From Afipia sp. (GTDB lineage Bacteria > Pseudomonadota > Alphaproteobacteria > Rhizobiales > Xanthobacteraceae): a stretch of 64,000 nt of DNA. The translations under genes and the position numbers were made by a program. Below the pieces are notes generated by a model. The model did not search any database. It worked only from the letters and a program-made list of their open reading frames with translations, and was not told the origin of the DNA. Each line of letters begins with the position of its first letter. Position 1 is the first letter of the stretch. Positions 1 through 64,000 of this stretch are shown here, in pieces. The stretch spans positions 371,162 to 435,161 of the forward strand of contig JANINQ010000001.1 in NCBI GenBank assembly GCA_024508675.1. The letters are read 5' to 3'.

Positions 1-116
1 CGACAATTTTCTACAATAAGTTCACCTCGGAGGTGAACCGGCAGGCCCAGCGGCTTGAAGGGTTCGCCGACGAGTTCTCGGCGATCCTGTCGCGCCAGAT
101 CGACGAGCGCGCGTGA
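1..116 (+). CDS. tolQ: TolQ C-terminal fragment (truncated at window edge)
   Basis: Frame 3 reads TIFYNKFTSEVNRQAQRLEGFADEFSAILSRQIDERA*; TolQ-like C-terminus directly upstream of tolR. Confidence 0.85.
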   Translation, partial: TIFYNKFTSEVNRQAQRLEGFADEFSAILSRQIDERA

Positions 117-144
117 AGTTGGACGGCGGTTTGGGACATTCGTC

Positions 145-597
145 ATGGGCATGAGCTTAGGAGGCGGTTCTGGCGGCGGCGGACGCCGCGGTTATCGCCG
201 CGCCAACGTCATGGCCGAGATCAACGTCACGCCCATGGTGGACGTGATGCTGGTGCTGCTCATCATCTTCATGGTGTCGGCGCCGCTGCTCACGGTCGGC
301 GTGCCGCTCGATCTGCCGCAGACGGCGGCCAAGAGCCTCGATCAGGACAAGGAGCCGCTGACGGTCTCCGTCCAACTCACCGGAAAGGTGTTTCTCAACA
401 ACACCGAAATTCCGATGAACGAACTGGTGCCGAAATTGACGGCCATTACCCAGGCGCGCGGCGGCATGGATGAGCGTATCTTTGTTCGCGGCGACACAAA
501 GGTGGATTACGGTACGGTGATGCGCGTGATGGGCCGCCTGTCCGCCGCAGGATTCAAGCGCGTGGCTCTGGTGACCGAGGTCGAGCAGGGAAACTGA
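145..597 (+). CDS. tolR: TolR / ExbD-family biopolymer transport protein
   Basis: ORF with MAEINVTPMVDVMLVLLIIFMVSAPLL motif; likely start MGMSLGGG at 145. Confidence 0.93.
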   Translation: MGMSLGGGSGGGGRRGYRRANVMAEINVTPMVDVMLVLLIIFMVSAPLLTVGVPLDLPQTAAKSLDQDKEPLTVSVQLTGKVFLNNTEIPMNELVPKLTAITQARGGMDERIFVRGDTKVDYGTVMRVMGRLSAAGFKRVALVTEVEQGN

Positions 598-598
598 C

Positions 599-1537
599 GT
601 GAAAATCGACAAGACCCTCGCAGCGTCTGTCGCATTGCATGCCCTGGTGATCGGCTGGGGCCTGGTGTCGTTCTCGACCAAGGCCTTTGAATCGATGCCG
701 GAGGATTCCGTTCCAGTCGACATCGTGTCCGCGGATCAGTTCGCCAAGGCCATGGCCGGCATGAAAACCGGCAAGAAGGAAAATCCGAAACCGATGGTGG
801 AGAAGGTGGCCGAGCCGAAGCCGCCTGTTGATGACGCCGTCGGCAAGATCGACGACAAGAAGCCGCCGGTGGTGACGGAGGCTGCTCCGCCGCCGACGCC
901 GAAACCCGAGCCGAAGCCTGTCGAAAAGAAGCCCGATCCGCCGAAGCCGGTGGTCGAGAACAAGCCGAAGGAAGAGCAGAAGCAGGCTGAAAAGAAGCCT
1001 GACAATGCGAAGGTCGATCCCATCGCCGAAGCGCTGAAGAAGGAAGAGGCCAAGAAGCCGCCGAAGCCGCAACAGGTGAAAGCGACGCCGCCTCCGCCGG
1101 ACAAGCACAAGGCCGAGCGCGTGTTCGACCAGTCGAAGATCGCGGCATTGCTCGACAAGCGCGATCCCTCGCGCGAATCCATTACGGGCGCGGCGCTGAA
1201 TTCGCAGGCGGCGCTGGGCACGGCGCGCGGCAAGGCCGCCGACAACTCTGCGACCTGGGGCGCGATGTTCCGCCAGCAGGTGGAGCGCTGCTGGAAGAAG
1301 CCTTATGGCGGTGTCGAAGCGCAGAAAGTCGAAGCGGTTTTCACAATCAAACTGAAGCGCGACGGAACGCTGGAAGCCAATCCGGTGCCGATTTCCAGTG
1401 CTTCAACCGGCTATTTCCGCGTCTATCAGGATAGCGCGCTACGCGCGATTATCGAGTGCCAGCCGTATAATCTGCCCGCGGCTTATTTCGACGAATGGAA
1501 ATTCTTCGAACCGGCATTTACCGAGAAATTTTCGTGA
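599..1537 (+). CDS. tolA: TolA-like cell envelope protein
   Basis: GTG start right after tolR; N-terminal TM, Pro/Lys-rich middle, TonB/TolA-like C-terminus. Confidence 0.85.
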   Translation: MKIDKTLAASVALHALVIGWGLVSFSTKAFESMPEDSVPVDIVSADQFAKAMAGMKTGKKENPKPMVEKVAEPKPPVDDAVGKIDDKKPPVVTEAAPPPTPKPEPKPVEKKPDPPKPVVENKPKEEQKQAEKKPDNAKVDPIAEALKKEEAKKPPKPQQVKATPPPPDKHKAERVFDQSKIAALLDKRDPSRESITGAALNSQAALGTARGKAADNSATWGAMFRQQVERCWKKPYGGVEAQKVEAVFTIKLKRDGTLEANPVPISSASTGYFRVYQDSALRAIIECQPYNLPAAYFDEWKFFEPAFTEKFS

Positions 1538-1538
1538 C

Positions 1539-1585
1539 GGCATGATCCCGAAAAGTGGAAACCGGTTTTCGGGTCAGATCATGCC
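1539..1585. repeat. Short palindromic dispersed repeat, type A (GGCATGATC..GATCATGCC)
   Basis: Inverted arms ggcatgatc/gatcatgcc with nested cccgaaaa/ttttcggg; near-identical second copy at 57778-57822. Confidence 0.85.
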
Positions 1586-1680
1586 GAGACATATAACGAG
1601 CGGCACCGCCGGAATGAGATTTGAATAGGATGCAGGATTTGAACAACGAAGGTCCGGACGAGTTGAACACCAAGTCAACA

Positions 1681-3021
1681 ATGACGATCTCGGCGCCCGC
1701 CTTGAAACTCACCCGTCGGCATATGATGACCGGAGCCGCATCGGCAGGGCTGCTGCTTGCGACGCCGATGGGCCGTGCGCTGGCGCAGGCCCGCGTCACG
1801 GTCACCGAAGGCAATTTCCAGCCGATCCCGATCGCGATCCCGAACTTCGTTCCGGGCGGGCAAAGCGATGGCGACGTGTCGGCCGGCATCGCGCAAGTCA
1901 TCACCAACAATCTGCGCCGCAGCGGACTGTTCGCGCCGATCGATCAGGCGGCGTTCATCGAGCGCATTTCCAATATCGACGTGCCACCGCAATTCGCGAA
2001 CTGGCGTCAGATCAACGCGCAGGCGCTGGTGACCGGCCGCGCCACGCGGCAGGGCGATGGCCGCCTCAAGGCGGAGTTTCGGTTGTGGGACGTGCCGCAG
2101 GCGCAGCAGCTCACCGGCCAGCAGTATTTCACCTCGCCGGAATCCTGGCGGCGTATCGCGCACATCATTTCAGACCAGATCTATGAGCGCCTCACCGGCG
2201 AGAAGGGCTACTTCGACAGTCGCGTGGTGTTCGTCGACGAGACCGGTCCGAAGGACCGCCGCGTCAAGCGTCTGGCGATGATGGATCAGGATGGCGCCAA
2301 TGTGCGCTATCTGACGCGCGGCGCCGATCTCGTCATCACGCCGCGCTTCTCGCCGTCCACGCAGGAAATCACCTACATGGAATACGGCCAGGGTGATCCG
2401 CGCGTCTATCTGTTCAACGTCGAAACCGGCCAGCGCGAGATCGTCGGCAACTTCCCCGGCATGTCGTTCTCGCCGCGCTTCTCGCCGGATGGGCAGCGCA
2501 TCATCATGAGCCTGCAGCAGGGTGGCAACTCCAACCTGTTCGTGATGGACCTGCGCTCGAAGTCGACCACGCGCCTGACCGATACGCCGGCCATCGATAC
2601 GTCGCCATCCTACGCGCCGGATGGCGGTCGCATCTGTTTCGAGTCCGATCGCGGCGGCAAGCCGCAAATCTACGTCATGGGCGCGAATGGCGGCGCGGCG
2701 CAGCGCATCTCGTTCGGCGAAGGCAGCTATTCGACGCCGGTGTGGTCGCCGCGCGGCGATTACATCGCCTTTACGAAACAGGGCGGCGGGCAATTCGCCA
2801 TCGGCATCATGAAGCCCGATGGTTCCGGCGAACGCATTCTTACCTCGGGCTATCACAACGAAGGACCAACGTTTGCTCCGAATGGCCGCGTCGTGATGTT
2901 CTTCCGTGAAGCCGGCGGCGGGCCGTCGCTGTTCACGGTAGATATTTCCGGTCGCAACGAGCAGAAGGTGCCGACGCCGGGCTTTGCATCCGATCCGGCC
3001 TGGTCGCCGCTGCTATCGTAA
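1681..3021 (+). CDS. tolB: Tol-Pal system beta-propeller protein TolB
   Basis: WD/TolB repeats ([47 protein letters not shown]); start taken before TRR signal peptide. Confidence 0.93.
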
Positions 3022-3164
3022 ACGAAGCGTTAAGAGCGCGCCCCGGATTGCCGCGCATTGCGGCAATCATTTCCTAATTCGATGACTTTGCAGGCAGATT
3101 TCAGTCTTCGCCGAGCGCGGCAACACATCGGTAACGATGTTCGCTCAGAAAGACTTCATCTGCG

Positions 3165-5522
3165 GTGGGTAAAGGTGTGCTGATCCAAAGGACGCGCGCA
3201 CCGCTGATGCAACTGATCAAACCGCGACCAATCGACCGTGAGGAACTGCCGCCGCGAATCTACGCGGCGCTGGTCGATTCGATGTGCCAGAATTCCTGGC
3301 CGATGCTGTTCGGGGCGATCTGTGCTGCCGCAGCGGCTTTGATGACGGCGCTGAAGACCGGCTATGCTCCGATCTGGCCATGTGCTTTGCTGATTATGGT
3401 GATCGGCATCGCGCGCGCGATCCAGATGCGCAAATACGAAACGCGCACCACGGTTCTCACCCCCGAACAGGCCGCCGATTTTGAGCCGCGCTACATGGTT
3501 GGCGCGATGCTCTATGCCGGCGTGCTCGGGCTCTGGTGCGCGGTGGTGCTGCTCGGCACCGACGATCCGATCGCCCACATGCTCTGCACGACGGTGACCA
3601 TCGCCTATACCGGCGGCGGCGCTGCGCGCAATTACGGCCGCCCGCGTATCGTCCAGCTTCATATCCTGCTGTCGTGCGGGCCGATGTCCGTTGCGCTGGC
3701 GATCCATGGCGACCTTTACCACATCGGGCTGGCCGGCCTGCTGGTGCTGTTCTTTCTCGGGCTGAAGGACATCAACCTGAGCCTGCACTCGATCTTCGTG
3801 AAGGCACTGGAAGCGAGCGAGCGCGAAGCTGCGCTGGCCGCGCAGTTCGACACCGCGCTGAACAACATGCCGCACGGCCTTTGCATGTTCGATGCAAGCG
3901 GTTGCCTTGCGGTGATGAATTATCGCTTCCATCACATGATGGGGCTGAAGGCGGATCTGATCGGCTCCGGCTCATCCGCTGCCGAGGTGGTCGCTGCCTG
4001 TCTCAAAGCCGGAACGCTGACATCGGCCAGCGCCGACATCATCATTTCCCAGGCCGGGAAGGGGCAGAAGGCCGAGATCGTCACGGTATACTCGGCAGAT
4101 TCCGAAGAGCGCGCTCTGGCATGGACCTTCCAGCCGATGGCGGATGGCGGCACGGTTGTGCTGGTCGAAGATATTACTGCGCGCCGCAACGCCGAAGCCA
4201 AGATCGGGCACATGGCGCGGTTCGACGAACTCACGGGCCTGCCTAACCGGGTGCACTTCCGCGACGAGATCGAGGAGATGCTGGCATCGGGCAATGCACC
4301 GCTGTCGGCGCTGCTTTTCGTCGATCTCGATCAGTTCAAGCAGGTCAACGACACGCTCGGCCATCCGAGCGGCGACAAGCTGTTGTGCGCTGTGACCGCG
4401 AGGTTGCGCCGTTTGCTGCGGCCGGAAGATTTTGTTGCACGCTTCGGCGGCGACGAGTTCGTCGTATTCCAGCGCGGAATTCATTCCGCGGAGGATGCGG
4501 CGTCGCTGGCCCGTCGAATTGTTGATCGCCTCAGCGAGCGATACGAGATCGACCATCACCTGGTCGAGATCGGCGCCAGCATCGGCATTGCGATGACATC
4601 GCCCGAAGCCAGCGTCGACGTGTTGTTGAAGAACGCCGACATGGCGCTCTACCGCGCCAAGGCCGATGGCCGTGGCACCTTCTGCTTCTTCCGCGAGGAA
4701 ATGGCGCATACCGTCGAGGCGCGGCGCGTGCTCGAACTGGATTTGCGTCACGCCCTCGCGCACGAGGAATTCGAGCTCTACTATCAGCCGCTGGTGAACC
4801 TGAAGTCCGGCCGCATCTCGACCTGCGAAGCGCTGCTGCGCTGGAATCATCCAACGCGCGGCGCCGTATCTCCTGCGGACATCATCCCCGTTGTTGAGGA
4901 TATGGGTCTTGTGGTCGATCTCGGCCGCTGGATTCTGCGCAAGGCCTGCATGGAATGCATGAAGTGGCCAGATCCGGTCAGTGTCGCGGTCAATTTCTCG
5001 TCTCAGCAATTCCATCAGCGCGACGTCATGACGGAAGTCCGCTATGCGCTCGAAGTCTCGGGCCTGCCGCCGCATCGTCTGGAGATCGAAATCACTGAAT
5101 CGTCGCTGCTGCGGAACACGCAGTGGACTCTCGATGTGCTGTCGCAACTGCGTGAGCTTGGTGTGCGCATTTCGCTCGACGACTTCGGCACCGGATATTC
5201 AAGCCTCAGCTATCTGCATAATTTCCCGTTGCAGAAGGTGAAGATCGATCGCTCGTTCCTCGAGGACATCGGCAGCCACCGGCCGCTGACGCTCCTGCGC
5301 GGCGTTGCCCGCCTCAGCGCCGACCTTGGCATGTCCGTGGTGGTCGAAGGCATCGAGACCAACGAGCAGCTCGAGCTCATCAGTGCAGAAGGCACTGTCA
5401 CTGAAGCGCAGGGCTTCCTGTTCAGCCGCCCGGTTCCGGCACCGCGCGTGCGCGAACTGCTGAAAGCCTCGCACGGTTCGTCGTCCAAGGACGTTATCCC
5501 GATCCGTCAGACCTTGCGCTGA
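3165..5522 (+). CDS. Membrane GGDEF-EAL dual-domain c-di-GMP protein with PAS-like region
   Basis: GGDEF motif (ARFGGDEFVVF), EAL motif (CEALLRWNHP), DDFGTGYSSLSYL; N-terminal hydrophobic segments. Exact start uncertain. Confidence 0.93.
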   Translation: MGKGVLIQRTRAPLMQLIKPRPIDREELPPRIYAALVDSMCQNSWPMLFGAICAAAAALMTALKTGYAPIWPCALLIMVIGIARAIQMRKYETRTTVLTPEQAADFEPRYMVGAMLYAGVLGLWCAVVLLGTDDPIAHMLCTTVTIAYTGGGAARNYGRPRIVQLHILLSCGPMSVALAIHGDLYHIGLAGLLVLFFLGLKDINLSLHSIFVKALEASEREAALAAQFDTALNNMPHGLCMFDASGCLAVMNYRFHHMMGLKADLIGSGSSAAEVVAACLKAGTLTSASADIIISQAGKGQKAEIVTVYSADSEERALAWTFQPMADGGTVVLVEDITARRNAEAKIGHMARFDELTGLPNRVHFRDEIEEMLASGNAPLSALLFVDLDQFKQVNDTLGHPSGDKLLCAVTARLRRLLRPEDFVARFGGDEFVVFQRGIHSAEDAASLARRIVDRLSERYEIDHHLVEIGASIGIAMTSPEASVDVLLKNADMALYRAKADGRGTFCFFREEMAHTVEARRVLELDLRHALAHEEFELYYQPLVNLKSGRISTCEALLRWNHPTRGAVSPADIIPVVEDMGLVVDLGRWILRKACMECMKWPDPVSVAVNFSSQQFHQRDVMTEVRYALEVSGLPPHRLEIEITESSLLRNTQWTLDVLSQLRELGVRISLDDFGTGYSSLSYLHNFPLQKVKIDRSFLEDIGSHRPLTLLRGVARLSADLGMSVVVEGIETNEQLELISAEGTVTEAQGFLFSRPVPAPRVRELLKASHGSSSKDVIPIRQTLR

Positions 5523-5600
5523 TTGGCAGTCGCTTCTCTCCAAAGCCGCGATACAGAAAAGAAGACACTGTGATGCAGACAAATGTGCGTTCGTTGCTGC

Positions 5601-5616
5601 GAGTTAAGGTTAACTC
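5601..5616. promoter_or_regulatory. Inverted repeat GAGTTAA-GG-TTAACTC upstream of FeeM-like gene
   Basis: Perfect 7-bp arms, 2-nt spacer. Confidence 0.5.
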
Positions 5617-5637
5617 AGGCAATGCTTTGCGATTTTG

Positions 5638-5653
5638 TTAAGAAGGTATTAAC
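5638..5653 (+). promoter_or_regulatory. Candidate CtrA binding site TTAA-N7-TTAAC
   Basis: ttaagaaggtattaac matches the CtrA consensus TTAA-N7-TTAAC exactly. Confidence 0.6.
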
Positions 5654-5703
5654 CTCTGTTCATGTGATGCGGTACTGTCGTATCGCCTGTCGGAGCATCG
5701 ATA

Positions 5704-6453
5704 ATGGTCTCTGCTGTCCGATCGACCGGCCGTGCGTCGGAGCGGCTCAGCTATCCGCTGGAATCCGTTGACTACAAACTCGCTGAAACGAAGACCGACA
5801 AGGAACAGCTCTATCGGCTGCGCTATCGTGCCTATCTGCGCGAAGGGACCATCGATCCCAACGCCGAGCAGATGATTTACGACGAGTATGACGAGCTTCC
5901 GAATTCCTGGAATTTCGGTGTCTATCTTGACGGCGTGCTGATGAGCTCTCTGCGCATCACGGTATCGTCGCCGGAGATGCCGGCATGCCCGTCGCTGGGC
6001 GTGTTTGCCGATCTTCTCGATCCTGAAATCGCCAAGGGACGTATCCTGGTCGATCCGACCCGGTTCGTTGCTGATCCGGATCGCGAGGCGCGCGCGCCCG
6101 AACTGCCGTACGTCACTCTGCGTCTGGCCTATATGGCATGCGAGTATTTCGCTGCGGATATTGGGCTTGCCAGCGTTCGCGCCGAACATCAGGCCTTCTA
6201 TCGCCGTGTGTTTCTGCACAAGTCCATCAGCGAGCCGCGGCACTATCCCAGCCTGACCAAGCCGATCTGCCTGATGGCGGTTGACTATCCGGCGATGCGT
6301 GAGCGGGTCTATGAGCGCTATCCTTACTTCCGCTCCAGCTTCTTCGAACGGCGCAAGCTGTTCGAGCGCGGCCAGCGGGCGGTGGAAGCAGCCCCGGTTG
6401 TGACCTTGCCGCAGTTTCCGTTCGCGCAGGCGACCATCGCGCCGCGGTCCTGA
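5704..6453 (+). CDS. N-acyl amino acid synthase FeeM-like / autoinducer-synthase-like GNAT protein
   Basis: LYRLRYRAYLREGTIDPN..., YDEYDELPNSWNFGVYLDGVLMSSLRI..., VDPTRFVADP; resembles the FeeM/LuxI-type acyltransferase fold. Confidence 0.7.
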   Translation: MVSAVRSTGRASERLSYPLESVDYKLAETKTDKEQLYRLRYRAYLREGTIDPNAEQMIYDEYDELPNSWNFGVYLDGVLMSSLRITVSSPEMPACPSLGVFADLLDPEIAKGRILVDPTRFVADPDREARAPELPYVTLRLAYMACEYFAADIGLASVRAEHQAFYRRVFLHKSISEPRHYPSLTKPICLMAVDYPAMRERVYERYPYFRSSFFERRKLFERGQRAVEAAPVVTLPQFPFAQATIAPRS

Positions 6454-6492
6454 GCCGGTCTCGCCGCGAAATCGCGAATTTCCCCGAAAATG

Positions 6493-6524
6493 AAGGGCTT
6501 CTGCCATGCGCAGGAGCCCTTTTT
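6493..6524 (+). terminator. Rho-independent terminator after FeeM-like gene
   Basis: AAGGGCTTCTGC..GCAGGAGCCC then T-tract. Confidence 0.75.
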
Positions 6525-6705
6525 GCTTGGCGCATTCACCGTCGCGCCATATTCATACGGCATTAACCATCGGCAACGGTTTTGCCGGATGTGTGGCATT
6601 TGAGCGTGTCCGGCAACGCCTCATCAAGGTTGACGAAATGTTCGCTTAACCAAGCCGCTGTAGACCGGATCAGTCATTGAATAACCAGAGCGTGGAGGCT
6701 CCGGA

Positions 6706-7212
6706 ATGGAACATCAGATGCGTATCCTCCAGGGATTCGGGCACGGATTGAAGCTGGCCGCGGTTTTGGCTGTAGCGCTGTCGATGGGCGCTTGCGCCAA
6801 CAAGAACGGCACTGGTGCTGATGGCGCCATGGCGAGCGCGGCAGTGCCCGGCAGCCAGCAGGATTTCGTCGTGAATGTTGGCGACCGCGTGTTCTTCGAG
6901 AGCGACCAGACCGAACTGTCGCAGCAGGCGATTGCCACCCTCGACAAGCAGGCACAGTGGCTGCAGCAGTATAACCGCTACTCGTTCACCATCGAAGGTC
7001 ACGCCGACGAGCGCGGCACCCGCGAATACAACATCGCGCTCGGCGCCAAGCGTGCCCAGTCGGTGCGCAGCTTCCTCGCCTCGCGCGGTATCGACCCGAG
7101 CCGCATGCGGACTATCTCCTACGGCAAGGAGCGCCCCGTCGCGGTGTGTAACGACATCTCGTGCTGGTCGCAGAACCGCCGCGCGGTCACCGTGCTGAAC
7201 GCCAGTTCGTAA
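6706..7212 (+). CDS. pal: Peptidoglycan-associated lipoprotein Pal
   Basis: Lipobox (ALSMGACANK) and OmpA-like domain (YSFTIEGHADERGTREYNIALGAKRA). Confidence 0.95.
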   Translation: MEHQMRILQGFGHGLKLAAVLAVALSMGACANKNGTGADGAMASAAVPGSQQDFVVNVGDRVFFESDQTELSQQAIATLDKQAQWLQQYNRYSFTIEGHADERGTREYNIALGAKRAQSVRSFLASRGIDPSRMRTISYGKERPVAVCNDISCWSQNRRAVTVLNASS

Positions 7213-7233
7213 AGGCGTTGTCGATAGCTTCTA

Positions 7234-7262
7234 AAAGCGGCGCCTGCGGGCGCCGTTTTGTT
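7234..7262 (+). terminator. Terminator between pal and ybgF
   Basis: CGGCGCC-TGCG-GGCGCCG followed by TTTTGTTTT. Confidence 0.75.
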
Positions 7263-7402
7263 TTGGAGCGGGTGGAGATATGATCTCGAAAGAGAGTGCG
7301 CTGAGGCGTCGCGCCGCTGTTCCAAGCCATATTTTTGGCGTACTGAAACGGTCAATCTTGGTCGCTTTCAATAGCGATGCCCTTACTGTTTTCCGGGTCA
7401 AA

Positions 7403-8404
7403 ATGTCATCCAGATTTCAAATGCTCGCCTGTGCGGTCCTCGTGTCCGCGCCATTTTGGCTGTCCGCCGGCGCGTCAGCGCAGCAGGATATCGATCCTGA
7501 ACTGCGTATCGAGCGGCTGGAAAACCAGCTCCGCACCCTGACGGGACAGAACGAGGAATTGCAGTACCGCAATCGCCAGCTTGAAGAGCAGTTGCGGGCG
7601 CTTCAAGGCGCGCAGCCGCAGCCCAATCAGGCAGGAGCCCCGCGTCCTGCCGCACCCAATGTCGTGGCTGCACCGCAGCCTCAGTCCAATCCGGGCTATC
7701 AGCAGCCGCTGCCGCCGGCGGGTGCCGGTCAGGCTCCGCCGGTCATCGCTGCGCCTGTCGGCAGCAGCGGCCGCCGCGGCGATGCCTTCGATCCGAGCCA
7801 GAACCCGAATGCGCCGGGCGTGCCGCGTGCGCTCGGCGGCGGCCAGGCGCCTCTGTCCGGCAATCAGGTCGGCGCGCCGGGTGGACGCGATGCGGGAGAG
7901 CCGCTCAATCTGTCGAATGTCGGTGGGCCGCGCGATCCATATGGCACCGGTGCGCCGGCGCAGCGTCCGGTTCAGCAGGCGCCGAACACCACGGCTTCGC
8001 TCACCACGTTGCCGCCGTCCGCGACGCCGCGTGACGAATTCGATCTCGGCATCGGCTACATCCAGCGCAAGGATTATGCGCTGGCTGAAGAGACCATGCG
8101 CAACTTCGCGCAGAAATATCCGACCGATGCGCTGCTGCCGGATTCGCAATACTGGCTCGGCGAGAGCCTGTATCAGCGTCAGAAGTACCGCGATGCGGCC
8201 GAAGTTTTTCTCGGCGTGACCACCAAGTACGACACCGCGGTGAAAGCACCGGACTCGCTGCTGCGCCTTGGCCAGTCGCTGGCCGCGCTCAAGGAGAAGG
8301 AAGCTGCCTGTGCGGCGTTCGGCGAGATCAACCGGAAATATCCGAAGGCGTCGAATGGCGTGAAACAGGGCGTGGCGCGCGAGCAGAAGCGCGTCGGCTG
8401 CTAG
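7403..8404 (+). CDS. ybgF: Tol-Pal system protein YbgF/CpoB
   Basis: Signal peptide, coiled coil (IERLENQLRTLTGQNEELQYRNRQLEEQL), C-terminal TPR (DFDLGIGYIQRKDYALAEETMRNF); start inferred inside ORF 7280-8404. Confidence 0.9.
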   Translation: MSSRFQMLACAVLVSAPFWLSAGASAQQDIDPELRIERLENQLRTLTGQNEELQYRNRQLEEQLRALQGAQPQPNQAGAPRPAAPNVVAAPQPQSNPGYQQPLPPAGAGQAPPVIAAPVGSSGRRGDAFDPSQNPNAPGVPRALGGGQAPLSGNQVGAPGGRDAGEPLNLSNVGGPRDPYGTGAPAQRPVQQAPNTTASLTTLPPSATPRDEFDLGIGYIQRKDYALAEETMRNFAQKYPTDALLPDSQYWLGESLYQRQKYRDAAEVFLGVTTKYDTAVKAPDSLLRLGQSLAALKEKEAACAAFGEINRKYPKASNGVKQGVAREQKRVGC

Positions 8405-8411
8405 TATCATC

Positions 8412-8525
8412 CGTCATTGCGAGGAGCGCTTGCGACGAAGCAATCCATTCTCCTCAAAGGTGGATTGCTTCGCGGAGCCTGTCATCGGGCGTCGCATTTG
8501 CGCCGGCCCGTTGGCTCGCAATGAC
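8412..8525. repeat. Dispersed palindromic repeat, type B (CGTCATTGCGAGGAGCG..CTCGCAATGAC)
   Basis: Outer arms gtcattgcgag/ctcgcaatgac and inner arms cgaagcaatcca/tggattgcttcg. Confidence 0.8.
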
Positions 8526-8571
8526 AGCGTAGAACGTCTATCCTGATGCCCGCAGTTCTTTCCCCATCGGG

Positions 8572-9645
8572 ATGAAAACCGGGCTTCCGAACACCATGCT
8601 CTCCGTCGAAACGTCGCCTGTTTCAGTTCAGGACGCGAAACGCCTGTTCTCCGATTGGAAGGCTTTGCCTGCGCTCGTGCTCGCCGTCTCCGGCGGTCCG
8701 GACTCGGTTGCCTTGATGTGGCTGGCTGCGCGCTGGCGAAAGGCCTTGAAAAAGGGTCCGCGTCTGGTGGCTGTGACGGTCGATCACGGTTTGCGCAAGG
8801 AGGCGGCGCGCGAGGCCCGTGACGTCAGGCAGTTTGCGACCGCGCTGGAGATCGAACATCGCACGCTGCGCTGGCGCGGCGACAAGCCGAAAACGGGATT
8901 GCCGTCGGCGGCTCGTGATGCCCGCTACCGTCTGCTCGCACGCGCTGCGAAAAGTTGCGGCGCATCGCACATCCTTACTGCCCACACGCGGGATGATCAG
9001 GCCGAGACGGTCGTCATGAGGCTGTCACGCGGCAGCGGCATCGCCGGTCTCGCAGCCATGGCGCGTCAATCGGATCGCGATGGCGTGGTGCTGGCCCGTC
9101 CGTTTCTGGATGTGCCGAAAGCGCGGCTGGTCGCGACACTCGAAAAAGCCGGAATCGCCTTCGCTGACGATCCGACCAATCACGATCCGCGCTTCACGCG
9201 CCCGCGGCTGCGCGCGCTGATGCCGGTGCTGGCGGCGGAAGGTGCCGATGCCCGCGGTCTGGTCCGCCTTGCGATGCGTCTCGCCCGCGCCAACGAAGCG
9301 CTCGATGTGATGACGGACGGCGCGGAGCGTTATCTGGCCAGCATCGGCGGCGATGCCCCGATGACCGGGTTTGATCTTGCGGCTTTCGCGGCGCTGTCCG
9401 CCGAAATCCGGGTGCGGCTTCTGATGCGCACGATCAATCGTGTCGGCCACGAAGGTCCGGCGGAACTCGGCAAGGTCGAGGCGCTGCTGGAGGCGATCGA
9501 TCAGGCGGTTTCGGGAAATAGGCCGGCGGCTGGCGGAGCCCGCCTGAAGCAGACATTGGCTGGAGCCGTTATCAGCATCGCCAAGGGCCGGATTCAGTTC
9601 GCTCCGGCTCCGCCTAGGAAACGCCAGATGGCTGGGTTGCCTTAA
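8572..9645 (+). CDS. tilS: tRNA(Ile)-lysidine synthetase
   Basis: PP-loop SGGPDSVALMWLA; HTRDDQAETVVMRLSRGSG. Confidence 0.93.
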   Translation: MKTGLPNTMLSVETSPVSVQDAKRLFSDWKALPALVLAVSGGPDSVALMWLAARWRKALKKGPRLVAVTVDHGLRKEAAREARDVRQFATALEIEHRTLRWRGDKPKTGLPSAARDARYRLLARAAKSCGASHILTAHTRDDQAETVVMRLSRGSGIAGLAAMARQSDRDGVVLARPFLDVPKARLVATLEKAGIAFADDPTNHDPRFTRPRLRALMPVLAAEGADARGLVRLAMRLARANEALDVMTDGAERYLASIGGDAPMTGFDLAAFAALSAEIRVRLLMRTINRVGHEGPAELGKVEALLEAIDQAVSGNRPAAGGARLKQTLAGAVISIAKGRIQFAPAPPRKRQMAGLP

Positions 9646-9851
9646 CCGTTATTGAAATAGCCCGGCCAAACCGCCCTTATTTCACCCGGAATGGCATTAA
9701 GATGCGTTAAATAGTCCCGAGAGGTTCCCTTGGCATTGGGGGGAGCCGCACCTAGATTGGTATGCAACCGGCACCCAATAAAGTGTTGCAGACCCAAAGA
9801 CCTGCTTAAAGAACATCAGGCCGCTATCCGTGCGGTCACGAAGGAAGCCCT

Positions 9852-11768
<1,917 letters not shown>

Positions 11769-11788
11769 GCGGCGCCACGTCGAATATG

Positions 11789-11818
11789 AAAAAGGCCGGT
11801 CTTGGGACCGGCCTTTTT
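11789..11818 (+). terminator. Terminator after ftsH
   Basis: aaaaaggccggt-cttggg-accggccttttt. Confidence 0.85.
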
Positions 11819-11928
11819 ATTTGTGTTGTCCGGCCTCCGCGCCTGCCGCATGGATTTCTGCCGGAGACCTCCAGCCGAACATAGGTCGTAGTCGAGCGGC
11901 TTGACGCTCGGTCGCATTCACCGCACGC

Positions 11929-12717
11929 ATGAATTCTCTCGCGGATGAATCGATGACCACCCCTCCGACACCTGATCATTTCCACGCGCCGGCTTACTGG
12001 TCGCGCAATGCCATCATGCCCGGCATCTACGCGATCACGCCGATGCTACCGGGGACCGTTGCGTTCGGCATGGCGTTCGGTGCGCTCTGCGCGCAGAAGA
12101 ATTTCACCCTCACCGAAGTGCAGGTGATGATGGCCTTCGTCTACGGCGGCCTCTCGCAGTTTGTCGCGGTCTCCTCATGGCCGGGCACGCTGACGGTGTC
12201 GTCGATCGCGACACTGGCGCTGCTGACGGCGACTGTGAACATCCGCTTCTCCCTGATGAGCGCCAGCCTACGGCCATGGTTCGGCACGTTGCCGTGGTGG
12301 CAGTCCTATCCGTCGATGCTTCTGGTCACCGACGGCGGCTGGCTCGCCGCCACCCGCTATCGCAATCATGGCGGTGCCGATGCATGGTTCTTCGTCGGCG
12401 GTGGCATCGTGCTTTATGTGCTCTGGTTTCTCTCGTCGGTGCCGGGATATCTGCTCGCGGGCCAATTGAGCGATCCGAAGAAGTACGGTGTCGATCTGGT
12501 GGTGCCGGCGTTTTATGCGGCCATGCTGGTCCCGGCCTGGAAGGGGCCGCGGCGCGCCATTCCATGGGCGGTGTCAGGCATTGTCGCGCTCACGGTTCAT
12601 TGGCTCGTGCCCGGCTGGTGGTTCATCATCGCCGGCGCGGTGTCAGGCGCGATCAGCGCCGGCCTGATGGATGATCCGCCAACTGACAATGCGAAGGCGC
12701 ACGGAGGCGCGGCATGA
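11929..12717 (+). CDS. azlC: AzlC family branched-chain amino acid exporter subunit
   Basis: AzlC-like PGTVAFGMAFGALCAQKNFTLTEVQVMMAFVYGGLSQFVAV; overlaps AzlD-type gene. Start may be 11953. Confidence 0.85.
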   Translation: MNSLADESMTTPPTPDHFHAPAYWSRNAIMPGIYAITPMLPGTVAFGMAFGALCAQKNFTLTEVQVMMAFVYGGLSQFVAVSSWPGTLTVSSIATLALLTATVNIRFSLMSASLRPWFGTLPWWQSYPSMLLVTDGGWLAATRYRNHGGADAWFFVGGGIVLYVLWFLSSVPGYLLAGQLSDPKKYGVDLVVPAFYAAMLVPAWKGPRRAIPWAVSGIVALTVHWLVPGWWFIIAGAVSGAISAGLMDDPPTDNAKAHGGAA

Positions 12718-13031
12718 GCGAGTTCATGCGCTCCGATGTAATGATCGCTTTCGCGGTGATGACTGCCGTGACGGTTGCCTCGCGTCTCGGCGGCTACTGG
12801 CTGATGGGCTATGTCACCATCACTCCACGCGTGCGCAGAATGCTCGACGCGCTGCCGGGTTCGATCATCGTTGCGGCCTCGCTTCCGGTTGCGGTGAATG
12901 GCGGCGCAGTGGTGCTGTTCGCCATTGGGGCTGCGGTCGCGATCACCATCATCCGGCGCAACGAATTCGTCGCGGTGATCACCGGCATGGCGGTGGCGGC
13001 GCTGGCCCGCGCGCTGGGATTCAGCGGCTGA
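12714..13031 (+). CDS. azlD: AzlD family protein
   Basis: Small four-TM protein overlapping azlC by 4 nt; AVMTAVTVASRLGGYWLMG... Confidence 0.85.
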   Translation: MSEFMRSDVMIAFAVMTAVTVASRLGGYWLMGYVTITPRVRRMLDALPGSIIVAASLPVAVNGGAVVLFAIGAAVAITIIRRNEFVAVITGMAVAALARALGFSG

Positions 13032-13184
13032 GCTGTGACGAAGGCGAGGGCCAATTTCCGGAACGCAGCCAGGCCGGAGCAGTGAGATTTTTGCTGCACT
13101 GCGAATTTGAATCGCGACTCACCGAAACGCTTGTCAGCGCTTTTGAACTGGTGTTCACTTCTTTTCGGGAGATAAACGCCGTCA

Positions 13185-13877
13185 ATGGTTTACAGGCGAA
13201 CTCATCAGGTCGTGAAACGCCTTGCGGCGCGCCGCAATGCGATCCTTGCAGCAGCCCGCGACGCGGCTGCTGAAGGCGGAATGGCCGCAGTCCAGATCGC
13301 GCCGGTCGCCACCCGCGCCAATGTCGCGGCGGGCACGGTTTATCGCTATTTCCCCTCGAAAGCCGATCTGATTTCCGAATTGATCGCTGACGTGTCACGG
13401 GCGGAATTGACCGCGATCCGCCGTGCCGCCGATGCCGCGCCGGGACCGTCCTCGGCACTCGCGGCCGCAGTGACGACCATCGCGGTTCATGTGGTGTCGA
13501 ACCGCAAGCTCGCCTGGGGCATCCTGGCCGAGCCGGTCGATGTCGATGTGACCGAATCCCGCGTCGCCAGCCGCCGCGAGATTGCCGCCGAGGTCGAAAC
13601 GCGCATTGAAGCCGCAGTGCGGGCAGGGCATCTGCCGGCGCAGGACATCTCGCTGGCCGCGACCGCGCTGATCGGGGCGCTCCACGAATCCCTTGTCGGC
13701 CCGCTCGCGTCCGCCGACATCGACGATCCGATCAAGCTGCGTGATGCCGTGCAGGCGATCACGCTGTTCGCACTGCGCGCCGTGGGCGTGCTCGATGCCC
13801 GTGCCCGCGGCCTTGTGGTGCAGGCGGTGATGCCGGTGATGCCCGCGCGGCGGGAACTGGGTGCGCTGGTCGGCTAG
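13185..13877 (+). CDS. TetR family transcriptional regulator
   Basis: N-terminal HTH AVQIAPVATRANVAAGTVYRYFPSKADLISELI. Confidence 0.88.
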   Translation: MVYRRTHQVVKRLAARRNAILAAARDAAAEGGMAAVQIAPVATRANVAAGTVYRYFPSKADLISELIADVSRAELTAIRRAADAAPGPSSALAAAVTTIAVHVVSNRKLAWGILAEPVDVDVTESRVASRREIAAEVETRIEAAVRAGHLPAQDISLAATALIGALHESLVGPLASADIDDPIKLRDAVQAITLFALRAVGVLDARARGLVVQAVMPVMPARRELGALVG

Positions 13878-13987
13878 ACCGCGCAGCCTCACACCCACCC
13901 GAACGCTTTCAGGACAGGGGAAATGCAGCGAACTCAGATTCGCTATTCCTGTTTGGAACTGTTCAAATAGTGCGTGCTGATATATCA

Positions 13988-14022
13988 GAACGGCAAGGCG
14001 TGATACGACGCGCCGTTTTTTT
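13988..14022 (+). terminator. Hairpin plus T-tract upstream of glcD (terminator or leader)
   Basis: aacggc...gccgttttttt. Confidence 0.5.
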
Positions 14023-14033
14023 GGAGTGCGCGT

Positions 14034-15527
14034 ATGTCCATCATGATGCCTGAAGCGGATCAGGCAGTGCTCGCTCGCCGTGACGAGATCGTCGCGGCCT
14101 TGCAGAAAATCGTGCCGGGTGAGGGCGTGATTTCCACCACGCGGGAAATGCAGCCCTACGAATCCGACGCGCTGACCGCCTATCGCCAGCCGCCGATGGT
14201 CGTGGTGCTGCCCGACACCACCGAGCAGGTCTCGCAGGTCCTGAAATATTGCCACGACAACGGCATCAAGGTGGTGCCGCGCGGGTCCGGCACCTCGCTC
14301 TCGGGCGGTTCGCTGCCGCTCAAGGATGGCGTTCTGCTCGGGCTCGGCAAGTTCAAGCGTATCCGCGAGATCGATTTCGAGAACCGCGTGGCGGTGGTCG
14401 AGCCGGGCGTCACCAATCTCGCCATCAGCCAGGCCGTTGCGCACGAGGATTTTTATTACGCGCCCGATCCCTCATCGCAGATCGCCTGTTCGATCGGCGG
14501 CAATATCGGCGAGAATTCCGGTGGCGTGCACAGCCTGAAATACGGCATGACCACCAACAATGTGCTCGGCTGCGAGATCGTGCTGATCACCGGCGAGATC
14601 CTGCGCATCGGCGGCAAGGCGCCCGAGACCGACGGCTACGACATCATGGGCGTCATCACCGGCTCCGAGGGCTTGCTCGGCGTCGTCACCGAAGTGACCG
14701 TTCGTATTCTGAAAAAGCCGGAGACGGCGCGGGCGCTGATGGTCGGCTTCTCGGAAGTCGAGGCAGCGGGGCGTTGCGTGGCCGACATCATCGGCGCAGG
14801 CATCATTCCGGGCGGCATGGAAATGATGGACCGCGATGCGATTCATGCCGCGGAAGCTTTCGTCCACGCCGGTTATCCGCTCGACGTCGAAGCGCTGCTG
14901 ATCATCGAACTCGATGGTCCCAAGGCCGAAGTCGATGAACTGATCGACCGGGTTGAGAAGATCGCGCTCGGCTGCGGCTCGACCTCCTGCCAAATCTCGA
15001 ATTCCGAGCAGGAGCGGCTGCTGTTCTGGGCCGGGCGCAAGGCTGCGTTCCCTGCCGTCGGCCGCATCTCGCCGGATTATCTCTGCATGGACGGTACCAT
15101 TCCGCGCGGTAAGCTGCCGGATGCGCTGGCCGGCATTCGCGACCTTGGCAAGAAGTACGGCCTGCGCTGCGCCAATGTGTTTCACGCCGGTGACGGCAAT
15201 CTTCACCCTCTCATTCTGTACGATGCCAACATCCCCGACGAGATGGACAAGGCGGAAGCCTTCGGCGCCGATATCCTGCGGCTGTGCGTCAAGCTCGGCG
15301 GCGTGCTGACCGGCGAACACGGTGTCGGCGTCGAGAAGCGTGACCTGATGCCGGAAATGTTCAGCGACATCGATCTCGCGCAACAGCAGCGATTGAAATG
15401 CGCGTTCGATACACAGGGACTGCTCAATCCGGGCAAGGTGTTTCCGACCCTGCACCGCTGCGCCGAACTCGGACGTGTCCATGTCCACCACGGCAAGCTG
15501 GCGTTCCCGGATATTCCGCGATTTTGA
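14034..15527 (+). CDS. glcD: Glycolate oxidase subunit GlcD (FAD-linked)
   Basis: FAD_binding_4 PRGSGTSLSGGSLPLKDGVLLGL; HAGDGNLHPLILYD; GEHGVGVEKRDLM. Confidence 0.94.
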   Translation: MSIMMPEADQAVLARRDEIVAALQKIVPGEGVISTTREMQPYESDALTAYRQPPMVVVLPDTTEQVSQVLKYCHDNGIKVVPRGSGTSLSGGSLPLKDGVLLGLGKFKRIREIDFENRVAVVEPGVTNLAISQAVAHEDFYYAPDPSSQIACSIGGNIGENSGGVHSLKYGMTTNNVLGCEIVLITGEILRIGGKAPETDGYDIMGVITGSEGLLGVVTEVTVRILKKPETARALMVGFSEVEAAGRCVADIIGAGIIPGGMEMMDRDAIHAAEAFVHAGYPLDVEALLIIELDGPKAEVDELIDRVEKIALGCGSTSCQISNSEQERLLFWAGRKAAFPAVGRISPDYLCMDGTIPRGKLPDALAGIRDLGKKYGLRCANVFHAGDGNLHPLILYDANIPDEMDKAEAFGADILRLCVKLGGVLTGEHGVGVEKRDLMPEMFSDIDLAQQQRLKCAFDTQGLLNPGKVFPTLHRCAELGRVHVHHGKLAFPDIPRF

Positions 15528-15595
15528 GGCTGTGATCCGGCGCGCGCGAGCCGCCCGCCGGATCGGCCGAACATGCAAACAAGACAGGATTTGGC

Positions 15596-16828
15596 GTGGA
15601 TACGTTGAAAGTACGCGACGCGAAGGATGTTGAGGATGCGGTGCGCGCTGCGCTCGTGGCGGAACAGCCGCTTGAGATCATTGGTCATGGCAGCAAGCGT
15701 GCCATTGGCCTGCCGACGGCGACCAATGCGGTGCTCGACCTGTCGGCGCTCAATGCCATTACCTCCTATGAGCCGCATGAGCTGATCGTGACGGTGCAGG
15801 CCGGTGCGCCGATGGCCGACCTGCTGTCGCTGATGGATTCCAAGAACCAGCAGTTCGCCTTCGATCCGATGGACACTTCGGTGCTGCTCGGCACGCCGCG
15901 CGGAGCCGGTACGGTGGGCGGCATGATCGCGGCGGGCCTTGCCGGCCCGCGCCGGATCAAGGCGGGCGGCGCGCGCGACCATCTGCTCGGCGCAAACGCA
16001 GTCTCGGGCTTCGGGGATTCGTTCAAGACCGGCGGCAAGGTGGTGAAGAACGTCACCGGTTACGATCTCTGCAAGCTGCTGGCCGGATCGTGGGGCACGC
16101 TGTCGGTGATGACCGAAGTGACGCTCAAGGTACTGCCCAAGGCGGAAACCGAGCGGACGCTGGTGCTGCGTGGCCTCGACGACGTCACCGCGAACCGGGT
16201 GATGACCACGGCGATCGGGTCGCCTTACGACGTGTCGGGCGTGGCCCACATTCCAGCATCGATCTTCCGCGACACCGGCGACGGCTTGTCCGGTCTCGGG
16301 TCGTCGCAACAGGCGGTGACGCTGATCCGGTTGGAAGGGATCGGCGCCTCGGTGCCGCATCGCGCGGGATCGGTGAGCAGCGCCCTCGCATCGTTCGGAA
16401 CCGCCGAGATGATTGCGGACGAGGCGTCCGCCGCGCTCTGGGCGGCGATTCGCGATGTCACCCCATTCGCGGCATCCGGCCCGCTGGGCGCATGGCCGGT
16501 GTGGCGCATCGTCTGTCCGCCGGCGTCCGGCGGCGCATTCGGTCAGGCGCTGGCGCGCGATACCGGCGGCGATGTGATCTACGACTGGGGCGGCGGATTG
16601 ATCTGGGCGGCGCTGCCGCCTGCGCCCGATGCCCATGCCACGCTGCTGCGGCAGCGTCTCAAACCCATTGGCGGACACGCCACGCTGCTGCGGGGCACCG
16701 ATCAGGTGCGTGCCGCCATCGATGTTTTTCATCCGCAGGAAGCCGGCGTTGCGGCGCTCGGCCAGCGCGTGAAGGCGAGCTTCGATCCCAAACACATTCT
16801 CAATCGCGGCCGGATGGTGCGCACATGA
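15596..16828 (+). CDS. glcE: Glycolate oxidase subunit GlcE
   Basis: GHGSKRAIGLPTATNAVLDLSALN, KNVTGYDLCKLLAGSWGTL; between glcD and glcF. Confidence 0.92.
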   Translation: MDTLKVRDAKDVEDAVRAALVAEQPLEIIGHGSKRAIGLPTATNAVLDLSALNAITSYEPHELIVTVQAGAPMADLLSLMDSKNQQFAFDPMDTSVLLGTPRGAGTVGGMIAAGLAGPRRIKAGGARDHLLGANAVSGFGDSFKTGGKVVKNVTGYDLCKLLAGSWGTLSVMTEVTLKVLPKAETERTLVLRGLDDVTANRVMTTAIGSPYDVSGVAHIPASIFRDTGDGLSGLGSSQQAVTLIRLEGIGASVPHRAGSVSSALASFGTAEMIADEASAALWAAIRDVTPFAASGPLGAWPVWRIVCPPASGGAFGQALARDTGGDVIYDWGGGLIWAALPPAPDAHATLLRQRLKPIGGHATLLRGTDQVRAAIDVFHPQEAGVAALGQRVKASFDPKHILNRGRMVRT

Positions 16829-16846
16829 TCCGGAACCGGTGATCTC

Positions 16847-18214
16847 ATGAAGACCGAATTTTCTCTCGCCCAGCTTGCCGATCCGGACATCCGGGAAGCC
16901 GACAAGATCCTGCGCGCCTGCGTGCATTGCGGGTTCTGCACCGCGACTTGCCCCACCTACGTCCTGCTCGGCGACGAACTCGATAGCCCGCGCGGGCGGA
17001 TTTATCTCATCAAGGACATGCTGGAGAACGACCGCGCCCCGACGCAGGAGGTGGTCAAGCATATCGACCGCTGCCTGTCGTGCCTCGCCTGCATGACCAC
17101 ATGCCCCTCGGGGGTGAACTACATGCACCTCGTCGATCAGGCGCGGGTGAAGGTCGAGGAGGAATATGCACGGCCGCTGTCCGAACGGTTTCTGCGCGGT
17201 GTCCTCGCGCTGGTTCTGCCGCGTCCCGGTCTGTTCCGCATCAGCATGATGGGGGCCCGTCTGGCCCGTCCGTTCGCGGCTTTGTTGCCGGCGTCGCCCA
17301 AGGGCCGCACCACGCCGTCATTCTTCGACCGGCTCCGCGCCATGCTCGCGCTGGCTCCTGGCAAGCTGCCTGTGCCGGGACCCACCGGCGGGACGATCTT
17401 TCCTGCCGAAGGTCCCAGGCGTGGCCGCGTTGCGCTGTTGCAGGGCTGCGCCCAGCAGGTTTTGTCTCCCGGGATCAATCAGGCGGCGATCCGGTTTCTG
17501 ACCCGCAACGGCATCGAGGTCGCACTGGTGTCCGACGAGCAGTGCTGCGGCTCTCTGACCCATCACATGGGCCGCGACAACGACGCCCTGGCGCGGGCGA
17601 AGGCCAACATCGATGTGTGGACAAGGGAGATCGAGAGCAGGGGGCTCGACGCCATTCTCGTGACCACGTCCGGGTGCGGCACGACCATCAAGGACTACGG
17701 TTACATGCTGCGCGAGGACGCTGCCTTTGCAGCAAAAGCCGCGCGTATTTCGGCCCTTGCGAAGGACGTGACCGAATACGTTGCGAGCATCGACATCGCC
17801 TGGCCGAAGGATAAAAGCGATCTCGTCGTCGCGTATCACTCAGCATGTTCGTTGCAGCACGGACAGAAAATCACACAGCTTCCGAAAGAATTGCTTTTCA
17901 AGAGCGGATTCGTGGTGAAAGATGTGCCAGAGAGTCATCTGTGTTGCGGTTCGGCGGGAACGTACAACATCCTCCAGCCCGACATTGCGAAGCGACTGCG
18001 CGAACGGAAGATCGCCAACATCGCATCGACGAAGCCGGACGTTATCTCCGCCGGCAACATCGGTTGCATGGTGCAGATAGGCTCGGTGGAACGTGCCGAT
18101 GGAGCGTCAGTCCCTGTGGTGCATACGATCGAACTGCTCGACTGGGCGACAGGCGGACCTCGGCCGGATTTGTTGACGGGATCAATGAAGGGCTCCCGCG
18201 TCGGGAGTGCTTGA
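16847..18214 (+). CDS. glcF: Glycolate oxidase iron-sulfur subunit GlcF
   Basis: CVHCGFCTATCPTY and CLSCLACMTTCPSGVNY 4Fe-4S motifs; CCG domains. Confidence 0.94.
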   Translation: MKTEFSLAQLADPDIREADKILRACVHCGFCTATCPTYVLLGDELDSPRGRIYLIKDMLENDRAPTQEVVKHIDRCLSCLACMTTCPSGVNYMHLVDQARVKVEEEYARPLSERFLRGVLALVLPRPGLFRISMMGARLARPFAALLPASPKGRTTPSFFDRLRAMLALAPGKLPVPGPTGGTIFPAEGPRRGRVALLQGCAQQVLSPGINQAAIRFLTRNGIEVALVSDEQCCGSLTHHMGRDNDALARAKANIDVWTREIESRGLDAILVTTSGCGTTIKDYGYMLREDAAFAAKAARISALAKDVTEYVASIDIAWPKDKSDLVVAYHSACSLQHGQKITQLPKELLFKSGFVVKDVPESHLCCGSAGTYNILQPDIAKRLRERKIANIASTKPDVISAGNIGCMVQIGSVERADGASVPVVHTIELLDWATGGPRPDLLTGSMKGSRVGSA

Positions 18215-18256
18215 GCGCCGGTTCAGCGTCTGACTGGCGGTAACAGGAGGACCACA

Positions 18257-18619
18257 ATGGCTAAGGCGAAGAAGAAGAAATCGAAGGCCAAGAAGGCGAA
18301 GAAGCTGGTAGCGAAGAAGGCTGCCAGGAAGGCTTCCAAGAAAACATCCAAGAAGGCCGCGAAGAAGTCCGCGAAAAAATCAGCCAAGAAGTCAGCGAAG
18401 AAGGCCGTGAAAAAATCGGCCAAGAAGGCTGCGAAGAAGTCCGCCAAAAAGGCCGCTCCGAAAAAAGCCGCCGCTCCGAAGAAGGCCGCGAAGAAGCGGG
18501 CTGCGAAGCCGGCTCCCGCCCCGGCGCCAGAGCCGGCTCCCGCCGTCGAGTCGAGCTGGTCGAGCCCGGCTCCGGTCTCGGCTCCAAGCTGGGGCTCCGG
18601 CGACGAGAACAACACCTGA
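18257..18619 (+). CDS. Lysine/alanine-repeat histone H1-like DNA-binding protein
   Basis: MAKAKKKKSKAKKAKK... then KKSAKK repeats and a PAPAPAPEPAP tail; RBS aggagg upstream. Confidence 0.85.
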   Translation: MAKAKKKKSKAKKAKKLVAKKAARKASKKTSKKAAKKSAKKSAKKSAKKAVKKSAKKAAKKSAKKAAPKKAAAPKKAAKKRAAKPAPAPAPEPAPAVESSWSSPAPVSAPSWGSGDENNT

Positions 18620-18661
18620 GCCTTGGAAGCCTGCTTTGGCAGGCTGGCCAAACCCTCCTGC

Positions 18662-18686
18662 AGAGCCGCCGCATTGCTGCGGCTCT
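18662..18686 (+). terminator. Stem-loop after histone-like gene (no long T-tract)
   Basis: agagccgc...gcggctct. Confidence 0.4.
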
Positions 18687-19003
18687 TGCCGTTTGGGGAC
18701 GAATCAGGCCGGGCGCTTCCGCGGGCCGTTGGCAAATGGCTTGCAGGGCTGTGGAGCGGGCTCGGGATCTGCGTTGTATTGCGCGCGAGGCGCTGATTGG
18801 GGCCGAAATTTGTTGTCCGAATGCAACACTATGACACAACCGTATTTAGATCGCTTCAAACGCCTAAAAAGGCGGCAATTGCTTGGGTTTTTTGCTTCTC
18901 CGTTTCGGGTTTGGCCAGCACTGTGGGGACACCAAATTGAATTCCACGCAGTCGATTAACGCTTGTCACTCAGACCTTCGGCAATCGGACTGGATTTTTA
19001 ACG

Positions 19004-19972
19004 ATGATGGGGATCGTCATGAAGAAAGTAAGTTTGTCGATCGCAGCGGTTGCAGTTGCTGCGATGGGTATCGGTTCGGCCTCCGCTGCCGACCTCCCGG
19101 CCAAGGTCTACACCAAGGCTCCGGCACCGGTGGTTGTCTCTCCGTGGGACGTTGCGTTCGGTGCGGCCATCACCAACAACTACGTGTTCCGCGGCATCTC
19201 GCAGTCGAACCGCAATGCGTCGGTCTCCGCTTACTTCGAGCCGCGCTATAACCTCACTCCCGACCTGCAGCTCTACGCTGGTGTCGCGGGCAACAGCATT
19301 TCCTTCACCAACCGCGCGGCTGCTGAAATCGACGTCTACGGCGGTATCCGTCCGACCTTCGGCGCTCTCGCTCTCGACTTCGGTGTCTGGGGCTACATCT
19401 ATCCGGGTGGACAGTGCATCGACTATGTTGCCGGCGGCGGCGTGGTCTGCCCGCTCGGCGCCGACGCGCTTGTGAACGGAAACGCGATGAAGAGCGACGT
19501 TTCCTTCTACGAAGTGTACGGCAAGGCGACCTATACCTTTAACGACATGTTCGCCCTCGGCGGTTCGGTGTTCTACTCGCCCAACTTCCTGAACTTCGGC
19601 TTCGACTCGACCTATGCGTCGGTCAACGCCAAGTTCACTGCTCCGAGCAACCTGTTCGGTTCGTCGGGCATCGGCGCCTATCTCTCGGGTGAATACGGCC
19701 ATCAGTGGCTCGGAACCACCGACGCGTTCTACCTGAACACGGCTCTGCCGGACTACAACACCTGGAACGTCGGTATCGGCTTCACCTACAAGGTCTTCAC
19801 TCTCGACCTGCGTTACTCCGGCACCGACCTGTCGAAGGAAGCTTGCAACGCGATCACCAGCGACTTCACGGCCAAGCTGAACCCCTCGACCGGTACGTTC
19901 CAGTCCAAGTGGTGCGGCGATCAGTTCATCGCCAAGCTCTCGGCCGACGTGACCCTCGGCGCGCTGAAGTAA
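19004..19972 (+). CDS. TorF-type putative outer-membrane porin
   Basis: Signal peptide then WDVAFGAAITNNYVFRGISQSNRNASVSAYFEPRYNLTPDLQLYAGV. Confidence 0.82.
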   Translation: MMGIVMKKVSLSIAAVAVAAMGIGSASAADLPAKVYTKAPAPVVVSPWDVAFGAAITNNYVFRGISQSNRNASVSAYFEPRYNLTPDLQLYAGVAGNSISFTNRAAAEIDVYGGIRPTFGALALDFGVWGYIYPGGQCIDYVAGGGVVCPLGADALVNGNAMKSDVSFYEVYGKATYTFNDMFALGGSVFYSPNFLNFGFDSTYASVNAKFTAPSNLFGSSGIGAYLSGEYGHQWLGTTDAFYLNTALPDYNTWNVGIGFTYKVFTLDLRYSGTDLSKEACNAITSDFTAKLNPSTGTFQSKWCGDQFIAKLSADVTLGALK

Positions 19973-19993
19973 TCCTCTCCATCTGAAGACTGA

Positions 19994-20024
19994 GGGCGGC
20001 AGAGGAATCTGCCGCCCTTTTTCT
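19994..20024 (+). terminator. Terminator after porin
   Basis: GGGCGGCAGA-ggaa-TCTGCCGCCC followed by TTTTTCTTTTT. Confidence 0.85.
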
Positions 20025-20047
20025 TTTTCCGGCCGGAAAAGAAGGTT

Positions 20048-20563
20048 GTGGTGAGAAGGAAGTGGCGGGACAGATCGTCCGGGTTTCTGAACGAGGCGGA
20101 ACGACGCCGATGGAAGGCGGGCGCGATCGCCGGGCTCGGCGCTGCGCTGGCCATCGGTGTGATGGAGCTGTTGTCGGCTGAATTGAATTATCCGCTCGCC
20201 GTTATTCCGTTCGCGACCTCGATCGTGCTGGTGGTCGGATCGCCGGATGCCGTCCCGGCGCAGCCCCGCGCGCTGATCGGCGGCCATCTGGTCTCAACCC
20301 TGGTTGGACTGATGGTGCTGCATGCGGCGGGACCGCAGGCATGGGCTGCGGCGATAGCCGTGGGCCTGGCAGTTCTGGCCATGTTTGCAACCCGGACTTT
20401 CCATCCGCCAGCCGGAATCAATCCCTTGCTGGTGGTGTCGGCCAATCTGCCGTGGACCTTCGTGCTTGCTCCGGTTTTCGCCGGCGCCTTGATGCTGACG
20501 GCGTTTGCCTTCGCCTGGCACCGCTGGGTGCGGCGCGAGGTATGGCCGGAGCAGTGGCTGTAA
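20048..20563 (+). CDS. HPP family membrane protein
   Basis: PFATSIVLVVGSPDAVPAQPRALIGGHLVSTLVGL, FHPPAGINPLL. Confidence 0.85.
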   Translation: MVRRKWRDRSSGFLNEAERRRWKAGAIAGLGAALAIGVMELLSAELNYPLAVIPFATSIVLVVGSPDAVPAQPRALIGGHLVSTLVGLMVLHAAGPQAWAAAIAVGLAVLAMFATRTFHPPAGINPLLVVSANLPWTFVLAPVFAGALMLTAFAFAWHRWVRREVWPEQWL

Positions 20564-20566
20564 TGG

Positions 20567-22315
20567 TCAGGTGGCCGCCACGGGCCGCTCCTTATCTCCA
20601 ATCGTGAACCGATCGCCGGACTGCACCAGCGAAACCTCGCGCTGGTGGAACGCCTCGAGTGTGGAGCGGTGTCCGATCGAGACGATGGTGGTCTGCGGCA
20701 TCTTCTCCACGATCAATCGATAGAGCAGAGCTTCCGACGGCTCATCCAGCGAGGCAGTGGCTTCATCAAGGAACAGATATTGCGGCGTGTGGAGCAGGGC
20801 ACGCGCGATGCCGAGCCGCTGCTGCTCGCCGAGCGACAGCGTCCTGTTCCAGTGTCCTTCCTCGCCGAGCCGAGCGACAAGGGCGGGCAGGCCAACAAGC
20901 TTCAGCACCTCGCCGAGTTGTGCCGCGCTGTAGGTCTCGTCCTTCGACGGATAGGTGATGGCCGATGCCAGCGAGCCGACGGGAAAGTAGGGCCGCTGCG
21001 GCAGTATCATTAGCGATGCACCCTTCGGGATTGCGATCGTGCCTTTGCCAAACGGCCAGATGCCCGCGATGGCGCGGAATAGCGTGGACTTTCCGGAGCC
21101 GGACGGGCCGGTCACCAGCGTGCGCTGGCCGCTGCGTAAGTTGAAGCCGGAGGCCTCGACCAGCGGCTTGCCGTTCGGCAGCGTGAGCAGCAGGTCGTTG
21201 AGGGCGATGGGGCTGCCATCTGCCGCCGCGACCGGTCTGATCGAGCCGGAGTTGTCGGCAAGCGCTTTCGCGGCGGCGATCCCCTGTTCGAAACCATCAA
21301 GGCGGGCGACCACGGCCTGCCATTCAGCCAGCGTTCGGTAGGTCGACACGAAGAAAGACAACGCACCCTGTACGCTGCTGAAGGCGGAAGCGGTCTGCAT
21401 CATGCCGCCGAGCTGCATCTTCCCCGCGAAATAGGCGGGCGCGACCATGAGATATGGAAAGATCACCGAGGCCTGCGAATAACTCGCGGTGAAAGCCGTG
21501 ATCTTCTTGGTACGGCTCATGATGCCGAGCCAGTTCTCGACCACGAAGCCGAACCGGGTCAGCAGGCGCTGGCGCTCTGCGTTGTCGCCGCCCAGCAATG
21601 CGATCTGCTCGGAATTCTCGCGTACGCGCACAAGATTGAACCGGAAATCCGCCTCGTATTTCTGCTGCCGGAAATCGAGGCCCACCAGCGGACGGCCGAT
21701 TAGATGCGTAAGCCAGGTACCGAGCGCGGCATAGATCAGTGCGCCCCACACCATGTAGCCCGGAATATCGATGTCCTTGCCGAACAGATGCAGCGGCGCT
21801 GCGCTTGAAAGTGTCCAGAGGATCACGACGAACGACGCCAGCGTGACGATCGAATTCAGAAGGCCAATACCGATGTTCAGGGTGCGATCGACGAACAGCT
21901 TGACGTCGTCGGTGATACGCTGGTCGGGATTGTCGGCGGCGTCGCCCTGAAGTTGCATCCGGTAGTGGTTGGCATCGCTCAGCCAGTCGCCGAGATAGCG
22001 CTCGGTCATCCATTTGCGCCAGCGGATCTGCAGCCATTGGTTCAGGTAAAGCTGATAGACCGCGATGATGATGAAGATCGTCACGATCACCGTGAAATAG
22101 ATGATCTCGCTGACGAACGCGTCCCAGTTATGCTCCTGCAGCGCGTTGTAGAAGCGGTTGTTCCATGAGTTGAGCAGCACATTGATTCCGACGGTCGCAA
22201 GTTCGATCACGACCACGGCGGTCAGCAGCGCAAGGCCCGCCCATTTGTCCTCGGAGCGGAAGTAAGGTGCTGCAATCCGCCACACCGTTTTGAGCGTCGA
22301 GCCAATGCCGTTCAC
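20567..22315 (-). CDS. SbmA/BacA-like ABC transporter with fused ATPase (BclA-type)
   Basis: SbmA_BacA-type membrane domain (LNSWNNRFYNALQEHNWDAF..., RWRKWMTERYLGDWL) plus Walker A GPSGSGKST and signature LSLGEQQR. Confidence 0.88.
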   Translation of the reverse strand: MNGIGSTLKTVWRIAAPYFRSEDKWAGLALLTAVVVIELATVGINVLLNSWNNRFYNALQEHNWDAFVSEIIYFTVIVTIFIIIAVYQLYLNQWLQIRWRKWMTERYLGDWLSDANHYRMQLQGDAADNPDQRITDDVKLFVDRTLNIGIGLLNSIVTLASFVVILWTLSSAAPLHLFGKDIDIPGYMVWGALIYAALGTWLTHLIGRPLVGLDFRQQKYEADFRFNLVRVRENSEQIALLGGDNAERQRLLTRFGFVVENWLGIMSRTKKITAFTASYSQASVIFPYLMVAPAYFAGKMQLGGMMQTASAFSSVQGALSFFVSTYRTLAEWQAVVARLDGFEQGIAAAKALADNSGSIRPVAAADGSPIALNDLLLTLPNGKPLVEASGFNLRSGQRTLVTGPSGSGKSTLFRAIAGIWPFGKGTIAIPKGASLMILPQRPYFPVGSLASAITYPSKDETYSAAQLGEVLKLVGLPALVARLGEEGHWNRTLSLGEQQRLGIARALLHTPQYLFLDEATASLDEPSEALLYRLIVEKMPQTTIVSIGHRSTLEAFHQREVSLVQSGDRFTIGDKERPVAAT

Positions 22316-22374
22316 AGAAAAATTCTCCTGAAAGGAACCGTAAGCTTCTCAGAAATCAGCAGAAATTTCACATA

Positions 22375-22390
22375 TACGACTAAAGTCGTA
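22375..22390. promoter_or_regulatory. Palindrome TACGACT-AA-AGTCGTA in divergent intergenic region
   Basis: Perfect 7-bp arms between transporter and lactate permease. Confidence 0.55.
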
Positions 22391-22613
22391 AAATGATGAC
22401 CCTGCGACATCTTGTCCAATATGTGGCGTTCACTCTAGCATGCCGCCGCTAACGAGAGGGCTGGGGAGCCGTTTCATAGGGCATTGTGAGCGTTTTGGGG
22501 CCTGAACCCGCGCCCGCGATTTTCATCACAGGCTTGTGCTCTCCGACTCGCAGACGCGTTGACTAGCCACGTTCTGGCCGGGCGTCGCCAACAATGAAGT
22601 GGGAGTAACCACA

Positions 22614-24278
22614 ATGTGGAATCAAATCTATAATCCGCTGGGGAATGCCGGGCTGTCGACGATAGCCGCAGCGATCCCTGTTGTGACGCTGCTGGTGCTG
22701 ATCGCAAGCGGCAAGGTCAAGGCGCATATCGCGGCGATCATTGCGCTGATCGTCGCCAACATCATCACGATCTTCATTTTCACCATGCCGGCGAACATGT
22801 CGATCCGGGCCTCGCTGCTCGGTGTCGTGGTCGGATTCTTCCCGATCGGATGGATCGTGCTGAACGTCATTTTCCTCTACCGCATCACAGTCGAGACCGG
22901 GCGGTTCGAACTGCTGCAACGCGCGATTGGCGGCGTCACCACCGACCGCCGCATCCAGTTGCTGCTGATCGCGTTCTCGTTCGGCGCGTTCTTCGAAGGC
23001 GCGTCGGGCTTTGGTACACCGGTCGCCATCACCGGCGCGGTTCTGATCGGCCTCGGCTTCTCGCCGCTCGCCGCATCGGGCCTGTCGCTGATCGCCAACA
23101 CCGCGCCGGTCGCTTACGGCGCGCTCGGCACGCCGATCCAGGGCCTCGCCTCGGTGACGGGTCTCGATCCCTACATCCTCGGCGCGATGGTCGGACGGCA
23201 GTTGCCGGTGTTCTCGCTGCTGGTGCCGTTCTGGGTGATCTGGGCGTTCGCCGGATGGCGCGGCATGATGCAGGTCTGGCCTGCCATTCTGGTCACCGCC
23301 GTGTCGTTCGCGATCCCGCAGTTCGTGATCTCGAACTACATCAACCCGTGGATCGTCGACATCGGCGCCTCGCTGATCTCGATGGGCGCGCTCATCCTGT
23401 TCCTCAAGGTCTGGCAGCCGAAGGAGTTGTGGACCTCGCCGGCGCTGCGCGGCAAGGATGAGTCTGCTTCGACCATGAAGGCCGCCAAGCCGCTCGACAC
23501 CACTCCGCTGACGCAATCGCAGCTCTGGAGCGCCCTGCTGCCGTGGATCATCGTCTGCATCGTGATGCTGATCTGGGGCAATGGTGCGTTCAAGACCTGG
23601 GCGAACTCGATCTTCACCTGGAACTATCCGGTTCCTGAACTGCACAACCTGATCAACAAGGTGCCGCCGGTGGCTGCGAAGCCGACGCCGGAAGGCGCGG
23701 TGTTCTCGTTCACCTACCTGTCCTTCACCGGAACGGGCATGCTGATCGCGGCGATCATCTCCGGCGTCCTGATGGGCTTCTCGCCCTTCAAGCTGATCGG
23801 TGAATATGGCCGCACCATCAAGGTCTGCGCGATCTCGCTGATCACGATCTCGGCAATGCTGGCCATCGGCACGCTGACGCGCCTCTCCGGCGTCGATGCG
23901 ACGCTGGGTCTCGCCTTTGCTGCAACCGGCGTGCTGTATCCGTTCTTCGGCACATTGCTCGGCTGGTTGGGCGTGGCGCTGACGGGCTCCGACACGGCAT
24001 CGAACGTGCTGTTCGGAAACCTGCAGAAGATCACGTCGGAACAGCTCGGCCTGTCGCCGATCCTGATGGCGGCAGCGAACTCGTCCGGCGGCGTGATGGG
24101 CAAGATGATCGATGCGCAGTCCATCGTGGTCGCGTCCACTGCAACCAACTGGTACGGCCACGAAGGCTCGATCCTTCGCTATGTATTCCTGCACTCGATT
24201 GTGCTGGCGTGCCTGGTCGGCGTGCTGGTGACGCTGCAGGCTTACGTCTATCCGTTCACGGAAATGGTATTGAAGTAA
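22614..24278 (+). CDS. lldP: L-lactate permease family transporter
   Basis: MWNQIYNPLGNAGLSTIAAAIPVVTLL, FGAFFEGASGFGTPVAITGAVLIGLGF. Confidence 0.93.
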   Translation: MWNQIYNPLGNAGLSTIAAAIPVVTLLVLIASGKVKAHIAAIIALIVANIITIFIFTMPANMSIRASLLGVVVGFFPIGWIVLNVIFLYRITVETGRFELLQRAIGGVTTDRRIQLLLIAFSFGAFFEGASGFGTPVAITGAVLIGLGFSPLAASGLSLIANTAPVAYGALGTPIQGLASVTGLDPYILGAMVGRQLPVFSLLVPFWVIWAFAGWRGMMQVWPAILVTAVSFAIPQFVISNYINPWIVDIGASLISMGALILFLKVWQPKELWTSPALRGKDESASTMKAAKPLDTTPLTQSQLWSALLPWIIVCIVMLIWGNGAFKTWANSIFTWNYPVPELHNLINKVPPVAAKPTPEGAVFSFTYLSFTGTGMLIAAIISGVLMGFSPFKLIGEYGRTIKVCAISLITISAMLAIGTLTRLSGVDATLGLAFAATGVLYPFFGTLLGWLGVALTGSDTASNVLFGNLQKITSEQLGLSPILMAAANSSGGVMGKMIDAQSIVVASTATNWYGHEGSILRYVFLHSIVLACLVGVLVTLQAYVYPFTEMVLK

Positions 24279-24307
24279 CCCTCCACGCGGTTACACATGA
24301 AAGCAGC

Positions 24308-24333
24308 CCCGCGGCGCAAGCCGCGGGGTTTTC
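24308..24333 (+). terminator. Terminator after lactate permease
   Basis: CCCCGCGGC-GCAA-GCCGCGGGG-TTTT. Confidence 0.85.
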
Positions 24334-24444
24334 ATTTGTCTTTTCTGTCCTCACAGCCGCGTTCAATTTGGGCAGCGCGCGCACTGGAAAGTCCGGGCGC
24401 AACCGTCTAGAACCGCGCGCGGTTTGAAAACTCGTGAGGTCATC

Positions 24445-24843
24445 ATGACGGTTCTGCGACGCGCCCTTGCCGGTCTTGCCCTTGCTGTCGGCATCATCGG
24501 TCAGGCTCATGCAGCCAGCGAATTTCCGTTCGGAGCGGAGATGACCCTCGAGGCGCGGCCGCAGCCCGGATCGAAACGAATTCCAACGCTCGAAATCGGC
24601 GACAACGGGCAGGCGCAACTCGACCTCTGGTGCAAGTCGGGCAAGGGGCAGTTCTCCGTCGCCAACGACACTGTGATCTTCGTGCCCGGCGCAATGAGCG
24701 ACAGCGGCTGTACGCCTGAGCGTGCGCAACTCGATGACACGCTGATTGCCGCCCTCGGTGCCGCCGCGACATGGAAGCGGCAGGGCGATTTTGTCTCGTT
24801 CATTGGTGCGACGACGCTGCGATTCCGGATCAGCACGAACTGA
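24445..24843 (+). CDS. Hypothetical exported protein
   Basis: ORF with signal peptide MTVLRRALAGLALAVGIIGQAHAA. Confidence 0.65.
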   Translation: MTVLRRALAGLALAVGIIGQAHAASEFPFGAEMTLEARPQPGSKRIPTLEIGDNGQAQLDLWCKSGKGQFSVANDTVIFVPGAMSDSGCTPERAQLDDTLIAALGAAATWKRQGDFVSFIGATTLRFRISTN

Positions 24844-24850
24844 ACGATCT

Positions 24851-26395
24851 CTAGCGCTCCCGCAGGATCATGTCCGCACATGCGGCGCCGGACTGGATCG
24901 CGCCGGTATAGCCGCCGAACGCCGTGTAGGCTGACGCAAGATAAAGCCCCGGAATGATCGTCGCGGGAGTGCGCTTGACGGTGCTGAGCAATGAGCGCGG
25001 CGGCGTCGGCGCAAAGCCATAGACCGAGCCTTGCGGTGCGCCGAGGTACTGCTTCACGGAAAATGCGGTGTTGAATGTAGAAGCCGTCACCGAGGCTGCA
25101 AGCCCCGGATAGTATCCGTCGAGATAGGTCACAATGGCATCCTGCCAGCGCGCACGTTTGGCGCGGTAGTTGTCCAGATCGGTGCCATCCCAATTCGACA
25201 ATTGATCGGGGCCGACGACCGACAGGACATAAGGCGGCACGGGAACGCCCGAGTCGATGGCGGCATAATCCACAACGGCCAGCGGCGGCATGCGGTGACC
25301 GGGCTCATCAGCCATCAGCACCGTTGCCTGCGCATAGTCATCAAGACGTTTCATCCAGTCCGGCAGCAACTGCGTTGAATAGCCGGTGATGCCGAATTCG
25401 CGGGGTGGTTTCGACAGGCCCAGTGTGAGCGCGAACAGCGAAATCGAAGGCTTCCGTTCCGCGTAAGCCGCGAGCAGCTTTGCGCTGCTTGCTGTGGGTA
25501 ACAGTGACGCCAGCGTTTCCGGTGCGGCGTTGCTGATGATGCGTGACGTCTCCACCATCTGCGGGTTGCTGCCGTCCTTGGCTGTATGCCTGAGATTCGC
25601 GATGCGGCCATGTGCGTCAAACCCGATCGCGCTTGCGGTTCGCCGCAGGATGACCTCGCCGCCAGCGGCTTTGATAGCGCGAGCGAGTGCACTGGAGAGA
25701 CGCTGCGAGCCTCCCTGCACATAGCGCCCGCCGCTCAGAAGATAACTTCCCTGCGCAGCGGCGAAGAACACCCACCAGGTCGTGGCCGGATCGTCGTGGT
25801 AGTAGGAGAGGTTTGCAGCGAGTGTCGCTTTCACCGCCTCGTTGTTTCCGAAGATACGATCCAGCTTCTGTGACAGCGAAAGATTCCAGTCGCGGATCGC
25901 AGGCAGCATGTTGCGCAATGCGCTGAAGGCCTGCGATGGCGATCTGAACATGCGCGATCCGCGCGACAGCCCGCCGACGGCGGAAGCGATCTGCTCCATC
26001 TCGCCAAGCAGCCGCACGATGCCGTCGCGCGCCTCCGGGAATCGTTCAACTAGGACCTGCCGGGCCGTGTCGAAATTATCGGGCAGGGTGAGCGGAGTGC
26101 CGATCGGGCCACCGCGTGCTTCATAGAATGTGCCGGACGAAATCCATGTCACCGCGTCGATCACGCCGGCGCGCGTAAGGGGATCGTGCTTGGCATCGCG
26201 CGGGTCGTGCGGGTCGCTGGTTTCGTGCAGCGAGCCTTCAACAAACAGATCGCCGACCTTGTAGCTTGACGCCGCACCGCCGACGGAATTGCCGCGCTCG
26301 ATCACCAGCACCTTGCGGCCCGCGCGCGCGAGAATTGCGCCGGCGGTGAGGCCGCCGAGGCCTGCGCCGATAATGACAGCGTCATAGCGCGTCAT
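24851..26395 (-). CDS. Phytoene desaturase-like FAD-dependent oxidoreductase
   Basis: N-terminal YDAVIIGAGLGGLTAGAILARAGRKVLVIERGNSVGGAASSY; C-terminal PGLYLASAYTAFGGYTGAIQSG. Confidence 0.88.
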   Translation of the reverse strand: MTRYDAVIIGAGLGGLTAGAILARAGRKVLVIERGNSVGGAASSYKVGDLFVEGSLHETSDPHDPRDAKHDPLTRAGVIDAVTWISSGTFYEARGGPIGTPLTLPDNFDTARQVLVERFPEARDGIVRLLGEMEQIASAVGGLSRGSRMFRSPSQAFSALRNMLPAIRDWNLSLSQKLDRIFGNNEAVKATLAANLSYYHDDPATTWWVFFAAAQGSYLLSGGRYVQGGSQRLSSALARAIKAAGGEVILRRTASAIGFDAHGRIANLRHTAKDGSNPQMVETSRIISNAAPETLASLLPTASSAKLLAAYAERKPSISLFALTLGLSKPPREFGITGYSTQLLPDWMKRLDDYAQATVLMADEPGHRMPPLAVVDYAAIDSGVPVPPYVLSVVGPDQLSNWDGTDLDNYRAKRARWQDAIVTYLDGYYPGLAASVTASTFNTAFSVKQYLGAPQGSVYGFAPTPPRSLLSTVKRTPATIIPGLYLASAYTAFGGYTGAIQSGAACADMILRER

Positions 26396-26435
26396 GCGTC
26401 GTCAAGCCTGTGGCGGCGGGGCAGGGAGCGGCCCA

Positions 26436-27638
26436 CTATTTCCAGGCCGCCTTGTCGGTGTCCCAGCGCTGGCCTTTCAGCTCGGTCGCGATCGCCTTGA
26501 TCATTCCGTCGTCGTCGTTGAACGTGCTTTCTTCCTCGCCGCCGGCGTTCTCCGAGAACTGCAATTGAGGCGCAGCCGTCTCGTCCGTGGTCTTGCTGGA
26601 TGGAATGCCCAGCCAGACGACGAGTCGATCCGATCCGCCGGGCTTGTCCGGGCTGACGAGCGCCGTGATTTCCAGCGTTTCGGTGAGATCGAGCGCCGGT
26701 GCAAGCTGGCTCGGGCGCTTGAGGGTGAAGGTGAGTTCGCCAGTCGTGTCATTCCAGGCTGACGATGCCGGTTTTGCGCCCATGGTCTTTGCGGCAATGC
26801 CGGTCAGTGCCGTTGCCAGCTTGTCACGGTTGAGCTTTCCGTCTGGACTCCAGTCGCCGGTGGCGAAGCGGATCGCGCGCTCCATGTCATAGGTGCCGGA
26901 GGTCCAGCCCGCCGCGGCAACGCCGGGAGCGGTCTTGACGCTTGCGATCAGTGCGGGCGCACGCGCCGGATCGATGAAGAGGCGCAGGATCTGATGACCG
27001 GAACGCAGCGCATTGCAATCGGTCGCGATGCTGTCGAGGGCGATCTGGACGTTCTGGCCCTTCAGGCTTTTGACGAGATCGGCGAAATTCTCGCGCTTGA
27101 CGCGGACCGCAAGCGATTGCGGCGAGACTTGCGTGAAATCCTTCGGCGCTTCGGCAAGATCGTCATCGACCACCTGCGACTGCTGGAATTCCTTTTCATC
27201 GACGTCGGAATTGTCCGGTGACGAGACTGAGGTGAGGTTGCCGCCCAGCGTGATCTTGCCGTCGAACGACACCGACTTGCTGCCCTTGCGGGTCAGGCTG
27301 ACCGTCACAGGCGTCTTGTTTTCGATGCTCTGTCCGCTGCCGGAGAGCTTCTCGCCTTCGACTTTCAGGTCGAGGATGAAGCGATCCTTGCGGTCGGAAT
27401 GAGTCGATACGGAATAGCAGACATCGAGCAGCGCGCCGGTCACCTTGCCGCCCTGACGGGTTTCCTTGATGAACGCGTCGACCGGCAGATCGCCGAGAAT
27501 GTCGCCCAGCGAATTGAAGTAGCGCACGTCGCTTGTGGCCGGCGCGGTCTTCGCATCCCTGGCCGTCTGGGCCTGAACCGGCAACACGCCTGCCAGTGCG
27601 AGAGTGCAGCCAATCATCAATGCGCGCATGGATCTCAT
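26436..27638 (-). CDS. Uncharacterised exported protein
   Basis: 400-aa ORF, signal peptide MRALMIGCTLALAGVLPVQAQ; no recognised family. Confidence 0.75.
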   Translation of the reverse strand: MRSMRALMIGCTLALAGVLPVQAQTARDAKTAPATSDVRYFNSLGDILGDLPVDAFIKETRQGGKVTGALLDVCYSVSTHSDRKDRFILDLKVEGEKLSGSGQSIENKTPVTVSLTRKGSKSVSFDGKITLGGNLTSVSSPDNSDVDEKEFQQSQVVDDDLAEAPKDFTQVSPQSLAVRVKRENFADLVKSLKGQNVQIALDSIATDCNALRSGHQILRLFIDPARAPALIASVKTAPGVAAAGWTSGTYDMERAIRFATGDWSPDGKLNRDKLATALTGIAAKTMGAKPASSAWNDTTGELTFTLKRPSQLAPALDLTETLEITALVSPDKPGGSDRLVVWLGIPSSKTTDETAAPQLQFSENAGGEEESTFNDDDGMIKAIATELKGQRWDTDKAAWK

Positions 27639-27712
27639 CCTGAGTCGAAATGGAACCGGACCATCTCAAAAGTGAGCCGGATTGTCGCGGTGATTCTTGG
27701 AGTTGAGACAAC

Positions 27713-27740
27713 AAAAAAGGCCGCCCGCAGGCGGCCTTTG
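27713..27740 (-). terminator. groL terminator
   Basis: AAAGGCCGCC..GGCGGCCTTT with poly-T on the minus strand. Confidence 0.85.
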
Positions 27741-27765
27741 ATGTCTCTTGGATGAACGCGGTGGC

Positions 27766-29559
<1,794 letters not shown>

Positions 29560-29856
29560 TTAGTTCAGCACGCCCATGATGTCGGACTCCTTCATGATGA
29601 GGAGGTCTTCGCCGTCGAGCTTCACTTCGGTGCCGGACCACTTGCCGAACAGCACGGTGTCGCCAACCTTGAGGTCGATCGGGATCAGCTTGCCGGCTTC
29701 GTCGCGGCCCCCCGGGCCGACGGCGACGACCTTGCCCTGCGAGGGCTTTTCCTTGGCGGTATCGGGAATGATGATGCCGCCTTTGGTCTTTTCGTCAGCG
29801 TCGATGCGCTTGACGACGACGCGGTCATGCAGCGGGCGGAAAGTTGTCTTGGCCAT
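29560..29856 (-). CDS. groS: Co-chaperonin GroES
   Basis: [44 protein letters not shown]. Confidence 0.98.
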
Positions 29857-29955
29857 CGGGATGTCCTTTGGGCGTTGGTGGGTCAGATTTGACGTGCGGT
29901 TGAGCGCGGGCCGTGAATAATGAGCAAGGCTTCCCGGAAGGGTGGTGCCTTGCCT

Positions 29956-29982
29956 TTAGCAATCACGCTCCTAGAGTGCTAA
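29956..29982. promoter_or_regulatory. CIRCE element (HrcA operator) upstream of groESL
   Basis: TTAGCAATC-N9-GAGTGCTAA; one mismatch to TTAGCACTC-N9-GAGTGCTAA. Confidence 0.92.
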
Positions 29983-30170
29983 TGACGGGCCGGAAATATG
30001 GGTTGCCGCCGATCCTGTCAAGCAAGGCTCTTAAGGCCTTGGTGAGGCCAATATAGGATGATCTGGAAACCATAACGGGAGCGCTGCGCGGAGACGGGGG
30101 TTAGCCCGCGCAGTGTGACGGCGGTCTGTCGGGTCTGGCAGGCAGCCACATATTCTTGCCGGGAGACAGC

Positions 30171-30704
30171 ATGACCAAAATGAACGAACCAACCCGCGCC
30201 TCCAGGGTCGCTACACTTGCAGCGGTGTCGCTGCTCTCGGGCTTCCTGGGCGCCTGCGGCGGCGGCGGTTTTGGCGGATTCAGCGGTTTTGGCGGCGGAC
30301 AGCCCGCGGTGCAGGAGCCGGGGGTGGCTCCTGAAATTCCCGCGACCATCCGGGCCGATGAAATCGTCGGCCGCTGGGGTCTCGCCTCGTTCCACAAGCC
30401 CGAAGATCGCGCCCGCACGGAAGCTGCGGCGCGGGGGCAGTGCAAGAATCCCTATGTCATTGGCCAAGGCGCCACCGGCGGCGTCATCATGCATCTGCCG
30501 GACGAAGCCACGCCGCAGGAATTGCGCCTGAAGGGCAGCCAGAGCGGCAAGAACTATATCGGCCCTGCGGGTCCGGTGGGCGGCGAGAAGGACCGCGAGA
30601 TCGTCTCGTTCGACGGGCGCGTACTGATGACCCGGTTCATCGATAAGGACGCCTCCAGCCGCTACGGAACTATGGTTTATGTCCGCTGCGCGCCGCGCGC
30701 ATAG
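30171..30704 (+). CDS. Putative lipoprotein, Gly-rich after the lipobox
   Basis: TLAAVSLLSGFLGACGGGGFGGFSGFGGG; start inferred within ORF 30156-30704. Confidence 0.7.
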   Translation: MTKMNEPTRASRVATLAAVSLLSGFLGACGGGGFGGFSGFGGGQPAVQEPGVAPEIPATIRADEIVGRWGLASFHKPEDRARTEAAARGQCKNPYVIGQGATGGVIMHLPDEATPQELRLKGSQSGKNYIGPAGPVGGEKDREIVSFDGRVLMTRFIDKDASSRYGTMVYVRCAPRA

Positions 30705-30708
30705 GACT

Positions 30709-30873
30709 CTCGTGTGGTGGTTCGCAAGTCCGCATTGCTTTTGCAGCACACTCTTGTGCGGACTTGCGAACCAGAACCACACGAGAATTATTAGTTCCCA
30801 GGGTCCTTTTGAATCCGAAGTTCGCTCAGGAGTGTGCTGCAAAATAAAGCGAACTTCGGATTCAGGACACTGG
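30709..30873. other. Twin-hairpin element, copy 1 (complementary loops)
   Basis: H1: CTCGTGTGGT+GGTTCGCAAGTCCGCA / 22-nt loop / TGCGGACTTGCGAACC+aga+ACCACACGAG. H2: CCAGGGTCC+ttt+TGAATCCGAAGTTCGCT / 21-nt loop / AGCGAACTTCGGATTCA+GGACACTGG. Loops pair over 18 nt (ttttgcagcacactcttg / caggagtgtgctgcaaaa). Confidence 0.9.
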
Positions 30874-30925
30874 TTTATAGTTCCCGAGGAAAAATGATTC
30901 TCAACCTCGGGGACGTGAACGCGCA

Positions 30926-32122
30926 ATGGCCGGGCTGCAAGGATTAAGCTCCGGCCCAAGCCGCGCCGTTATCGTTCTTTGCATCACGCAGATTCTGGGC
31001 TGGGGCGCGCTGTTTTATCCGCCCGGCCTGACCATGCCGCACATCGCCGCGGCCCATGGCTGGTCGCTGGCGCAGTCCCTGCTCGGATTTTCCATCGCGA
31101 TGGGTGTTTCCGGCCTTGTCGCGCCGTTCACCTGCAGCCTGATCGAGCGGCATGGCGGGCATTACATCATGTCGGGCGGCGCGCTGATCGGCGCGCTCGG
31201 CCTGCTGATCCTGCCGTTCGCCAGCCATTACGGGCTTTACCTTGCAAGCTGGGTTCTGCTCGGCGTGGCGATGGCCTGCAATCTCTATGACCCCGCCTTT
31301 ACGGCGCTGGCCCGGATTTTCGGCACCGCCTCGCGGCGGCCGATCACGCTGGTCACCTTTGTCGGCGGGCTGGCCTCGACGCTCTCATGGCCGACGACCC
31401 AGATGCTGATCGCCAGCGGCGGCTGGCGCACAGTCTATTTCGTGTTCGCAGGCGTCATGGCATTCATCATCGCGCCGCTTTACGCGTTTGTGCTCCCGCG
31501 CAATGCTGTCTATGTCGCGCCGCCCGGGAAGGAAGGCGCACCGGCGGTTTCACCGGTGAAAACGGTTCCAGCGGTGGGCGCGCCGTTTCTGCTGATGGCG
31601 GCCGGCTTCGCCTGTCACGCCCTCATGCAATCGGGAACGCTGGCGCATCTCCTCACCATCCTTCAGCGCGGTGGGATCGACGCCAGCACCGCTGTTTTCA
31701 TCGGCGCGCTGTTCGGCCCCGCGCAGGTACTGACCCGGATCGCGGACTTCGTTTCGGGAGGCAGGCTGCATCCGCTTTGGCTGGTGCGGATCGCGATGGG
31801 CACGATGGCCTTCGCGTTCATGTTGCTTGTGGTCGCGGGGTTCTCTCCCGGCGTGGCGATGGCATTCGCGCTGATGTTCGGCGCGGCCAATGGCGTGGTG
31901 ACGATCGCGCGCGGTGCGTTGCCGCTGGCGATGTTCGGGGCCGTGGGGTATGGGCGCGTGGTGGGGCGGGTCGCACGCCCGGCGCAGATCTGCCAGGCGG
32001 TTGCGCCTTTCGTTCTGGCCTATGTGATCGACCGGTGGTCGGGGCTGGTGGCGCTGGAAATCCTGATCGCCGTGGCTCTTATGGCGCTGGTCTGCTTCGC
32101 GGCCCTGAGGCGGCCCGTCTGA
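30926..32122 (+). CDS. MFS transporter
   Basis: About 12 hydrophobic segments; ITQILGWGALFYPPGLTMPHIAAAHGWSLAQSL. Confidence 0.85.
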   Translation: MAGLQGLSSGPSRAVIVLCITQILGWGALFYPPGLTMPHIAAAHGWSLAQSLLGFSIAMGVSGLVAPFTCSLIERHGGHYIMSGGALIGALGLLILPFASHYGLYLASWVLLGVAMACNLYDPAFTALARIFGTASRRPITLVTFVGGLASTLSWPTTQMLIASGGWRTVYFVFAGVMAFIIAPLYAFVLPRNAVYVAPPGKEGAPAVSPVKTVPAVGAPFLLMAAGFACHALMQSGTLAHLLTILQRGGIDASTAVFIGALFGPAQVLTRIADFVSGGRLHPLWLVRIAMGTMAFAFMLLVVAGFSPGVAMAFALMFGAANGVVTIARGALPLAMFGAVGYGRVVGRVARPAQICQAVAPFVLAYVIDRWSGLVALEILIAVALMALVCFAALRRPV

Positions 32123-32128
32123 AAGAAC

Positions 32129-32158
32129 AAGGCCCGGAGCGATGCTCCGGGCCTGCCT
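32129..32158. terminator. Hairpin between convergent MFS and cheZ-like genes
   Basis: aggcccggagc-gat-gctccgggcct then tttta. Confidence 0.75.
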
Positions 32159-32179
32159 TTTACATCAGATGAAAAGCGT

Positions 32180-32950
32180 TCAATTGAACAGCGCGTCGAT
32201 ATCGTCCTGCGAGACATGGCCTTCGTCATCCATGCCCTTGGGGCCATTGAGAAGGCGGGCATCGCCGGTGCGGGTGTCGACGATCGCAGGCGCATGCTGC
32301 TTGATCGCGTCGACGCCGCCCCAGATCTCCATCATGACGTTGATGTGATGCTCGATGAACTTCATCGTCGTCATCACCTTGCTGATGCGCTGTCCGGTCA
32401 GGTCCTGGAAGTTGCAGGCTTCGAAAATGCCGACAACACGCTCCTGGATGTCTTCACTAAGCTGCGCCTGCTGATCCAGCGGCATGGCCTTGCCCAGCGC
32501 GCTCGCAGCCTGATCGATGGCTTCCGCCGCTTCGAGAATCTGCTGGGTGGCTTCTTCGGTGCCGCCGACCACTGCGCCGAGTTCGCCGGTGACCTTGGCC
32601 ATTTCGTCGCCGCTGAAGCTCTTGCCGTGGAGGACGGCGATTTCCTGCTTGGTGCGGTTGATGGCATCGTGAATGAGATCGAGCTCGACCTTCAGCTTCT
32701 CGCACTGTTCGATCTGTGCGCGATAGCTTCCGAGCAACTGCTGGGCTTCGGTCAGTTCCTGAGCCGTGGGAGTTTCACCGGCTTCCGTAACCGGGCTGTG
32801 ATGATGGGAGGCCATCTGCACGCGAATGGCGCGCAATTCGCTCATGATCTGGTTGTGATGCGGAGCGGCGTCGCCCTCTGCCTGATCGATTGTCGGCATC
32901 TCGCCGGACTGAATTCTTTCAATACGGAATCGCTTACGCTGGACGGCCAT
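32180..32950 (-). CDS. CheZ-like protein phosphatase
   Basis: NFQDLTGQRISKVMTTMKFIEHHINVMM; C-terminal SQDDIDALFN; start MAVQRKRF at 32950. Confidence 0.8.
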   Translation of the reverse strand: MAVQRKRFRIERIQSGEMPTIDQAEGDAAPHHNQIMSELRAIRVQMASHHHSPVTEAGETPTAQELTEAQQLLGSYRAQIEQCEKLKVELDLIHDAINRTKQEIAVLHGKSFSGDEMAKVTGELGAVVGGTEEATQQILEAAEAIDQAASALGKAMPLDQQAQLSEDIQERVVGIFEACNFQDLTGQRISKVMTTMKFIEHHINVMMEIWGGVDAIKQHAPAIVDTRTGDARLLNGPKGMDDEGHVSQDDIDALFN

Positions 32951-33239
32951 TGGTCTCCCCATTCTTGAGGAGGCTTTTGTAACCTGCCGTCGTTTAACGC
33001 GAAGTTTCAAACGGGAACACTGTTGCGGTGATGTCAGGCGCACTACACACCAACGATTAACCATGCGGCCGCTGTCTTCATCGAAAATAAACGCTACCGC
33101 GAAGAACAGGCCCTGCACGCCGACGTGGTGAATCGAAAGCGCGGTTTTGTTTACCAAACCGACGCGCTTTTAACCTTAAATGTTCGTGTTCACGGCGCGC
33201 TGTCCGCGCGTCAACGACGAAACAGTGCAGAGTACGTCG

Positions 33240-34046
33240 ATGATCAGAAACATGTCTTTCGCGCTGCTGGCCGGCGCGGTGTCTTTCAGTGCCAGTTCAA
33301 TCCCGGCTGTTGCATTTGACGAGGATGTTCCCGTCGAGCCGCGCGTGATCTACGCGCAGCAGACATCCACACCGCCGATGCCGATCCGTGTTGCTTACAA
33401 CGAGCGCTCCAATATGGGCGGCGGGTTGATCGAAGCCCTGTTCGGTGGCGGACAGTCCGCCGATCCGAATTATCAAGCTCCGCGCTACGAGCAGCGCTAC
33501 CAGCAGATGCCGTCACGGGGTGGCCTGCCTCCGATGGACCCGCAATACCGCTATGAGATGCAGCAGGGTGACATGGGGATCGAACCCGGCCGCCCCGGTA
33601 TGGACCCGAAATATGAAAAGCAGGTCGTGGAATACGATGGCAGGCATGCGCCGGGCACTATCGTGATCGATACGCCGAACAAGTTCCTCTATCTGGTGCA
33701 GGGCGGCGGCAAGGCGATGCGTTATGGCATCGGCGTCGGCAAGCCGGGTTTCACATGGTCTGGCGTGAAGACGATCTCCGCCAAGAAGGAATGGCCGGCC
33801 TGGACACCGCCGGCGGAAATGCTCAAGCGCCGTCCCGATCTGCCGCGCCACATGGAGGGCGGTCCGGAAAATCCGCTCGGCGCGCGTGCCATGTATCTCG
33901 GCACATCGCTCTATCGCATTCATGGCTCCAATGAACCATGGACCATCGGTACCAACGTGTCCTCCGGTTGCATCCGGATGCGCAATGAAGACGTGATCGA
34001 TCTCTATGGCCGCGTGCCGGTCGGCACCAGAGTCGTCGTGATCTGA
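33240..34046 (+). CDS. L,D-transpeptidase (YkuD domain)
   Basis: IHGSNEPWTIGTNVSSGCIRMRNEDVIDLYGRV catalytic HG..SSGCIRM motif. Confidence 0.92.
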   Translation: MIRNMSFALLAGAVSFSASSIPAVAFDEDVPVEPRVIYAQQTSTPPMPIRVAYNERSNMGGGLIEALFGGGQSADPNYQAPRYEQRYQQMPSRGGLPPMDPQYRYEMQQGDMGIEPGRPGMDPKYEKQVVEYDGRHAPGTIVIDTPNKFLYLVQGGGKAMRYGIGVGKPGFTWSGVKTISAKKEWPAWTPPAEMLKRRPDLPRHMEGGPENPLGARAMYLGTSLYRIHGSNEPWTIGTNVSSGCIRMRNEDVIDLYGRVPVGTRVVVI

Positions 34047-34069
34047 GTTTGTCTGAACTCCTGAAATAA

Positions 34070-34097
34070 AAACGGCCGCTCAATCGAGCGGCCGTTT
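34070..34097 (+). terminator. Terminator after L,D-transpeptidase
   Basis: AACGGCCGCTC-aat-cGAGCGGCCGTTTT. Confidence 0.8.
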
Positions 34098-34121
34098 TCG
34101 TTGGTCTGGCGATGAGATCAA

Positions 34122-34934
34122 TCAAGCGTAATCGCTGTCGCCGCCGTCATCGAAGTCGTCATAGTCCTCGTCGTCGTCCTGATCCTGGTCTTGATCCTGA
34201 TCGGCATCAGCCTGCGCCTGATCGTAAGAACTCTGCCGCTGGCTGTCGCCGCTGCCGCTCTTGCCGACATCGTTGAGACCGGCGTCACGGGCGAGGCTGC
34301 CTGACGACTGATCGTTGCCCCACGGCATTTTGCTGCCGCCGGACTCTCCGGTATTGCCAAAACTCTGCTGGCTGCCGCCGCCCATCATGCCGCGGATGCT
34401 GTTCATCAGCATCGAGCCGCCGATCACGCCGGCCGCTGTCGCCGCCGCCGTTCCGAGGAACGAGCCGCCGCCACCGCCGAACATGCCGCCGCCGGGATTG
34501 CCGGCTCTTGGATCGTTTCTCGGGTCGCTCATGCGAGGATCGCTGTTGAAGCGTGCATCGGCCTGTCCCAGCGCCTGACCGCTGTTCCAGACCGGACCGC
34601 CGCGCTGCTCACCCGGGCGGATGCTCGGCACCGAACCCTGACCTCGATTTTGGCTCTGGCCGGGGCCGAGAATCGCGTCGCGCATCGAATCGAGAAAACC
34701 ACCGGACGGCTGCTGCGGCTGTGGACCGGCTTCAAGCTCCTGAATGCGGGCTTCGGCATGCTTGAGTGCTTCGTCCTGCACCAGCACGGTCTGCACCAGC
34801 GCATAGACAGCGTTGGGCGCGCGGCGCAGGCCCTGCATGATCGCCGCCTCCGCGTCGGCCTCGCGCGGTGCATTCTCCACCTTTGACAGGCGTTCGAACA
34901 GATCGTCAACGAGTTGGCGTTCCTGTGGCGTCAT
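34122..34934 (-). CDS. DUF2076-type protein
   Basis: MTPQERQLVDDLFERLSKVENAPREADAEAAIMQGLRRAPNAVYALVQTVLVQDEAL; Gly-rich middle, Asp-rich tail. Confidence 0.8.
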   Translation of the reverse strand: MTPQERQLVDDLFERLSKVENAPREADAEAAIMQGLRRAPNAVYALVQTVLVQDEALKHAEARIQELEAGPQPQQPSGGFLDSMRDAILGPGQSQNRGQGSVPSIRPGEQRGGPVWNSGQALGQADARFNSDPRMSDPRNDPRAGNPGGGMFGGGGGSFLGTAAATAAGVIGGSMLMNSIRGMMGGGSQQSFGNTGESGGSKMPWGNDQSSGSLARDAGLNDVGKSGSGDSQRQSSYDQAQADADQDQDQDQDDDEDYDDFDDGGDSDYA

Positions 34935-35060
34935 GACGTCCTCCTGAAGCACCCGGCATGCGAATGCGCGCAAAGATGTAACGCTGCATTGTGTCGGGGT
35001 AAGTCCCGGGACGAATTAAATTTAGGAAAGCTCGCGCTTGCGGTGCGACAAAATGACTCT

Positions 35061-35187
35061 TCTCACCTCTCCCCGTTTACGGGGAGAGGTCGGATCGCTC
35101 TTACGATCCGGGTGAGGGGCGTTTGAAAATTCGAGTGATCTAGGTGGCCCCTCACCCCAGCCCTCTCCCCGCCGGCGGGGAGAGGGA
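35061..35187. repeat. Dispersed palindromic repeat, type D (CCTCTCCCCG..CGGGGAGAGG)
   Basis: cctctccccgtttacggggagagg and ccctctccccgccggcggggagaggg flanking gtgaggggc/gcccctcacc. Confidence 0.75.
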
Positions 35188-35192
35188 GCGCC

Positions 35193-36041
35193 TCACGCGC
35201 GGTCCAGCGTGACGCTGCTGTCTGCCAGCAGGCGCGGGAAGCCGTCGCTGTTCAGGAATGCGAACTCCCGCTCGCGCTGGTGGGTCACGTTGTCGAGGCC
35301 GACGAGCACTTCGTCGACAAAGCCGGGGTGGCACATGATGAGTCCGCCATCGGGCAGACCGGAGAGAAATCCTTGCAGCGCATTCGAGAAGTCCCCGCCG
35401 CGCACCATGTCATAGGCTCCGGCGAATCCGGTGTTGAATGTGATGCCTTTGCGCTCGGCTTTCTTGCGGAATGTTTCGCTGAGTGTGTCGAGCAGCAGCG
35501 CCTTCGGATTATCGAGCCGCTGCGACAGTGGCAGGCTGCGGCCGCACTGGCGCACCCAGGCGTTTGGCGTGGCCTCTTTCACCGCAGCGAGAAACGCATC
35601 GCGAATTTGCGGAAACAGCTGCACATGCTGATGGCCGTCGATGTAGTCCGGCGCACGGCCGAACATCTGCTTGAATGCAGCGATCTGTGCCAGCAGTTCA
35701 GCGTGCACGATTTCCGGATCGAGTCGTCGCAGCAGGCTTGCGCGGAGCAGTCTGCCAAGGGGCAGAAACTGGCCACCGTCGAGCGGTTTGAAGTGCATGG
35801 TCAGCGGCGCGAACGGCGCGGTCAGGGTCGCATGCAGGCCGACGGCGCAATTGGGATTGGCGGCAACAGCCTGCATCAGGCCGTCGATCTCGCTGCGATC
35901 GATGGCCGCGCCGACCACCATCACCGACGTTGCATTGAGTCTCGTTTTCTCGATCAGCTCGCGAATCGCGCGATTAACGCCGGGGCTCATGCCGTAATCG
36001 TCGGCGCAGAGCCAGATGCGGCGCGGTGAGGCGCCGCTCAT
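35193..36041 (-). CDS. ChbG/HpnK-family (YdjC) deacetylase
   Basis: RRIWLCADDYGMSPGVNRAIRELIE; DYIDGHQHVQLFPQIRDAFL. Confidence 0.85.
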   Translation of the reverse strand: MSGASPRRIWLCADDYGMSPGVNRAIRELIEKTRLNATSVMVVGAAIDRSEIDGLMQAVAANPNCAVGLHATLTAPFAPLTMHFKPLDGGQFLPLGRLLRASLLRRLDPEIVHAELLAQIAAFKQMFGRAPDYIDGHQHVQLFPQIRDAFLAAVKEATPNAWVRQCGRSLPLSQRLDNPKALLLDTLSETFRKKAERKGITFNTGFAGAYDMVRGGDFSNALQGFLSGLPDGGLIMCHPGFVDEVLVGLDNVTHQREREFAFLNSDGFPRLLADSSVTLDRA

Positions 36042-37096
36042 TCAGCAGCAGACTGCGGCTTGTTGTCGGCGGCTGCCGAGGCATCGGCGTTTTTCACGCT
36101 GTGCTCCGCGACAAAGTAGATCGGCCGCGCCTTGATCTCCGACAGGATCTTACCGATGTATTCGCCGACCACGCCGATCATGATGAGCTGGACGCCGCCG
36201 ATGGTCATCAGGCCGACCACGAGCGAGGGATAGCCGGGAACGGATTTCCCGCTCACGACGGTCTCCCACAGGATGGACAGACCAAAGAGAAAGGCGACGA
36301 AAGCGAGCAGCAGGCCGAGCAGGCTCGCGGCGCGCAGCGGTGCCACCGAGAATGATGTCAGGCCCTCGATCGACAGACCAAGCAGCCGCCCCGGGCTGAA
36401 AGATGTGACGCCATGGGCGCGGGCTTCCGGCTCGTAGTCGACGCGAATCTGCTTGAAGCCTATCCAGGTGGCGAGCCCCTTGAAGAAGCGGTTGCGCTCC
36501 GGCAGTTGCCGAAGTGCCGCCGCCGCGCGGGGCGACAGCAAACGGAAGTCACCGGCATCCTCGGGAATCTTCTGCCGCGCACCCCAGTTGATGAGCACGT
36601 AAAATGTGCGCACGGCGAGCCGCCGCAGCGCGGATTCGTTATCGCGATGTGCCTTGGCGGTATAGACCACGTCAAAGCCGTCGACGATCCAGTGCCGCAC
36701 CAGTTGCTCGACGAGTTCGGGCGCATGCTGGCCGTCACCATCCATGAACAGCACGGCGCCGCGGCGGGCATGGTCGAGCCCGGCCATCAAGGCGGCTTCC
36801 TTGCCGAAATTGCGCGACAGCGACACCACCTGCACATCGAGCGCAGTCGCGGGCAGGCTGCGCGCGATGCTGAGGGTGTTGTCGGCGGAGCCGTCATCGA
36901 CATAGACCACTTCGCAGGAAAGACCGTAATCCTGCTTCAGCTTGCCTGCGAGGGTGCCCAGCCGTTCATGCAGGAGCGCGAGACCGGCCGCCTCGTTATA
37001 AGCGGGCACGACGATCGACAGACCCGCGCGCGCAGCATCCTGCGCCGCTGGAATGCGGTTGCCTGACAGGTTGGAAATGTCCGCACTCGGCGTCAT
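36038..37096 (-). CDS. Family 2 glycosyltransferase (DPM1/ArnC-like)
   Basis: LSIVVPAYNEAAGLALLHERLG..., VVYVDDGSADNTL, LFMDGDGQHAPEL, C-terminal TMs. Confidence 0.9.
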   Translation of the reverse strand: MTPSADISNLSGNRIPAAQDAARAGLSIVVPAYNEAAGLALLHERLGTLAGKLKQDYGLSCEVVYVDDGSADNTLSIARSLPATALDVQVVSLSRNFGKEAALMAGLDHARRGAVLFMDGDGQHAPELVEQLVRHWIVDGFDVVYTAKAHRDNESALRRLAVRTFYVLINWGARQKIPEDAGDFRLLSPRAAAALRQLPERNRFFKGLATWIGFKQIRVDYEPEARAHGVTSFSPGRLLGLSIEGLTSFSVAPLRAASLLGLLLAFVAFLFGLSILWETVVSGKSVPGYPSLVVGLMTIGGVQLIMIGVVGEYIGKILSEIKARPIYFVAEHSVKNADASAAADNKPQSAAE

Positions 37097-37186
37097 CGGT
37101 CGGTTTCCAGCGCGTTACGTCTGATCATCATATGGTCATCGCCGCGTGCTCGCCAAGATACTGCCGAGGCGTCGCGCATCTGCCGC

Positions 37187-38164
37187 TTATGACCCGAGGA
37201 ATGTCTGAAGTTTGGCGAACAGCGGGTTCTCGCGGTCGAACACATAGTTCAGCGAGGCGACCGAAACCGTCTCCGCGCCGTTGTCGCGCAGGAAACTGCT
37301 CAGCGCATAAAGCTGGTTTGGCGGACAGTGCAGGGTCACCATGCCGGACGAGGTCGGTCCGCCGAACGGCGAGACGACGCCATACCGATTGTGCGCCTCG
37401 GCCAGCAATTCGGCGTTGCACGCGGCAAAGCGGGTGCGGACTTCCTTGTATTTGCGGGCGCGGGCGCTGGCGGCGATGTGGTCGAGGATGATCCGCGCTG
37501 TCTCGCGGGCGTTGCCCGACCAGTCGGCATCGCGCGAGGCCACGAGATTGGCGTGGCTGCGCAGCATCACGCCGTCGTCGAGCACCTTCAGCCCGTTGGC
37601 AGCAAGCGTCGCCCCGGTGGTGGTGATGTCGACGATCAGTTCGGCGGTGCCCGCGGCGGGCGCGCCTTCGGTCGCGCCGGCGCTTTCGACGATGCGGTAG
37701 TCGACCACGCCCTGCGCCGCGAAGAAGTTGCGCGTCAGGTTGATGTATTTGGTCGCCACTCGCATGCGGTGATTGTGGCGCGCGCGGAACGAGGTCGCGA
37801 CGTCGTCGAGATCCGCCATGGTGCGCACATCGATCCATGCCTGCGGGACCGCGACCACGACATTGGCGCTGCCGAAGCCGAGGCTTTCGATCAGCATGAC
37901 GCGCTTGTCGGCGTCGTGAATGTTTTCGCGGATCAGGTCCTCGCCGGTGATGCCGAGATGCACCGTGCCGCGCGCAAGCTGCGCCGCGATCTCGCTCGCG
38001 GAGAGATAGGCGATCTCGACATTGTCGAGACAGGGCATGGTGCCGCGATACTCGCGCGCGCCGCGGGGTTTCGCGAGCGTCAGATTGGCCTGCGCGAAGA
38101 AGGCTTCTGCGTTTTCCTGCAGACGTCCCTTGGAGGGAACGGCGACGACGAAAGGCGTGCTCAT
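37187..38164 (-). CDS. hisG: ATP phosphoribosyltransferase
   Basis: [54 protein letters not shown]. Confidence 0.93.
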
Positions 38165-39303
38165 GCGGCGCTCCCTTGCGAAAGCGCTTCGATCCAGATC
38201 GAGAAACCCACGGCGGGGATCGGTTCGCGCGCGCCGAGCCGGGTCAGCAGTCCGTCGTAGCGTCCGCCGCCGACCAGCGGCTCCGCGCCGTTGCCCTTGG
38301 CGTGCAATTCGAATTCGAAGCCGGTGTAATAGTCAAGGCCGCGTCCGAACGCGGTGGAAAAACGAATAGTCTTTGTGTCGATGCCGCGTGTGGCCATGAA
38401 TTTGGTGCGGCTTTCGAACTGGTCGATGGCAGCACTCAGATCGAGCTTCGCGTCCGAGGCCAGCTTGCGCATTTGTTTTGCCGCGTCATCAGGCTCGCCC
38501 GCGATGCCGAGGAAGCGCTCGATCAGTTGCAGCGCGTCGCGTGGCAGCGCGCCGCCTTTCAGAGTGGATTGTTCAAGGAAGCGGTCGGCGATTTCCGACA
38601 CCGTACGTCCGCCGACATTGCTGGTGCCGGCGATCGACATCAGGTCGGTGACCAGTGCCAGCGCGGCCTTGCGGTCCGAGCCTGCGAGGGCTGCGAGTAC
38701 GCCTTCATATTCATTGCGAGTCTTGCCGGTTTCCAGCGTCAGGCGCTGCAGGTCCTGCGCCAGCGAAATCTTGCGGTTGAAATCCTTGATCAGCCGCCGC
38801 TTCCACACTGGATAGAGATCAAGCGCCTCGATCAGCGCCGCAAACAACGCGACGTCGCCGGTGCGGATGTCGAGACTGGTGACACCGAAGGCACGCGCGG
38901 CTTCCACACCGAGCGCAAGCATTTCGGCATCGGCTGCGGCGCGGTCCTGCCGCCCGAACGATTCCACGCCGGCCTGATTGAATTCACTGGCGCAGCCGCC
39001 GCGATAACGGAACACGGGGCCAAGGTAATAGAAGCCCGCAGGCGCGCCCGCGCGGGGGGACGCGAGATAGTCGCGGGCCACCGGAATGGTGAGGTCCGGC
39101 CGCAGGCACAGTTCTTCACCAGTCACGTCGGTGGTCAGGTACAGGCTCTTGCGGATGTCCTCGCCGGACAGGTCGAGAAAGGGTTCGGCCGGCTGCAGGA
39201 TCGGCGGGCGCGCATGAGTGTAGCCAGCCCGCGCAAATGTCTGCAGCAAGGCCTCCGCCCGTGCGGCGGACCCGGTCGCGGATGCGGCACTGGTCTGGCT
39301 CAT
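38161..39303 (-). CDS. hisZ: ATP phosphoribosyltransferase regulatory subunit (HisS-like)
   Basis: HisRS-like [26 protein letters not shown]; overlaps hisG start. Confidence 0.92.
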
Positions 39304-39421
39304 TTTTCAGGTATCCAACGCGTGTAAAAAGCTAGAATCGGCAGTCCCTTAACACGGGAATGTGCGGGTTTCGACGACGATCCGGAAAAGGGCTTAATGA
39401 GAGCTCGCCCGGAATGCAACC

Positions 39422-40177
39422 TCAGCGTGCAATCGTGCTGCCCCAGTCGCCGAGCGCGGTCTGTACCACAGCCAGGGCCGCAACAGCAGCGGTATCCGCG
39501 CGCAGGATTCGCGGACCCAGCGCCAGGCGGACCACATGAGGCTGCTTCAAGAGCAGGGCGCGTTCGTCTTCGGCGAATCCGCCTTCGGGACCGATCAGCA
39601 CGTCCGTGCCATGGCTGGCGTCGGCGCCGGCAAACGCCGCCATCGGATCGGAGATCGGGGCGTCCTCATCGCAAAACACCAGCAGGCGCTGGCCATCGCG
39701 CGATCCGAGCCAGCGCTCGAGGGATTCCGGTTCATGGACCTCTGCAAGGCTGAGAATGCCGCATTGCTCCGCAGCCTCGATCACGTTGGCGCGCATCCGC
39801 TCGACGTTGATGCGGCTTGCCTGGGTATGCCGCGTCGTCACCGGCCGCAGCGCTGCGGCCCCCATTTCAACGGCCTTTTGCGCCATGTAATCGAGCCGCG
39901 CGTGCTTGAGCGGCGCGAACACGTAGTGCAGGTCGGGCAGGGAGTCCTGTGCGCGAACCTGGCTGACGATTTCGGCACGGTCCGGCCGCTTGCGGCCAGC
40001 GAGCGTTGCCTGCCATTCGCCGTCGCGGCCATTGAATACCAGCACGGTGTCGCCTGCATTCAGCCGCAGCACGTTGCCGAGATAGTTGGACTGGTCGCGG
40101 TCGAGCGCGATGCCTGTCCCTGCTGCAAGCGGGGCATCGACGAAAAGCCGGGGGCTGCGAAAATCGAGTTTGGGCAT
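39422..40177 (-). CDS. rsmE: 16S rRNA (uracil1498-N3)-methyltransferase
   Basis: VLIGPEGGFAEDERALLLK; LGPRILRADTAAVAALAVVQ. Confidence 0.92.
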   Translation of the reverse strand: MPKLDFRSPRLFVDAPLAAGTGIALDRDQSNYLGNVLRLNAGDTVLVFNGRDGEWQATLAGRKRPDRAEIVSQVRAQDSLPDLHYVFAPLKHARLDYMAQKAVEMGAAALRPVTTRHTQASRINVERMRANVIEAAEQCGILSLAEVHEPESLERWLGSRDGQRLLVFCDEDAPISDPMAAFAGADASHGTDVLIGPEGGFAEDERALLLKQPHVVRLALGPRILRADTAAVAALAVVQTALGDWGSTIAR

Positions 40178-40343
40178 CGGGCCAATCCGTTAATTTCCTG
40201 CTTTCTAGCCGAATGATTGCAAATTGGCAGCCGATTGGGCGGCGAACTGCCGCGCTGCTGCCGGATTCATCGGGTTGTTAAGCGACAGCGAGAATCGTAA
40301 AAGCCCTTCCTTAAGGACACCGGAACCCGCCGGAGGAGAATCC

Positions 40344-41048
40344 GTGACCGCCACCCGTTCCATCGCATTGCTGGTTGCCGCCGCGTTCGTCATGCAGGCT
40401 GCGGATGTCCGCGCCCAGGGCGCGTTTCCGGCGCCGCTGCCCGGACAGTCCGGCGCCCCAGCTCCTGCGAACAACGCGTCTCCGTTTCCCCCGGTGAACA
40501 GTGCGCCGGCGGCCTCGCCATTTCCGCCGGTCAACGGCGCCACGGCTGCGCCGATGCGGCCAGCGCCGTCGCCGAGCGCCTTTACGAGCGGTGCGCCTCC
40601 GGTCGGAGGCACCGGCTTCGGCCCGCCGCAAGGTGGCCCGCCTCCCGGCGCAGAGGAATGTCAAAAAGGCTTCCTGCCGCTGCGCGCGGACGCCGAAGCC
40701 AAGGCCAAGCTGATTCAGGCTGCCGGCAAGCGCAAGGCGCCGCCGCAGGAGGCCTGCAAGCTGATCGGCAATTTCGCGCAGGCCGAAACCAAGATGATCA
40801 AGTTCGTCGAAAGCCACATGCAGAAGTGCGGCATTCCTGCGCAGGTCGCTGATCAGATGAAAAAGGGCCACGCCAATACCACCCAGCTTCAGCAGCGGGT
40901 CTGTTCGGCTGCGCAGCAACAGCAAGCTGGACCGGCAGGTCCGAGCTTGAGCGAAGCGCTCGGCTCGGCGTCCTTGCCCGAAGCCAAGCCGCTGAAGCGT
41001 GGCGGCAGCACCTTCGACACGTTGAACGGCAACGTGCTGACCCGCTAA
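40344..41048 (+). CDS. Hypothetical exported Pro/Ala-rich protein
   Basis: GTG start with RBS ggagga; signal peptide; C-terminal conserved-looking region QEACKLIGNFAQAETKMIKFVESHMQKCGIPAQV. Confidence 0.75.
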   Translation: MTATRSIALLVAAAFVMQAADVRAQGAFPAPLPGQSGAPAPANNASPFPPVNSAPAASPFPPVNGATAAPMRPAPSPSAFTSGAPPVGGTGFGPPQGGPPPGAEECQKGFLPLRADAEAKAKLIQAAGKRKAPPQEACKLIGNFAQAETKMIKFVESHMQKCGIPAQVADQMKKGHANTTQLQQRVCSAAQQQQAGPAGPSLSEALGSASLPEAKPLKRGGSTFDTLNGNVLTR

Positions 41049-41073
41049 ATTGCTCTGACCGAAAAGGGTTGCG

Positions 41074-42006
41074 ATGAGCAACGCCGCAGCCCCCGTCGCC
41101 GACTCCACCGCCAACTGGGTCGATACCCACGCGCCGGTCTGGATGCGGCCTTACCTTCGATTGTCGCGCTTCGACCGGCCGATCGGCTGGTGGCTCCTGC
41201 TGATGCCATGCTGGTGGTCGGCTGCACTGGCAGCAGGCATTGCGCGCGATCTGCACAGTCTGCCGCTGGTTATTGTGCTGTTCTTGATCGGCGCGATGGT
41301 GATGCGCGGTGCGGGCTGCACATGGAACGACATCACCGACCGCAAACTGGACGCCAAGGTCGAGCGCACGCGCTCGCGGCCGATCCCGGCGGGGCAGGTG
41401 AGCGTGGCGCAGGCCGCGGCATTTCTTGTGTTGCAGGCGCTGGTCGGATTGGCGGTGCTGCTCCAGTTCAACCGCTTCGCGATATGGACCGGGATCGCAT
41501 CGCTCGTCATTGTCGCGGTCTATCCCTTCATGAAGCGCATCACCTACTGGCCGCAGGTCACCCTTGGTCTTGCGTTCTCATGGGGCGCGCTGATGGGGTT
41601 CGCCGTGATTCTCGGGCGGATCGATGCCACGGCGCTGGTGCTGTATGCCGGATCGATCGCATGGGTGATCGCCTACGACACGATCTATGCGCATCAGGAC
41701 ACCGAAGACGACATTCTGGTCGGGATCAAATCGACTGCGTTGCTGTTCGGCGAACAGACGCAACTGGCGCTGACGATTTTCTACAGTCTGGCCGTGGCGC
41801 TGATCGGCGTCGCGTTGTGGCTCGGCGGATCGGGATGGTTTGCGTGGATCGGTCTTGCAGCCTTTGCCACGCATCTGGTCTGGCAGGTGCGGACCATCCG
41901 GATCGATGATTCCGCATTGTGTCTGCGGCTGTTCAAATCGAACCGCAATGCAGGCCTGATGCTGTTCGCAGGCCTGCTCGCCGATGCGGTGTTGCGCAGC
42001 GCCTGA
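41074..42006 (+). CDS. ubiA: 4-hydroxybenzoate octaprenyltransferase
   Basis: RFDRPIGWWLLLMPCWWSAALA; CTWNDITDRKLDAKVERTRSRPIPAG; DTIYAHQDTEDD. Confidence 0.95.
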   Translation: MSNAAAPVADSTANWVDTHAPVWMRPYLRLSRFDRPIGWWLLLMPCWWSAALAAGIARDLHSLPLVIVLFLIGAMVMRGAGCTWNDITDRKLDAKVERTRSRPIPAGQVSVAQAAAFLVLQALVGLAVLLQFNRFAIWTGIASLVIVAVYPFMKRITYWPQVTLGLAFSWGALMGFAVILGRIDATALVLYAGSIAWVIAYDTIYAHQDTEDDILVGIKSTALLFGEQTQLALTIFYSLAVALIGVALWLGGSGWFAWIGLAAFATHLVWQVRTIRIDDSALCLRLFKSNRNAGLMLFAGLLADAVLRSA

Positions 42007-42008
42007 TC

Positions 42009-42554
42009 TTAGTTTCGTGCGATGATCTCGCGCTCGCCGCGATGGACAGCCTGTGCCGCGGCAGCACGTCCGGCCTTGCGGCGGACAAGAAACTTCGGGC
42101 GGCGATCCTTGATGATGTTGCGGCGGCGGCGACGCGGCGCCGGTTCACGCGCGGCATCGGTCTCGTCCTCGATCTGCGGCAGGGCGAACAGGTCGCCCCA
42201 CATCTGCCAGGCGAGATCGAGTTGCAGCTCATCTGCAGTCACCAGCAGCGGCACCGACAGCGACGGATCGCTGTGCACCATAACGAGTGCACGCCCGTCG
42301 TTGGTTTCGCGGCAGGCGATACCGAGAAAATCGCGGACACGAACATTGATCGCCATGCGGATGCCGCCGACGGCACGGCGCACGGTAACGCGTTCGCGAT
42401 GAATTTCGATATGCCTGACGCCGCCATCGGCGCGGCCATCGCGCGCTTGAAAGCTGACGGGCAGGGAATGGGGGTCGAGCTGCAACATGCAGCTCGACCC
42501 GGCGGGTTGCACCCCACCGACTCCGAATTGACGCCTCACGGTCTTATCTCCCAC
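42009..42554 (-). CDS. Hypothetical protein (possibly DUF6101 family)
   Basis: Intact 181-aa ORF, basic C-terminus; family from memory only. Confidence 0.6.
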   Translation of the reverse strand: MGDKTVRRQFGVGGVQPAGSSCMLQLDPHSLPVSFQARDGRADGGVRHIEIHRERVTVRRAVGGIRMAINVRVRDFLGIACRETNDGRALVMVHSDPSLSVPLLVTADELQLDLAWQMWGDLFALPQIEDETDAAREPAPRRRRRNIIKDRRPKFLVRRKAGRAAAAQAVHRGEREIIARN

Positions 42555-42813
42555 GCCGGAATTATGTTCCCGGTCGATGGGAGGAGCATGCCAGAGCGAT
42601 GTCCGAATCCGCTTAAGAAGGCTGGTTAATCGTCTCTCACTGCGATTGCTTCAGTTCTCATGATTGACGGGAGGTTGGCGCGGATGCTTGACGAGATGTT
42701 GCCAGGGGGCGGCAAATATCTGCCCTGCGGGGCCGGAAAATGCTTGAAGTCCGCGTAAAACAGGCACATCTCATGATACGTTGCATTCGTCTTCAAGCCT
42801 CGGGAATCTGTTT

Positions 42814-44211
42814 GTGAACTCTTCACCAAACGCATCATTGTCGCCGTCGCAAAAATCAACCGCATCCGGATTGCTCGATCAGACCGCTTTGAGCGAACTC
42901 GCGCAGCGTCTTGTCGAAGCCGCGAAGCGCGCGGGCGCGGATGCCGCGGATGCCATTGCGGTGCGCGGCGTGTCGCAAGGCGTTGAAATCCGCGAAGGCA
43001 AGGTTGAGGAATCCGAGCGATCAGAAGGTGACGACATCGGCCTGCGTGTGTTTGTCGGAAAACGACAGGCAGTGGTGTCGAGCAGCGACATCGGCGGCGA
43101 TGTTGCAATACTTGCCGAGCGCGCGGTCGCGATGGCGAAGGTGTCGCCCGACGATGAATATGTCGGTCTCGCCGATCCGGCGCTGCTGGCCAGACAGTTT
43201 CCTGATCTCGATCTGCTCGATCCGCAGATGCCGTCTGTCGCTGAACTCGAGCGGCGCGCGCTGGAAGCGGAAACTGCGGCGCTGGCGGTCAAGGGTGTGT
43301 CGAAGTCCGGCGGGTCATCCGCCTCGTCCGGCATCGGCGGCATGGTGCTTGTGACATCGACCGGCTTTCACGGATCGTATCTGCGATCGAGCCAGAGCGT
43401 CTCAGCCGTGGCGATTGCCGGTGAGGGCACCGGCATGGAGCGTGATTACGACTTCACCTCCGCGATCCATGGCTCCGATCTCGAACCGGCTTCGAGTGTT
43501 GGCAAGCGTGCGGGCGAGCGCACCGTGGCGCGGCTTAATCCGCGCAAGGTCGCGACCTGCAAGGCGCCGGTGGTGTTCGATCCGCGCGTCTCGAATTCCC
43601 TGGTGGGCCATCTGGTCGGTGCGGTGAACGGTGCCTCGATCGCGCGCAAGACCAGCTTCCTGAAAGATCGTCTCGGTCAGCAACTGTTCGATAAAAGTAT
43701 CCGTATCATTGACGATCCGTTGCGCGTGCGCGGGATGCGTTCGCAGGCGTTCGATTCCGACGGTGTCGCGACAAAGAAACTCGCCATCATTGACGAAGGC
43801 GTGCTGACCACATGGCTGCTGGATTCTGCGACCGCGCGTGAACTCGGCATGGCCACAACGGGTCACGCCCATCGCGGCGTCTCGTCATCGCCGTCCCCGG
43901 GTCCGTACAATCTTCATCTTGAAGCGGGCTCGGTATCGCCGGAGGACCTGATCTCCGACATCAAGGATGGGTTCTACGTCACCGACCTGATCGGCTCCGG
44001 CGTCAATGGCGTGACCGGTGATTACAGCCGCGGCGCCGCCGGCTTCTGGATCGAGAACGGCAAGCTCACCTATGCGGTGAGTGAAGTGACCATCGCGGGT
44101 CATCTGCTTGAAATCTTCAAGGCGATGGTTCCGGCCAACGATCTGACATTCAAGTACGGCGTCAACGCGCCGACCGTTCGAATCGGGGAATTGACGATTG
44201 CTGGACGCTGA
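42814..44211 (+). CDS. pmbA: TldD/PmbA family metalloprotease-like protein
   Basis: LVEAAKRAGADAADAIAVRG, GVNGVTGDYSRGAAGFWIENGKLTYAVSEVTIAG. Confidence 0.92.
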   Translation: MNSSPNASLSPSQKSTASGLLDQTALSELAQRLVEAAKRAGADAADAIAVRGVSQGVEIREGKVEESERSEGDDIGLRVFVGKRQAVVSSSDIGGDVAILAERAVAMAKVSPDDEYVGLADPALLARQFPDLDLLDPQMPSVAELERRALEAETAALAVKGVSKSGGSSASSGIGGMVLVTSTGFHGSYLRSSQSVSAVAIAGEGTGMERDYDFTSAIHGSDLEPASSVGKRAGERTVARLNPRKVATCKAPVVFDPRVSNSLVGHLVGAVNGASIARKTSFLKDRLGQQLFDKSIRIIDDPLRVRGMRSQAFDSDGVATKKLAIIDEGVLTTWLLDSATARELGMATTGHAHRGVSSSPSPGPYNLHLEAGSVSPEDLISDIKDGFYVTDLIGSGVNGVTGDYSRGAAGFWIENGKLTYAVSEVTIAGHLLEIFKAMVPANDLTFKYGVNAPTVRIGELTIAGR

Positions 44212-45016
44212 TACCGAGATCGCTCATGCGGCGCTGACGCGCGACGCCGCTCTGCTCGAAGATGTGGTGCGGGAGGCGGGGGCGCTGGCGCTCGGCCTGT
44301 TTCGTACCGAGCTGAAGTCCTGGATCAAGGGAAAGTCGTCGCCCGTTTCGGAAGCCGACATCGCGGTGAATGACCTGATCGAGGCACGCCTGCGCGCGGC
44401 GACGCCGGACTATGGCTGGCTGTCGGAGGAAAGCGCCGACGATTCGGTGCGGCTTGGAAAATCGCTGACATGGATCGTCGATCCGATCGACGGCACCCGG
44501 GCCTATCTGGAGCGCCGGGACGACTGGTCGGTCTCGATCGCGCTGGTTGCCAATGGCATGCCGGTTCTGGGCGCGGTGTTCGCGCCGGCCAGCGGCGAAT
44601 TTTTTTTCGCAACGCGCGGGCAAGGGACCAGACTCAACGGCGCACCGGTGGCGGCGGCCCCGGGCGCGGCGATCAATTTTCCAAAAATTGCCGGGCCGAA
44701 GCCGCTGGTCGAGCGTCTTGGCGGCATGAAAGAGGGCGAAAGCCTCTATCCGCGGATCGGCTCACTGGCGCTGCGGCTGGTCAAAGTGGCGGAAGGGCGG
44801 CTCGATGCCGCATTCGCAGGCGGGAACAGCCGTGACTGGGACCTTGCAGCGGCCGACTTAATCGTGCACGAAGCGGGCGGGGAAATGACCTCACTGGCCG
44901 GCGAGCGTCTGGTTTATAATCAAACCGATGTTCGCCACGGATTGCTGGTGGCGGCGGGGCGTGCGCGGCACGCGCATATCGTGAAACATTTTCGGGAAAA
45001 CCCGATTCCGTGGTGA
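44198..45016 (+). CDS. Inositol monophosphatase / CysQ-family 3'(2'),5'-bisphosphate nucleotidase
   Basis: WLSEESADD, WIVDPIDGTRAYLERRDDWSVSIAL, WDLAAADLIVHEAGG. Confidence 0.9.
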   Translation: MLDADTEIAHAALTRDAALLEDVVREAGALALGLFRTELKSWIKGKSSPVSEADIAVNDLIEARLRAATPDYGWLSEESADDSVRLGKSLTWIVDPIDGTRAYLERRDDWSVSIALVANGMPVLGAVFAPASGEFFFATRGQGTRLNGAPVAAAPGAAINFPKIAGPKPLVERLGGMKEGESLYPRIGSLALRLVKVAEGRLDAAFAGGNSRDWDLAAADLIVHEAGGEMTSLAGERLVYNQTDVRHGLLVAAGRARHAHIVKHFRENPIPW

Positions 45017-45044
45017 TTGCGAGCATGCTTTTTGCTTGAGTTCA

Positions 45045-45213
45045 CTCGTATCGCCTATTGGAAGCTCCTGCGGCAGCAAGCTGCGATTCTCGTTCAGGAG
45101 CTTCCAATAGATAGCGATACGAGAATCATAAATTTGCTCGTGTCCCTTTGGCTCTGACATTCGTAAAAGAATTCGCTGCGATATGATACGAATGTCAGAG
45201 CCGGGACACGAGC
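45045..45213. other. Twin-hairpin element, copy 2
   Basis: H1: CTCGTATCGC+CTATTGGAAGCTCCTG / 24-nt loop / CAGGAGCTTCCAATAG+ata+GCGATACGAG. H2: GCTCGTGTCCC+ttt+GGCTCTGACATTCGTA / 21-nt loop / TACGAATGTCAGAGCC+GGGACACGAGC. All four stems perfect. Confidence 0.92.
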
Positions 45214-45241
45214 CGGTCCTTGGTTTTAGGAAAGCACCCTT

Positions 45242-45490
45242 ATGTCCGAAACTGTGCAACCGCAGTTGCTTCACCTTGTCATCGGCGGCGAGCTTCTCGA
45301 CCTCGATCATGTGACATTCAAGGATCTCGACAAGGTCGAGATCGTGGGACTGTTCCCGAATTACGCGACCGCCTATGCGGCGTGGAAGGGCAAGGCGCAG
45401 CAGACCGTCGATAACGCGCACATGCGTTATTTCATCGTCCATCTCCACCGGCTGCTCGATCCGGGCCAAGACACGAAATCTTCCACTTGA
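45242..45490 (+). CDS. DUF4170-type small protein
   Basis: MSETVQPQLLHLVIGGELLDLDHVTFKDLDKVEIVGLFPNYATAYAAWKGKAQQTVDNAHMRYFIVHLHRLLDP. Confidence 0.8.
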   Translation: MSETVQPQLLHLVIGGELLDLDHVTFKDLDKVEIVGLFPNYATAYAAWKGKAQQTVDNAHMRYFIVHLHRLLDPGQDTKSST

Positions 45491-46203
45491 GAGCCGCACT
45501 CCGAAAATTGGGCCGCGCAAGCTGGCTGCAGCATGTCGCGGGCTTCATCGCGGCCGAATTCCTGCGCTTTGTCTGGTTGACCAACCGCTTCACGCTGGAC
45601 CCGCCCGAGGTCTACAAGCACATGGAACCGGAAATGCCGCTGATCATCGGTTTCTGGCATGGCCACCATTTCATGATGCCGTTTCTCAAGCGCAGGGAAT
45701 ACAAGGCCAAGGTCCTGATCTCGCGCCATCGCGACGGCGAGATCAACGCTATCGCCGCAGAGCGCCTCAATGTCGGGACGGTGCGCGGCTCCGGCGATCA
45801 TGGCACCGAATTTCATCGCAAGGGCGGCGTTACCGCATTTAAGGCAATGCTGCGGGTGCTGGAAGACGAAAAGGTCAACATGGCGCTGACCGCTGACGTG
45901 CCGAAGGTGGCGCGCAAGGCGGGCCTCGGCATCATCATGCTGGCGCGGGAATCCGGCCGGCCGATCCTGCCGGTGGCGATTGCCACCAGCCGGTTCAAGC
46001 GGTTGAATAACTGGGACCGCTCGGTCATTCATTTGCCATTCGGACGCGGCGTGATCGCAGGCGCTGACCTGATCTGGGTGCCACGCGATGCGGACAACGA
46101 AACCATGCAGGCGTTGCGGCTGCAGCTCGAAGAACGGTTGAACGAACTGACGCGCCGGGCCTATACGCTGGTCGGCCGTCCGGACGAGGGCCTTCATGCC
46201 TAG
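45487..46203 (+). CDS. DUF374-type lysophospholipid acyltransferase-like protein
   Basis: PLIIGFWHGHHFMMPFL..., LISRHRDGEINA..., MALTADVPKVARKAGLGIIMLARESGRPILP. Confidence 0.88.
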   Translation: MRAALRKLGRASWLQHVAGFIAAEFLRFVWLTNRFTLDPPEVYKHMEPEMPLIIGFWHGHHFMMPFLKRREYKAKVLISRHRDGEINAIAAERLNVGTVRGSGDHGTEFHRKGGVTAFKAMLRVLEDEKVNMALTADVPKVARKAGLGIIMLARESGRPILPVAIATSRFKRLNNWDRSVIHLPFGRGVIAGADLIWVPRDADNETMQALRLQLEERLNELTRRAYTLVGRPDEGLHA

Positions 46204-47500
46204 CGCGCTCCCGGCGACGCTCGCGACCTACCGGCGGCTGTCGGCGCTTGCTGCGCCGTTCGCGGCGCCGCTGATCGCGCGCCGGCTCAAGCGCGGCAAG
46301 GAAGATCCCGAGCGTCTTGGCGAGCGCCGTGGCATCGCGAGCGTGGAGCGTCCTGCAGGACCGCTGATCTGGATTCATGGCGCGAGCGTCGGCGAAGTGC
46401 TGGCGGCGGCCGGGCTGATCGAACGGCTGCGGGCGCTGAATGTCCGCATTTTGTTGACATCCGGAACGGTTACGTCGGCGGCGATCGTGGCGCGGCGTTT
46501 TCCGCCGGACGTGATCCATCAATATGTGCCGTTCGATTCGCCGCGCTTCGTCTCGGCATTCCTCGATCACTGGAAGCCGGGCCTCGCGCTGTTCATCGAA
46601 TCCGATATCTGGCCGAATCTGATCCTGTCGAGCGCCGAGCGGCGCATTCCCATGGTCATCATCAATGGCCGGATGTCGCCGCGCTCGTTCCCGCGCTGGC
46701 AGAAACTGCGCGGCACCATTTCGGCGCTGCTCGAATGTTTCGATCTCTGCCTTGCACAGTCCGAGCGCGACGCCGAGCGCTTCGCGGCGCTGGGCTGTCC
46801 CAATGTCGTCACCTCCGGCAATCTGAAGCTTGATGTCGAGGCGCTGCCTGCGGACGTGTGGAAGCTCGAGCGCATGAAGGAAGCGACACAGCGCCGCCAG
46901 ATCTTTGTCGCGGCCTCGACCCATCCGGGCGAAGATGAAATCATTCTCGATGCGCATCGCCGTCTGGCGTCGCGGTTGCCGCAACTCCTGAGCATCATCG
47001 TGCCGCGCCATCCCGATCGCGGTCCGGCGATCGCGCAGATGGTCATGAACGCCGGGATGCAGGTTGCCTTGCGCTCGCAGGATGAACTGCCGGGCGGCGC
47101 GACGGACATTTATGTCGCCGACACCATGGGCGAACTGGGACTGTTCTACCGGATCGCGCCGGTGGTGTTCATGGGCGGATCGCTGGTGCCTCATGGCGGA
47201 CAGAATCCGATTGAAGGCATCAAGCTCGGTGCCGCGATCCTGCACGGGCCGCATGTGTTCAACTTCAGCGACATTTACGAGTCGCTCGATCAGGCGGGCG
47301 GTGCCGTTCGCGCCGAGACCGGTGAGGACTTCATCAAGTCGCTCGGGCACCTGCTGGTCAATCCGATCGCGCGTCAGCGGGCGGTGGAGGCCGCGGAAGG
47401 CGTCGTGAACAGGCTCGGCGGCGCGCTGGACAAGACGCTGAGCGCGCTGGAGCCGTATCTGCTGCAGTTGCGGCTCGAGGGAGGAAGTGCCGATGCGTGA
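46196..47500 (+). CDS. waaA: 3-deoxy-D-manno-octulosonic acid transferase
   Basis: IWIHGASVGEVLAAAGLIERL, ESDIWPNLI, GGSLVPHGGQNPIEGIKLGAAILHGPHVFNF. Confidence 0.95.
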   Translation: MPSALPATLATYRRLSALAAPFAAPLIARRLKRGKEDPERLGERRGIASVERPAGPLIWIHGASVGEVLAAAGLIERLRALNVRILLTSGTVTSAAIVARRFPPDVIHQYVPFDSPRFVSAFLDHWKPGLALFIESDIWPNLILSSAERRIPMVIINGRMSPRSFPRWQKLRGTISALLECFDLCLAQSERDAERFAALGCPNVVTSGNLKLDVEALPADVWKLERMKEATQRRQIFVAASTHPGEDEIILDAHRRLASRLPQLLSIIVPRHPDRGPAIAQMVMNAGMQVALRSQDELPGGATDIYVADTMGELGLFYRIAPVVFMGGSLVPHGGQNPIEGIKLGAAILHGPHVFNFSDIYESLDQAGGAVRAETGEDFIKSLGHLLVNPIARQRAVEAAEGVVNRLGGALDKTLSALEPYLLQLRLEGGSADA

Positions 47501-48503
47501 GCCGGCCTTCTGGTATCGGCCACCATCGTCGATCTCGCGACTGCTGACGCCTTTGGGCGCGATTTATGGCGCGATTACCGCGCAGCGCATGGCGCGCGGA
47601 GGCGTGCGCGCCGAAACCCCGGTTTTCTGCATCGGCAATTATCATGTCGGCGGTGCAGGCAAGACGCCGACCACGCTGGCGTTTGTGAAACTGCTGCGTG
47701 AGCTGGGCGAGCAGCCGTTCGTTGTCAGCCGCGGCTATGGCGGCGCGCTGTCGGGGCCTGTCCGCGTCGATCCGGTGGGACATACAGCCGCCGACGTCGG
47801 CGACGAGCCGTTGATGATGGCGGCGCAGGTGCCTGTCATTGTGTCGCGTGATCGCGTCGAGGGCGCAGCACTGGCGCACGCCCAGGGCGCGACCATCGTT
47901 CTACTCGATGACGGCTTCCAGAATCCGGCGCTGATCAAGGATACGTCGCTCATTGTTATCGATGCGTCGCGTGGTCTCGGCAACGGCTGCGTGTTTCCGG
48001 CAGGACCGCTACGCGCGCCGCTGCCGCCGCAGATCGCGCGCACCGATGCGCTGGTTGTGATCGGTTCAGGCGATGCGGCCGATGGCGTCATCACTGACGT
48101 GACGAAACAGGGCGCGTCCGTGCTGCGCGCACGGCTGGTGCCCGATCAGGCTTCGCTGGACCAGTTGCGCGAACAGCGTGTGCTGGCCTTCGCCGGGATC
48201 GGCGATCCGGCACGGTTCTTCGCCACGCTACGTGCGAGCGGCGTCGAGGTGATCGAAGAAAAGATCTTTGCCGATCATCATCCGTTCACGCCGGACGAGA
48301 TCGAGCGGCTTGTTTCGGAAGCTGCTGCGAAGTCGTTGATGCTGGTCACGACGGAAAAGGACATGGCGCGCATCCGCAGTGATGTTCGTCTCCGAAAGCA
48401 TGCGGACAGGATCGCAGCCTTCGCGGTGGCGCTGGCGTTCGACGACGAAACGAAGCTGAGGGATTTCGTGACAGCGCGGCTCGCCAGAGCGCGCCCGAGA
48501 TAA
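47487..48503 (+). CDS. lpxK: Tetraacyldisaccharide 4'-kinase
   Basis: FCIGNYHVGGAGKTPTTLAFVKLL; VVSRGYGG; LLDDGFQNPAL. Confidence 0.95.
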   Translation: MPMREPAFWYRPPSSISRLLTPLGAIYGAITAQRMARGGVRAETPVFCIGNYHVGGAGKTPTTLAFVKLLRELGEQPFVVSRGYGGALSGPVRVDPVGHTAADVGDEPLMMAAQVPVIVSRDRVEGAALAHAQGATIVLLDDGFQNPALIKDTSLIVIDASRGLGNGCVFPAGPLRAPLPPQIARTDALVVIGSGDAADGVITDVTKQGASVLRARLVPDQASLDQLREQRVLAFAGIGDPARFFATLRASGVEVIEEKIFADHHPFTPDEIERLVSEAAAKSLMLVTTEKDMARIRSDVRLRKHADRIAAFAVALAFDDETKLRDFVTARLARARPR

Positions 48504-48506
48504 GTT

Positions 48507-48737
48507 TCAGGCTTTCTTCAACTGAGCCGGATAATGCCGCTGCAATACGGCTTCCGGCGTCGCATAGGCTTCCTGCCGGTCCACGCTCCAGTATTTCAGT
48601 TCATCCAGCGGGATGTGTTCGCCGGTGATGGCGCAGCGGACATAGGAGCCGGGGGAGGTCACGCGAAAATCGCCGTCGAGATATTCGACCTGCGCTTCGC
48701 CCTGGCCGGAGGGCCCGAATTTGTTGAGCACGATCAC
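48507..48737 (-). CDS. DUF2093-type small protein
   Basis: MIVLNKFGPSGQGEAQVEYLDGDFRVTSPGSYVRCAITGEHIPLDELKYWSVDRQEAYATPEA. Confidence 0.8.
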   Translation of the reverse strand: MIVLNKFGPSGQGEAQVEYLDGDFRVTSPGSYVRCAITGEHIPLDELKYWSVDRQEAYATPEAVLQRHYPAQLKKA

Positions 48738-48854
48738 TGTCCTTGTCGGGGTCCGGCAGATGTGGTCCGGAGAGATGGTTCAATTATAGGTTGGCCGACG
48801 GCCTCGGGAAACCCCTGATTGAGATGCCCGGCGATGTGCCGGCATGGCGGAATC

Positions 48855-50372
48855 TCAGAAAAGGTCGCCCTGGACCTTTTTCACGCCGAAATCGGTGGTG
48901 CGCTTTGACGCTGGCTTTGCCGTTGCCTTTGGCTTCTCGGCAGGCGCTCCTTCACCATCTGCGGTCGCGGCGACGCGTCCGTCGGCGAACTCGATGCTCA
49001 GGCGTTGTCCGGAGCCGACATTCGCTGCGGCATGCAGCGGCTGGCCATGTTCATCGCGCACCAGCGCGAAGCCGCGATCCAGCACGCCCTTGTAAGAGAG
49101 CGCGTTGAGAAGCTGCGAGACATACTTCAGCCGCGTCTCGCGCTGCTGGATGTGCAGACCGGCGCTGCGCCGCGCGCTTGTTGCGAGCCGCACCACCTTC
49201 TCCTTGCCGCGATCGATCTGGGAGCGCAACGTCGTCACTGTGAGCCTTCCGCCGATGGCGGAGAGCCGCCGCTCGTAGACATGCGCATTGGCGCGCAGCG
49301 CGCGCGGCAACTGGGCGCTGGCGCGGTCAAGGCGCTGGCGCGGGATAGCCAGCAGATCGTGCAGTTTTGGAAGTGCACGCGAGGCGCTGCGCAATTCGCT
49401 GCGGCGGTGCTCCTGGATGCGTTGCCATGAGGCGAGACTGCGCCGTGCAAGCGAAGTGACTTCCACAAACAGTTCGGCGCGCACCGGCACCGCCATTTCC
49501 GCTGCAGCGGTCGGTGTTGGCGCGCGCTTGTCGGCGGCGAAATCGATCAGCGTCACGTCGGTCTCGTGTCCGACTGCCGAAATCAGCGGGATCATGCTCT
49601 CGGCTGCCGCGCGCACCACGATTTCTTCGTTGAACGACCAGAGATCTTCCAGCGAGCCGCCGCCGCGCGCGACGATCAGGAGGTCGGGCCGCGGAATCCT
49701 GCCGCCTTCCTCCAGCGCATTGAAGCCATGGATGGCGGCTGCGATCTGCTCGGCGGAGCCTTCACCTTGCACACGCACCGGCCACACCAGCACGCGTCGC
49801 GGGAATCTGTCCTCAAGGCGATGCAGAATGTCGCGGATCACCGCGCCGGTGGGCGAGGTCACGACACCGATCACCTCCGGCAGCCAGGGCAGAAGCTGCT
49901 TGCGCGCTTCGTCGAACAGGCCTTCGGCAGCGAGCTTCTTCTTGCGTTCTTCCATCAGCGCCATCAGCGCGCCGACGCCGGCGGGCTCGATGGCTTCGAT
50001 CACGATCTGATACTTGGATGAGCCGGGATAGGTGGTGAGCTTACCGGTAGCGATGATCTCGAGGCCTTCCTGCGGCTTGAACCGCATTCGGCCATGAACA
50101 CCCTTCCAGATCACCGCTTCGATCTTGGCGCTGTCGTCCTTCAGCGCAAAATAGCAGTGGCCGGAGGAGTGCGGCCCGCGAAAGCCCGAGATTTCGCCCC
50201 GCACCCGCACATGGCCATAGGTGTCCTCCACCGTGCGCTTCAGCGCCGAGGACAACTCCGAAACGGTGAATTCCGGTGAGTTGGACAGGAGATCGGCGGC
50301 AGCTTGTGGCATCGAATCGCTACGGTTTGCGGGGACGGAAGGCATTGTACGGGTTCTGCCCTCAGGGACCAA
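48855..50372 (-). CDS. xseA: Exodeoxyribonuclease VII large subunit
   Basis: [61 protein letters not shown]. Start may be internal. Confidence 0.95.
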
Positions 50373-50389
50373 TTGCCCAGCTTGATCTT

Positions 50390-50422
50390 AATAGATTGCT
50401 CTGTATTATAGAGTAATCTATT
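50390..50422. promoter_or_regulatory. 13-bp inverted repeat AATAGATTGCTCT-N7-AGAGTAATCTATT
   Basis: One G-T position; ends right before RBS ggaggcg of the hydrolase operon. Confidence 0.65.
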
Positions 50423-50432
50423 GGAGGCGAGT

Positions 50433-51410
50433 ATGCTGAGACTTATCAGGCGAGTGGCTGTGTTCGGGCTGGCGGTGGCAGGGTTTCTGGCCCTTGTAAT
50501 CGGAGGACTTGTCGCAAACCCGGTGTCGCGAACCCGGGAACTGCGATCCATTGGGGATACGGTTCGGGCAGCAGATCGGAACGGCATGCCACCCCTGTCG
50601 TACTTCCAGGCGCGCGACGGGACGAGTCTCGCTTATCGCCGCTACCCGGCCCGTTCGTCCCAGACGTCAGGCGCGGCCATCCTGATCCATGGATCATCCG
50701 GATCGAGCGTTGCCATGCATCCGCTGGCCAGGGCGCTCGCCGAGCGGGGGGTCGAAAGTTTCGTGCCCGATATGCGCGGTCACGGCTCGTCCGGCACCCG
50801 CGGCGACATCGGCTATATCGGCCAGCTCGATGACGATCTTGCGGACATGGTGGCGCATATCCGCGCCGGCGGCACCGCCTTGCCGCTGACCCTTGCCGGG
50901 CATTCGTCCGGCGGCGGTTTCGCGCTGCGCGTCGCTGGCTCGGCAAATCAGAATCTGTTCACGCGGACGGTGTTGCTTGCGCCCTATCTCGGCGTCAAAG
51001 CCCCCTCGACACGCCCGAATGCGGGCGGATGGGCGAGCCCGGATGTGCCGCGCATCATCGGCCTGAGCGTCCTGCGATCCATCGGAATTGTGTGCTGTGA
51101 GCAGTTGCCGGTGATTGCGTTTGCCGTGCCGGAAGGCTCCGCGCGCATCCTGACCGCGGAATATTCCTATCGCCTGTTGATGAACTTCGGGCCAAATCGC
51201 GATTACCGGGTCGATCTCGATGCCGCGAAGGGCCGGGTTACGCTCATTGCAGGCGCCGATGACGAGCTGATGCTTTCGGCCAAATATCCGGAGGCCATGC
51301 AGGGAAAGGCGAATGTTGACGTCCGCATCCTTGACAAGGTGAACCATATGGATGTGGTGAGTACGGGCGCGGTCGTCGCTCTTGTTGCTGACGACATCGC
51401 GACACGATGA
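50433..51410 (+). CDS. Alpha/beta hydrolase with N-terminal membrane anchor
   Basis: GAAILIHGSSGSSVAMHPLA; LAGHSSGGGFAL; start MLRLIRR. Confidence 0.85.
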   Translation: MLRLIRRVAVFGLAVAGFLALVIGGLVANPVSRTRELRSIGDTVRAADRNGMPPLSYFQARDGTSLAYRRYPARSSQTSGAAILIHGSSGSSVAMHPLARALAERGVESFVPDMRGHGSSGTRGDIGYIGQLDDDLADMVAHIRAGGTALPLTLAGHSSGGGFALRVAGSANQNLFTRTVLLAPYLGVKAPSTRPNAGGWASPDVPRIIGLSVLRSIGIVCCEQLPVIAFAVPEGSARILTAEYSYRLLMNFGPNRDYRVDLDAAKGRVTLIAGADDELMLSAKYPEAMQGKANVDVRILDKVNHMDVVSTGAVVALVADDIATR

Positions 51411-51973
51411 AGGACACGACCGTGATCGACAGCCGCGAGGCCAGCGCCGCACTATCGGACATTGAAGATCTGGGCCGCCGGGTGCGCCAGTCGCAGACGT
51501 ACCGGCGTGCGAGCTCGATGCTGATTCTGTGGGGGCTCGCGACGTTCGCGGGCTATCTGATTTCGTTCATTGCTCCGCCGTCCGCGCGCGTCGTCTGGCC
51601 CGGAGTCTTTGTCGTTGGCATTGGCGGATCGATCATCATCGGACTTCTGAGCGCCAGACGCAGCGGCGTCAGCACCTTCGACACGCGGATGTTCGCGGCC
51701 TTTGCGGCGTTCATCGCATTCGGGTGTCTCTGGAGCGTTGGCATCGGCCAGTTCACGCCGCGGCAGCTCGGTGCGTTCTGGACCACGTACTTCATGCTGC
51801 CCTATGTGATGGCGGGTCTCTGGTTCGGCTGGGTCTTTGTTGCCATTGGCTCCGCTGTGATTGCGCTGACGCTGATCGGATATTTCTTTGCCGGCGACTG
51901 GTTCAATCTCTGGATGGCCTTTGTCAACGGCGGGGGAATACTGCTCGGCGGCCTGTGGATGCGCCGGAGCTGA
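51407..51973 (+). CDS. Hypothetical membrane protein
   Basis: Several hydrophobic helices; overlaps the hydrolase stop by 4 nt. Confidence 0.75.
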   Translation: MKDTTVIDSREASAALSDIEDLGRRVRQSQTYRRASSMLILWGLATFAGYLISFIAPPSARVVWPGVFVVGIGGSIIIGLLSARRSGVSTFDTRMFAAFAAFIAFGCLWSVGIGQFTPRQLGAFWTTYFMLPYVMAGLWFGWVFVAIGSAVIALTLIGYFFAGDWFNLWMAFVNGGGILLGGLWMRRS

Positions 51974-51975
51974 GA

Positions 51976-52272
51976 ATGGCTGACTTCGACGACATCATTC
52001 ACCAGCCGCTGCGGTTACGGATCATGGCTGCCCTCAATGCGTTGCCGCAGAAGGAAGGGATGGAGTTCGTGCGGCTCAAGAAGCTGACGGGGGCCAGCGA
52101 CGGCAATCTGGGCGCTCATATCGAGACCCTGGCGAAATCAGGTTATGTATCCGTGGAAAAGGCCTTCGTGGCCAAGCGGCCTCAGACCACGGTGATTGCC
52201 ACACCGGCCGGTCGTGCGGCATTCGCGCGTCATGTCGCCCTGCTGCGCGAGATCATCGAGACGGACCGTTGA
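51976..52272 (+). CDS. Small winged-helix transcriptional regulator
   Basis: MADFDDIIHQPLRLRIMAALNALPQKEGMEFVRLKKLTGASDGNLGAHIETLAKSGYVSVEKAF. Confidence 0.87.
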   Translation: MADFDDIIHQPLRLRIMAALNALPQKEGMEFVRLKKLTGASDGNLGAHIETLAKSGYVSVEKAFVAKRPQTTVIATPAGRAAFARHVALLREIIETDR

Positions 52273-52337
52273 GCTTTCCCGTCCGGCGTCTTGTCTCGCC
52301 GCGCCCGACCCGCTAACTCACGTGTCGGGAGTTATCC

Positions 52338-53606
52338 ATGAATATCCTTTTGATCGGTTCCGGCGGGCGTGAACACGCGCTGGCGTGGAAAATGGCAGCC
52401 TCGCCGCTGTTGACCAAACTGTGGTGCGCGCCGGGCAATGCCGGCATCGCGCAGGATGCCGAATGTGTCGCGCTCGATGTGGCGGACCATGCCGCGGTGA
52501 TCGAATTCTGCAGAGCGAACAAGGTCGATCTTGTGGTGGTCGGGCCGGAAGCGCCGCTGGCGGCAGGGATTGTCGACGATCTTGCAAGCGCGGGCATCAA
52601 GGCGTTCGGGCCGAGCAAGGCCGCCTCGCAGCTCGAAAGCTCCAAAGGGTTCACCAAGGACATCTGCAAGGCGAACAACATTCCGACCGCGGCCTATGAG
52701 CGGTTTCGCGATGGTGACACAGCAAAGGCCTATATCCGCAAGCACGGCGCGCCGATTGTCGTGAAGGCGGACGGCCTTGCCGCGGGCAAGGGAGTTGTGG
52801 TGGCGATGACCTTGGGCGAAGCGGAAGCGGCGGTCGATGCGTTGTTTGCGACCGCAGGCGCTGAAGCGGTGGTCGAGGAATTCATGGAGGGCGAGGAGGC
52901 TTCGTTCTTCGTACTCTGCGACGGTGAAAATGCGCTGCCGCTGGTGGCTGCGCAGGACCACAAGCGCGCCTTCGACGGCGACAAGGGGCCGAACACCGGC
53001 GGCATGGGCGCCTATTCACCGGCGCCGGTCTTCACGGACGCGATCCGCGAACGCACCATGAGCGAGATCATTCTGCCGACGCTGCGCGCCATGAACGCCA
53101 AGGGCATGCCTTACAAAGGCGTGCTGTTCGCCGGACTGATGATCACGAAGGATGGCCCGAAGCTGATCGAATACAATGCGCGCTTCGGCGATCCGGAGAC
53201 GCAGGTGCTGATGATCCGCCTGATGTCGGACATTGTCCCCGCGCTGCTGGCCTCTGTCGATGGCGAATTGAAGCATTTCGATCTGCGCTGGCATCCGGAG
53301 CCTGCGTTGACCGTCGTGATGGCTGCGAAGGGGTATCCTGGCGATTATGCCAAGGGCACGCGCATCGAGGGTCTAGGGGAGGCGGCGAAGGTCGAAGGCG
53401 TCGAGATTTTCCATGCCGGCACCAAGGCCGACGGCGATAAAATTCTCGCCAATGGCGGCCGCGTGCTGAACATCACCGCGACAGCCAAAACCGTGAGTGA
53501 AGCCCAGCGCCGCGCCTATGATGCGATCGATCGCATCAGGTGGCCGGAGGGTTTCTGCCGCCGCGACATCGGCTGGCAGGCGGTGAAGCGGGAAGAGGCG
53601 ATTTAG
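52338..53606 (+). CDS. purD: Phosphoribosylamine--glycine ligase
   Basis: [56 protein letters not shown]. Confidence 0.97.
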
Positions 53607-53608
53607 AA

Positions 53609-53707
53609 CGTCATTCCGGGATGGTCCGAAGGACCAGTCCCGGAATCTCTTGGTTGAACTCATCGAGATTCCGGGCTCGCTCATTTCATTCGCGCCCCGG
53701 AATGACG
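53609..53707. repeat. Dispersed palindromic repeat, type E (CGTCATTCCGGG..CCCCGGAATGACG)
   Basis: cgtcattccggg/ccccggaatgacg outer arms; internal cccggaatct/agattccggg. Confidence 0.8.
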
Positions 53708-53722
53708 TGAAGGGAGAGCACG

Positions 53723-54628
53723 ATGTCCGATCTCGCCGATCTGTTTCCCGGTTTTGCTTCCGAATGGATCAGCACGCGTGGCGGACGCATCTTTGCGCGT
53801 GTCGGCGGCAAGGGGCCGCCATTGCTGCTGCTTCATGGTTATCCGCAGACCCACGTGATGTGGCATCGCGTCGCGCCGATGCTGGCGGAGAGGTTCACCC
53901 TCGTGATTCCGGATCTGCCCGGCTATGGCTGGTCCGACGTGCCGAAGACCGACGAGAACCACACGCCGTTCACCAAGCGTGCCATGGCGAAGGTGATGGT
54001 CGAGGTCATGGAACAACTCGGCCATGTGCATTTCGCGCTGGCGGGTCACGACCGTGGCGGGCGCGTCGCCTACCGGCTTGCGCTCGATCATCCGGGGCGC
54101 CTGTCGCGCCTGGCGACACTGGATATTTTGCCGACCTATGATTACTGGCAGAAGATGGACCGTAGCTTTGCGCTGCGCGTCTATCACTGGGCGTTCCTCG
54201 CGCAGCCGTATCCGCTGCCGGAAAACCTGATCGCATCGAAGCCCGACGATTACTTCGGCCGCACCTTCAAAAGCTGGGCGAAGAAGGATGCGCCGAACCC
54301 GTTCGATCCGCGCGCGGTCGAACATTACCTGACGGCGCTTCGCGATCCGCTGCGTATTCATGCCGCATGCGAGGATTATCGCGCCGGTGCCTATACCGAT
54401 TTCGAGCAGGACAAGGCGGACATCGAGGCGGGCAACAAGATCACAGTGCCGCTGCTGGCATTGTGGGGCGGGGCGGGGATTGCGGCCTCTGCCAGCAGTC
54501 CGCTTGACGGGTGGCGGCGCTGGGCGACCAACGTCAGCGGACACGCCATCGATGCCGGACATTTTCTGCCTGAGGAGAATCCGCAGGCGACTGCAGACGC
54601 ATTGTTGAAATTTTTTTCGGAGACTTGA
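53723..54628 (+). CDS. Fluoroacetate dehalogenase-like alpha/beta hydrolase
   Basis: [83 protein letters not shown]. Confidence 0.87.
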
Positions 54629-55078
54629 ATGCCATTACGTGAAGCGCGCCGCGAGGATATCCGCCGGATCGTTGAGATGCTGGCGGACGATGAGGTCGCG
54701 CGCGGGCGCGAGGATTTCTCCGGGGACATGGCGGCCTATGAAGTCGCCTTCGATGCGATCGCGGGCGACCCCAACAACACGCTCTATGTGTGGGATCACG
54801 AGGGCGCGGCGATGGGCTGCCTGCAGCTCACCTTCATTCCGGGCATGTCCTATCATGGAAGCTGGATCGCGAAGGTCGAGGGCGTGCGGGTCGACCGCTC
54901 GTTGCGTGGTCTTGGCATCGGCGAGCAGATGATGGATGCGATGATCGCCAAGTCACGGGCGCGCGGCTGCAAGCAGCTGCAGCTTACGACCGACAAGCGG
55001 CGGGAGGCTGCGCAGCGGTTCTATGCCCGGCTGGGCTTCGATGCCTCGCACGAGGGCATGAAGATCAATCTGCTCTAA
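54629..55078 (+). CDS. GNAT family N-acetyltransferase
   Basis: LREARREDIRRIVEMLADDE; VRVDRSLRGLGIGEQMMDAMIAKSRARGC. Confidence 0.9.
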   Translation: MPLREARREDIRRIVEMLADDEVARGREDFSGDMAAYEVAFDAIAGDPNNTLYVWDHEGAAMGCLQLTFIPGMSYHGSWIAKVEGVRVDRSLRGLGIGEQMMDAMIAKSRARGCKQLQLTTDKRREAAQRFYARLGFDASHEGMKINLL

Positions 55079-55521
55079 CGCCGGGCCTTGAAGAAATTCG
55101 TCAGCAGCGTGCTCGCCTCGGTTTCACCGACCGAAGGATAGATTTCGGGCACATGATGGCAGGTAGGCGAGGCGAAGAAGCGCACGCCTGAGTCCACCGC
55201 GCCGCCCTTGGGGTCGCTCGCCCCGTAATAGAGCCGCCGGATGCGGGCGAACGAGATGGCCCCGGCGCACATGGTGCAGGGTTCCAGCGTGACATAGAGG
55301 TCGCAATCGGTCAGCCGCTCGCTCCCGATGACGCGGGCGGCCTCGCGGATCGCCAGGATTTCGGCATGAGCCGTCGGATCGCGGTCGGCCAGCGTCCGGT
55401 TGCCGGCCTGCGCGACCATCTTGCCGTCCCGCACGATCACGCAGCCGATCGGCACTTCCCCGGCGGATTCGGCGATTTCGGCCCGTTTCAGGGCCAAATC
55501 CATGAAAGATTGTGCCGTCAT
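55075..55521 (-). CDS. tadA: tRNA-specific adenosine deaminase / nucleoside deaminase
   Basis: DPTAHAEILAIREAAR; TLEPCTMCAGAISFARI. Confidence 0.93.
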   Translation of the reverse strand: MTAQSFMDLALKRAEIAESAGEVPIGCVIVRDGKMVAQAGNRTLADRDPTAHAEILAIREAARVIGSERLTDCDLYVTLEPCTMCAGAISFARIRRLYYGASDPKGGAVDSGVRFFASPTCHHVPEIYPSVGETEASTLLTNFFKARR

Positions 55522-55682
55522 GCCTCGTTTCCGGCGATAAACTCTGTTAGGAGAGCGCCTTCAGCAAACGCGAGAACCGGTTTTGCGCGAAAATGCGTCC
55601 CGATTTACAAGGGCGCGTGCCGCCAGCCATTCTCGCGTTGCGCGACCGCCCGATATTCCGCCAACGCTCTGAGAGATCATTC

Positions 55683-57776
55683 ATGCCCCGCGACAACGAT
55701 AAAAACAACGGCCGTCCGCCGCGCCGTGATGGCGGAGCGGGCCGAGGCTTCAAGGGCGGCAGCAGAGGGCGCGCAGGCGGTGAAGGTTCGCGTGGCGAAG
55801 GACGTTCGCGCGACGAGCGCCCGGCGCGATCTTCGGGGCCGCGTGGCGGTAAGACATTCGGTGACCGGAAGTTTGGCGACAGCCGTTCTTCGGGAGAAAA
55901 GCGCCCGTATGGCGAGAAGCGCGCCTATGCTGGCAAGCGGGATGATGGTGCCGAGCGCGGACCGCGCAAGGATTTCGGTTCGCGCGATCGTGGCGAGGGG
56001 CGTTCGTTCCGGCCGCGTGAAGATCGGAGCGAAGGGCGCTCGTTCAAACCGCGCGGAGACCGCAGCGAGGGACGCGGGTTCAAGCCACGTGAGGATCGCG
56101 GCGAGGGCCGCTCCTTCAAGCCGCGAGACCGTGATGACCGCGCGCCCCGCAGCGCCGGACGTTTCCAGGACAAGAAATTTGGAGACAAGGAATTCGGGGA
56201 CAGGAAGTTTGGCGAGAAGCGGCCTTATACGCCGCGCGGCGAGGGTGATGAATCACGTCCCGCCCGCTTCAATCGGGACGATCGCCCCCAACGCGATGAG
56301 CGCCCGCGTTTCAACCGTGACGACCGTTCACGTTCTGGTCGCGACGATCGGCGCGGCGCGCCGGATCGTGGCCCGCGCAGGGATTTCAGTCGCGGTGAAG
56401 ATCGCGGCAACGATAAACCATGGCAGAAGCGTGGACCGTCACGCGATGATGATCGGCGTGACAGCCGCCCGCCGCGCCGTGAAAGTGGTTTCGACAGGCC
56501 CCGCTTTGGTCGTGACGACCGCGAGCAGGGCGAGCGTCCGCGTTTCTCCCGTCCTCGCTCCGACAAGCCGCGCGATGATCGCGCGCCGCATGGCCGCAGC
56601 GCAGACCGAACTGACTGGCATGAACATCCGCGCAGCGAGAAGCGGTGGGATGATCGCCCGCGCCGCGATAACGAGGATGACACCAAGGTCTTCGCCAAAC
56701 GCCCCGCTTTCGGCGGTCGTGGCGAATACCGCGAGCGGAAGGCAGATGCTGACAAACGCGCGCCACGCGCTGCGCCGGAAAAGAAGAAGTCCGGTGAGCG
56801 GATCGCGAAAATCGTGGCCCGCGCAGGCCTCTGCTCGCGCCGTGATGCCGAGGAGTGGATCACGCAAGGCCGCGTTGCGGTCAATGGCCGCGTGATCAAT
56901 TCGCCCGCGCTCGACATCACTGCCAACGACGTTGTCACCATCGACGGCAAGCCGCTGCCGGAGCGGGAACGCACGCGGTTGTTCCTCTATCACAAGCCGC
57001 GCGGATTGATGACGACCCATGACGATCCGGAAGGGCGTCCGACCGTGTTCGACAATCTGCCGGAAGGATTGCCGCGTCTCATCAGCATCGGTCGCCTCGA
57101 CTTCAACACAGAGGGCCTGTTGCTGCTGACCAACGATGGCGGCCTGTCGCGCGCGCTCGAGCATCCCGACACCGGCTGGCTGCGGCGCTACCGCGTGCGC
57201 GCCCATGGTGAAGTCACGCAGGCGCAGCTCGATCAGCTCAAGAACGGCGTCGAGGTCGATGGCGTCAAGTATGGCTCGATCGATGCGACTCTGGAGCGCG
57301 ACCAGGGCTCGAATGTCTGGATCGTGTTTGCGATCCGCGAAGGCAAGAACCGCGAAGTGCGCAACGTCATGGCGCATCTCGGCCTCGAGGTAAATCGCCT
57401 CATCCGTGTGTCCTATGGTCCGTTCCAGTTGGGCGAGATCGAGGAAGGGCAGGTCGAGGAGATCAAGTCGCGGGTACTGCGCGAGCAGCTTGGCGAGAAG
57501 ATCGTGGCGATGTCCGGTGCGCAGTTTGACAAGCCGGTCAAGCAGGCCGCTGAAGATGACGATACGCCTCGCGGCAAGGGCCGCAAGCCTGCTGGTACTA
57601 AAAATGCGCTGATCGCGGATCGCAAGGGCCGGAAGATTCTCGTCACGCGCGCGGGCAGCGATGAAGCGCGCGCTCGCAATGAGGATGAATCCGGCGGCTA
57701 TGGCGCGCCGCGCCGACCGACGCGCGGCTATAAAGGCAAGCGCGATCTGAAGCCGCGAGACACTGCGGAAGACTGA
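55683..57776 (+). CDS. RluB-like pseudouridine synthase with long Arg/Asp/Gly-rich N-terminal extension
   Basis: S4 domain ERIAKIVARAGLCSRRDAEEWITQGRVAVNG; LISIGRLDFNTEGLLLLTNDG; about 340-aa charged low-complexity N-terminus. Confidence 0.9.
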   Translation: MPRDNDKNNGRPPRRDGGAGRGFKGGSRGRAGGEGSRGEGRSRDERPARSSGPRGGKTFGDRKFGDSRSSGEKRPYGEKRAYAGKRDDGAERGPRKDFGSRDRGEGRSFRPREDRSEGRSFKPRGDRSEGRGFKPREDRGEGRSFKPRDRDDRAPRSAGRFQDKKFGDKEFGDRKFGEKRPYTPRGEGDESRPARFNRDDRPQRDERPRFNRDDRSRSGRDDRRGAPDRGPRRDFSRGEDRGNDKPWQKRGPSRDDDRRDSRPPRRESGFDRPRFGRDDREQGERPRFSRPRSDKPRDDRAPHGRSADRTDWHEHPRSEKRWDDRPRRDNEDDTKVFAKRPAFGGRGEYRERKADADKRAPRAAPEKKKSGERIAKIVARAGLCSRRDAEEWITQGRVAVNGRVINSPALDITANDVVTIDGKPLPERERTRLFLYHKPRGLMTTHDDPEGRPTVFDNLPEGLPRLISIGRLDFNTEGLLLLTNDGGLSRALEHPDTGWLRRYRVRAHGEVTQAQLDQLKNGVEVDGVKYGSIDATLERDQGSNVWIVFAIREGKNREVRNVMAHLGLEVNRLIRVSYGPFQLGEIEEGQVEEIKSRVLREQLGEKIVAMSGAQFDKPVKQAAEDDDTPRGKGRKPAGTKNALIADRKGRKILVTRAGSDEARARNEDESGGYGAPRRPTRGYKGKRDLKPRDTAED

Positions 57777-57777
57777 T

Positions 57778-57822
57778 GCATGATCCGGAAAAGTGGAAGC
57801 CGGTTTTCCGATAAGATCATGC
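57778..57822. repeat. Short palindromic dispersed repeat, type A, second copy
   Basis: gcatgatccggaaaagtggaagccggttttccgataagatcatgc. Confidence 0.85.
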
Positions 57823-57834
57823 TCGGAGTCTAGC

Positions 57835-58389
57835 ATGCGAGTCGTCGGGGGTCGCCTGAGGGGCCGGAACATTGCCTCGCCGTCGTCGAACGAAATTCGT
57901 CCGACGCAGGATCGCCTGCGCGAGTCGCTGTTCAACATCCTGATGCACGCTTACGACAACCCGATCGACGGCGCGCGGGTGCTCGATCTGTTCGCAGGCA
58001 CTGGCGCGCTTGGCATCGAAGCCATCTCACGCGGTGCGGCGTTCACGCTGTTCGTGGACAATGGCGCGGAAGCGCGGGCGCTGTTGCGCAATAATGTCGA
58101 GGCGCTTGGCCTGGGCGGCGTTACAAAAGTCTATCGCCGCGACGCGACCAATCTCGGCCCGGCCTATCCGGTCGAGCCATTCTCGCTGGTGTTTCTCGAT
58201 CCGCCCTATGGGCGCGGACTTGCCGAAAAAGCAGTCACTTCGCTGCGCGATGGAAAGTGGCTCACGCCCGGGGCGCTTGTGGTGGTCGAGGAATCGAAGG
58301 CGGCGGCATTTGCCGCGCCGGACGGTTTTGAAGAACTCGATCGCCGCGCTTACGACGAAACGGAATTTGTGTTTCTGCGGGCGAATTGA
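57835..58389 (+). CDS. rsmD: 16S rRNA (guanine966-N2)-methyltransferase
   Basis: MRVVGGRLRGRNIASPSSNEIRPTQDRLRESLFNIL; VLDLFAGTGALGIEAISRGA; FLDPPYGRGL. Confidence 0.94.
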   Translation: MRVVGGRLRGRNIASPSSNEIRPTQDRLRESLFNILMHAYDNPIDGARVLDLFAGTGALGIEAISRGAAFTLFVDNGAEARALLRNNVEALGLGGVTKVYRRDATNLGPAYPVEPFSLVFLDPPYGRGLAEKAVTSLRDGKWLTPGALVVVEESKAAAFAAPDGFEELDRRAYDETEFVFLRAN

Positions 58390-58488
58390 GATAATCGGCA
58401 TATTGCGAATTTTGCGGGCCGATCAGAAATGACATTTTAGGTCGTTCCGGCGTCTTGGTAGACGTCTTCATAATCAAGTGAGATTGCG

Positions 58489-59769
58489 TTGAAGATAAGC
58501 GTTATCGGCTTGGGATTTGTAGGTACCGTGACCGGTGCGTGTCTTTGCGAACTGGGACACGACGTGGTCGGCGTCGATCTCGATCCCGGCAAGGTCGATC
58601 TCTTCTCCCGCGGGCGTGCACCTGTTCTTGAACCCCATCTTGATGCGCTTCTCGCAAAGGTTTGGGTCAGCGGACGGTTGCGTGGGGTATCCGATCTTGC
58701 CGCGGCTGTTGCAGAAACCGATTTGACATTTGTTTGTGTCGGCACATTCCGCCATGCGGACGGTACGCAGGATCTATCTGCGGTGGAAAAGGTCGTTCAG
58801 GGCATCGGCAAGGCTATCGCCGCGAAAAAGAAATTTCATTCGGTCGTCCTTCGCTCAACCGTTTTGCCCGGCACGACACGTGGCCGCATCGTGGCTTTGC
58901 TGGAACGGGAGACGGGCGGCTCCGTGGGAGAGACTTTTGGATTGGCGAACAATCCGGAGTTTACCCGCGAAGGCTCGGCGATAGCGGATTTCCGCAACCC
59001 TTCGCGCATTGTCATCGGTGAAATTGACAGCCGGACGGGTGACCGGCTGGCGTCTATTTACTCCGGGATCGATGCATTGCTTGTCCGCACCAGCGCCGAG
59101 GTCGCTGAAACCGTCAAATACGCGGATAATTCCTGGCACGCCCTGAAAGTGGTGTTTGCAAACGAGATGGATGCGATTTCCCGGGCTGCGGATGTGGATA
59201 GCCGCGAGGTGATGAACATCTTTTGCGCCGACACGGTGCTCAATATCTCGCCAGCCTACCTCAAGCCTGGCTTTGCTTTTGGCGGACCATGCCTGCCCAA
59301 GGATGTCGATGTTCTAACGCAGTGGTGCCGGTCGAACGGCGTGGATATTCCGGTTCTTGCTCATGTTGCAGAGAGCAATGAACGCGTCATTCGCCGGGCC
59401 TGCTCTACGGTCATGGATGCCGGACTGTCTCGCATCGCTTTTCTGGGACTTGCCTACAAGGCAGGGGTTGGAGATCTTCGTGGCAGCCCATTCGCGGTTC
59501 TGGCCCGGCAGCTTCTTCAGGCCGGCCGCAGTGTTCGCGCGTTCGACCCGGATGTGTCACGCGGACGAAGACTGGCCACCCGGCATGACTATACGGACGA
59601 TGCGGTGGAAGGCCTCGATAGCTTGTTGACGGACGATGTTGATGAACTGATGGCGTGGGCGGAGGTGGTTGTTGTCACATCCTATGCCGATCAGTATGCG
59701 ACGGTGTTATCGAAACTTGATTCAAGGCGAGTTGTGCTGGATCTGGCTGGCAGTCGGAGCATTGGATAG
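58489..59769 (+). CDS. UDP-glucose/GDP-mannose dehydrogenase family protein
   Basis: TTG start; KISVIGLGFVGTVTGACLCELGHDVVGVDLDPGKV; AYLKPGFAFGGPCLPKDVDVL. Confidence 0.93.
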   Translation: MKISVIGLGFVGTVTGACLCELGHDVVGVDLDPGKVDLFSRGRAPVLEPHLDALLAKVWVSGRLRGVSDLAAAVAETDLTFVCVGTFRHADGTQDLSAVEKVVQGIGKAIAAKKKFHSVVLRSTVLPGTTRGRIVALLERETGGSVGETFGLANNPEFTREGSAIADFRNPSRIVIGEIDSRTGDRLASIYSGIDALLVRTSAEVAETVKYADNSWHALKVVFANEMDAISRAADVDSREVMNIFCADTVLNISPAYLKPGFAFGGPCLPKDVDVLTQWCRSNGVDIPVLAHVAESNERVIRRACSTVMDAGLSRIAFLGLAYKAGVGDLRGSPFAVLARQLLQAGRSVRAFDPDVSRGRRLATRHDYTDDAVEGLDSLLTDDVDELMAWAEVVVVTSYADQYATVLSKLDSRRVVLDLAGSRSIG

Positions 59770-59823
59770 CGCTGACCGTAAGCTAGGGCTACGGACAATC
59801 TAATCGGGTCTGGTGCGAGCGAG

Positions 59824-61581
59824 ATGGTTGCAAGTCCGCGTCTTTTCATCGTTGACTTTGATCTGGTCGGATATCCCGGCCATTTCTTCAATCAGGTGTT
59901 CGGCTTTCGTGAAGCGGCCCGGGCTCGCGGGATCGCAACCAGAATATATATTTCCCGGCGAGCGGAGCCGGCGATTGCCGCCGAACTCGATGCGCAAGCG
60001 ATTCTTCCTGTTCTTGAATGGTTGAATGGTGATCTCGGCAGCGGGCTTGAGAGCCTTGCGGACGCTCATCATTTCTTGACGCCTCTTTGGGACGATCTTC
60101 GCGCGGAAAAAATCTTGGAGAGTGATGTTCTGGTGGTGACATCATCGCGGCCTCAGGCGATTTACGGAATTGCACAATGGTTGCGCGAGCGCCCGCCGGC
60201 AGAGAGGCCTGCTGTCTTTTTCAGGTTTCTTGGTCCAGAGTTCTATGACTTTGAAAAGAGGACATTCGGCAGAGTGGCGTGGACTTATCGTTTCGTCTCC
60301 CGCGTGATTCACACATCGCCCGGCGCCGAGCGAATGTTCTTTACGCTGAACAATGTCAGAGCTCTCGCTCATCTCGAAGCGCTAAGCCTGCGAAAGGCGT
60401 TCTATCTGCCCGTTCCAAAATATTATGGAGCGGTCGGTCCCGCAGAGATCCGGCCAGCGGGGCCGATTACGATCTACATTTATGTCAACGTCAGATCGGG
60501 AGAGATATCGGACCGGATCGTCGATCTGATCGGCAGCATCCTGTCACGCCATGACGATGTGCGCTTCCTTGTGCGGTTCAGCAAGGACGCGCCCGGTGAA
60601 GGCAATGTTCGCAGGAAAGCGGCGGAGGCCTTGGCCGATGGCCGGGTGGAGATCGTTCCTTCGGAACAGGATCATGTCGATTATCTCGCGACCATTGCGC
60701 GATCCGACGTGCTTCTGCTGCCTTACGGGCCCGTTGAATACCGGGGAATCGTGTCCGGTGTGTTCTGCGAAACGGCCGCCATGGGAAAGATCGGAATCAT
60801 CCCCGCCGAAACATGGATGGCCGATCACGTTGAAGACGGCCGGGCGTCTGGTGTCTTATTCGCCAGCAACACCGTTTCCGACATGGTCGCTGCTGTTGAA
60901 AAGGTGATTCTTGAGCGCGGCAAATTGCAGGCGCTTGCAGATAGCTGCGCGAAGCCTTTCCGGGAAGAAAATAGTTGCGCGAGCAATCTCGACGGGATGA
61001 TTGCGTTGGCTGCAAAAGCCGCCGACATGCGCCTGCCACAGGTTCCCTTGACCGACGCGACCGATGCTCTCGGCTCCCGGCATTATTTTGGCGAGGGCTG
61101 GAGTGTTGCTGACGAAGGTTTCGGCACCTGGTCCGATGGCGAACGCGCGGAGATGAATTTCACTATTGCACCCGACGCTCCACCGCTGTTTTTCAACGCG
61201 CTCGTTCGGCCCTTCCTGGTGAAAGGCCATTCACGACTGGACGTTTCCCTGACGGCGAATGGCGTGTCGGTGGCTGAGTGGTCGTTTGACATAAGCCGGA
61301 CTGCCGACCGGGACTGGTCGTGGCGTCATGTGCAGCTTCCCGCAGCGGTCTCCGCGAGCGGTGAAATTCAGATCGCGATGCACATCCGCTCGCCTGCGTC
61401 GCCAAGGTCGCTGGGCTTGTCGACCGACTCGCGAAACCTCGGTATCGCGATCCGGCAGTTCTCGCTCGAACCTGAAGCATGTGCTCCGGGTGGCGATCAG
61501 AGCGAACGTCCCACTGTGCTTGCCCGGTTACGACGGCGGATTCGGCGAAAGCTGAGACAGGTGTTATCGCCGTCCGAATAA
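59824..61581 (+). CDS. Glycosyltransferase-like protein with C-terminal carbohydrate-binding-like beta-sandwich
   Basis: C-terminal half of GT-B type (DHVDYLATIARSDVLLLPYGPVEYRGIVSGVFCETAAMGK), then GSRHYFGEGWSVADEGFGTWSDGERAEMNF. Confidence 0.65.
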   Translation: MVASPRLFIVDFDLVGYPGHFFNQVFGFREAARARGIATRIYISRRAEPAIAAELDAQAILPVLEWLNGDLGSGLESLADAHHFLTPLWDDLRAEKILESDVLVVTSSRPQAIYGIAQWLRERPPAERPAVFFRFLGPEFYDFEKRTFGRVAWTYRFVSRVIHTSPGAERMFFTLNNVRALAHLEALSLRKAFYLPVPKYYGAVGPAEIRPAGPITIYIYVNVRSGEISDRIVDLIGSILSRHDDVRFLVRFSKDAPGEGNVRRKAAEALADGRVEIVPSEQDHVDYLATIARSDVLLLPYGPVEYRGIVSGVFCETAAMGKIGIIPAETWMADHVEDGRASGVLFASNTVSDMVAAVEKVILERGKLQALADSCAKPFREENSCASNLDGMIALAAKAADMRLPQVPLTDATDALGSRHYFGEGWSVADEGFGTWSDGERAEMNFTIAPDAPPLFFNALVRPFLVKGHSRLDVSLTANGVSVAEWSFDISRTADRDWSWRHVQLPAAVSASGEIQIAMHIRSPASPRSLGLSTDSRNLGIAIRQFSLEPEACAPGGDQSERPTVLARLRRRIRRKLRQVLSPSE

Positions 61582-63384
61582 CTTCTCGATGTCCGCGAGC
61601 TTGAGTTCGACATAGGTCGGGCGGCCGTGGTTGCACTGGCCGGAATTCGGCGTCACTTCCATCTCGCGCAGCAGCGCGTTCATCTCCTCCGGCTTGAGGA
61701 TGCGCCCTGAACGAACCGAGCCGTGGCAAGCCATGGTTGCGGCGACATGCATCAGCCGTCGTTCGAGCGGCAGAGCCTCGTCCCATTCCGCCATATGCTC
61801 GGCGAGGTCGCGCAGCAGCGAAGCCGCGTCGGTCTTGCCGAGCAGCGACGGCGTCTCGCGCACGGCCACCGCTCCGGGACCGAAGGATTCGATACTGAGA
61901 CCGAACTTTTCCAGTTCGTCCGCGCGCGCCACCAGTTTTTCAACGGTGGGTTCGTCCATCTCGACGATTTCGGGGATCAGCAGGATTTGCCGTTGCACGC
62001 CGTTCTGTTCGAGCGAGGCTTTCAGCCGCTCGTAGACGATGCGCTCATGTGCAGCGTGCTGGTCCACGATCACAAGGCCGTCGCGAGTCTGCGCGACGAT
62101 ATAATTCTCATGAATCTGCGTGCGCGCGGCGCCGAGCGGGCTGTCGATCAGGTTGCTTGCAGGCGTCGGCTCAGTGCGCACGTCCGCCGTGGGTGTACCG
62201 GTGTCGAACGCTGCCTGCGCAGCTTCGGCGAAGGCATTCGAGGCAAGCGCGTTGGCATAGGCGGGCGCGGCGGGAGCTGCCGGAAAACTTGGTGATCGCC
62301 GCCAGTCCCATCCGCCGCCGGGGCGTGGAATGCTGCCGGGCCGGAACGCCATGATCGCCGCGCCATCGGAATTCGCCGCCGTGCGCTTGCCTTCGCGTGC
62401 AAGGCCATCTTTCAGCGCATGCACGATCAACGCGCGGACCAGTCCGGCATTGCGGAAGCGCACTTCGGTTTTGGCCGGATGCACGTTGGCATCGACCTCC
62501 TGCGTATCCAGCGTGACGAACAATGCCACGACAGGGTGCCGGTCGCGCGGCAGATAATCGGCATAGGCGGCGCGCACCGCGCCGAGAATGAGTTTGTCGC
62601 GGACCGGGCGCCCATTGACGAACAGATACTGGCCGAGCGCGTTCGCGCGGGTGAGTGATGGTGCCGCTGCAAAGCCTTCAACAATGACGCCGTCGCGTTC
62701 GGCGTGCACTTCAATGGCGCTGGCGCGAAAATCCGCGCCGAGAATGTCACCGAGCCGCGTCAATTGTCCGGGCGCACCGGGTAGCGCTGCGGCCCATGTC
62801 ACCGGCGCACGTTCTTCGCCCGAGAGGGAGAATGCAATGTCGGGCCGCGCCATGGCGAGGCGGCGCACGACCTCGCGGACAGCTTCTGCTTCCGTGCGGT
62901 CGGTCTTGAGAAATTTCAGGCGTGCCGGTGTCGCATAGAACAAGTCGGTTACTTCGACTCTCGTTCCCGCGCTCAATGCAGCCGGCACGATATCGGACTT
63001 TACGCCTGCATCGACATTCAGAGCCCAGGCATGAGGTTCGCCGGCATGCCGTGTGGTGATGGCGAGCTTGGACACCGCGCCGATCGATGGCAGCGCCTCG
63101 CCGCGAAAGCCGAGCGTGCGGATGCTCAGCAGGTCCTCGTCATCGAGCTTGGAGGTCGCGTGACGATCGACCGATAGCGCAAGATCATCGCGCGTCATGC
63201 CCGCGCCGTCATCGGTGATGGCGATCCGTCGCCGTCCCCCGCCCTCGGTGAAAATATCGACGCGGGTGGCGCCGGCGTCGATGGCGTTTTCCACCAGCTC
63301 CTTCACCGCGCTTGCAGGCCGTTCCACCACTTCGCCGGCGGCGATGCGGTTGACGACCTGAATGGGAAGCTGGCGGACGGGCAT
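61564..63384 (-). CDS. mutL: DNA mismatch repair protein MutL
   Basis: MPVRQLPIQVVNRIAAGEVVERPASAVKELVENAIDAGATRVDI; C-terminal CHGSVRSGRILKPEEMNALLREME. Confidence 0.97.
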   Translation of the reverse strand: MPVRQLPIQVVNRIAAGEVVERPASAVKELVENAIDAGATRVDIFTEGGGRRRIAITDDGAGMTRDDLALSVDRHATSKLDDEDLLSIRTLGFRGEALPSIGAVSKLAITTRHAGEPHAWALNVDAGVKSDIVPAALSAGTRVEVTDLFYATPARLKFLKTDRTEAEAVREVVRRLAMARPDIAFSLSGEERAPVTWAAALPGAPGQLTRLGDILGADFRASAIEVHAERDGVIVEGFAAAPSLTRANALGQYLFVNGRPVRDKLILGAVRAAYADYLPRDRHPVVALFVTLDTQEVDANVHPAKTEVRFRNAGLVRALIVHALKDGLAREGKRTAANSDGAAIMAFRPGSIPRPGGGWDWRRSPSFPAAPAAPAYANALASNAFAEAAQAAFDTGTPTADVRTEPTPASNLIDSPLGAARTQIHENYIVAQTRDGLVIVDQHAAHERIVYERLKASLEQNGVQRQILLIPEIVEMDEPTVEKLVARADELEKFGLSIESFGPGAVAVRETPSLLGKTDAASLLRDLAEHMAEWDEALPLERRLMHVAATMACHGSVRSGRILKPEEMNALLREMEVTPNSGQCNHGRPTYVELKLADIEKLFGRR

Positions 63385-63474
63385 GAAATTCCGGGCGATT
63401 CGCTGTTCGGGCGCAGTTTATCCGGGGACCGGATCAATTGTACCTGCGAACAGATATGTTTTACCCGCTAATTC

Positions 63475-63894
63475 TCAATCGTCGAAGCCGCGCGAGGTAC
63501 GTCTGGCCTTGATGTCACTGCGGCGCTTCTTGCCGTCGAGGCGGCGCATTTTGGAGCCGAGAGTAGGCTTGGTGGCGCGGCGCGGCTTGGGGCGGATGCT
63601 GGCCTCACGCAGCAATTCCAGCAGCCGGTCGATGGCATCGGCGCGGTTGCGTTCCTGGGTGCGGAAGCGCTGCGCGTGGATGACGATGATGCCTTCCTTG
63701 GTCATGCGCTGACCTGCAAGAGCTGTGAGGCGCGTCATCACATCGGGGGCAAGCGAGACGCGGTTCACATCGAAACGCAACTGCGCGGCAGTCGAGAGTT
63801 TGTTGACGTTCTGGCCGCCCGGTCCGGACGCACGGACGAAGGTGATGTCGAGGTCTTTCTCGTCAATCGTGATGTCGCGGGTGACTCGGATCAT
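63475..63894 (-). CDS. arfB: Alternative ribosome-rescue factor ArfB (peptidyl-tRNA hydrolase)
   Basis: FVRASGPGGQNVNKLSTAAQLRFDV GGQ motif; basic C-terminal tail. Confidence 0.92.
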   Translation of the reverse strand: MIRVTRDITIDEKDLDITFVRASGPGGQNVNKLSTAAQLRFDVNRVSLAPDVMTRLTALAGQRMTKEGIIVIHAQRFRTQERNRADAIDRLLELLREASIRPKPRRATKPTLGSKMRRLDGKKRRSDIKARRTSRGFDD

Positions 63895-63918
63895 GCCAGA
63901 CACCTAGCATGATCCCGC

Positions 63919-64000
63919 TCAGCCGTGAATGCGGACCACCATCTCGCCTGCGAGATAAATCCCGAGCAGCAGCATCGCGATCAGAAACCAGCGGCGGAAG
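63919..64000 (-). CDS. C-terminus of an unidentified membrane protein (truncated)
   Basis: Minus frame reads FRRWFLIAMLLLGIYLAGEMVVRIHG*. Confidence 0.45.
   Translation of the reverse strand, partial: FRRWFLIAMLLLGIYLAGEMVVRIHG

Follow-up and report, generated by a model that had tools for sequence, protein, structure and literature searches.

CIR repeats, described from Caulobacter, Brucella and other alphaproteobacteria, are approximately 110 bp long and consist of two arms and a linker with a conserved GANTC at a terminal loop; their mobility was left open (PMC2229807). The element reported here, a pair of tandem hairpins (hereafter a twin) in an Afipia genome, is likewise two-armed with a linker, alphaproteobacterial, intergenic and non-coding, and GANTC occurs in many twins. 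It differs from CIR in its length (165 bp for copy 1, c1, compared with ~110 bp), in the complete absence of GANTC from six of 29 diverse twins and in its restriction in c1 to the stem arms of the right hairpin (H2). For the twins, CTAG feet, bulges that face inward, an empty site and nested copies are established. GANTC is present in the loops of 58 of the 358 hairpins found in a relative, G028, and some twins, including a second copy close to c1 (copy 2), have one in loop 1. As the length of c1 and the placement of its GANTC do not match the CIR description, against which the comparison was made, we refer to the family as CIR-like and not as a proven CIR. A first-pass annotation of the locus, made from sequence alone, had found no described family to which the hairpins belong. 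No Rfam family scored above its gathering threshold anywhere in the stretch analysed, where the best sub-threshold matches were microRNA-type hairpins, but that statement was too strong, as two-armed CIR repeats, the closest known kind, are similar and described (PMC2229807).

REP and BIME repeats with TnpA_REP (RAYT) share with the twins inverted palindrome pairs, bulges in the stems, a foot tetranucleotide and high copy number, and both the stem bulge and the tetranucleotide of REPs matter for TnpA_REP (PMC8266576). However, REPs are 20–50 nt long, carry GTAG and belong with a Y1 HUH enzyme (PMC8266576), whereas the twins have ~77-nt hairpins and CTAG, and most of their hosts have no Y1. The ERIC, Correia and RUP MITEs, for which a transposase is often not known, resemble the twins in being non-autonomous, mostly intergenic elements of ~100–200 bp with TA termini and variable copy number (PMC2229807, PMC10969869), but their stem is formed by pairing of the 5' end with the 3' end, whereas each twin folds as two independent hairpins. 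Palindromic intergenic repeats are also found in other Hyphomicrobiales (Bru-RS1 and Bru-RS2 of Brucella, RIME of Rhizobium) and in the same bacterial family (Br-REP1 and Br-REP2 of Bradyrhizobium). Compared by description, the Bru-RS elements are shorter than the twin at ~103–106 bp (PMC10800456), and Br-REP1 and Br-REP2 have unrelated consensus sequences and no CTAG (PMC5082802).

Architecture of the paired hairpins

We analysed a stretch of 64,000 nucleotides from an Afipia sp. genome (G000), hereafter the window. The first-pass annotation had reported two elaborate tandem hairpins at 30709–30873 and a second copy in the window. Direct reading of the sequence returned exactly these coordinates with the stems and bulges as described, and the second copy was located at 45045–45212. 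The features are as follows.

30709..30873: whole twin-hairpin element, copy 1 (c1), 165 bp with feet included, from a covariance match and the empty site in relatives
30709..30712: left foot, or target tetranucleotide, CTCG of c1 (family consensus CTAG), from empty orthologous sites
30709..30785, plus strand: left hairpin H1, which folds and contains covariation helices 1–2
30709–30718/30776–30785 and 30719–30734/30757–30772: outer (10 bp) and inner (16 bp) stems of H1
30735..30756, plus strand: loop 1, with the conserved core CAGC
30773..30775, plus strand: AGA bulge of H1, on the inward-facing 3' arm
30786..30797: AT-rich spacer of 12 nt between H1 and H2
30798..30873, plus strand: right hairpin H2, which folds and contains covariation helices 3–4
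30798–30807/30864–30873: outer stem of H2, with one mismatch; the inner stem starts at 30811
30808–30810: TTT bulge of H2, on the 5' arm, mirroring the H1 bulge
30826..30848, plus strand: loop 2, an inverted paralogue of loop 1, with the core GCTGC
30870..30873: right foot CTGG of c1 (family consensus CTAG)
45045..45212: copy 2, with stems differing in sequence from those of c1 (H1 45045–45123, spacer 45124–45136, H2 45137–45212)

The family unit is a left hairpin, an AT-rich spacer and a right hairpin, with inward-facing bulges of 3–4 nt and ends of the form 5'-TG...CA-3'. The predicted RNA fold of c1 has an energy of -100.6 kcal/mol compared with a mean of -59.0 for shuffled sequences (z -10.1, 0 of 200 shuffles), and the two halves folded separately as ssDNA gave z-scores of -11.4 and -8.0. 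A covariance model built from 29 sequences, c1 among them, matched c1 with 163.7 bits on the plus strand and 125.3 bits on the minus strand, and matched copy 2, also part of the model, with 150.1 bits (E 1.6e-33). c1 lies 4 bp past the stop codon of a gene and is flanked on one side by an ORF with no Pfam match and on the other by an MFS transporter gene. No promoter-like or terminator-like sites were found between 30500 and 31100, and the element is a conserved two-hairpin structure, in agreement with the earlier view that it is neither a terminator nor coding.

Insertion at CTAG and nested copies

A search with the neighbourhood of c1 identified the orthologous site without the element in two genomes, G004 (92% identity) and G018, and among the matches listed no element spanned the c1 site in other genomes of the genus. 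The empty site of G004 reads GCGCGCATGACGGG-CTAG-TTTATAGTT and the occupied site of the window reads ...CTCG-[TGTGG...GGACA]-CTGG-TTTATAGTT. Ten bases past a GCGC context, G004 continues with CTAG and TTTATAG, and in the same register the order in the window is CTCG, element, CTGG, TTTATAG; the tetranucleotide at the empty site of G018 is CCGG. From the in-register junctions of G004 and the window, the insertion amounts to 161 bp, one tetranucleotide among them, and took place at a CTAG-like site. The bases duplicated on insertion may be CTAG or TA only, as the sequence fits either.

The twins are most conspicuous in G028, a genome of the same genus (6.0 Mb) of which 2.0 Mb was covered by structure-based hairpin finding. 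A pattern for the outer ends had 258 + 214 matches on the two strands of G028 (472) compared with 0 for a reversed control pattern. The 2.0 Mb contained 358 hairpins (170 left, L, and 178 right, R), or ~180 per Mb, belonging to at least seven stem subfamilies, a density far above that of relatives; by extrapolation the whole genome would hold about five hundred twins. A one-sided bulge is present in 348 of these hairpins (97%) and absent from ten, and the bulge-less cases that were inspected have both arms alike. The bulge-erased hairpins at C1 2099808, 654849, 667526 and 743184 have a TTT-type insert in both arms or in neither.

All 116 neighbouring L-R pairs in G028 are separated by a spacer of 9–15 nt. 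Longer chains are nested like parentheses (e.g., LLLRRR and LLRR), with one CTAG common to the neighbours at each joint: an F twin lies within an A twin at 674718–675048, and F lies within B within C at 2242711–2243207. The short L-R spacers, the nested chains and the single CTAG at joints show that the moving unit is the twin, that its target is CTAG and that twins have inserted into the CTAGs of older ones. CTAG is rare in the window (18 observed, ~220 expected from base composition), which makes older twins a main source of targets. Two tandem twins with one CTAG in common also occur in Bradyrhizobium sp. LHD-71 (L244 5558–5889). At C1 ~3223970 in G028, a twin lies at the very end of a ubiG-like ORF, whose TAG stop codon falls within the CTAG foot. 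A twin entering at a C-TAG stop codon would leave the gene intact.

These sequence comparisons indicate that c1 is a copy of a small mobile DNA repeat that encodes no protein and has CTAG as its insertion target. We consider it likely that the c1 family as a whole is non-autonomous, MITE-like and CIR-like mobile DNA, with the whole twin as its unit and CTAG as its target, and with CTAG left on both sides. A mobile DNA repeat with foldable halves fits the option of a structured ssDNA or DNA element raised in the first-pass annotation. The hairpin pair thereby becomes a testable mobile-element system with a unit, a CTAG target, many copies, a heavily colonised genome (G028) and a covariance model, and it bears on the spread of two-armed CIR-type repeats, which have had no mobility mechanism in the two decades since they became known.

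Distribution and stem covariation

The window's genome has five full-length copies of the c1 type together with partial and divergent ones, and copies are present in all 29 Afipia genomes (1 to 42 matches per genome). The element pattern matched Afipia massiliensis DSM 17498, Rhodopseudomonas, Bradyrhizobium, Mesorhizobium, Pseudorhodoplanes and MAGs of related families, while BLAST searches, for which several members of the family served as queries, gave hits on plasmids or chromids of Roseibium, Aminobacter, Martelella, Rhizobium, Agrobacterium, Bradyrhizobium and Ochrobactrum. c1 itself had no match in the plasmid collection, an H2-type half had none in phages, and a literature search by sequence words returned nothing relevant. 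The copies are intergenic, with a few plasmid matches overlapping annotated genes, and one decayed twin was found on a Brucellaceae chromid. Twins of relatives are ~122–177 nt long (the shortest full-model relative being ~122), and a subtype of 122–133 nt in other alphaproteobacterial families has short loops (some 3–4 nt). This subtype keeps the CTAG feet, the spacer and the two hairpins and does not keep the loop motif; in one such sequence (L345) the outer ends are predicted to pair with one another.

The first-pass annotation had proposed a covariance-model search and had looked to compensatory changes in the stems as evidence. In a sample of 395 alphaproteobacterial genomes the search recovered twins in 24, and compensation was strong. 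In a plain MAFFT alignment of 29 diverse twins, which included c1 and copy 2 and several twins picked by a pattern fixing the central feet or by the hairpin finder, 99.0% of 1421 paired cells form standard pairs, and both sides have changed in 40 of 49 pairs (20 of 25 in helices 1–2, i.e., H1). The covariation score was 0.490, compared with 0.157 for shuffled and at most 0.097 for slid controls, and the double changes include A-T replaced by C-G with no G.U intermediate. The stems covary across subfamilies and genera. Between orthologues at the same site (22 pairs, not independent of one another), 41 stem differences were one-sided and 6 were two-sided and pairing-preserving, the latter located at the feet and in the outer stem. 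This suggests that most of the compensation predates insertion and arose while the copies were still mobile, consistent with a fold required for mobility. At these sites the inner stems have 15 changes in 1320 nt compared with roughly 13% in the loops, a comparison biased by the choice of copies for their similarity to c1; the slower divergence of inner stems could reflect selection at the locus level.

Mobilising enzyme and alternative explanations

If the c1 family is mobile DNA of this kind, an enzyme acting in trans would recognise each half as a folded hairpin, either as an extruded cruciform or as ssDNA. The features recognised would be the stem, the bulge and often a GCNGC loop, a motif that is present in 207 of the 358 loops of G028 compared with 16% of shuffled loops. 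The enzyme would cut at the CTAG feet and join the twin to a new CTAG, and stem pairing would be kept mainly because only foldable copies get copied, not by any service to the host.

We searched for such an enzyme among known transposase families. Y1_Tnp (PF01797) was detected in only three of the 29 genomes of the genus and was absent from G000 and G028. IS630 (PF13358) was absent from G000 and G007 and present only as fragments in G028; IS481 (NF033577) was represented by a fragment in G028, with none in G000 and scores below cut-off elsewhere; IS5/IS427-type transposases (PF13340) were absent from G000, G007, G003 and G012, with one fragment in G028. A decayed right hairpin in G028 (L354 ~1480–1560) abuts an IS5/IS427-type transposase (DUF4096) fragment, probably at a deletion or insertion junction. 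No gene-bearing autonomous copy was recognised in the 2.0 Mb of G028, where two of eight candidate L...R pairs were read and proved to be two separate elements with housekeeping genes between them, and a decayed copy in a nest; a loose arm-pattern search gave only noise. As neither a gene-bearing copy nor an enzyme was found, we infer the transposition step. The mobiliser may have been lost, may be of another family or may act in trans from elsewhere.

The most ambitious extension of the mobile reading, which we put forward tentatively, is a class-wide alphaproteobacterial system in which an unrecognised enzyme uses paired, folded, inward-bulged hairpins for insertion at CTAG without Y1, IS630, IS481 or IS5/IS427. 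Should that enzyme prove unrelated to known transposases, it would represent a new class of DNA mobility. It is unlikely that the twins instead derive from a DDE insertion sequence as ordinary MITEs, in which the outer arms would be terminal inverted repeats bound as dsDNA, the duplication would be TA or CTAG and the hairpins would be incidental. Targets of the CTAG/YTAR type are used by IS630, IS481 and IS5-group elements. The CTAG at both ends, the empty CTAG site and the TG...CA ends of the twins would all suit such an origin, and insertion at CTAG or TA, as in an IS630-type MITE, is seen here. However, the three families are absent from G000 and fragmentary in G028, and terminal inverted repeats alone leave unexplained why the inner arms have stayed complementary through subfamily changes. 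A REP/BIME-type repeat that depends on a Y1 transposase like TnpA_REP or IS200 would account for the two inverted hairpins, the tetranucleotides at their feet, the bulged stem and the copy number, but is very improbable given the scarcity of Y1_Tnp reported above, the far greater length of the units and the lack of GTAG.

The remaining alternatives concern the fold. Complementarity between loop 1 and loop 2 had led the first-pass annotation to suggest a kissing-loop or pseudoknot RNA. The complementarity is real in c1 (an exact 15 nt, or 18 nt when one G-U is allowed) and is the longest among 94 copies, but the loops of copy 2 are weakly complementary by eye and the property does not hold as a family trait: loops match no better within than between copies by local score (7.48 vs 7.32, with 18–23% of shuffles as good), longest exact match (5.6 vs 5.5) or duplex energy (-15.4 vs -15.2). 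When loop 2 is reverse-complemented, it follows the same consensus as loop 1 around the CAGC core, of which C, G and C are retained in 92, 92 and 93 of the 94 copies, and the complementarity is thus a by-product of H2 being an inverted paralogue of H1. With some relatives having loops of only 3–4 nt, a kissing-loop RNA is hardly credible. Neither an RNA-strand signature nor an effect of gene orientation was detected: in the stems G.U occurs 37 times and A.C 38 times (a test that is blunted if copies are read from either strand), and by an approximate codon-position gene call the element lies between tandem genes in the same orientation in 23 cases and in the opposite orientation in 27, between divergent genes in 20 and between convergent genes in 19. 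The equality of G.U and A.C and the random gene orientation therefore give no pointer to a functional RNA strand. They also count against a function for the host, as RNA or DNA, at the individual sites, for example the stabilising or destabilising of mRNA from a UTR proposed for REP and ERIC, as do the lack of a gene-end bias and the absence of c1 from its site in relatives. We regard this function as quite improbable, despite the long stable stems, the position of c1 just past a stop codon and the slow stem divergence between orthologues. That the covariation arose by mutation and not selection, with hairpin-templated repair copying one arm onto the other, is unlikely. The bulge-less hairpins of G028, whose arms are alike in the cases inspected, do indicate that arm homogenisation happens, and it could yield some covariation without selection, including the A-T to C-G changes that lack a G.U step; however, 97% of hairpins keep their bulge, and the same-site changes are mostly one-sided.

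Elsewhere in the window, a palindromic stretch with CCTC/GAGG flanks, GGCAGCTTCGCTGCC, lies between groEL-like and groES-like ORFs (29446–29559) and is dispersed-repeat-like.

Follow-up and report, generated by a model that had tools for sequence, protein, structure and literature searches.

Twin-hairpin elements in the window

The window analysed here, a 64,000-nucleotide stretch of an Afipia sp. genome, contains two elements built from paired hairpins. The element at 45045-45213 (copy 2) lies between an inositol-monophosphatase-family gene and a DUF4170 gene, and the element at 30709-30873 (copy 1) lies upstream of an MFS transporter gene. Each consists of about 165 nt of hairpins with no gene of its own, and is arranged as a half-unit (H1), a linker and an inverted half-unit (H2). 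The E-values below derive from a covariance model that was built from 20 half-units and included these same halves in its training set.

30709-30785, plus strand: copy 1 H1, half-unit of type c, with a GAA bulge at 30774-30776
30786-30797: copy 1 linker, AATTATTAGTTC
30798-30873, minus strand: copy 1 H2, inverted half-unit of type a, with a TTT bulge at 30807-30809; its outer arm matches IS630 termini (type-a consensus arm)
44198-45016, plus strand: inositol-monophosphatase-family gene
45045-45123, plus strand: copy 2 H1, half-unit of the rare type d (E = 6e-15)
45045-45048, plus strand: left outer foot CTCG, a CTAG-type insertion-site foot (TCAG or TGAG at the empty sites of relatives)
45045-45054: outer arm of H1
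45055-45070 and 45095-45110: inner stem of H1
45071-45094: loop of H1 (24 nt)
45111-45113: ATA bulge of H1, on the 3′ strand
45114-45123: inner foot of H1
45124-45135: AT-rich copy 2 linker between the halves, AATCATAAATTT
45136-45213, minus strand: copy 2 H2, inverted half-unit of type b (E = 3e-22)
45147-45149: TTT bulge of H2, on the 5′ strand, in the inner arm
45166-45186: loop of H2 (21 nt)
45209-45212, plus strand: right outer foot CGAG, complementary to its own inner foot
45242-45490, plus strand: DUF4170 gene

Copy 2 folds with a predicted energy of -101 kcal/mol (z = -10.4 against 200 shuffles), and copy 1 is similarly stable (z = -10.1). The stem sizes and bulges given for copy 2 in the preliminary description are confirmed: H1 has stems of 10 bp and 16 bp with the ATA bulge, and H2 has 11 bp, the TTT bulge, 16 bp and the 21-nt loop. 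The description also rightly assigned one architecture to both copies, which form a single family with the bulge positions kept. However, the stems that it called unrelated are homologous, as the half-units of the two copies share 62-75% identity and the one covariance model matches all four halves (E = 6e-15 to 3e-22, with the training overlap noted above). Nor is all of the pairing perfect, since the H2 foot of copy 1 is mispaired (GGGTCC against GGACAC).

Two neighbouring features are distinct from these copies. At 35066-35185, the window holds two close CCTCTCCCCG...CGGGGAGAGG palindromes, a separate REP-like repeat. In addition, the locus of genome G018 that is syntenic to window positions 45017-45241 (L241) carries a different element within this intergenic space; it belongs to the A-b type and sits at another position.

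A large family of heterodimeric elements

Both window copies are members of one non-autonomous mobile family with elements of about 165 bases. The family is large and apparently unnamed, and occurs in Afipia and other Rhizobiales; we found no published description of it in the open-access literature. The genome-wide, structure-based search that the preliminary description had proposed yielded 22 pairs and two singles in the host genome, as covariance-model matches among the best candidates (up to 150 per genome). One single (L283) reads as a deletion derivative and the other (L284) as a weak remnant. With the same model and candidate number, all 18 other Afipia genomes searched gave matches. 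Across the order, where the best 16 candidates per genome were scored and absences are weak, matches occurred in at least 50 of 298 genomes and at least 27 of 123 genera. Named records with the family include A. massiliensis, A. birgiae, A. broomeae and Pseudorhodoplanes, and plasmid relatives occur in Aminobacter, Martelella, Rhizobium and Roseibium. The phages searched gave no match, and the plasmids searched with the window element itself gave a single match at chance level.

The half-unit (about 76 nt) consists of a 9-11 bp outer stem, a 3-nt bulge, an inner stem of about 16 bp and a loop of about 22 nt. An AT-rich linker of about 11 nt (mostly 8-13 nt in the family) joins one unit to an inverted unit, H1 and the reverse complement of H2 being the same unit. 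The bulge is AAA in 141 of 182 cases and is located on the inner arm, which adjoins the linker. Bulges face the linker in 87 of 92 adjacent hairpin pairs, and the remaining five are miscalls or tandem junctions. The preliminary description had considered that the two loci might be unrelated, degenerate IS or REP remnants without conserved bulges; they are indeed IS-related, as described below, but the bulge is preserved.

About six types of stem, homologous to one another, can be distinguished (a/A, b, c, d, e and f). Of the 124 elements parsed, the a-c combination accounts for 79, A-b for 17, e-f for 12 and a-e for 7, and like-with-like pairings of halves are essentially absent. Single hairpins are also seen (L283:1504-1579 and L279), with a 5′ arm of one type and an outer 3′ arm of another; these are apparently internal deletions of a twin element.

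Insertion sites

Where do these elements insert? The comparison of syntenic loci, also suggested in the preliminary description, revealed otherwise empty sites of about 4 nt in relatives for both window copies and for many others. At the copy 1 site, the closest relative (G013) lacks the element and reads CTAG, and the copy 2 site is empty in at least six relatives. Commonly, a net 4 nt replaces the element together with both feet. These tetranucleotides often conform to YTAR and include CTAG, CTAA, TTAA and TTAG; the central TA is present in about half, and some sites lack it (CTGG, TCAG). At filled sites, the feet often deviate from the sequence of the empty site, and the target duplication may be TA or 4 bp.

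The insertions range from species-specific to older ones, as some loci are filled in several species. Within the host genome, no two copies exceed 88% identity, and therefore none looks recent. At one locus (L069, L339, L340 and L341), the insertion between a short gene and the start codon that follows it (lysA-like by eye) is common to four Afipia genomes, and is therefore old and tolerated there. Elsewhere (L133:1497-1825), twin-hairpin elements of two different types lie end to end with one CTAG in common, as if one had inserted into the foot of the other.

The outer arms match IS630 termini

Most stem types correspond to the terminal repeats of IS630-family elements. When plasmids were searched with the type-a arm, it matched the ends of IS630-annotated elements in Roseomonas (24 of 25 positions), Rhizobium (22 of 25) and Komagataeibacter (both ends). 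The matches begin at CTAG with exact spacing, and both ends match in Komagataeibacter and Sphingobium. NCBIfam assigns the Roseomonas protein to IS630 (276.6 bits, cut-off 100). The only match of the type-c arm is an IS630 end in Azotobacter. The b, e and f arms found no IS630 end in plasmids, the e- and f-like ends coming only from the IS630 relatives in Rhizobiales genomes, which bear a-, e- or f-like ends. Among 35 IS630 loci, 20 match at 0.72 or above, as compared to 0-1 with shuffled arms. For types b and d, the searches gave no matching IS630 end. One IS630 locus (L383) has one end nearest to e (tied with f) and the other nearest to f, which suggests that the two halves of an element may correspond to the opposite ends of a single kind of IS.

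The correspondence is confined to the outer arms, which match IS630 ends in register at 18-24 of 25 positions, while the inner arms with TTT match at only 10-15 of 28. Since the inner arm with its 3-nt insertion lacks an in-register match, it is probably disabled as an end.

The IS630 elements with matching ends reside in genera other than Afipia. The DDE_3 domain (PF13358) was not found in the host genome (G000), the complete, high-copy genome G012 or G013, and the ends of the IS630 copies in G018 and G316 are different; no partner IS630 transposase with the ends of the element was found in the Afipia genomes. A partner in the same genome is usual for an IS630-derived MITE, and is not required of relic MITE families. 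As no matching IS630 was seen in the host genome, the family may now be immobile there.

Pairing of the arms and alternative explanations

The preliminary description took the diverged stems as a sign of structure-level selection or stem diversification, and proposed a count of compensatory pairs. In 150 aligned matches, in which both strands of some hairpins are included, 26 of 26 pairs have two-sided changes. The stems thus diverge yet stay paired, as it had noted, and much of this signal is between-type difference, with each type inherited as a pair. Orthologous loci are more informative on changes after insertion: 334 pairs contain 15 two-sided Watson-Crick changes, as compared to 1.9 expected under independence. 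Among the 35 changed pairs, 20 are one-sided, comprising 6 G-U, 8 A-C and 6 others (G-U 40 and A-C 28 of 3166 in the wider alignment). Furthermore, 62 of 94 non-CTAG outer feet have a complementary inner foot. Stem pairing therefore both decays and is restored after insertion. The restoration without a G-U preference favours DNA-level templating between the arms over steady RNA selection, and gene conversion by other copies could contribute to the excess at orthologous sites.

A structured RNA or mRNA-processing element, with stems kept by RNA-structure selection, would account for the very stable folds, the ubiquitous two-sided changes and the placement of copy 2 between co-directional genes. 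Nevertheless, we consider it improbable: at orthologous sites, G-U is not preferred over A-C among the unpaired states, so that selection for an RNA-like structure is not the most fitting interpretation, and one-sided decay is frequent. The presence or absence of the element among related species and its CTAG-like insertion sites also argue against it, and an Rfam search returned no family above its gathering score, with only sub-threshold miRNA models. It is even harder to believe that a kissing interaction between the H1 and H2 loops defines the function. The two loops of copy 1 do contain a 15-nt stretch of exact complementarity, but this follows from the halves being inverted homologues, and loop similarity within elements does not exceed that of permuted same-type pairs (p = 0.07 for a-c, 0.43 for A-b and 0.92 for e-f). 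Transposition in the manner of REPINs or BIMEs, in which a Y1 RAYT transposase moves two inverted REPs as hairpins of single-stranded DNA, fits the inverted, bulged-hairpin pair with its tetranucleotide foot and short linker, and the covariation of the feet resembles guide-target pairing. This, too, is quite unlikely, as the Y1_Tnp domain (PF01797) is missing in 18 of 21 Afipia genomes, the host and G012 among them, which excludes a RAYT as the general partner, and the outer arms match IS630 ends. Moreover, REPIN units of 20-40 nt carry GTAG or CGTC at one end (PMC3733652), in contrast to the CTAG-type feet on both sides of units of about 76 nt.

Relation to known repeats

Among the closest parallels are IS630-family MITEs such as RUP and Correia/NEMIS, which are short, geneless, intergenic and multicopy, have IS630-type terminal repeats and a TA-containing target, and can nest. 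The Afipia element shares these features, with a central TA at about half of its empty sites. It departs from them in having four terminal repeats rather than two, folded as a pair of hairpins, a bulge of fixed size in each inner arm, and halves of different type. RIME1 of Rhizobium (about 108 bp) likewise combines two palindromes in one intergenic element, and is smaller. REPINs and BIMEs resemble the element in their inverted pair of bulged hairpins with a linker, and REPIN heterodimers occur (PMC3733652), but the Afipia hosts mostly lack a RAYT, and the element has CTAG feet on both sides, double the unit size and IS630 ends. Palindromic repeats named Br-REP1 and Br-REP2 are known from Bradyrhizobium, in the same bacterial family as Afipia, and a larger Br-REP2-containing element has been mentioned for Afipia without data (PMC5082802). 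The published Br-REP1 and Br-REP2 consensus sequences have no sequence similarity to the twin-hairpin elements.

Proposed mechanism

Because of the empty sites, the match of the outer arms to IS630 termini and the absence of Y1/RAYT, we propose that the family is an IS630 (Tc1/mariner-type)-derived MITE of a four-repeat, twin-hairpin, heterodimeric kind, and put the probability of this explanation as a whole at roughly 0.86.

Origin: Each outer arm would be an IS630-like terminal repeat starting with CTAG-TG. Each inner arm would be an inverted copy of the adjacent outer arm with a 3-nt insertion, seen as the bulge.

Insertion: An IS630 transposase acting in trans probably inserted the element by its outer ends at a CTAG-like (YTAR) target. 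The 3-nt insertion would spoil the inner arms as transposition ends, and with the outer ends alone in use, the pair would move as one unit.

Maintenance: The pairing of the arms may be kept up at the DNA level, with one arm serving as the repair template for the other while the DNA forms a cruciform or a replication hairpin. Unlike halves would persist, since identical halves would form a long, unstable palindrome.

A more specific version seems doubtful to us, namely that the arms are rewritten from each other after insertion and that the folded four-repeat form is the substrate of an IS630-type transposase, with the 3-nt bulge choosing the end arms. If it is true, then the bulge decides which arms act as ends.

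With the IS630-derived explanation, a widespread Rhizobiales repeat, unnamed as far as we found, gains an origin and a testable mechanism. Strong compensatory change, commonly attributed to selection on RNA, can also come about in mobile palindromes of DNA, which makes it a pitfall for RNA searches based on structure. The fixed bulge of the inner arm would be a simple, testable device that lets a four-ended element move as one unit.
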